A DNA stretch of 29,149 bases from a virus. The stretch lies in IMG/VR virus record IMGVR_UViG_3300025879_000072, positions 1 to 29,149 of that record. One strand, written 5' to 3'. The position numbers and the translations under genes are program-made. This document shows, one piece after another, positions 1 through 29,149 of this stretch (positions are counted from its first letter, which is position 1; every line of letters begins with the position of its first letter). The notes beneath the pieces are model-generated. The model did not search any database, had not been told where the DNA came from, and saw only the letters and a list, made by a program, of their open reading frames with translations.

Positions 1-708
1 TTTGAAGAAGAACAAGAGATTTTAGAATCAATGAGCGGCAACCACCACTCTGGCAACATACTAGAATCTATAAAAATAAATATAAAATGTAAAACTAGTA
101 ACCAAAAGAACTTAGTAAAAACCATAAAAGATAAAGAGATGGTTATATGTTCAGGTTTACCAGGAACAGGAAAAACCTTTCTATCTTGCGCTGTAGCTTT
201 AGATTTGTTAAAGAAAGAACCTAAATACCGAAAGATTGTTATTGTAAAATCAGTTACAACCCTTAAAGATGAAGAGATAGGTTTTTTAAAAGGTAGTATG
301 AAGGAAAAAATGGAACCATTTATGTACTCTTTTATGCATAACTTTGAAAAAATAGCGGGTAGATACAATACGCAATGCCTTAGAGAGGCGGGTATGATAG
401 AAGAAATGCCTATAGCTTATATGAGGGGTATTAACATAGATAATTCTATAGTCATAATAGATGAAGCTCAAAACATATCCATAGACAATATAAGAACGAT
501 TATGACCAGACTAGGTGAGAACTCTAAAATGATATTTCTTGGTGATGAAAATCAAGTAGATATGAAGAGGAGAAGTCAAAGTTCTCTGGAATTCATAATA
601 GATAAATTTAGTAATTTTGATGAGGTGGGGACTATTAGGTTAGATGAGACGGATGTCGTTAGAAACCCCCTAATTAAAAAAATAGAACAAATTTTCAGAG
701 AAAATTAA
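1..708 (+). CDS. phoH: PhoH-like P-loop ATPase (5' end cut by window edge)
   Basis: This is a phage PhoH family protein, a P-loop ATPase of the phosphate-starvation type that is common in T4-like marine phages; its phage role is not settled. Counting from the ATG at 31, a Walker A motif GLPGTGKT lies at residues 42-49 and a Walker B motif IVIIDEAQN with D144 and E145. The C-terminal part has the expected LGDENQVD sequence. The reading frame is open through positions 1-30 and encodes a Glu-rich stretch, so the true start may lie left of the window and the ATG at 31 may be internal. The gene ends at a TAA followed by a 50-base gap that holds a long inverted repeat. Confidence 0.92.
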   Translation, partial: FEEEQEILESMSGNHHSGNILESIKINIKCKTSNQKNLVKTIKDKEMVICSGLPGTGKTFLSCAVALDLLKKEPKYRKIVIVKSVTTLKDEEIGFLKGSMKEKMEPFMYSFMHNFEKIAGRYNTQCLREAGMIEEMPIAYMRGINIDNSIVIIDEAQNISIDNIRTIMTRLGENSKMIFLGDENQVDMKRRSQSSLEFIIDKFSNFDEVGTIRLDETDVVRNPLIKKIEQIFREN

Positions 709-722
709 ATGTAACCTTTATT

Positions 723-774
723 TTATACCAATTACCATTACTTTTAATAAAAAACTATATGGTAATTGGTATAA
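723..774 (+). promoter_or_regulatory. 16-bp perfect inverted repeat that covers the start codon at 759
   Basis: The left arm 723-738 (TTATACCAATTACCAT) is the exact reverse complement of the right arm 759-774, with a 20-base AT-rich loop. The right arm begins with the ATG of the next gene and encodes its first residues, MVIGI. As RNA it would fold into a hairpin that hides the start codon. No T-run follows, so it does not look like a rho-independent terminator. It could be a translational switch, or a protein-binding dyad in DNA. Confidence 0.6.
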
Positions 775-1397
775 CTATAAATAATATTCTACGTGACCAC
801 GTATCCAAATTAAAGGATTTATATGAGTTCGAATTCGAGAAAGAAATCGAAGGTCCTATTAATCCGTTTGAATTACAAAAACACTTTCCAGATGTTATTA
901 ATGAAAACGATTCCCCAGAATTTAAGGATGATGGTAAAGATGTAGAATTTCAAGAAAACGCAAAAGACGACTCATTTAATTTAGATAAATTTATGTATGA
1001 GGACGCCTCCTTTGAAATATTCGGTAGAACAGATGAACCAGAATATGGTATCATAAAGAGTATCTCCGATTTCTCAAACAAAAATAGAATAAAGATAGTT
1101 CTACTGAACAATGAAAGTCAGAGATCAAAAGCTGCAACTTTATTCTTCTTAAGTAAGAATTATTATAACTTAGAAAAAATAGTCTTCCCTAAAAAATGGA
1201 AAGACTTCTGGTCACACTGTGATGTTATGGTTACAGACAACCCAAAGTTACTTAAATCAAAACCAAAAGATAAAATATCTATTAAGTATAAAAACGATTT
1301 TAATGTTGACATTAAGTCTGATTATAGTATAATTAACACAAAGGAATTATTTAAACTCCTAAGAAAATTAAAAAAAGAAAGTAATGGAAAAAAATAA
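759..1397 (+). CDS. HAD-like protein, probably catalytically inactive
   Basis: The 212-residue product has the outline of a HAD-fold 5'-nucleotidase-like protein, but this is an inference from pattern. The N-terminal strand reads MVIGITINNILRD where a HAD motif I would read (h)GxDxDGxL(R)D; the two aspartates are replaced by Thr and Asn. A motif II-like strand IKIVLLNNES (about residues 107-116) supplies the Ser, and a KKWKDFWSHCDVMVTDNP stretch resembles motifs III and IV. Residues about 50-75 are acidic and probably disordered. The last 14 bases overlap the next gene, which points to translational coupling. Its start codon lies in a long inverted repeat. It could be a pseudoenzyme, or a different Rossmann-like fold. 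Confidence 0.45.
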   Translation: MVIGITINNILRDHVSKLKDLYEFEFEKEIEGPINPFELQKHFPDVINENDSPEFKDDGKDVEFQENAKDDSFNLDKFMYEDASFEIFGRTDEPEYGIIKSISDFSNKNRIKIVLLNNESQRSKAATLFFLSKNYYNLEKIVFPKKWKDFWSHCDVMVTDNPKLLKSKPKDKISIKYKNDFNVDIKSDYSIINTKELFKLLRKLKKESNGKK

Positions 1398-2463
1398 CGA
1401 AATAGTTAAAAATCTAGATTCTGCTATCGCAAAGATTCAGAACAAAGAACATAAAATAATTTTTATGGTACCCGATACTAAGGGTAATGGTAAGTCTAGT
1501 GTAATACACTTATATGACCAAGCATTATCACTTAAAAAACAAGGGTATAATGTGGCTATGTTACATGAGAAAAATGACTTCATTAAAGTTGGTAGTTGGT
1601 TATCAGAAGAATGTGATGAAATCGAACACATGTCCATAGAAGATAACGATCTAGTAGTAGGTCCTTCAGATTTTATGGTTGTACCAGAAGTTTACGGTAG
1701 TGTATTCGAGCAAATCGCTAAAATGCCTATGGAGAAGGTTATATACATACAGTCTTACGATTATATGTTAGAAGCGTTTTCCCCTGGTAAATCTTGGTTA
1801 GATACAGGGGTTGAAGAATGTATCACAACTTCGAACACCCTTAAATCAATGGTTGAAAGTACTGTACCAGTAAAAGATGTACAATTCATAGAACCAAAAA
1901 TAGGTGGTAATTTCACCCCAAGTGAGAAACCACAAAAACCAATCATAGCAATACACTGTAGAGAAGCTAGAAAAGCAGCTAAAGTGATAAAATCTTTTTA
2001 CATGAAATACCCTATCTATAGGTTCGTTTCTTTTAAAGATATGCACACTATGAATCACGGTGATTTCTCTTCAAACTTAAAGGAATGTGCTGTATCATTA
2101 TGGATTGACGACGATTCTTCTTTCGGTAGATTCCCAGTTGAGTCTATAAAGTGTAACGTACCAGTTATAGGTAAAGTACCTAACATTATCCCAGAATGGA
2201 TGACCGATGACAACGGTGTATGGGTTTATGATGAAAATCAGATACCAGAAATATTATCTAGCTTCATTAAAAACTGGTTAGATGATACGTTACCAGAAAA
2301 CTTAACTAACGTACTAGACAGTGTGAATGATAAGTACACTGAAGATAATTTTGATAAAAACACATTAGAAGTTTTCGAACACCTATTCAATAAAAAGGTT
2401 AGTAAACTAGAAAAAATAAAAGAAAATTTTAAAGAAACATTACAAGAAGATGAGCAAAAGTAA
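1384..2463 (+). CDS. GT-B-type glycosyltransferase
   Basis: The 359-residue protein looks like a GT-B fold glycosyltransferase. The N-terminal half starts with a Rossmann-like strand IIFMVPDTKGNGKSSVIHLY (about residue 24) followed by a helix, in the style of GT4 enzymes. The C-terminal half holds FGRFPVESIKCNVPVIG, with E253 in the place of the nucleotide-sugar-binding glutamate that GT4 enzymes carry before a 'xNVPVI' turn. No signal peptide or membrane segment is visible. It overlaps the gene before by 14 bases and the gene after by 14 bases, so the cluster is probably translated in a coupled way. Donor and acceptor cannot be read from the sequence. The GKSS stretch is not a convincing Walker A motif. 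Confidence 0.65.
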   Translation: MEKNNEIVKNLDSAIAKIQNKEHKIIFMVPDTKGNGKSSVIHLYDQALSLKKQGYNVAMLHEKNDFIKVGSWLSEECDEIEHMSIEDNDLVVGPSDFMVVPEVYGSVFEQIAKMPMEKVIYIQSYDYMLEAFSPGKSWLDTGVEECITTSNTLKSMVESTVPVKDVQFIEPKIGGNFTPSEKPQKPIIAIHCREARKAAKVIKSFYMKYPIYRFVSFKDMHTMNHGDFSSNLKECAVSLWIDDDSSFGRFPVESIKCNVPVIGKVPNIIPEWMTDDNGVWVYDENQIPEILSSFIKNWLDDTLPENLTNVLDSVNDKYTEDNFDKNTLEVFEHLFNKKVSKLEKIKENFKETLQEDEQK

Positions 2464-3283
2464 TTTAACAGTTATAGTACCAGTACACTCAGTAGGGGAT
2501 TCAGGTAAACATAAATTCGATGATATGTTCGATATAGCATTATCATCAATCAGTATAAACGAAGTTAAACCAGAAAAGGTATTGATAGTAACATGCGACT
2601 GCAAAGATGTTAATGACAAAATGGCTTCAACGGATTTCAGTAAGTATGAAGGTTTAGACATCGAAGTTATCGTAAATGATGGAGAAAGTGACTATCAGAG
2701 CCAGGTAAACTTCGCTGCTAAAAAAGTGGGTACAGAATACATGAGTGTTTTAGAGTTCGATGACGAGTTATCTAAAACCTGGTTTAAAAACGTGAACAAA
2801 CACATGGATGCGTATCCTGAAGTAGAATTATTCCTACCAATAGTAAATGATGTTGATCAAGAAGGTAACTTCGTAGGTCTATCAAATGAAGCTGTATGGG
2901 CTTACAACTTCACGGAGGAAGTAGGTACAGTAGATCTAGAGACCTTATTAGAGTACCCTAACATTAGTCTTTGTGGTATGGTGATAAAAACGGATGTTTA
3001 TAACAATATAGGTGGTTTAAAGCAGATTAAATTAACATTCAATTACGAATTTTTACTAAGGTTCCATAAAAATGGACACAAATCTATGGTAATCCCTAAA
3101 ATAGCTTACAAACACATAAACATGAGGGATGAATCATTATTCTGGTTGTATAAAAATAGCGAAGCTTTAGAGTACAAGATAGAACCAGACGAGGCTATTT
3201 TCTGGATGGAAACGGCTAAAAAAGAATATTTATTTAATAACGATAGGGAAATAACTTATGAGGCTGTAGAAACAATTGATTAA
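2450..3283 (+). CDS. GT2-like (GT-A fold) glycosyltransferase
   Basis: The 277-residue protein has the order of a family 2 glycosyltransferase: an N-terminal strand NLTVIVPVH, a helix, a second strand VLIVTCDC, and a DXD-like site LEFDDE at D104-D105. The later GMVIKTDVYNNIGGLKQ matches the 'h(r)r..y..vGgFde' turn that usually precedes the acceptor-side helix, and NYEFLLRFHKNG follows. There is no membrane anchor. It overlaps the gene before by 14 bases and shares one base with the start of the gene after (TAATG). It pairs with the GT-B enzyme next to it; the two probably act on the same glycan. Confidence 0.72.
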   Translation: MSKSNLTVIVPVHSVGDSGKHKFDDMFDIALSSISINEVKPEKVLIVTCDCKDVNDKMASTDFSKYEGLDIEVIVNDGESDYQSQVNFAAKKVGTEYMSVLEFDDELSKTWFKNVNKHMDAYPEVELFLPIVNDVDQEGNFVGLSNEAVWAYNFTEEVGTVDLETLLEYPNISLCGMVIKTDVYNNIGGLKQIKLTFNYEFLLRFHKNGHKSMVIPKIAYKHINMRDESLFWLYKNSEALEYKIEPDEAIFWMETAKKEYLFNNDREITYEAVETID

Positions 3284-3996
3284 TGGGCAGGAAGAAAAAG
3301 AATAAAAACTACTATGGCCCCGAACAAGAAGAAGCAGTTGTTAGATTCTTAGAAGCTGAATCACAGTACGAGAGAGAGAAGATATATAGAGAGGAATTAA
3401 GGAAACCTATAGATAAGCTAATAGAGAATATAATACGCACATATAAACTATATAGAGCGTCATATGAATACGAAGACTTACATTCAGATACACTATCTTT
3501 CTTAATAACCAAATTTGATAAATTTAAACCAGAAAAGGGTAAAAAATCATACTCTTACTTCGGAACTATATGTAAAAATTATCTTTTCGGTGAAATGGTT
3601 AAAGAACACAAAAGAGGTAATAGTTTAGTTGACATAGATCAAAATGAATCCTCCGTATTAAAAAGGGATGGTTATACATACACCATAGATGAGGAAGATA
3701 TAGACTTTACGGCATTCTTAGAGTCTTTAGCGATGAGTGTTAGAGAAGAGTTAAAAATAGACAATCTATCCGATAACGAATTTAAAGTTGGTTACGCATT
3801 AGCTAAAATATTAGAAGACTGGAGAGAATTATTCTCAGACACTAGTGATGGTAAGAATTCTACTAAGTTTAATAAAAACCTGATATTACTTTACATTAGA
3901 AATATGACTGGTCTTAATACTAAAGAAATAAGGAATAGTATGAAAAGATTTAAGTCATTATATAAAGTATTTAAGAATGATTATCTAGATGACTGA
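3283..3996 (+). CDS. 55: T4 gp55-like late sigma factor
   Basis: The 237-residue protein resembles the small sigma factors that direct late transcription in T4-like phages. The segment of about residues 55-112 (YEYEDLHSDTLSFLITKFDK, then SYFGTICKNYLFGEMVKEHK) has the pattern of sigma-70 region 2, with the aromatic and basic helix that contacts core polymerase and the -10 region. The C-terminal part has no visible region 4 helix-turn-helix, as in gp55. The N-terminus is basic (MGRKKKNKNYY). The start shares one base with the upstream stop. In T4, gp55 recognises TATAAATA; here a recurrent TATTTATA stands before several structural genes, the first directly downstream of this gene. Confidence 0.75.
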   Translation: MGRKKKNKNYYGPEQEEAVVRFLEAESQYEREKIYREELRKPIDKLIENIIRTYKLYRASYEYEDLHSDTLSFLITKFDKFKPEKGKKSYSYFGTICKNYLFGEMVKEHKRGNSLVDIDQNESSVLKRDGYTYTIDEEDIDFTAFLESLAMSVREELKIDNLSDNEFKVGYALAKILEDWRELFSDTSDGKNSTKFNKNLILLYIRNMTGLNTKEIRNSMKRFKSLYKVFKNDYLDD

Positions 3997-4004
3997 TATT
4001 TATA
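3997..4004 (+). promoter_or_regulatory. TATTTATA box, candidate late promoter
   Basis: The octamer TATTTATA begins right after the stop of the sigma factor gene and ends 16 bases before the ATG at 4021. The same octamer occurs at 8172, 12263, 16187 and 17676, each time in the gap before a plus-strand gene. It would stand at the -10 position of a promoter with a very short leader. This is an inference from recurrence. Confidence 0.45.
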
Positions 4005-4020
4005 TTAAAACAATATCATT

Positions 4021-4404
4021 ATGGCGTTAAATAAGAAAAAGAAAATAGAGGTTTCGGAAGACAGTATGAGAGAACTCATGCAAGAAACATACAATGAGAT
4101 AGTTGACGAAAGAAGTAGAGCCTTATCTGCTTATAAAAAGTTCAGTAAAGATATCCAAGAAAACTCTGATATAGCTTTAGTTGGTAAAATAACTAATGAT
4201 TTATTAAAAATAATAGACTCTTCAATAGAAAAAAAGATTAGATTAATTAAAATACAGGGTGATATCCTATATAAATCTGGTAAACAAGTTGAAAGTAGTG
4301 GTTCTAACATGACCATAACAGAAGAGGATAGAAAATGGGCAGAGGAGTATCTAAAAAACCAATCCGACAAAGGATCTGAAGGTAACGAAAAAAACTATGA
4401 ATAA
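4021..4404 (+). CDS. hypothetical protein, helical
   Basis: I do not recognise this 127-residue protein. It begins with a lysine-rich segment MALNKKKKIEV and is predicted by eye to be almost wholly alpha-helical, with many alternating Lys/Glu and hydrophobic positions (ALVGKITNDLLKIIDSSIEK), and has a polar, disordered C-terminal tail. It has its own TATTTATA box and starts the tail/baseplate block, so it may be a small virion or assembly protein. A two-base gap separates it from the next gene. Confidence 0.6.
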   Translation: MALNKKKKIEVSEDSMRELMQETYNEIVDERSRALSAYKKFSKDIQENSDIALVGKITNDLLKIIDSSIEKKIRLIKIQGDILYKSGKQVESSGSNMTITEEDRKWAEEYLKNQSDKGSEGNEKNYE

Positions 4405-4406
4405 TT

Positions 4407-6314
4407 ATGGGTTCACAAAGCGAAATATTCTCAAGGTATAGATCATTAACGGTATCTAATACACAAAAAAGTTTTGTTACAGACGAACAGAAAAAAATCA
4501 ATAAATTAGAGTTTATTGATTTTTTGGTTGAACTAGTTAGGTCAACCAGAGGTCAAAAAGAGTTCAAAAGTTTAATATTAAAAGGTAGTTTATCCGAATT
4601 AAAAAAGTTCGATTCTATCAACAAAGTGATTAAAGACTCTTTTATAGCTAAATTCGGGTGTGACGAAAATCTTGTGATACCAGAGAAATACACGACCCTT
4701 TCAGTTACTGGTATAGAAATATCTAAATCAGAGATAGATGGTTACGGTTTATTAAATATAGACCCAGATAGTCGTGTGGGTAGATTGATGTACGAGGGTA
4801 ACGATATCACTAAGCACGTAAACTACTTCTTCTATAAATCACAAAACAGTACAAAATCAACACCGCTGACACTTAAAAAGGGTGATAAAGTATTATACAC
4901 ACTTTATGCTAAAGATAGCTCAACATACGTATTACAGTTTGGTGCATCCTATTCAAAAAAGATGTTTGGTGAATTCCTAGAGGATTACATGAGTGTTGTA
5001 TCCCCAGTATTCAATTTCCCTAATTTCATGACTATATTAGCGGATATGTTAACTGGATCTGTATCTATAAAAGCTAACCTTAATAAAACTATAGTCCTAA
5101 AACAAAGTTTTTTAACTAAGGGTTTAAAGAAAATGTTTGGTTTCTGCAACGAAGAAGATGATTCTAATACACCAGATTCGAGTAATAAAGATTTTTTGAA
5201 TGATCAATATGGTGTTAACCAATCCCAAAAAAACGGAGAGGGTAACGGCGTTATAGACTCTGACACAGATTACGATAACGTTTTTAACTTCAACAATAAG
5301 GAATTGGATGATATAGAAGAAGTTTCAGAATTAAGATCCAAAGGGTTCTTAAGATTTTCTTCATGTGGTAACTTAGATGTCGCCATCAACCCAGAGGATA
5401 TATTAAGTTCGTTAGAAGAACTTTTCTTAAATAGTCAGAGTAATAATTTAATATTCCCAGGTGATAACCCTAACAAAATAAACACACCTGAAGATAACGA
5501 GATAATAGATAACTCAAAATTGGTACCCAACCTAGATCAAGCAGCCAGTTTATTAGACAAGGGCTTGAATAACGGGATAAACGATGTCGTTAACGAAGGT
5601 GAGGTATCTGCGGTCATAAATTTACCCAACATAAACGCTGAGGTTCAATTAGGTATATTAAAAGCTATACCATACTCAATGATGCAGATGGTTGTAACAC
5701 CTAAAATAATGGTGATACCTAAACTATTTTTAGTCCTAAAAGGTGATGATAATAAAAAGACGGCTGAGAGTACTATAGATTTTATTAAACCAGTTATACA
5801 AAAAATAGGTAATGCGGTAACAGATTTACTAGTACAAAATATATTTAACCTAATAAAAAAGGATTTGATAGGTCTAGCTAAAAAATTGAGTGCAGACTTC
5901 TTAAAACAAAGAGGTTTAGACTATGCCGCATCATTAGGTAGTTTGCTCGCTCTACTAAAAGCTTTAAAAGGTTTTAAAATAAAAGGTTGTGAATCTATTA
6001 TAGAGCAGATATTAAGATTGTTAAAACTTTTAAACGTTATACCTATGCCACCAATACCACCACCATTAGTTTTACTAGGTGGAGGTCTTAAGCCTGGGTT
6101 AAATTCCGTATCCATGATCAATGACTTAAAAGCTAGTTTAATTGATAAAGGTATAGAAACAGCGGCCACATTCCCAGATGGTACACCAAACCATTTAATG
6201 ATAGCCCTAGAGGAGACCATGAAATTAATGGTTAGTAATATAAAAACAAACGCAAAAGTGGAAGTAACTACAGTAGGTGCTGGTTTCACTACAGGTTTTG
6301 GACAAATACAGTAA
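4407..6314 (+). CDS. large virion structural protein, probably baseplate
   Basis: I do not recognise the family of this 635-residue protein. It has a helical N-terminal part with Lys/Glu-rich segments, a middle domain with beta-rich segments, an acidic, Asn/Asp-rich linker of about residues 250-300, then a hydrophobic, helical C-terminal region with several amphipathic helices (around IGNAVTDLLVQNIFNLIKK). A proline run IPMPPIPPPLVLLGGG lies at about residues 547-562. The hydrophobic helices could pack in a virion or touch membrane on infection. It sits just upstream of a gp5-like hub gene, which supports a baseplate or tail role. The first 'MGSQSEIFSRYR' is conserved-looking, which supports the ATG at 4407. 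Confidence 0.55.
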   Translation: MGSQSEIFSRYRSLTVSNTQKSFVTDEQKKINKLEFIDFLVELVRSTRGQKEFKSLILKGSLSELKKFDSINKVIKDSFIAKFGCDENLVIPEKYTTLSVTGIEISKSEIDGYGLLNIDPDSRVGRLMYEGNDITKHVNYFFYKSQNSTKSTPLTLKKGDKVLYTLYAKDSSTYVLQFGASYSKKMFGEFLEDYMSVVSPVFNFPNFMTILADMLTGSVSIKANLNKTIVLKQSFLTKGLKKMFGFCNEEDDSNTPDSSNKDFLNDQYGVNQSQKNGEGNGVIDSDTDYDNVFNFNNKELDDIEEVSELRSKGFLRFSSCGNLDVAINPEDILSSLEELFLNSQSNNLIFPGDNPNKINTPEDNEIIDNSKLVPNLDQAASLLDKGLNNGINDVVNEGEVSAVINLPNINAEVQLGILKAIPYSMMQMVVTPKIMVIPKLFLVLKGDDNKKTAESTIDFIKPVIQKIGNAVTDLLVQNIFNLIKKDLIGLAKKLSADFLKQRGLDYAASLGSLLALLKALKGFKIKGCESIIEQILRLLKLLNVIPMPPIPPPLVLLGGGLKPGLNSVSMINDLKASLIDKGIETAATFPDGTPNHLMIALEETMKLMVSNIKTNAKVEVTTVGAGFTTGFGQIQ

Positions 6315-6316
6315 AA

Positions 6317-6523
6317 ATGAATAACCCTAAGTTAAAAGAAATATTTGATAATGTTGATAAAAGATCTAATAAGGATTTAGCTACGACATTAATTGCGTTA
6401 AGTAACGACTTTAATGATGTTAAAGATACTTTATTAAGGTTAACTACAACTTTAGAAGAATTAGAAGTTACTCACAATAAAGTTTATCTTGAGCTAAAGG
6501 ACAGATTAAAATTTAAGGAATAA
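6317..6523 (+). CDS. small coiled-coil protein
   Basis: This 68-residue protein is unrecognised. Its second half (NDFNDVKDTLLRLTTTLEELEV) has the heptad-like spacing of Leu, Val and Ile that suggests a short coiled coil. It starts two bases after the large structural gene and its stop overlaps the start of the gp5-like gene (TAATG). The tight packing between two baseplate genes suggests an assembly chaperone or a small baseplate subunit, but nothing in the sequence proves it. Confidence 0.6.
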   Translation: MNNPKLKEIFDNVDKRSNKDLATTLIALSNDFNDVKDTLLRLTTTLEELEVTHNKVYLELKDRLKFKE

Positions 6524-8169
6524 TGGATATTGGTTATAAATTAGGTATATGTATAGATAATGCGGATCCTAAAAATCACGGTAGGATTCGGGTTGTTGAT
6601 TACAACGCTTTTAAAAACGAACTATCAGTTAATCGGATAAAGGATAAAGTGGCTGAAAGTAGTGACGGAGGGTTAAAATATACCCTATGGTCAGACGGGG
6701 CCGACGAATCTGAATTAATAGATGAGTACGTATCAGAACCATTCTTACCTAGACATATAAATATGGTACCATCTGAAGGGCAACTAGTTAGATTAATAGT
6801 TGAACCTAATGGTAAAAAACTATACGTAGGACCTATATCTGACTCACCGACGAATTTAACCAGTAATTACAGGAATGAGTTAACCAAGAACAGAACCAGT
6901 ACACCAAATGACATATCTAACAAAACTTACGATACAGTAATATCTGGAATTAATAATGAACAGATAAACTTAGGTAGTAATAGGGTTTTAGTTAGATTAG
7001 ACCATATAGATGGTAATAAGAGAAAAACCAAGTACCCTATATTTCAATTATCTAAATTCAGAAGAACTTTAGATTATAAAGAGACCACAAAAACCGTAAA
7101 TAAAGTCAAGGAAGTTTTCATAGATTACATTATTGAGTTAGATTTTAATTATTCTAAGAAAGAAGCTTTAAATAGTAAAAACATACAATGTAATATATCA
7201 ATATACGATACACTGGAAACAATTACTGATGAGGATAATAAAAAGGGTTTAATTAAATCTAATTATAATAAATACAATAATTACACAGCTGGTTCTATAA
7301 GAAACCAGTACACCGTAAGACACGTATTAGATTTTAATGATGTAGAGTCCATGAGTAAAGCTATCGAAGAAATATTGTCGGCTTATAATAGTAAAAAGAT
7401 AAAGTTCTTTAACCCAGAATCACCAGAAACCAATCAATTAAATGAGGTTAACGGTAATATAAGATTAATCAATAGAATAAGCTCAAAACCAAATAAAGGT
7501 GGTGGTGTTAATGACGTACTTGATACAGTTCTAAATTTAAATAACGCTGTGATAAGGGTGTTACCATCAGATTTAGATAGATACCTTAAACCTTCCCAGC
7601 AATTACAAGACGAATTATTTGTACCCAAAACACAACCAGGCGATACACTATCATTAGATTATATTAGATTTAATGAATTTAACCAGTTCATAGGTAAAAT
7701 AAGGGGTTACAAAGAAAGTAGGTTCACTGGAGCACAAAATCTACAATCACCGATAACGGAAACGATAAAAACAGTTAATGAAGAGGTTTCTCAAAAAGAT
7801 ATAACCACAAGTGTGATGTATGCAGATAAATTCTTATTTCTTAGTAGTATAAATTCACCAGATTATAACGATACTGAAGGTATGAGTAATACAACGGTAT
7901 CAAAATTCTTATCCAACATATCTAATGATGGCTCCAGAGATTACGAAACCTACGGATGGGTGAGAGGTGAGAAAATGTTAGAATTAATAAATAGGTTGGT
8001 AGATATAGTTCTAAGGCACGGACATTCTATAGGTCAAGTCGAAAATTCTATAAATGAGGATACCAAGAAATTATTGTCAGGTTTAACCAGTGAATTAAAC
8101 AAAGAAATAGAGGGTAATAAATTAAATGTTGAGACTAGCATAATTAATCATAACTTACGTATAAACTAA
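6523..8169 (+). CDS. 5: gp5-like baseplate hub / OB-fold spike protein
   Basis: The N-terminal 110 residues match the OB-fold found in T4 gp5 and VgrG-like proteins: an opening strand YKLGICIDNADPKNHGRIRV, then PFLPRHINMVPSEGQLVRLI and a closing strand GKKLYVGPI. In T4, gp5 forms the hub of the baseplate from which the spike descends. The middle (about residues 140-400) is charged and has no lysozyme motif I can see, so a gp5 lysozyme domain seems absent. The C-terminal part has a helical segment KMLELINRLVDIVLRHGHS. There is no clear beta-helix repeat such as T4 gp5 has, so the needle may be a separate protein. The start shares one base with the upstream stop. Confidence 0.65.
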   Translation: MDIGYKLGICIDNADPKNHGRIRVVDYNAFKNELSVNRIKDKVAESSDGGLKYTLWSDGADESELIDEYVSEPFLPRHINMVPSEGQLVRLIVEPNGKKLYVGPISDSPTNLTSNYRNELTKNRTSTPNDISNKTYDTVISGINNEQINLGSNRVLVRLDHIDGNKRKTKYPIFQLSKFRRTLDYKETTKTVNKVKEVFIDYIIELDFNYSKKEALNSKNIQCNISIYDTLETITDEDNKKGLIKSNYNKYNNYTAGSIRNQYTVRHVLDFNDVESMSKAIEEILSAYNSKKIKFFNPESPETNQLNEVNGNIRLINRISSKPNKGGGVNDVLDTVLNLNNAVIRVLPSDLDRYLKPSQQLQDELFVPKTQPGDTLSLDYIRFNEFNQFIGKIRGYKESRFTGAQNLQSPITETIKTVNEEVSQKDITTSVMYADKFLFLSSINSPDYNDTEGMSNTTVSKFLSNISNDGSRDYETYGWVRGEKMLELINRLVDIVLRHGHSIGQVENSINEDTKKLLSGLTSELNKEIEGNKLNVETSIINHNLRIN

Positions 8170-8171
8170 AA

Positions 8172-8179
8172 TATTTATA
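8172..8179 (+). promoter_or_regulatory. TATTTATA box, 3 bases before the start codon
   Basis: The octamer TATTTATA ends three bases before the ATG at 8183. At this distance a promoter would start the transcript at or after the ATG, so either the gene is read from upstream and the element has another role, or the message is nearly leaderless. The next in-frame ATG lies far inside the domain. Confidence 0.3.
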
Positions 8180-8182
8180 ACC

Positions 8183-9715
8183 ATGGGTATATACAGAACA
8201 TATTTTGATAAAAACAACACGATTGTTAAAAATAGTGAGATAAACACTGGTAGGAACCAAGTGTCTGAACTATATTTTGGGGGTGAAACTAGTAGATTCC
8301 TATTCTACTGTTCCTTTGATGAAATAAAATCAATGGTTGAATCAAAAACCATAAACACGGATTCTGATGTGACTCACACCTTAAAAATAAAAAACACCTC
8401 AAGTTTCGATATAAAAGATTTTTTGAGTATAAATAATAATTTAATGTTAGGGGAAAGCTACAGACCAAATTCTGTAGACATAGAATTACATGTAGTTCCA
8501 GAATATTGGGACGAAGGTACTGGTTATGATTTTATCCCATCATCTAATTCACAACCACAAGATAGAGATTACATATCCGAAGCATCTAATTGGTTTAATT
8601 CAACTAGAGTAAAAACCTTTAATAATGAAGGTGCAATACCTCTTAATAGCAAACCTATAGCTAGTATACACCTAGATAAGGGTAATGAAGATATAGTTAT
8701 GGATATAACTAAATTTGTTAATGACTATATAAAAAATGATTATAATGGCGGAATAACCACGGGAATAACTACAGGAATAACCACGGGAATAACTACAGGG
8801 ATAACCACGGGAATAACTACTGGAATAACTACTGGGATAACTACAGGAATAACTACTGGGATAACTACAGGAATAACTACTGGTGTGACTACTGGTACTA
8901 CCAGATATATGGGTTTTTGTTTAAAATATAGTGATACCATAGAAGACCTACCCATTGAAGTGGACGATAAAACTTATGCTATAGGCTTGTTCACCAGACA
9001 CACCCAAACCTTCTTCGAACCGTTCATAGAAACTAAGTACGACGACTACATAGAAGACGATAGAAATAATTTTTATTTAGGTAAGAACAATAAGTTATTC
9101 TTTAATTCTATTATAGGGGGTAAATTTGTTAATCTAGATAAGATACCAAAATGTACAGTTAACGGTACGGAACTAGAAGTTAAACAAAAAACCAAAGGGG
9201 TTTACTATACTGAGTTATACGGTAATGAAAATTTATTGACTAGTTATACTGAATACAATGACATATGGAGTGATATATCGTACAAAGGTATGGCCAGGCC
9301 AGATGTCAAACTAAGGTTTGTACCCATAGATTCAGATAAATACTACAACTTTAATCTTGATGGATTAGACGATTCAAGGTACGGAATTTCTTTGAGTGGT
9401 ATAAAAAGGGAAGAAAAATTAAGTCAAGGAGAATTAAGAAAAGTAAACGTTTTATTAAGAAAACCTTACACAGTTTCAGAATACGAACCGAGTAACAGTA
9501 TTTATTATAGAATGTATACCAGACAAGGTCCAACAATTATACCTATTATAGAATGGGAAAAGGTTAACAGAAGCCTTAATAATAATTATTTTAATATAGA
9601 CACCACCTGGCTAGTACCTCAAGACTACTTTATTGATATAAAGGTAGAGACTGGCGGTGAAGTTAATATATATGAAAATGAATTGGAGTTCCAATTAGTA
9701 AATAAACTTACTTAG
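8183..9715 (+). CDS. tail/baseplate protein with DNRLRE-like domain and GITT repeats
   Basis: This 510-residue protein starts with what looks like a DNRLRE-type beta-sandwich (a stalk domain known from secreted proteins): NTGRNQVSELYFGG, SRFLFYCSFDEI, SVDIELHVV, EYWDEGTGYDF (W109 to G114), a second Trp-containing loop, then DITKFVNDYI and RYMGFCLKYSD. Between the last two elements, residues 190-240 are a run of eleven GITT units, one GVTT and GTT. In family members this site is usually a short turn, so the repeat looks like an insertion in a loop. The C-terminal 220 residues are beta-rich and unrecognised. The gene lies between the gp5-like gene and small baseplate-block genes, so a virion role is likely. 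The domain call is from pattern only. Confidence 0.55.
   Translation: MGIYRTYFDKNNTIVKNSEINTGRNQVSELYFGGETSRFLFYCSFDEIKSMVESKTINTDSDVTHTLKIKNTSSFDIKDFLSINNNLMLGESYRPNSVDIELHVVPEYWDEGTGYDFIPSSNSQPQDRDYISEASNWFNSTRVKTFNNEGAIPLNSKPIASIHLDKGNEDIVMDITKFVNDYIKNDYNGGITTGITTGITTGITTGITTGITTGITTGITTGITTGITTGITTGVTTGTTRYMGFCLKYSDTIEDLPIEVDDKTYAIGLFTRHTQTFFEPFIETKYDDYIEDDRNNFYLGKNNKLFFNSIIGGKFVNLDKIPKCTVNGTELEVKQKTKGVYYTELYGNENLLTSYTEYNDIWSDISYKGMARPDVKLRFVPIDSDKYYNFNLDGLDDSRYGISLSGIKREEKLSQGELRKVNVLLRKPYTVSEYEPSNSIYYRMYTRQGPTIIPIIEWEKVNRSLNNNYFNIDTTWLVPQDYFIDIKVETGGEVNIYENELEFQLVNKLT
8750..8902 (+). repeat. 12-bp tandem repeat coding GITT
   Basis: Twelve 12-base units run from 8750 to 8893, based on GGAATAACTACT, and a partial unit (GGTACTACC) follows to 8902. 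The first eleven encode GITT and the twelfth GVTT. Units alternate between two spellings (ACCACG with ACTACA, later ACTACT with ACTACA), so the true period of recent copying is partly 24 bases. Because the unit is a multiple of three, gain or loss of copies keeps the reading frame. Confidence 0.95.
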
Positions 9716-9716
9716 A

Positions 9717-10121
9717 ATGTATTTAATATATATAAACCCGCTAAATAAAGATTTTAAAGGACAAAACACCTATGAATTTATATTTAGTAAAAGGACGGAC
9801 AATGTTGAGTATGGTGAGGATTGGGATACAGAACCAGCATCTAGCGGGTCACCAACACCACCAAATATAGAGCAGGTTGATGAGGTTGGTATCTTAAAAT
9901 CTTTAGACATAGAATTAACCCTTAACATAGATTCAGACAACTTCTCAATGTTTGATTGCGTTGAAGGTATAATCGCATTAGCCTGGGAAACAGAATCACC
10001 AGAAGTTGAAGAAAGATTAGTCTTTAGATACGGTGAAGATGCTGATAGTGTTAAAAGTAAGATATATAGTAGAGATAAAGAATTAAAAATAATAGATAAA
10101 GAACAAATACATAAAATATAA
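9717..10121 (+). CDS. hypothetical protein of the baseplate block
   Basis: I do not recognise this 134-residue protein. It has an N-terminal beta segment (MYLIYINPLNKD), then YEFIFSKRTDNVEYGEDWDT, a Pro/Ser-rich linker ASSGSPTPPN, and a second domain with FSMFDCVEGIIALAWETES and LVFRYGEDADSVKS. It starts one base after the stop of the repeat protein, and its own stop overlaps the next start (TAATG), so it is read with both neighbours. It could be a small tail or assembly protein. Confidence 0.6.
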   Translation: MYLIYINPLNKDFKGQNTYEFIFSKRTDNVEYGEDWDTEPASSGSPTPPNIEQVDEVGILKSLDIELTLNIDSDNFSMFDCVEGIIALAWETESPEVEERLVFRYGEDADSVKSKIYSRDKELKIIDKEQIHKI

Positions 10122-10897
10122 TGGAAGACGAGACTATAGAAAAAATTGTTAACAATCCAGAAGGTGCTATAGATGCACTTAAATCGGCCGAAGATGCCAT
10201 AAAATCGCTATCTGACGCCAATGCTGACACTCAGAACGAATCGGAAGATATATCCGAATCTAATTACGATGAAGAATTCGACGAAGTGATAGATAATCTA
10301 TTAGAAAGGTTAACTGGTTATAGATATTATGATATACCTTCAAATGAGAAGAAACGTATCGAAATGGGTGTACCAGAGAGATATCACGTAATAGATTTAG
10401 AAGGTGATAAGATTGCTGAAAATATAACAGAAGATGAGGTTGTGGAATATGTTAAAAACCTAATAAAGCATGATGGTGAAGAATCTAGCGAACATAAGGA
10501 AATAAATAATATAGAAGATGCTAAATCAGAGATAGAGTTACATAAGCTAGGTAAGGTGATAAATGTTAAGGATACAAAACAATTAGATCTTTTCCCTAAA
10601 AAGGGTACTAATAAACTAGAACCTGATTATAGTAAGGTTATAAGTAAAATGAGTCCAGATGAAACAAAAAGTATTGTAAACAGATTGGGTACAAAAGGTT
10701 GGATGTTAGAAAAATCTATATCTTTAATAAAAGATGGTGACCAAAAAACTGCTTACAAAGAAATAAGAAGGATGTTAGATGGTACCAAAGTGAATGAAAA
10801 TTTGGTTAAACCAAATAATATTACTAATATTGTCGAGTCTAAGCAAAATGTTGTGACAAAAGGTGACATAATAGAGTTTATTAAAAGTAAAAAATGA
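10121..10897 (+). CDS. acidic hypothetical protein
   Basis: The 258-residue product is unrecognised. The first 70 residues are acidic and low in hydrophobics (ESEDISESNYDEEFDEVID), suggesting disorder. The middle has a compact segment around RLTGYRYYDIPSNEKKRIE and YHVIDLEGDKIAENITEDEV. A basic helical C-terminal part ends in VTKGDIIEFIKSKK. The gene shares one base with the gene before and overlaps the next small ORF through ATGA. A regulatory or assembly role is possible but not shown. Confidence 0.6.
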   Translation: MEDETIEKIVNNPEGAIDALKSAEDAIKSLSDANADTQNESEDISESNYDEEFDEVIDNLLERLTGYRYYDIPSNEKKRIEMGVPERYHVIDLEGDKIAENITEDEVVEYVKNLIKHDGEESSEHKEINNIEDAKSEIELHKLGKVINVKDTKQLDLFPKKGTNKLEPDYSKVISKMSPDETKSIVNRLGTKGWMLEKSISLIKDGDQKTAYKEIRRMLDGTKVNENLVKPNNITNIVESKQNVVTKGDIIEFIKSKK

Positions 10898-11046
10898 TTA
10901 AAATGTGTGAAATAAAATCAATTGTAAGTGGGGATGAGAAGTCGCCTGTTATAACCCCCGTTATAACACCAGTAACCACTCCAACAAAAAACCCATCCAA
11001 AATTGATATACCAAAACCTAAAGAAAAAGGTAAACCAAAAGCCTAA
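10894..11046 (+). CDS. tiny Pro/Thr-rich ORF
   Basis: A 50-codon frame starts at an ATG that overlaps the upstream TGA (ATGA), with a second in-frame ATG at 10903. The peptide begins MIKMCEIKSIVSG and continues with SPVITPVITPVTTPTKNP, ending in a Lys/Pro-rich tail. The ITPV repeat and lack of aromatic residues suggest a flexible, unfolded peptide. A single cysteine lies at position 5 in a MCEI context, which is not a convincing lipobox. The tight overlap supports real translation; length alone does not. Confidence 0.4.
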   Translation: MIKMCEIKSIVSGDEKSPVITPVITPVTTPTKNPSKIDIPKPKEKGKPKA

Positions 11047-11049
11047 AAC

Positions 11050-11080
11050 TTGGTTATATACAATAATTTAACTAAATTTG
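11050..11080 (+). promoter_or_regulatory. Bacteroidetes-type promoter candidate
   Basis: A TTG at 11050-11052 and a TAAATTTG at 11073-11080 are 20 bases apart. This matches the Bacteroidetes primary sigma pattern of a -33 TTG and a -7 TAnnTTTG. It would drive the gene at 11112. The start of transcription would fall inside the following palindrome. Confidence 0.5.
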
Positions 11081-11111
11081 TCTTATTAATATTAATAAGA
11101 CATTTTTTTTT
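11079..11111 (+). terminator. 24-bp perfect palindrome plus T9 abutting a start codon
   Basis: Positions 11079-11102 are a perfect 24-base palindrome centred on AATATT, with arms TGTCTTATTA and TAATAAGACA. Nine T follow (11103-11111) and the next base opens the ATG at 11112. It looks like a weak rho-independent terminator for the tail block, but equally like an operator for the promoter just upstream. Confidence 0.45.
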
Positions 11112-12257
11112 ATGAGAGAATCGGGTATAAATAACAAACTAACAGAATTAGGTTACCCAAACCTAATAAATTCAGATATACTTAATGAGTTATCAGAAAA
11201 CACTCATCCGTTATCTAATATGCCTTATTATAACAAGGGTTCGGAACCAGATCTATTAAGACCTGAAGAGATAGCTATAGATAGGTACACAGAACTCATG
11301 GACTCTTATTGTAGTACCTACGACGTGGATAAGGATAAAGTAAGACCATATGATGTTATGGTTAACGCAACCATGTCTAACATGATAGCTATGGGTAAAG
11401 AAAAAGATAAAAGGGTTGAGTTATGTATATTAGCCGAAAAAATAATAAGGGAAGAGTGGTGTTTAGGTGCTGATGAGGTTGTTTTTGATTTAGAGTTACT
11501 TGATCACGGTAATATAGAATTACCAGAAGAGATAAATATCGAATCACCTTTAAGTGAAGAGGATAAATTAGACGTTGAAACCGATATGTCTGAAGAGATA
11601 ATAAAAAGAAAAACCATTAACGGGTTGAGTCAAGGAGCTTCACTTAAAGGTCACTATATATTCCACTTGTATCAAGATGATATACACAAGATAGTTCCAG
11701 AGGTTTCTAATTATTATCAAAAAGCTTTAATAGCCAACGACTTAATTTATTACCTAAGTTCTGACAAAGAGTTTAAAGATAATGTTGAAAGTGATAATAG
11801 TAACAATGCTGGATATGTTGACCTTGACTTTAGTGGTGATATACCTAAAATTATAGTGAAAGCGATTAACTTACCTATATTGATTCATGAGATGATAAAA
11901 GGTATTATGTCTCTTTTTTCTGTAGTTGGTATACCAGAGGAAAATGGTAAAAAATTGATAGATTATACAGATACTATAATGAATGAGCTTTGGGATATAA
12001 GGTTATTCCCTGTAATGTGGTCTAATCTAAACTCTATGTTCGACGAAAGAGATTACGATATTAAGAAACTGGTTTTAATAGATTTATTTAAAAAAGAAGC
12101 TAATGAGTTTATATACTTCATGAAAATGCTCGATAATAACTCGGGCTTAGCCAAAAAAGAGATAGACTCTATTATTAAGAAAAAAAGAGGTGATATAATG
12201 GAATATGAGTTTAATGATTCTATTGATGATATAGATCTTAGCGATTTAGGGTTATAA
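11112..12257 (+). CDS. hypothetical protein next to the terminase
   Basis: I do not recognise this 381-residue protein. It is mostly helical, with an N-terminal segment (GINNKLTELGYPNLINSDIL), an acidic middle (SEEDKLDVETDMSEEI), and a hydrophobic helix region KIIVKAINLPILIHEMIKGI followed by SLFSVVGI at about residues 255-280. A C-terminal acidic tail ends DDIDLSDLGL. It follows a Bacteroidetes-type promoter and sits directly before the large terminase, so a packaging or virion role is plausible; it is too long to be a usual small terminase. The start lies straight after a T-run with no ribosome-binding sequence. Confidence 0.6.
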   Translation: MRESGINNKLTELGYPNLINSDILNELSENTHPLSNMPYYNKGSEPDLLRPEEIAIDRYTELMDSYCSTYDVDKDKVRPYDVMVNATMSNMIAMGKEKDKRVELCILAEKIIREEWCLGADEVVFDLELLDHGNIELPEEINIESPLSEEDKLDVETDMSEEIIKRKTINGLSQGASLKGHYIFHLYQDDIHKIVPEVSNYYQKALIANDLIYYLSSDKEFKDNVESDNSNNAGYVDLDFSGDIPKIIVKAINLPILIHEMIKGIMSLFSVVGIPEENGKKLIDYTDTIMNELWDIRLFPVMWSNLNSMFDERDYDIKKLVLIDLFKKEANEFIYFMKMLDNNSGLAKKEIDSIIKKKRGDIMEYEFNDSIDDIDLSDLGL

Positions 12258-12262
12258 TAAAC

Positions 12263-12278
12263 TATTTATATATAAATA
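12263..12278 (+). promoter_or_regulatory. TATTTATATATAAATA palindrome, two inverted late boxes
   Basis: This 16-base perfect palindrome is TATTTATA joined to TATAAATA, the exact T4 late consensus and its reverse complement. It lies seven bases before the TTG codon that opens the terminase gene. It could fire in either direction or bind a dimer. Confidence 0.5.
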
Positions 12279-12284
12279 AAAAGA

Positions 12285-14081
12285 TTGAAAAATATAACAG
12301 ATAAGAGAGAATTGTTACTTGAGTACACCAAATGCTCAAGCGATCCCGCTTACGTTATTGAGAGTTATTTTGAGACTTTTGATAAAACACGAGAGGGGTA
12401 TGTCCCTTTTGAATTATTCGATGGTCAAAAAAAGTTAGTAGCTAACTACAAAGAACATAGGTTCAACTTAGTATTAAAATATAGACAAGCAGGTATATCA
12501 ACCGTTACCGCAGCATATTCAGCTGTATTAACAGCTTTTGCTAGTCCAGATAGACCAGAAAAAGTATTGATTCTAGCCAACAAACAGGAGACTGCAATAG
12601 AATTCCAGAATAAGATAATTAATTTTGTGAAGCAGCTACCCAGCTGGGTGAACGTAGGTTTCGAAAAATCTTCACAAAAACACGTTAGACTTTCTAACGG
12701 TTCCGAAATAAAAGCGGTAGCAACATCCCAGGATGCACTACGTGGTTACACACCTACAGTGTTACTTATAGATGAAGCTGCTTTCGTTGAAGGTGGTCAA
12801 GAATTATGGACAGCCTGTTTAGCTTCGATAGGTACTGGTGGTAAAGCAGTTCTAATATCAACCCCAAACGGTCTAGATCCTATTTATTACGCTTCATACG
12901 AAGGTGCTATAAAAGGTGAGAATAGTTTCTGTATAACCCACTTGAAATGGTGGAAAGATCCTAGATTTAATAAGGATTTAAAATTAGTTGAAACTAAAGA
13001 CATAGTAGACTGGTTTCAGAAACCCATTAAAGAAAAAGATAATAAAGTCATAGATTCCGCTAATAAGTTAACTTATAAAGAGGTTGATGAGCTAATAGAT
13101 AAAGGTTATAAACCATACTCATCTTGGTACGAGAACATGTGTAGAGACATGAACTTTAACAAACGTATGATTAACCAGGAATTAGAATGTGCTTTTATAG
13201 GCTCTGGTGACAACGTTATAGAGGGTGATATTATACGCAAACAAGAGCTAGAAAATGTTAAAGAACCAGAGATTAAAGATAAAGCCTGGGATAGTAATAT
13301 GTGGATATGGGAGTTACCCCAAAAAGGTCATAGGTATATATTAGCTTTAGATGTATCTAGAGGAGACTCCTCAGATGCCACTGGTATGGCTATAATTGAT
13401 TATGATACATTCGAACAGGTAGCCGAGTACCACGGAAAAGTACCCCCAGACATAGCGGCTCAATTAGTAGACCAATACGGTAGAATGTACGATGCTTTAT
13501 CCACGTTCGATATCACTGGAGGTATGGGTGTAGCCACAACACAAAAATTGAAAGAATTAAATTACCCTAAAAAATTATTACATTACGATAAAGAAGGTAA
13601 TAACGGTGTACTTTATATGCCAGATGATAACGCTATACCAGGTATAAACTTCGCATCAAGAAACAGAAGAAGTCAGATAGTTGCTGCTTTAGAGGAAGCG
13701 GTATCAAGAGGTGGATTCAAGATAAGGAGTGAGAGATTGACAGCTGAATTAAAGAAATTTGTTTACAAAAACGGTAAACCTAACCATATGAAAGGTGCAC
13801 ATGATGATTTAATTATGGCTTTAGGTATGGCTTTATTTGTTGCGAATACGTCATTCAAAAGATTACAAGAATCTGAGAATATGACTAAGGCGATGTTAGA
13901 TAGCTGGAAGGTTACGAGTAATAATACAAAATCTGAATCAAACTATTTATTAGAGAGTGTGACCAGTAAACCAGACCCCACTAAAAACGATAACCCTAAA
14001 AAGAATGATTTAAATCAGACTATTAAAAATACCGAAGAATTTGGTTGGTTATTTGGTGGTGGTTTGGGTAAACATAGATAA
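12285..14081 (+). CDS. 17: large terminase subunit (gp17-like)
   Basis: This is the packaging motor ATPase-nuclease of a T4-like phage, 598 residues. The ATPase domain has a variant Walker A RQAGIST at residues 67-73, in which the usual Lys is Ile, a variant seen in other phage terminases; Walker B VLLIDEAAF with D163 and E164; and the coupling motif ISTP at 191-194. The RNase H-like nuclease domain has LALDVSRGDSSDATG with D356, FDITGGMG with D409, and HDDLIMALG with D507 and D508. The C-terminal 60 residues are polar. An in-frame stop at 12258 and no early ATG make the TTG at 12285 the likely start. Unlike T4, no sheath or tube gene follows. Confidence 0.93.
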   Translation: MKNITDKRELLLEYTKCSSDPAYVIESYFETFDKTREGYVPFELFDGQKKLVANYKEHRFNLVLKYRQAGISTVTAAYSAVLTAFASPDRPEKVLILANKQETAIEFQNKIINFVKQLPSWVNVGFEKSSQKHVRLSNGSEIKAVATSQDALRGYTPTVLLIDEAAFVEGGQELWTACLASIGTGGKAVLISTPNGLDPIYYASYEGAIKGENSFCITHLKWWKDPRFNKDLKLVETKDIVDWFQKPIKEKDNKVIDSANKLTYKEVDELIDKGYKPYSSWYENMCRDMNFNKRMINQELECAFIGSGDNVIEGDIIRKQELENVKEPEIKDKAWDSNMWIWELPQKGHRYILALDVSRGDSSDATGMAIIDYDTFEQVAEYHGKVPPDIAAQLVDQYGRMYDALSTFDITGGMGVATTQKLKELNYPKKLLHYDKEGNNGVLYMPDDNAIPGINFASRNRRSQIVAALEEAVSRGGFKIRSERLTAELKKFVYKNGKPNHMKGAHDDLIMALGMALFVANTSFKRLQESENMTKAMLDSWKVTSNNTKSESNYLLESVTSKPDPTKNDNPKKNDLNQTIKNTEEFGWLFGGGLGKHR

Positions 14082-14111
14082 AAACAAATAAAAGAAATAA
14101 AACAAATAAAA

Positions 14112-14354
14112 ATGGGAAACATAATAATTAAACAAGGTAGAAGCTCGGGACCAGGTTCCGTTTCTTTAATTAGAGGTGGTGTTAGTAAAAATAATGATAA
14201 AATCAGTGGTGCTGCTTTAGATAACACAAATAACGCGATAAAATGCTCTCCAGAGTCGGATGGTACCACGACGTTTGTGCAAGAAAAAGTTTGGTCTTCA
14301 GACATAGGGAACTATAAGTTCCCACCATTTGTTGACTGTGAATACGTAGATTAA
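14112..14354 (+). CDS. small hypothetical protein between terminase and portal
   Basis: The 80-residue product is unrecognised. It is rich in Gly, Ser and Asn, has an opening MGNIIIKQGRSSGPGS that looks beta-like, and two cysteines near the middle and end. A purine-rich leader of A/T (30 bases with repeated AAATAAA) precedes the ATG, which fits Bacteroidetes translation starts. It lies where T4 has the sheath and tube genes, but it is far too short to be either. It might be a small head or decoration protein. Confidence 0.55.
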   Translation: MGNIIIKQGRSSGPGSVSLIRGGVSKNNDKISGAALDNTNNAIKCSPESDGTTTFVQEKVWSSDIGNYKFPPFVDCEYVD

Positions 14355-14366
14355 TAAAAAAAGAAT

Positions 14367-16178
14367 ATGGCAAAAAATTTAACAATCTTTCAGAGATTAA
14401 ACAAGGTATTAGGTAACGAAGTTGATGGGCCCAAATATGTGATAGACCCGAATTCGTTCAATGGCTTAGAAGGGGATGCTCTAGATAAAAAGAAATTAGA
14501 GGCTCAGCAAACCATATACCTACAGAACCAATGGAAAAAGATAGATAACGAGCTTTACCAAAAAGCTGTTTATTACGAACCAACTAGGATCGCATCTTAC
14601 TATGATTATGAAGCTATGGAGTATACTCCAGAAATTTCTGTGGCTCTAGATATATTTGCTGAAGAAGCTACGACACCAAATGAAAACGGTAGAGTGTTAT
14701 CCATATATTCAGATAGCTCTAGGATTAAAAGTGAGTTAGAAAGATTATTCATGCATGTGTTGGATATAGATGCTAATTTAACACCATGGGCCAGAAACGT
14801 ATGTAAATACGGAGATAACTTCGTATACAACAAAGTGGTTCCAGGTCAAGGTATTGTAGGTGTTACACAATTACCTAATATAGAAATGACTAGATCTGAA
14901 CCAGGGTTTTCAAAAGTTAATAGCTTAGACGATCAACAGAAAGAAGTTAATACAGCTTTTTATTGGAAAGATAAAAATGTAGAGTTCAACTCCTTTGAAA
15001 TATCTCACTTCAGATTATTAGGTGATGATAGAAGATTACCTTACGGTACATCTATGTTAGAGAAAGTTAGACGTATATGGAAACAATTACTATTATCTGA
15101 AGATGCTATGTTAGTTTATCGTGTAACTAGAGCACCAGAAAGACGTGTTTATAAAGTTTTTGTTGGTAACATGGATGATAAAGACGTTGATGCTTATGTA
15201 GATAAAATCGCTAACAACTTTAAAAGAACTACTATGGTTGATACCGATAATGGTAACCAAGATACTAGATATAATGCGTTAGCTGTAGATCAAGATTACT
15301 TTATACCAGTAAGAGATCCAGGTTTAGCTATGCCAATAGAAACACTACCTGGCGCACAAAACCTTTCAGAAATAGCTGATATAGAGTATATACAAAAGAA
15401 AATGTTAGCGGCATTAAGGGTACCAAAAGCCTTTATTGGTTTCGAAGAAACTTTAGGTGATGGTAAAAACCTAGCTATATTAGATGTACGTTTCGCTAGA
15501 GCTGTACATAGAGTACAGAAAGCTCTGATACAAGAGTTAAATAAAATGGCTATCATACACCTACACGCAAAAGGTTACGAAGATGATTTAGAAAACTTCA
15601 CTTTAACACTAACCAGTCCATCGACACAAGCAGAAATGCTCAAGATACAAAACTGGAAAGAAAAGGTTATGTTATACAGAGATTCGGTTTCTGATGCTGG
15701 TAACGGTTTTAGTGCTATGTCTATGACTTATGCTAAGAAAGAAATATTAAACATGAGTGATGATGAGATAAAACTTGACATCCAAAGACAAGCCATAGAA
15801 AAAGCTGGTGGCGAAGAAATCAAATCATTAGGTGAAACCATAAAACAAACTGGTATATTTAGAGATATATATAAACTATACAAAATAGACCCAGATAGTA
15901 TGATGGTGGATGGTGAAGAAGGTATGAACGCTGACGCTCAATCGGATGGTGGTGGAGGTCTGGATACTGATATGGGTGGATTAGATACCGATATGGGTGG
16001 ATTAGACACTGATATGGGTGGTGATGATACTGATTTAGGTACAGACTTCACAACACCATTAGAAGTACCAGGTGAAGAACCTTTAGAAGAGAAAAGGAAT
16101 ACGAAATTAAGTGATAAAAATAAGTCGATTAATGAGTCTATTAAAAAAACTATAGACGAACTTGATAAGTTATTATAA
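14367..16178 (+). CDS. 20: portal vertex protein (gp20-like)
   Basis: The 603-residue protein matches the T4-type portal. Supporting segments are YYDYEAMEYTPEISVALDIF (clip/wing start), DDRRLPYGTSMLEKVRRIWK, APERRVYKVFVGNMDDKDVD, LPGAQNLSEIADIEYIQKKM and FARAVHRVQKALIQELNKMA. It forms the ring through which the terminase packs DNA and on which the head is nucleated. The C-terminal tail (about residues 530-560) is an acidic Gly/Asp repeat and is followed by a basic stretch containing SINES (E590), a possible prohead protease site. It starts 12 bases after the small gene and precedes the core genes as in T4. Confidence 0.9.
   Translation: MAKNLTIFQRLNKVLGNEVDGPKYVIDPNSFNGLEGDALDKKKLEAQQTIYLQNQWKKIDNELYQKAVYYEPTRIASYYDYEAMEYTPEISVALDIFAEEATTPNENGRVLSIYSDSSRIKSELERLFMHVLDIDANLTPWARNVCKYGDNFVYNKVVPGQGIVGVTQLPNIEMTRSEPGFSKVNSLDDQQKEVNTAFYWKDKNVEFNSFEISHFRLLGDDRRLPYGTSMLEKVRRIWKQLLLSEDAMLVYRVTRAPERRVYKVFVGNMDDKDVDAYVDKIANNFKRTTMVDTDNGNQDTRYNALAVDQDYFIPVRDPGLAMPIETLPGAQNLSEIADIEYIQKKMLAALRVPKAFIGFEETLGDGKNLAILDVRFARAVHRVQKALIQELNKMAIIHLHAKGYEDDLENFTLTLTSPSTQAEMLKIQNWKEKVMLYRDSVSDAGNGFSAMSMTYAKKEILNMSDDEIKLDIQRQAIEKAGGEEIKSLGETIKQTGIFRDIYKLYKIDPDSMMVDGEEGMNADAQSDGGGGLDTDMGGLDTDMGGLDTDMGGDDTDLGTDFTTPLEVPGEEPLEEKRNTKLSDKNKSINESIKKTIDELDKLL
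15954..16049 (+). repeat. 21-bp repeats coding GGLDTDM in the portal tail
   Basis: Three 21-base units encode GGLDTDM and a fourth, diverged copy reads GGDDTDL. They differ mainly at third positions (GATACT, GATACC, GACACT). The block gives a flexible, acidic tail. Confidence 0.85.
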
Positions 16179-16186
16179 TAAGAGGG

Positions 16187-16194
16187 TATTTATA
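16187..16194 (+). promoter_or_regulatory. TATTTATA box, candidate late promoter
   Basis: The octamer lies between the portal stop and the ATG at 16210, ending 15 bases before it. It follows AGAGGG and is followed by TATAAAAATTAAATAAA, an A-rich leader typical of this genome. Confidence 0.45.
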
Positions 16195-16209
16195 TAAAAA
16201 TTAAATAAA

Positions 16210-16923
16210 ATGTTCGGAAAATTAAAAGAAAGCGTGTTATCTAATCTAGAGGACACTATGAATAATAAAGGTGAAAAAGACTTTAAATCCAAATTCTCTA
16301 AATACTTTAGAGTATTGAAAGAAAATAATGAACTTAGAGAATTCAACGAGACTTATAACTTACTAAACGAATTAAAGTTTGACGAAGAATTAATGGCTAA
16401 AGAATTTGTTGAAGAATCTATAACTAGGTTAAAAGAACTTGACCCATCATGTACTGAAGAGTTAAAAAATTTAACTGAAGAAACTGTATCTATAGAAGGT
16501 ACCTTAAATCACAGTATAGATGAATTAGTTTTTAATAACGAGCTTAGTTTAATAGATAAAGTTACACATAAGACAAACCTAATTAAAAATATGATCAAAG
16601 TCGATCCTTCAGAAGAATCACTTAAAGAATCAATGGAGTCGATTAGTCTTAAACTTAGTGATAAAATATCTAAATTAAATGAGGACCAAGTCAAAGTTCT
16701 AAACCTATTTGCTGAAAAAGATGAGGATAAGATAAATAGCTATTACACCAACTTAATAGACGAGACCAAGATGTTAGTTGATCAAACTATCACAGAATCT
16801 GAAGATATAATTATCGTAAAGAAATTATTATCAGTAAACACTAAGTTAACAGAGATGGCTAAACAAGGGGCTACTTTAGAAAACGTTGACAATGTAATGG
16901 ATTTGAAAAAGACATTCCTTTAA
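16210..16923 (+). CDS. helical acidic protein at the gp67 position
   Basis: The 237-residue product is not recognised by sequence. It is almost all alpha-helix by composition, with repeated Leu/Lys/Glu heptad-like runs such as ESLKESMESISLKLSDKISK and no Trp. In T4 the genes between the portal and the prohead protease are 67 and 68, both prohead core proteins, so a core or scaffold role fits its position. It has its own TATTTATA box and ends 22 bases before a strong terminator. Sequence similarity to gp67 (a much smaller protein) is not visible. Confidence 0.55.
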   Translation: MFGKLKESVLSNLEDTMNNKGEKDFKSKFSKYFRVLKENNELREFNETYNLLNELKFDEELMAKEFVEESITRLKELDPSCTEELKNLTEETVSIEGTLNHSIDELVFNNELSLIDKVTHKTNLIKNMIKVDPSEESLKESMESISLKLSDKISKLNEDQVKVLNLFAEKDEDKINSYYTNLIDETKMLVDQTITESEDIIIVKKLLSVNTKLTEMAKQGATLENVDNVMDLKKTFL

Positions 16924-16945
16924 AAAACCAATCTTAATAAAAAGT

Positions 16946-16978
16946 AAAAGCCAGAGGTAGCGAACTTCTGGCTTTTTT
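16946..16978 (+). terminator. rho-independent terminator
   Basis: The stem AAAAGCCAGA (16946-16955) pairs with TCTGGCTTTT (16967-16976), with an 11-base loop and T6 at 16973-16978. It ends the unit that contains the gene at 16210. Confidence 0.85.
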
Positions 16979-17020
16979 GTTACCGAAACGGTAACGGTCC
17001 TAAAACACCGTCTAAGACGG
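16979..17020 (+). other. two small hairpins after the terminator
   Basis: GTTACCG-AAA-CGGTAAC (16979-16995) and CCGTC-TAA-GACGG (17008-17020) are perfect hairpins in a row, starting right after the T-run. GC-rich stems are rare in this genome. Their role is unknown; a structured RNA or a protein-binding DNA site is possible. Confidence 0.6.
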
Positions 17021-17052
17021 AATATTGTATATTATTATAATCTAAATTGTGT

Positions 17053-17066
17053 GACTATAAATAGTC
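17053..17066 (+). promoter_or_regulatory. TATAAATA inside a short inverted repeat
   Basis: TATAAATA (17056-17063) is the exact T4 late consensus and is embedded in GACTA-TAAA-TAGTC. It lies 83 bases before the ATG at 17147. The rest of the 223-base gap (16924-17146) holds the terminator, the two hairpins and AT-rich DNA with no ORF of note. Confidence 0.4.
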
Positions 17067-17146
17067 CAATAATTTGTTTAATCGATATAATTTTACTATT
17101 ATTATACAAGAAATAACAATAAAATTTGATTAAATGATTAAAGTAA

Positions 17147-17599
17147 ATGCAAAGCAAGTTCGGAAAAGAAAAAAAATTATTCACCAACGAAAAATTTAGA
17201 GTTAAATACGGTACGATAGATGCCGTAAAACTAAAAGCGATATACATCAATATAGATTCGTGGGTACAACCATATGATATAGAGAATTACGGATCCTATA
17301 TAAGATTGATGCGCAAAAAAATAATACTAAGTATTAAAGAGAATATAGATAGAGAAGTATTCTCCAACAATATAATAGTCGACTTAGACTTAAGAGAGTC
17401 TGGTATGTCCGAAGACAAAAAAAGCTTCATGTCAGTTGAAGTAACCCTATACCCAATAACCCCAACAGAATTTAATTCTGAATTAATATTATTAAACGTA
17501 CACGATGTTGTGAACGATGTAATAAATTCACTAGAAACAAATAAGTTAACTTTTCAAGCAAAAAAACACAAACCTAAAGTGTTAGAACCCTCTAACTAA
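17147..17599 (+). CDS. hypothetical protein at the gp68 position
   Basis: The 150-residue protein is unrecognised. It starts basic (MQSKFGKEKKLFTNEKFRV), has a beta segment AIYINIDSWVQPYDIENYGS, a helix RLMRKKIILSIKENIDREVF, then SFMSVEVTLYPITPTEFNS and LLNVHDVVNDVINSLE. This alternation suggests a folded alpha/beta domain of the kind found in tail completion proteins, but I cannot name it. It lies where T4 has gene 68, a prohead core gene of similar length. No sequence match to gp68 is claimed. Confidence 0.55.
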   Translation: MQSKFGKEKKLFTNEKFRVKYGTIDAVKLKAIYINIDSWVQPYDIENYGSYIRLMRKKIILSIKENIDREVFSNNIIVDLDLRESGMSEDKKSFMSVEVTLYPITPTEFNSELILLNVHDVVNDVINSLETNKLTFQAKKHKPKVLEPSN

Positions 17600-17617
17600 A
17601 ATAGATTAAAAGTTATT

Positions 17618-17667
17618 GTACCATATATCTAATCATTTTATGAGGTGATATATGGTACTTATACCAT
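17618..17667 (+). promoter_or_regulatory. two overlapping hairpins upstream of the protease gene
   Basis: GTACCATATATC (17618-17629) pairs with GATATATGGTAC (17647-17658), 12 bases, with an inner TCAT/ATGA pair. ATGGTA (17652-17657) can instead pair with TACCAT (17662-17667) across CTTA. The two folds exclude each other. No T-run follows, so it is not a plain terminator. Confidence 0.5.
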
Positions 17668-17675
17668 TTCACTCA

Positions 17676-17683
17676 TATTTATA
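17676..17683 (+). promoter_or_regulatory. TATTTATA box, candidate late promoter
   Basis: The octamer ends 19 bases before the ATG of the prohead protease gene and follows the hairpin region. It is the fifth plus-strand copy in the window. Confidence 0.45.
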
Positions 17684-17702
17684 AGATATAATTCCTATAC
17701 AG

Positions 17703-18413
17703 ATGAGTTTAAAAATTTTAAAAGAAAACGAAGAAGGTTTCGGTATTTTAGTCGAGGGTGATGCTGGCTGTATGTCAGAAAACATCCATGGTGAAATAAT
17801 TAATGAAGAAGCCGAAAGAGGTACACTTGATCTCTCACAACCAATATACTATTACGCTACATTACAGAAGTACGGTACTGAGAATAGAAACGGTAGAGTA
17901 TATCCAGAAGATATATTAAAGAGAGAGGTTAATAAATATAAAGAGGTTATAGCTAGAAACTCAAGTTTCCACGAGCTAGACCATCCCCAAGAATCTGTAA
18001 TATCATTAAAAGGTGGTTCGCCTCATAGGATAGTTGATATGTTCTGGAAAGACAATGTATTAATAGGTAAATTAGAGATATTAGTTTCAGAAGGTTTTAG
18101 AAAGAGTGGTATAATATCATGTAATGGAGATCTAGTAGCAATGTACCTTTCCTATGGTATGACATTAGGTATATCATCTAGAGGGGTAGGTAGTCTTAAA
18201 AAAGTTAATGGTAGAAATGTTGTGCAAGATGATTTTGAATTAATTTGTTGGGACATCGTATCATCACCATCAACACCAGGTTCTTACTTATATAAAGACG
18301 AAAACGAATTCAAAAAATACGATGAAGTACTAGATAATAGTGATGAAATAAGTGAAAGCGAAGGTAAAGAAGACAAATTCATTTCAAAACTTAATAAATT
18401 TTTAGGTATGTAG
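17703..18413 (+). CDS. 21: prohead core protease (gp21-like)
   Basis: The 236-residue protein is the T4 gp21-type serine protease that digests the scaffold and trims head proteins after assembly. It shows the family signatures NRNGRVYP (about residues 63-70), SFHELDHP with H94, and GISSRGVGS with S158-S159, then VSSPSTPGSY. The His-Ser pair and the spacing are as expected for the S77 protease family. The C-terminal tail (from about 200) is acidic and polar and may be removed by self-cleavage. It is preceded by a TATTTATA box and a double hairpin. Candidate substrates carrying LxE sites are the scaffold and capsid proteins downstream. Confidence 0.92.
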   Translation: MSLKILKENEEGFGILVEGDAGCMSENIHGEIINEEAERGTLDLSQPIYYYATLQKYGTENRNGRVYPEDILKREVNKYKEVIARNSSFHELDHPQESVISLKGGSPHRIVDMFWKDNVLIGKLEILVSEGFRKSGIISCNGDLVAMYLSYGMTLGISSRGVGSLKKVNGRNVVQDDFELICWDIVSSPSTPGSYLYKDENEFKKYDEVLDNSDEISESEGKEDKFISKLNKFLGM

Positions 18414-18462
18414 GTTTATTTTTAAAAAAATCTTACTATCATTACTGTATAAAAAATAAATT

Positions 18463-18705
18463 ATGGAAATGAAAACATACTATTGGTACACAGTAACCAT
18501 CCAGCTAATCACAGAGGATGAGCAAACTGGTAAAATCAAAAAAATTAAAGAGCTTTACTTAGCTAAAGCCGTTTCGGTTACGGATGCTGAAGCTACTGTC
18601 ATTAAAGATCTAGAAGGATACTCTGGTGAATACAGAATATTAAAAATAGATGAATCTAGACTAGTTAAGGTTATAATCCCAGAAGGGGTTGATACTAACG
18701 AGTAA
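18463..18705 (+). CDS. DUF4494-like small protein
   Basis: The 80-residue protein begins METKTY-like (MEMKTYYWYTVTIQL), continues with EDEQTGKIKKIKELYLAKAV and SVTDAEATVIKDLEGYSGEY. This order (aromatic strand, 'K..KE.YLv.A.s.tdAEa.i') resembles DUF4494, a family known mainly from Bacteroidetes and with no assigned function. It sits between the prohead protease and the scaffold genes, where T4 has no gene, and is followed by its own terminator. The family call is from memory of the pattern. Confidence 0.5.
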   Translation: MEMKTYYWYTVTIQLITEDEQTGKIKKIKELYLAKAVSVTDAEATVIKDLEGYSGEYRILKIDESRLVKVIIPEGVDTNE

Positions 18706-18730
18706 TCAAAATTAAATTAAAATAATTAAA

Positions 18731-18761
18731 AAACCACCATCAAATAATGGTGGTTTTTTTT
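18731..18761 (+). terminator. rho-independent terminator
   Basis: AAACCACCAT (18731-18740) pairs with ATGGTGGTTT (18747-18756) across a 6-base loop, followed by T8 to 18761. It lies 25 bases after the stop of the DUF4494-like gene and separates it from the scaffold gene. Confidence 0.88.
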
Positions 18762-18812
18762 GTTAATTCACAGGTCTTTAATACCTTTTATGAATTTTAC
18801 ATTTTTTTACAG

Positions 18813-18820
18813 TATTTATT
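18813..18820 (+). promoter_or_regulatory. TATTTATT, possible variant late box
   Basis: One base differs from TATTTATA. It lies 42 bases before the scaffold ATG and downstream of a terminator, where a promoter is needed for the scaffold and capsid genes. The same variant also occurs inside genes, so support is weak. Confidence 0.3.
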
Positions 18821-18862
18821 ACTAAGATAATACATCATAAGAATATTCAATTATTTAAAGAT

Positions 18863-20080
18863 ATGAGCAAAACAAATATTTTAGAGGAAACTCTAGCAGA
18901 GATCCAAGAGCTTAGAAAAGCGGTTTCAGAGAATGCTAACCATGCATTAAAGAGTACCCTAAAGGAAGAACTAGAAGAAATTATCAAAAATAACTTAGAA
19001 GAAGTTATTGATAGCGAAGAATTAACAGACGATATGCCAGGTTCTGATTTACCTGGTGATTTAGAAGACGGTGGTGAAGAAGAAGTTCTACCAATGGATT
19101 CAGAAGAAACGGAATCTGAAGAAGAAGCTGAAGGTGAAGAACCAGAAAGTGATGAATCTGAAGAAGAAGAAGACGCTGAAGAAATGATAGACTTAACAGG
19201 TGAGTCTGATGAAGATGTTATTAAACATTTTGATCTTATGAGCCCTGCCGATGAAATCGAAATAATTCAAACACCTGAAGGTGGTGTTCAAATAAACATC
19301 AATCCAGAAGATGCTAAAGAAGGTGAAGAAGAAACTCCTGAAGAAGCACCTGAAAACGATACTGTTGTTTTTGAGCCAGAAGAAATTGAGGAATCTACTG
19401 AAGTTTCTGAAGAACCTGAAGCTGTTTCTGAAGAAGAAAAAATCGAAGAAGAAGAACCTATGCATGAAATAGAGATTTCTGAAGAAGATGTGACCGAATT
19501 AGCTGAAATAGCTGAAGAGGGAATTTCTGAAGAAGAAGTTGCTGAAGAAGTGCAAGAAGAGGTTGAAGAAGTTAACACTAAAGAAAAAGAGTTACACGAA
19601 AGCTTGGTTGTTATGAGAAAAAAATACCAACAAGTAGTGTCTGAAAATAATAAAAAGACTAAAGAGTTGGTTGAATTTAAAAACTTAACAGAAGAATTTA
19701 AAGGTTCTGAAGGTGAGTACAAGTCAGCCATTAAAAATCTTAAGTCTCAGTTACAAGAAGTTGCATTGTTTTCATCAAACTTAACTTACGCAATTAAACT
19801 TATTACTGAGAACTCTACGACTAAGGATGAGAAGTTAGAAATCTTAAAAAGATTTGATAGCGCCGAAAACTTAAATGAGTCTAGAGAAATCTTTAATAGT
19901 GTGCAGAGTCAATTAGGTTCAAACAAAATTGCAACTAAACAAATGGTAGAAGAAAAAATTATGGAGACTCCTAAGTCTAGCGGTTCATCAAAACTAAACG
20001 AATCAAAATTGAATGAATCTACAGCTTATCAGAACCCACAATTATCAAGAATTCTTGATATCATTGGAAAAATTAAATAA
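18863..20080 (+). CDS. 22: prohead scaffold protein (gp22-like)
   Basis: The 405-residue protein is very acidic and helical, as expected for the T4-type major scaffold. The N-terminal 55 residues form an amphipathic helix set (ILEETLAEIQELRKAVSENA), residues about 60-230 are a Glu-rich low-complexity region, and residues about 240-310 look like a coiled coil (LHESLVVMRKKYQQVVSENN). The C-terminal part holds three LNES tetrapeptides with Glu at 339, 380 and 385, matching the L/I-x-E rule for gp21 cleavage, and ends in a short amphipathic helix SRILDIIGKIK. It stands directly before the capsid gene, as in T4. The scaffold fills the prohead and is destroyed before packaging. Confidence 0.8.
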   Translation: MSKTNILEETLAEIQELRKAVSENANHALKSTLKEELEEIIKNNLEEVIDSEELTDDMPGSDLPGDLEDGGEEEVLPMDSEETESEEEAEGEEPESDESEEEEDAEEMIDLTGESDEDVIKHFDLMSPADEIEIIQTPEGGVQININPEDAKEGEEETPEEAPENDTVVFEPEEIEESTEVSEEPEAVSEEEKIEEEEPMHEIEISEEDVTELAEIAEEGISEEEVAEEVQEEVEEVNTKEKELHESLVVMRKKYQQVVSENNKKTKELVEFKNLTEEFKGSEGEYKSAIKNLKSQLQEVALFSSNLTYAIKLITENSTTKDEKLEILKRFDSAENLNESREIFNSVQSQLGSNKIATKQMVEEKIMETPKSSGSSKLNESKLNESTAYQNPQLSRILDIIGKIK

Positions 20081-20115
20081 AATAACTCAAAACTTAAAAC
20101 TTAAAAAAAACTAAA

Positions 20116-21693
20116 ATGGGAGCATTATTAGAATCAGGAAAAGTTGGTAACGTAAACCTTAATCACTTGAAAGAGGTACGTACTGACGTAATTAACAGAT
20201 GGGACGGACTAGGACTTTTAGAAGGTCTTGGAGGTCACAGAAAAGAGAATATCGCACAATTATTTGAAAACCAAGCATCTTACATGCTTAATGAATCAGT
20301 TGCACTAGGTAACGAAGGTTCTTTCGAAACAGTGGTATTCCCAATCGTGAGAAGAGTATTCTCAAAATTATTAGCTAACGAAATCGTATCGGTACAAGCA
20401 TTGAACTTACCAATTGGTAAATTGTTCTACTTCATTCCTAAGTTGGAAAACTCTGCTTACGCAGGTGGAGCAGCAGGAATCGATCCAAACGGTACATCAG
20501 TTAGTCCAAACTTGTATGACGCATTCTACGGAGAAAACGGTCTTTATGACAATTCTAAAGGTGCTGAAACAGTATTAACAGGTGCAGTTACTGCAACTAC
20601 ATTCGTATTTGACTCTGCTGACGAAAGCGGTTTCGCAGCAACAACAGGTACTTCTATTGACGCTGGTGAAACTGGTGTACTTAAAGTTAAGTTCACTTCA
20701 AATATCGCTAACTGGGAAAATGCTGACGAAGTATTATCTACTTTGAGTGTTGTAGCAGCTGGTGCTGATTTAGATTTCTATTTACCAGCACAAAAATATG
20801 GTAACTCTGCAATGGATTCTGAAGGTAACGTTTATGTTGCTGTAGTGAATAACGGTTCAGCTTCAGTTGCTGTAGGTGATATCGTTGCTACTGCTAAAGA
20901 ATACGATTCTTTAGAATACCAAGATGAAATGGGTGAAGTTTCTTTCGAACTTAAATCTGTAACAGTTTCTGTTATCGAAAGAAAACTAAGAGCACAATGG
21001 TCTCCAGAGCTTGCTCAGGATGTTAGTGCTTTCCACAACATTGATGCTGAAGCTGAATTAACAGCTTTATTATCAGAACAAGTTGCTGCTGAAATCGATC
21101 GTGAAATCTTAAGAGATTTACGTAGAGGTGCTGCTTGGAGAATGACGTGGGATTACTCTGGATCTAGAGTTAACACTGGTGGAATTGCTGCCGTAGGATC
21201 TGACAGAGGTTTCTATACTCAAAAAGAGTGGAACCAAACGTTAATCACAGCGGTTAACCAAGTTTCTGCACAAATTCATAAAGCTACATTAAGAGGTGGT
21301 GCTAACTGGATCGTTGTATCTGCTGAAGTTTCAGCGATATTAGATGATTTAGAATACTTCCACGTATCTAATGCAGCTCCAGAGCAAGATAAATTCAACA
21401 TGGGTATTGAAAGAATCGGTTCATTGGGTGGAAGATACCAAGTATACCGTGATCCTTACTTCCCAGCTGACACAATCTTAATGGGACATAAAGGTACTTC
21501 ATTATTGGATACTGGTTACATCTACGCACCATACGTGCCGATGCAATTAACGCCGACAATGTACAACCCGTTCACTTTCGCGCCAGTTAAAGGTATTATG
21601 ACTAGATATGCTAAGAAAATGGTTAATAACCGTTTCTATGGTACTATCAAGTGTAAAAATATCGTTAGCTTCGGTATCGGAGGTTTCAGATAA
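20116..21693 (+). CDS. 23: major capsid protein (gp23-like)
   Basis: The 525-residue protein has the T4 gp23 landmarks: FENQASYMLNES near the N-terminus, PIVRRVFSKLLANEIVSVQ, VSVIERKLRAQWSPELAQDV, AEAELTALLSEQVAAEIDRE, and GRYQVYRDPYFPADTILMGHKG with YIYAPYVP near the end. LNE60-S61 lines up with the site at which T4 gp21 removes the first 65 residues of gp23. Residues about 150-270 form an Ala/Gly/Thr-rich beta insertion that could be exposed. Codons look tuned for high expression (more C-ending and GCT/GGT codons than the neighbours). An A-rich leader with no Shine-Dalgarno precedes it, and a strong terminator follows. Confidence 0.94.
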   Translation: MGALLESGKVGNVNLNHLKEVRTDVINRWDGLGLLEGLGGHRKENIAQLFENQASYMLNESVALGNEGSFETVVFPIVRRVFSKLLANEIVSVQALNLPIGKLFYFIPKLENSAYAGGAAGIDPNGTSVSPNLYDAFYGENGLYDNSKGAETVLTGAVTATTFVFDSADESGFAATTGTSIDAGETGVLKVKFTSNIANWENADEVLSTLSVVAAGADLDFYLPAQKYGNSAMDSEGNVYVAVVNNGSASVAVGDIVATAKEYDSLEYQDEMGEVSFELKSVTVSVIERKLRAQWSPELAQDVSAFHNIDAEAELTALLSEQVAAEIDREILRDLRRGAAWRMTWDYSGSRVNTGGIAAVGSDRGFYTQKEWNQTLITAVNQVSAQIHKATLRGGANWIVVSAEVSAILDDLEYFHVSNAAPEQDKFNMGIERIGSLGGRYQVYRDPYFPADTILMGHKGTSLLDTGYIYAPYVPMQLTPTMYNPFTFAPVKGIMTRYAKKMVNNRFYGTIKCKNIVSFGIGGFR

Positions 21694-21728
21694 TTATTAT
21701 CTAACGGTTTATACCAAAATAATAGAAG

Positions 21729-21758
21729 GGGTAGGAATTTTTTTCCTACCCTTTTTTT
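21729..21758 (+). terminator. rho-independent terminator after the capsid gene
   Basis: GGGTAGGAA (21729-21737) pairs with TTCCTACCC (21743-21751) across a 5-base T loop and is followed by T7 to 21758. It separates the head genes from the glycan island. Confidence 0.88.
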
Positions 21759-21771
21759 GTTTATATTAAAT

Positions 21772-21789
21772 TATATTTGACTATATTTG
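21772..21789 (+). promoter_or_regulatory. tandem TATATTTG, Bacteroidetes-type promoter candidate
   Basis: TATATTTG occurs at 21772-21779 and again at 21782-21789. Both fit the Bacteroidetes -7 pattern TAnnTTTG. A TTTG at 21756-21759 could serve as the -33 element of the second copy with a 22-base spacing, slightly long. The site lies just after a terminator and 21 bases before the first gene of the glycan island. Confidence 0.5.
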
Positions 21790-21810
21790 TAATAAGAATA
21801 TAAACTTATT

Positions 21811-24543
21811 ATGAAAAAATTACTATACATAGCCCCACACTTATCTACAGGGGGTTTACCACAATATTTAACCAAAAAAATAGAGTTACTAAGAGATTCA
21901 TTTGAGATATATGTTGTAGAATGGTCTGACCACACTGGAGGTGTTTTAGTTGTACAAAGAGACAGAATAACCTCAATGGTTGATTCCGATAAATTCTTCA
22001 CATTAAATGAAAATAAGGGTGAATTAATTGATATAATCAATAAAGTGCAACCAGATATAGTTCATATGGAAGAAATTCCAGAATATTTTATGGATTTCGA
22101 TGTGGCTAAAGAATTATATTCAACAGAAAGAACTTATAGTATAGTAGAAACTTCTCACGACTCTTCATATGACGCTACACAAAAAAAGTTTTTCCCAGAT
22201 AAATTTATGTTCGTATCGGATTGGCAAATAAAATTATTTGACCCAATAAAAGATATACCTAAAGTATTAGTAGAATATCCAATAGAATACGAAGAAAGAC
22301 CAGAAAGATCCAAAGCTTTATCAGAATTAGGTTTAGATCCAACAAAAAAACACATTCTACACGTAGGTTTATTTACACCCAGAAAAAATCAAGCTGAATT
22401 CTTCGAGTATGCTAGAAGTTTACCAGAATATGTTTTCCATACAGTAGGTAACCAAGCTGGCAACTTTGCATATTACTGGGAACCATTAATGGATAATAAA
22501 CCAGATAACGTTATATGGCACGGAGAAAGAAGTGATGTAGATAGATTCTATGGTGCTATGGACTTATTCCTATTCACCTCTAGAGGATCCAATAATGATA
22601 AAGAAACCATGCCACTAGTTATAAGAGAAGCTATATCATGGAATTTACCAATATTAATATATAATTTAGGTGTTTATTTAGATTATTTCGATAAATTCGA
22701 TAATGTCGATTATTTAGATTTTGATGACTTCAATAGTAACTGTGTTAAAATACAGGATACTTTAAATAATGATTTAGTTAATAACGATTTTAAGGGTGGT
22801 ATAAAGCCAGATAATGAAGCTATAATAATATCTACCTACCCGACAACTAAAAGCGCCTTAGATACGACCATAGAGTGTATAATGGGAGCTAAAAGGACTG
22901 GAAGGAAGGTGATACTAACCTCACACTTGCCAATATCAACAGAATTACAATCTTTAGTGGATTATAGTATCTACGATAAGAACAATATACTAACCAAACA
23001 CACGTTCTATTCCCAAAGCAGGTTCACCAATGAAAGTATGAGCTCATTTGTTAATTTAAGGGGTGAGGATAACGATATATATCATGGACCTACGTGTTAC
23101 ACGAACTACTATAACGGAGCTTCGTTAGCTAAAGACTTAGGTATAGACAAAGTATATTTTATTAACTATGATTACGTGATTAAGAATACTGAATATATTG
23201 ATAGTATATCTAAAGTTTTAAACACTAAAAAAGCTTACTTAGGTGATATGCCTAACAATCCAGAAGGGCATTCAGTAACCACGTTTTTCATGGGTATTAA
23301 ACCAGAATTCTACTTAGATTCATTTGAACCTATATTCAGTGCAAAGGATTATGAGGATTTAAGGTTAAAATGGGGTTCTTATAGTAATGGTTATGAAAAT
23401 ATGTCTTTCTTCGCACTAAAAGATAAGTTAGATGAAATCGAATTGGTTGATGAAGACACGTTCAATAAAGAAATTAGTTTAAATTTAGAACATAGAGACT
23501 TTTCGATGGTAGAATATTTTACGGTATTACCAACTAATATACCTAACACTATGTCGGTATATCTTCAGGTTTCTAACTCCATAGATAGTAGAATTATAAA
23601 TATTAGGATAATTAAAGAATCTAAAGGTGTTGAGACGCTAATATCTAATGAGGATGTTACTGTTAACGGTAAAACAGCGTGGTATAACAAAATTAAATAC
23701 GTTATAGGTAACGAAGATATATATCGCGTAAAATACACGGCACTAGATAAAGATACCAATAAAGAGATAGTTAGAAAAGAAATTATCATTGATGACCAAT
23801 ACATCTTAAAAACACTACCTGATAATGGTATGTTAACTTATAAGATGCTTGAAGATCCAAAAATAAGGATAGTACACTTAGTCACAGAACCAGATACTAA
23901 TGAGAAAGAAATAATCTCAACCGATTCATTAAAGGATTTTGCTAACAACTTCTCTAATATAGAGTATCACCAGAAAATTAATGAGATATATAAAGAACTA
24001 CCCCCTTCGGACACTTGCAATAGACCTAAAGATATTGAAGAAGAACCTGGGTATTTCAAATTATCACCTGGTCACTACGGTTGTTTCTTAGCACACAAGA
24101 ATGGTATAACCCTAGAAACTAATAATGATTTTGATATTATATTGATATTCGAAGGTGATGTTATCATAGACTCCCCATACCAAGAACTATACGAAAACCT
24201 AATCAGATGGTCTAGACTATCTAAAGAAGAAGATATAGATATGGTTGGGTTCGGTAATTATTGTGCTGAAAGGTACTCTGGTGAAAAAGAAGATTTGTTA
24301 TTAAATTTAAGTATATTCGCACCAGCACAATCCTACTTAATAAATAAAGAAAAGCTACCTGTATTCAGATCAAAATTTGAAGAATGTAAATGGGATGCTT
24401 TTGATTTATGGATGACTAAAGTTGCTGACCTACACGGAGCTATGGCTAAAAAAGTGTATACAAAACACCTCCCTGGTTATTCGATTGTGGACAAAAAAGA
24501 TAAGAATAAAGATAATGATTACTCAGAAATATTTGCTGGGTAA
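21811..24543 (+). CDS. multidomain glycosyltransferase (GT-B, GT-A-like, GT25-like)
   Basis: This 910-residue protein appears to join several sugar-transfer domains. Residues 1-330 are a GT-B enzyme of GT4 style: MKKLLYIAPHLSTGGLPQYL, then HILHVGLFTPRKNQAEFFEY from 181 and TMPLVIREAISWNLPILIYN. Residues about 337-560 look like a GT-A-like domain (AIIISTYPTTKSALDTTIEC, then DKVYFINYDYV). Residues about 568-675 are a beta-rich linker domain. From 684 the C-terminal domain resembles family GT25 LPS enzymes: SPGHYGCFLAHKNGI from 752, then IILIFEGDVII, where E781-G782-D783 replaces the usual EDD. It starts the glycan island after a host-type promoter. No membrane anchor is visible. Sugars cannot be predicted. 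Confidence 0.7.
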   Translation: MKKLLYIAPHLSTGGLPQYLTKKIELLRDSFEIYVVEWSDHTGGVLVVQRDRITSMVDSDKFFTLNENKGELIDIINKVQPDIVHMEEIPEYFMDFDVAKELYSTERTYSIVETSHDSSYDATQKKFFPDKFMFVSDWQIKLFDPIKDIPKVLVEYPIEYEERPERSKALSELGLDPTKKHILHVGLFTPRKNQAEFFEYARSLPEYVFHTVGNQAGNFAYYWEPLMDNKPDNVIWHGERSDVDRFYGAMDLFLFTSRGSNNDKETMPLVIREAISWNLPILIYNLGVYLDYFDKFDNVDYLDFDDFNSNCVKIQDTLNNDLVNNDFKGGIKPDNEAIIISTYPTTKSALDTTIECIMGAKRTGRKVILTSHLPISTELQSLVDYSIYDKNNILTKHTFYSQSRFTNESMSSFVNLRGEDNDIYHGPTCYTNYYNGASLAKDLGIDKVYFINYDYVIKNTEYIDSISKVLNTKKAYLGDMPNNPEGHSVTTFFMGIKPEFYLDSFEPIFSAKDYEDLRLKWGSYSNGYENMSFFALKDKLDEIELVDEDTFNKEISLNLEHRDFSMVEYFTVLPTNIPNTMSVYLQVSNSIDSRIINIRIIKESKGVETLISNEDVTVNGKTAWYNKIKYVIGNEDIYRVKYTALDKDTNKEIVRKEIIIDDQYILKTLPDNGMLTYKMLEDPKIRIVHLVTEPDTNEKEIISTDSLKDFANNFSNIEYHQKINEIYKELPPSDTCNRPKDIEEEPGYFKLSPGHYGCFLAHKNGITLETNNDFDIILIFEGDVIIDSPYQELYENLIRWSRLSKEEDIDMVGFGNYCAERYSGEKEDLLLNLSIFAPAQSYLINKEKLPVFRSKFEECKWDAFDLWMTKVADLHGAMAKKVYTKHLPGYSIVDKKDKNKDNDYSEIFAG

Positions 24544-24567
24544 TACAAATAAGTTAAGTATATAAAT

Positions 24568-25512
24568 ATGAGAATATGTCAAGTACACCCAGGCTGCGGT
24601 ATACCAGTACCACCACCAAGTTGGGGAGCGGTAGAAAAGATAGTCTGGGAGTTTACACAAAACCTAAGAAGTTTAGGTCACACAGTAGACATTAAATACG
24701 CAAACGAGATAAACCAAGGTGATTATGACATAGTACACGTACATATGGCTAATTTAGCTATATTCCTAAAAGAAAGAGGTGTTAAGTACGTATACCAACT
24801 ACACGACCATCACGCTTACTATTATGGTAAGGACTCTAGAGTATTTAAACAAAACCTAGAAGCTATAGAAGGTTCAGAGATATCCCTAATGCCAGGTAGG
24901 TTCTTAGTACCATACTTCAATACACCTAAAGCTACTTATTTTTCTCACGGGGTTAATACAGATTTTTTTAAACCTAGTGAAAAACCTAAAGAACATAAAT
25001 TATTATGTTTAGCCAACAACGGTATGGCTGGTATGGATGGGTACGATAGAAAAGGTTTTGGTTTCGCTATAAAAGCAGCCATGGCCAAAAACTTACCTAT
25101 AACAATAGCTGGACCAAGAAACAACGAGAATTTTATAAAAGAAAACCCATGGATTTACGGTTACCCTAAATTAAATTTAGAATGGGAACCAAACCAGGAA
25201 GAGTTAGTTGATCTATATCATAGACACTCAATTTTTATGCACCCATCTGAATTAGAAGCTGGGCATCCAAATTTAACGTTATTAGAGGCTTCAGCTTGTG
25301 GTTTACCCATAAACGGGTGGATAGAACTAGAAACTGACTTTAACGGTATGTGGAGAGCCAGACGCAACGTATTAGAGTTAGTTAGAGGTCTTGATGACAT
25401 CATCGACAATTATGACTTATATCGAAATAAAGCGATAGAACACGCAAAATCATTGTCCTGGTACAACAGATCCGTAGAATTATTAGAGGTTTATAAAAAA
25501 TATAGTAATTAA
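24568..25512 (+). CDS. GT4 family glycosyltransferase
   Basis: The 314-residue protein is a GT-B glycosyltransferase of family 4. It opens MRICQVHPGCGIPVPPPSWG with a GAVEKIVWEF helix, as in many GT4 enzymes; VYQLHDHHAYYY and FSHGVNTDFFKP are typical of the inter-domain region; and HPSELEAGHPNLTLLEASAC (H225 to C244) is the donor-binding motif, with a slightly altered E-x-E spacing. It lies 24 bases after the multidomain enzyme and its stop overlaps the next start (TAATG). A TATAAATA (24561-24568) overlaps the first base of the start codon. Confidence 0.82.
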   Translation: MRICQVHPGCGIPVPPPSWGAVEKIVWEFTQNLRSLGHTVDIKYANEINQGDYDIVHVHMANLAIFLKERGVKYVYQLHDHHAYYYGKDSRVFKQNLEAIEGSEISLMPGRFLVPYFNTPKATYFSHGVNTDFFKPSEKPKEHKLLCLANNGMAGMDGYDRKGFGFAIKAAMAKNLPITIAGPRNNENFIKENPWIYGYPKLNLEWEPNQEELVDLYHRHSIFMHPSELEAGHPNLTLLEASACGLPINGWIELETDFNGMWRARRNVLELVRGLDDIIDNYDLYRNKAIEHAKSLSWYNRSVELLEVYKKYSN

Positions 25513-27149
25513 TGAAGATTTTAGGTATTTCTTTCGGTGAACATTGTTGCGGTATAACTCTAATGGATAAGGGGAGAATAGTATTTTCTTTAGAAGAGGA
25601 AAGACATGTTAGGGTTAAAACTTATGATGATTTTTATAGTGGTTATTTTAGGTACCCATTAGAATCAATTAATTCGGCTGTAGAAAAGTTTGGTCTAGAT
25701 ATAAGTTCTTTGGATTACATAACTAGTTACTACCCCAAAGAAGAGGTCAAATATTTTTGGGAGGAAATGGGTTTAGGTGATTTTCCTGAAGATAAGTTTG
25801 TCTTTATCGATCATCATGATTCTCATGCGGCCACAGCATATTATTTAAGTAATTTCAATGAAGAAACCCTAGTAGTTACTATTGACGCTAGTGGTGGCGA
25901 TTATAGTGCTAAATATTTTACCGCAAAAGACGGTGATTTAAAATATATCGACGGGTTAACCTTAGATAAAAAGTCTTTTGGTCATCTATACTCTCTAATA
26001 ACAGAATTTTTAGGTTTTAAAAGATTGAAAGATGAAGGTAAGGTTGTGGGTATGGCTGCACACGGTAAATACGACTCATTAATACATAAAGCTTTAAATG
26101 ATTCATTCAAAGTCTATGGTATTAAAACCGATGATGATAACAAACTAGATAGTGGAGATGTTGTATTAGGTAAACTATACTTAGACTTCTACCACAGCCT
26201 CTATAAAGAACTGGGATCAAAAGTATTAACCTCTAAAAAAGAAGATATAGCTTATACTGGTCAAGAATTCTTTGAATCAAAAGTATTAGAATTATTCAAC
26301 AACCTACACAATATGTTTCCTCATATAAAAAAGGTAGCTTTAGCTGGAGGTATATTTGCTAACGTTAAATTAAACAAGAGGTTGAATGAATTAGACTGGG
26401 TTGACGAAATATTCGTAGCACCCCCAATGGGTGATGAAGGTTGTGCTCTAGGATGTTCATTATTAACACATAAGAATAAAAACCCAGAATTTAAACCATT
26501 TAAGTTAGATAATGTGTATTTAGGTACGTCATATACCGATGCTGAAGTGGGTGAACATTACTGGGATATGAGTTTATTTAGTAGAGAATTATTTACACCA
26601 GAACTTGCCGCTAAATATTTATCTGAAGGTAATATAATAGGTGTATTTAATGGTAGGTATGAACACGGACCAAGAGCACTCGGTAATAGAAGTATTATAG
26701 GTGAGGTAACCAACCCAGAAACTTATGATAAAATAAACGATAAGTTACAAAGAAACGATTTTATGCCGTTCGCACCAGCTGTAATGAGTGAGTACGCAGA
26801 GGATATATTTTATATCAACAAATCTAAGTATACCGCAGAATTCATGACTATGCTGTATGATACTAAACCAGAGTGGTCTGAAAAAATACCCACAGTAGTA
26901 CATCCAGTTGACAAAACAGCTAGAATACAAGTAGTTACAAAAGATAGTAACTCAAAATTCCATAGTATATTAGAAGAATATAACAAAATAACGGGTGTAC
27001 CAATTCTACTAAACACTTCTTTTAACGTACATAGAGAACCAATAGTATGTCACCCAAACGAGGCTTTTAACCACCTATCCAACGATGTGGTGGATTTATT
27101 AATAATGAATAATTTTATTTACAAGAAACATGAAGGAAATATTAATTAA
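25512..27149 (+). CDS. carbamoyltransferase (NodU/CmcH family)
   Basis: The 545-residue protein transfers a carbamoyl group, normally from carbamoyl phosphate through an adenylate, to a sugar or related hydroxyl. The N-terminal Kae1-like domain has MKILGISFGEHCCGITLMD, SLEEERHVR, FIDHHDSHAA (H101, H102, H105) and TIDASGGDYS. VVGMAAHGKYD and VALAGGIFANVKLNKRL follow. The C-terminal YrdC-like domain begins around YEHGPRALGNRSI (E384 to I395) and ends ILLNTSFNVHREPIV. All family landmarks are present, so it should be active. It shares one base with the GT4 stop and overlaps the next gene by 20 bases, so the product probably adds carbamoyl groups to the glycan built by its neighbours. Confidence 0.92.
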   Translation: MKILGISFGEHCCGITLMDKGRIVFSLEEERHVRVKTYDDFYSGYFRYPLESINSAVEKFGLDISSLDYITSYYPKEEVKYFWEEMGLGDFPEDKFVFIDHHDSHAATAYYLSNFNEETLVVTIDASGGDYSAKYFTAKDGDLKYIDGLTLDKKSFGHLYSLITEFLGFKRLKDEGKVVGMAAHGKYDSLIHKALNDSFKVYGIKTDDDNKLDSGDVVLGKLYLDFYHSLYKELGSKVLTSKKEDIAYTGQEFFESKVLELFNNLHNMFPHIKKVALAGGIFANVKLNKRLNELDWVDEIFVAPPMGDEGCALGCSLLTHKNKNPEFKPFKLDNVYLGTSYTDAEVGEHYWDMSLFSRELFTPELAAKYLSEGNIIGVFNGRYEHGPRALGNRSIIGEVTNPETYDKINDKLQRNDFMPFAPAVMSEYAEDIFYINKSKYTAEFMTMLYDTKPEWSEKIPTVVHPVDKTARIQVVTKDSNSKFHSILEEYNKITGVPILLNTSFNVHREPIVCHPNEAFNHLSNDVVDLLIMNNFIYKKHEGNIN

Positions 27150-28365
27150 AGAATACAACAACACTAACATTCTAAGAAAAAAATACAAAGAACCAAAAAA
27201 CAGTTTCTTTATAAATTTCACTAACGGACCAATATGTGAAATAAAGGGGCCTATAGATAATAGGTATAAGGTTATGTTCACTAACAGGGAGAACGGTAAA
27301 TTGATACACTCTTCAGAGATAACCAACAATATGTGGACTAAGTGTACCAGAGAATATTTCATAGATTGGAATATAAAGGTCTACGACTTAAGTAACAACG
27401 AATTAGTGTTTGAACACAACTACAATGCTAAAAATAAAAAGGTTTATATACATCTAGGTAGTTCAGCTATAGGTGACACAATAGCCTGGCTACCATACGT
27501 TGAAGAGTTTAGAAAAAAACATGGTTGTAAAATGATATGTTCAACGTTTCATAACGATTGGTTTGAATCAACATACCCAGAAATAAAATTTGTTAAACCT
27601 GGTACACAGATTGATAATCTATATGCGATGTACGGTGTTGGTTGGTTTTACAATAACAAGGAAGTTAATTACAACAAGATACCCGTAGAATTTAAAAACC
27701 TACCCCTACAACAAACTTCCAGTTCTATATTAGGTTTAGATTACAAAGAGATAAAACCAAAATTATCGTTTACTGAAGAACCTAGTAGATTTGAAAATAA
27801 ATACGTAGTAATAGCTCCACACGCTTCGGCTCACGCAAAGTACTGGAATAATCCTGGTGGATGGCAAAAGGTCGTTGATTATTTAAAATCCAAAGGCTAT
27901 GAAGTAGTTATGATTACTTCAGAAAAACTTAATGATACTTGGCATGATTCTAAGTTGGGTGGAACCCTAAAAGGTGTTATTGATAAAACTGGTGATCATA
28001 TAGACCTTAAGGATAGAATGATAGATATAAAAAACGCTGATGCCTTTATAGGGTTAGGTAGTGGTTTAAGTTGGTTATCATGGGCCATAGGTACACCGAC
28101 AGTATTAATATCAGGGTTCAGTCTACCTTTATCAGAGTTCAATGATTGTGAAAGAGTATTCACACCAAATAAAGATACTTGTAGTGGTTGTTTTAATAGA
28201 GAATGGTTAAATGCTGGTGATTGGGAATGGTGTCCAGATCATAAAGATACAGAAAGACATTTCGAGTGTACAAAAACCATAACAGTTAAACAAGTTATAA
28301 ATGCCACCGAAAAAGCCTTAAACATTAAATCTTGCATTATAAATAAAATAGGTAAATTATTCTAA
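27130..28365 (+). CDS. GT9 heptosyltransferase like autotransporter O-heptosyltransferase (TibC/Aah type)
   Basis: The 411-residue protein combines an N-terminal beta domain (FFINFTNGPICEIKGPIDNR, YKVMFTNRENGKLI) with a GT9 heptosyltransferase core: IHLGSSAIGDTIAWLPYVEE from 107, VVIAPHASAHAKYWNNP around A229, and a GLGSGLSWLSWAIGTPTVLI donor-site segment. Four cysteines near the end, C351-x2-C354-x13-C368-x11-C380, match the four-cysteine iron-binding finger known from TibC. TibC and Aah attach heptose to Ser/Thr of autotransporter repeats in bacteria. Substrate here is unknown; repeat-rich virion proteins are the obvious candidates. It overlaps the carbamoyltransferase by 20 bases and ends before a symmetric terminator. 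Confidence 0.8.
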   Translation: MKEILIKEYNNTNILRKKYKEPKNSFFINFTNGPICEIKGPIDNRYKVMFTNRENGKLIHSSEITNNMWTKCTREYFIDWNIKVYDLSNNELVFEHNYNAKNKKVYIHLGSSAIGDTIAWLPYVEEFRKKHGCKMICSTFHNDWFESTYPEIKFVKPGTQIDNLYAMYGVGWFYNNKEVNYNKIPVEFKNLPLQQTSSSILGLDYKEIKPKLSFTEEPSRFENKYVVIAPHASAHAKYWNNPGGWQKVVDYLKSKGYEVVMITSEKLNDTWHDSKLGGTLKGVIDKTGDHIDLKDRMIDIKNADAFIGLGSGLSWLSWAIGTPTVLISGFSLPLSEFNDCERVFTPNKDTCSGCFNREWLNAGDWEWCPDHKDTERHFECTKTITVKQVINATEKALNIKSCIINKIGKLF

Positions 28366-28380
28366 ATTACTAATTAACAA

Positions 28381-28415
28381 AAAAAAAGGTCTTGTTAATC
28401 ACAAGACCTTTTTTT
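28381..28415. terminator. bidirectional rho-independent terminator
   Basis: A7-GGTCTTG (28381-28394) pairs with CAAGACC-T7 (28402-28415) across a 7-base loop. With A on the left and T on the right it can stop the plus-strand glycan island and the minus-strand fibre gene, which converge here. Confidence 0.88.
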
Positions 28416-28426
28416 ATTCTTTAAAA

Positions 28427-29149
28427 TTACCCCCTAGCAGGGTCTATCGATGTGAGTATACCATCCTTATAACTAAAAATCATTGGCTCTCTATCTGTCT
28501 GCACAACTACATTACCAGTAAATCCTTCAGTCGAACCACCTCCTTCACCAGCAGGTCCTTGAGGTCCTTGAATACCTTGAATACCTTGAATACCTTGAGG
28601 CCCTCTAGCCCCAGTCGCTCCAGTTGCACCAGTATCACCTTTAGGTCCTTGTGGACCAGTTGCACCAGTATTACCATTAGCACCATTTCTTCCTGAAGTA
28701 CCATTTGCCCCTTTAGCTCCAGTTGCTCCAGTTGCACCAGTATTACCTATAGGTCCTTGAGACCCAGTTGCACCAGTATCTCCTTTAGGACCTTGAGGTC
28801 CAGTTGCACCATTGTTTCCATTTCTTCCAGAAGTTCCATTTGCACCAGTATCTCCTTTAGGACCTTGTGCACCAGCTGCACCAGTATTACCATTGTTCCC
28901 ATTTCTTCCTGAAGTACCACTACTTCCGTTAGCACCATTGTTCCCATTGTTTCCGTTCCTTCCAGAGGTACCGCTATTACCTTTATCACCTTTAGGTCCT
29001 TGAATACCCTGGTTACCTATAGGCCCTTGATTACCATTAACACCTGAAGTACCATTGTTACCACTATTTCCATTGTTTCCGTTCCTTCCAGAGGTACCGC
29101 TATTACCTTTATCACCTTTAGGTCCTTGAATACCCTGGTTACCTATAGG
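28427..29149 (-). CDS. collagen-like fibre protein, C-terminal part (gene continues past window)
   Basis: On the minus strand an open frame runs from the right edge to a TAA at 28427-28429, 240 codons, with no stop. It encodes 67 uninterrupted Gly-X-Y triplets (for example GPKGDTGATGATGARGPQ) followed by a 37-residue non-collagen tail that ends FSYKDGILTSIDPARG. Such proteins form trimeric fibres in phage tails; the tail could seed trimer folding or be an attachment tip. The sequence GTSGRNG recurs five times. No start codon is in the window, so length and N-terminal domain are unknown. It is transcribed against all other genes here and converges on a shared terminator. A plus-strand Pro-rich frame in this region is only its shadow. 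Confidence 0.85.
   Translation of the reverse strand, partial: PIGNQGIQGPKGDKGNSGTSGRNGNNGNSGNNGTSGVNGNQGPIGNQGIQGPKGDKGNSGTSGRNGNNGNNGANGSSGTSGRNGNNGNTGAAGAQGPKGDTGANGTSGRNGNNGATGPQGPKGDTGATGSQGPIGNTGATGATGAKGANGTSGRNGANGNTGATGPQGPKGDTGATGATGARGPQGIQGIQGIQGPQGPAGEGGGSTEGFTGNVVVQTDREPMIFSYKDGILTSIDPARG
28944..29149 (-). repeat. 80-bp perfect direct repeat in the collagen-like gene
   Basis: Positions 28944-29023 and 29070-29149 are identical over 80 bases, 126 bases apart (42 codons, 14 Gly-X-Y triplets). The second copy reaches the window edge and may continue. The identity at third positions points to recent duplication or gene conversion. Confidence 0.92.

What the first reader, a model, noticed from the sequence alone, without database searches (positions are those of the whole stretch)
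27130..28365. TibC/Aah-like O-heptosyltransferase with an iron-finger pattern in a phage
The N-terminal beta domain, the GT9 core and C351-x2-C354-x13-C368-x11-C380 together resemble bacterial autotransporter heptosyltransferases, which modify Ser/Thr in repetitive surface proteins. A phage copy, in a genome that also encodes GITT and Gly-X-Y repeat proteins with many Thr and Ser, suggests self-glycosylation of tail or fibre repeats. This pairing would be a new system.
Basis: partly seen in the sequence, partly recalled or inferred. Interest (0 to 1): 0.7.

Follow-up and report, generated by a model that had tools for sequence, protein, structure and literature searches.

The report
Phage sugar-transferase paired with collagen fibre
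This phage carries an enzyme of the family that bacteria use to hang sugars on their surface adhesins, and across many related phages that gene sits beside a gene for a collagen-like fibre rich in serine and threonine, so these viruses probably sugar-coat their own collagen-like fibres.

Summary
Confirmed: 27130-28365 encodes a 411-aa protein with the four cysteines as stated. It matches the TibC/Aah autotransporter heptosyltransferase family (TIGR04414, 320 bits, cut-off 200), not LPS heptosyltransferases; TibC is its only PDB sequence relative and the predicted fold agrees. It is a common gene of uncultured T4-like phages (at least 221 viral loci).

The pairing holds for the Gly-X-Y protein and fails for GITT. 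All 28 non-redundant loci chosen by the enzyme alone and with enough flank carry a collagen-like gene, 25 Ser/Thr-rich. The enzyme occurs in 18/39 contigs with Gly-Thr-Ser collagen against 1/33 with Pro-Gln collagen. Tail-sheath-anchored loci without it have collagen in 2/29. Loci whose collagen is poor in Ser/Thr carry a 2OG-Fe hydroxylase. GITT is missing from most orthologues.

Best reading: with a partner GT4 (adjacent or fused), the enzyme O-glycosylates the phage's own collagen-like fibre. Sugar identity and activity are untested; phylogeny-corrected tests point the same way but lack power. A new variant of a known kind.

The parts
27130..28365 (+). TibC/Aah-family (TIGR04414, GT9 fold) O-glycosyltransferase, 411 aa
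27475..27477 (+). codon of Asp116, equivalent of the TibC catalytic base Asp110
   Evidence: alignment; role from PMC4358343
27838..27840 (+). codon of Lys237, equivalent of TibC Lys230
28180..28269 (+). iron-finger stretch, Cys351-x2-Cys354-x13-Cys368-x11-Cys380
25512..27149 (+). NodU/Nol-type carbamoyltransferase, overlaps the enzyme start by 20 bases; found at this place only in the window's own clade
24568..25512 (+). GT4 glycosyltransferase; its family lies next to the enzyme or is fused to its N-terminus in most relatives
21811..24543 (+). GT4-type glycosyltransferase with a weakly matched GT25-like C-terminal domain (from about residue 671)
28427..29149 (-). collagen-like Gly-X-Y protein (at least 68 triplets, mixed GNSGTSG and GPKGDKG units), truncated by the window end; proposed acceptor
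28381..28415 (.). 15-bp inverted repeat with A/T runs between the convergent enzyme and collagen genes, terminator-like
8750..8891 (+). (GITT)x11 minisatellite inside a 510-aa protein; not part of the system (absent from most orthologues)
20116..21693 (+). gp23-type major capsid protein (context)

Best explanation
The gene encodes a phage-owned O-glycosyltransferase of the bacterial autotransporter heptosyltransferase family, retargeted to the phage's own collagen-like fibre. In the infected cell it would move a sugar from an ADP-sugar donor (ADP-heptose is likeliest by family) onto hydroxyl groups of the Gly-X-Y repeats, mostly Thr in X and Ser in Y. The GT4 encoded next to it or fused to it would extend that sugar; the GT4/GT25-like protein and, in this clade, the carbamoyltransferase would elaborate it. 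Shown: family, fold, conserved catalytic residues, iron finger, constant GT4 partner, and the specific association with collagen-like genes. Inferred: acceptor, donor, order of transfer, and benefit (stabilising or shielding the fibre, or changing adsorption).
For: Family and fold: TIGR04414 320 bits; PDB sequence hits only TibC, E about 1e-58; Foldseek ranks 1-21 are all TibC chains, E 1e-26 to 1e-32, with other GT9 proteins at 1e-7 or worse. Catalytic set: Asp110, Lys230, Trp305 equivalents in 59/59 aligned sequences, Cys ligands in 58/59. Association: 28/28 enzyme-selected non-redundant loci with enough flank on the collagen side have a collagen-like gene, 25 Ser/Thr-rich; gp23-anchored loci without enzyme 1/46. 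Specificity: Gly-Thr-Ser contigs 18/39 against Pro-Gln contigs 1/33, Fisher p=2.6e-5; at 40 kb or more 15/25 against 1/17. Proximity: 14/18 within 5 kb, 5.0 expected, p=5e-6. Same-locus control: collagen in 13/17 distinct enzyme-bearing tail-sheath loci, 2/29 without the enzyme. Other Ser/Thr-rich repeats do not track it, p=0.11. Loci with Pro-type, Ser/Thr-poor collagen carry a 2OG-Fe(II) oxygenase: 7/7 rows (6 distinct) against 2/40 Ser/Thr-rich.
Against: No chemistry; nobody has seen a sugar on these fibres. Gly-Thr-Ser collagens occur without the enzyme (over half of such contigs; one record of 190 kb). Phylogeny-corrected contrasts are few: six pairs, collagen same way in 3-4, opposite in 0, p about 0.13-0.25. 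TibC acts on a beta-helix, a different shape from collagen. In the window the visible collagen stretch is only moderately Ser/Thr-rich (24% of X/Y) and truncated. The 2OG enzyme also occurs with Pro-type collagen in phages lacking the glycosyltransferase, so it may serve triple-helix stability instead.
Confidence: 0.68

Rival explanations
1. The cluster (GT4, GT4/GT25-like, TibC-like, carbamoyltransferase) rebuilds the host's surface polysaccharide to exclude other phages, and lies beside fibre genes only because both occupy the hypervariable host-recognition region.
For: The host-recognition region of pelagiphage myoviruses is full of glycosyltransferases, which its authors read as O-chain modifiers (PMC7029224). 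GT25 and carbamoyltransferases occur in LPS and polysaccharide pathways (family knowledge).
Against: The family acts on protein Ser in the tested members (PMC4358343). The link is specific to Ser/Thr-type collagen, 18/39 against 1/33 for Pro-Gln collagen, and tracks presence at one locus; a generic fibre-region gene should not show this.
Confidence: 0.14
2. The enzyme O-glycosylates another virion protein (sheath, capsid or a Ser-rich tail fibre), and collagen is only a neighbour.
For: The sheath gene lies close by in most loci (68 of 80 enzyme loci contain it); mycobacteriophage capsid and tail tube are glycosylated (Freeman 2023 as cited in PMC12619734).
Against: Enzyme-free phages have the same sheath and similar Ser-rich fibres but rarely collagen.
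Confidence: 0.12
3. The enzyme modifies a host surface protein such as an autotransporter, as its bacterial relatives do.
For: Family membership.
Against: The family is almost absent from genomes of the phylum of the MAG in which one copy was found, 1/395 and that one on a phage contig, and no strand-loop-strand acceptor repeat model (TIGR04415) was among the hits of the neighbour proteins scanned.
Confidence: 0.04

Closest known systems
TibC / Aah autotransporter heptosyltransferases (BAHT, TIGR04414; PDB 4RAP, 4RB4)
   Same: Sequence, fold, catalytic Asp/Lys/Arg/Trp, four-Cys iron finger; gene next to a long repetitive Ser/Thr-rich protein
   Different: Phage-borne; partner is a collagen-like fibre and not an autotransporter; Phe265-Val266 thumb pair and Pro300 not conserved; next to or fused with GT4
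Mimivirus L230 (lysyl hydroxylase plus glucosyltransferase acting on viral collagen)
   Same: A virus sugaring its own collagen-like proteins; a hydroxylase is present in the Pro-type loci
   Different: Unrelated glycosyltransferase, one bifunctional protein, eukaryotic virus, acceptor hydroxylysine
Virion glycosylation of mycobacteriophages
   Same: Phage-encoded glycosyltransferases act on virion proteins
   Different: Acceptors are capsid and tail-tube C-termini; no collagen-like fibre is reported in the passage read
BclA collagen-like glycoprotein of Bacillus exosporium
   Same: Sugars on the collagen-like region of a prokaryotic protein
   Different: Spore protein with a different glycosylation machinery (own knowledge beyond the title cited in PMC3368898)
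Glycosyltransferases in pelagiphage host-recognition regions
   Same: Glycosyltransferase genes beside tail-fibre genes in T4-like phages
   Different: Read by their authors as host O-chain modifiers; no TibC-type enzyme or collagen pairing described in the passages read

Membership tests
BAHT / TIGR04414 autotransporter heptosyltransferase | Score over the curated family cut-off | tested here: met
   320.4 bits against 200
BAHT / TIGR04414 autotransporter heptosyltransferase | N-terminal beta domain plus GT-B core like TibC | tested here: met
   Predicted fold, TM-score 0.76 (query) and 0.82 (target) to 4RAP chain D; Pfam TibC_1st below cut-off
BAHT / TIGR04414 autotransporter heptosyltransferase | Catalytic Asp110 and sugar-binding Thr226, Lys230, Arg286, Trp305 | tested here: met
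   Asp116, Lys237, Arg296, Trp315; Thr226 is Ser233, read from the pairwise alignment
BAHT / TIGR04414 autotransporter heptosyltransferase | Four-Cys iron finger | tested here: met
   Cys351/354/368/380, in 58/59 sequences; metal identity not testable
BAHT / TIGR04414 autotransporter heptosyltransferase | Hydrophobic beta-hairpin thumb pair (Phe265-Val266) for the dodecamer | tested here: not met
   Asp-Thr at the aligned places, Asp in 40/59; loop alignment uncertain, so oligomeric state is open
BAHT / TIGR04414 autotransporter heptosyltransferase | Autotransporter with strand-loop-strand acceptor repeats next door | tested here: not met
   No TIGR04415 among the hits; the partner is collagen-like
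BAHT / TIGR04414 autotransporter heptosyltransferase | Transfer of heptose from ADP-heptose to Ser/Thr | not testable with these tools
   Only hint: rfaE domain II over cut-off in 1 of 41 enzyme-bearing records
LPS heptosyltransferase (RfaC/RfaF/RfaQ types) | Score over the curated cut-offs | tested here: not met
   14-47 bits against 170-467
Mimivirus L230-type collagen modification | Hydroxylase and glycosyltransferase with a viral collagen | tested here: inconclusive
   No 2OG oxygenase of this profile in the window; present in relatives with Pro-type collagen, on a separate gene

The most novel reading that the evidence does not exclude
Many T4-like phages of uncultured hosts run a collagen O-glycosylation system in which a TibC-type enzyme plus a GT4 sugars collagen-like fibres, with two interchangeable sources of hydroxyl acceptor: Ser/Thr built into Gly-X-Y, or residues hydroxylated by a co-encoded 2OG-Fe oxygenase when the collagen is Pro-type and poor in Ser/Thr.
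Probability: 0.3. Interest if true: 0.87.

Novelty: new variant of a known kind. Interest (0 to 1): 0.72.

Why it matters
It names a concrete acceptor for a very common, so far unexplained set of phage glycosyltransferase genes that are usually read as host-LPS modifiers. If true, phages took a bacterial adhesin-sugaring enzyme and aimed it at a viral collagen, a parallel to animal and mimivirus collagen glycosylation, and the idea can be tested with two genes in a laboratory E. coli strain or with the isolated phage Mel-JY01. Finding sugars on collagen-like fibres would bear on fibre stability, adsorption and interaction with bacterial surfaces.

Tried and rejected
GITT repeat as acceptor: rejected, absent from most orthologues. 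Generic LPS heptosyltransferase: rejected on scores and fold. General Ser/Thr-rich repeats as the correlate: rejected, not different between enzyme-bearing and enzyme-free loci. Bacterial chromosomal origin in the phylum of the carrier MAG: not supported, 1/395 and that one on a phage contig. 2OG oxygenase as proof of a hydroxylated acceptor: held back, because strong hits are about equally frequent in the two collagen contig sets (4/50 each) and it also accompanies Pro-type collagen without the glycosyltransferase. GT25-like domain as a collagen galactosyltransferase: tentative only, Pfam E 2e-5 at best, below cut-off in the window, and GT25 structures only at E=0.3. Donor made by the phage: one clear rfaE domain II in 41 records, not decisive. 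Paper searches for a TibC-like enzyme in phages, or for collagen glycosylation by phages, found nothing; the library misses most subscription journals.

Full report
What is there. The window is a 29.1-kb T4-like phage contig (gp23-type capsid, terminase, portal, protease). The nearest isolated phages by terminase or capsid are Flavobacterium phages of the immuto group, Microcystis phage Mel-JY01 and Rhodothermus phage RM378, all at about 28-32% identity. At 27130-28365 (+) lies a 411-aa protein exactly as described.

Identity. The curated NCBIfam model for Aah/TibC autotransporter O-heptosyltransferases scores it 320 bits (cut-off 200), the LPS heptosyltransferase models 14-47 bits against cut-offs of 170-467. 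In the PDB the only sequence hits are TibC, E about 1e-58. The AlphaFold2 model (mean pLDDT 78; the iron-finger stretch is poorly modelled) has TibC chains as its first 21 Foldseek hits, E 1e-26 to 1e-32, TM-score up to 0.82, with other GT9 proteins at 1e-7 or worse. TibC residues named in PMC4358343 map to Asp116, Ser233 (Thr in TibC), Lys237, Arg296, Trp315 and Cys351/354/368/380. Asp, Lys and Trp are present in 59/59 aligned sequences, the Cys in 58/59, Arg286 in 41/59. Two TibC features differ: the Phe265-Val266 thumb pair, where a change to Asp breaks the TibC dodecamer, is Asp-Thr here, and Pro300, which sets heptose stereoselectivity, is Gly. The loop alignment is uncertain. I conclude: family member by sequence, fold and active site; oligomer and donor stereochemistry may differ.

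Spread. At least 221 loci of IMG/VR carry a relative; the best 80 are 58-77% identical. Only Mel-JY01 and three records of huge phages have it among 50,697 phage records. In 395 genomes of the phylum of the Winogradskyella MAG only that MAG scores over the cut-off, and its copy lies on a contig that also has a T4-like tail sheath. It behaves as a phage gene.

The partner enzyme. A GT4 of the family of window 24568-25512 overlaps, adjoins or is fused to the N-terminus of the enzyme in most relatives; in others another GT4 is fused, with or without an FkbM methyltransferase. The carbamoyltransferase that overlaps the window gene by 20 bases is at this place only in the window's own clade. The large protein at 21811-24543 has a GT4 part and a C-terminal GT25-like part, the latter weak by Pfam.

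The collagen link. I first saw it in loci chosen by the enzyme alone: nearly all with enough flank had a Gly-X-Y gene. After dereplication at 90% identity, 28 of 28 loci other than the window with at least 5 kb on the collagen side (for the window's own clade, where the collagen gene faces the enzyme from downstream, enough downstream sequence) have one, 25 rich in Ser/Thr. Loci around related capsid genes without the enzyme have one in 1 of 46. Three controls followed. First, contigs picked by a Gly-Thr-Ser DNA pattern carry TIGR04414 in 17/50 over the cut-off (18/50 at E<=0.001), contigs picked by a Pro-Gln collagen pattern in 1/50; restricted to real runs of 20 or more triplets and contigs of 20 kb or more, 18/39 against 1/33, p=2.6e-5, and at 40 kb or more 15/25 against 1/17. 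Second, in the 18 Gly-Thr-Ser contigs with the enzyme, 14 have the two within 5 kb, against 5.0 expected, p=5e-6. Third, loci found by the tail sheath, without regard to enzyme or collagen: of 17 distinct ones with the enzyme, 13 have collagen (9 Ser/Thr-type, 4 Pro-type) and the other four have limited flank beyond the enzyme; of 29 without, 2 have collagen. Ser/Thr-rich repeats other than collagen do not differ. On the sheath tree the enzyme changes seven times; in six independent pairs collagen goes the same way in three to four and the opposite way in none, which is too few for significance. Whole capsid-anchored records: 3 of 5 with the enzyme and 2 of 36 without have the exact Gly-Thr-Ser pattern.

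The exceptions. Enzyme loci whose collagen is Pro-type and poor in Ser/Thr (L041, L048, L079, L450/L482, L490, L549) all carry a 2OG-Fe(II) oxygenase nearby (Pfam PF13640; nearest PDB sequences are PKHD-type hydroxylases), while only 2 of 40 Ser/Thr-type loci do (Fisher 6e-7, with L450 and L482 nearly the same phage). The collagen type changes three times on the enzyme tree and the oxygenase goes with it in both well-supported pairs. It fits the view that the enzyme needs hydroxyl groups on the collagen, supplied by Ser/Thr or by hydroxylation. But the oxygenase also goes with long Pro-type collagens in contigs lacking the glycosyltransferase, so helix stabilisation alone could explain it.

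The GITT protein. The repeat at about 8750-8891 is eleven 12-base units of near-identical sequence. Most orthologues, in enzyme-bearing relatives and in one enzyme-free relative, align on both sides and lack it; one (G054) aligns through the region and another match is partial. It is a local expansion, not part of a conserved pair.

Mechanism. Shown: enzyme class, intact active site, iron finger, constant GT4 partner, specific association with collagen-like genes. Inferred: the enzyme puts the first sugar on Ser/Thr (or a hydroxylated residue) of the Gly-X-Y stretch, GT4 and the others extend or decorate it. Donor: ADP-heptose by family; one of 41 enzyme-bearing records encodes an rfaE domain II over cut-off and six have weaker matches, so most would use the host's pool. 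Function: sugars can stabilise collagen (Bann 2000 as cited in PMC3368898) and the Ser/Thr-type fibres have almost no proline; shielding or altered adsorption are alternatives.

In the window itself the collagen-like gene is convergent with the enzyme, separated by 61 bases with a terminator-like inverted repeat, and is cut by the contig end; its visible 68 triplets mix GNSGTSG-type and GPKGDKG-type units. The window's own clade (L002-L012) has longer, more Ser/Thr-rich versions in the same orientation.

Known or new. Viral collagen glycosylation is known in mimivirus, by an unrelated bifunctional enzyme (PMC4691112). Phage virion glycosylation is known in mycobacteriophages (cited in PMC12619734). 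Paper searches found no report of TibC-type enzymes in phages or of this pairing, within an open-access library only. I rate it a new variant of a known kind.

Noticed in passing
L041, L048, L079, L450, L482, L490, L549 (and L437, L442, L028, L498, L222): A 2OG-Fe(II) oxygenase accompanies every enzyme locus whose collagen is Pro-type and poor in Ser/Thr, and few with Ser/Thr-type collagen.
   Followed up: partly
L082 (Microcystis phage Mel-JY01, record 1-3052): Two annotated minus-strand hypothetical genes (WWT39286.1, WWT39287.1) are antisense to a plus-strand collagen-like reading frame at 2-3052; likely misannotation. The phage's TibC-like domain is fused into a 1226-aa protein labelled methyltransferase FkbM.
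   Followed up: partly
L435:1187-5314: A GT4/TibC-like fusion frame of 1375 aa contains matches to an intein splicing domain and a LAGLIDADG domain between the two enzymes (the first below its Pfam cut-off).
   Followed up: no
L075:8746-10617: The TibC-like enzyme carries a GT25-like C-terminal extension, related to the C-terminus of window 21811-24543.
   Followed up: no
window 8750-8891: (GITT)x11 minisatellite in a 510-aa protein, absent from most orthologues: recent local expansion.
   Followed up: yes
LR756501.1, LR756503.1, LR756504.1 (636-735 kb phage records): Huge-phage records without annotation encode members of the family at 35-41% identity.
   Followed up: no
G055 (record of L092, 190 kb): Phage related by capsid (66%) with 50 Gly-Thr-Ser pattern hits but no TIGR04414 match; it may use another enzyme or none.
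   Followed up: no
window 1384-3283: Two more putative glycosyltransferase genes far from the cluster, one a sub-threshold GT2 match and one without any Pfam match that looks GT-like by eye.
   Followed up: no
G026 (record of L440): An enzyme-bearing phage record with an ADP-heptose synthase domain (rfaE domain II) over the curated cut-off.
   Followed up: partly
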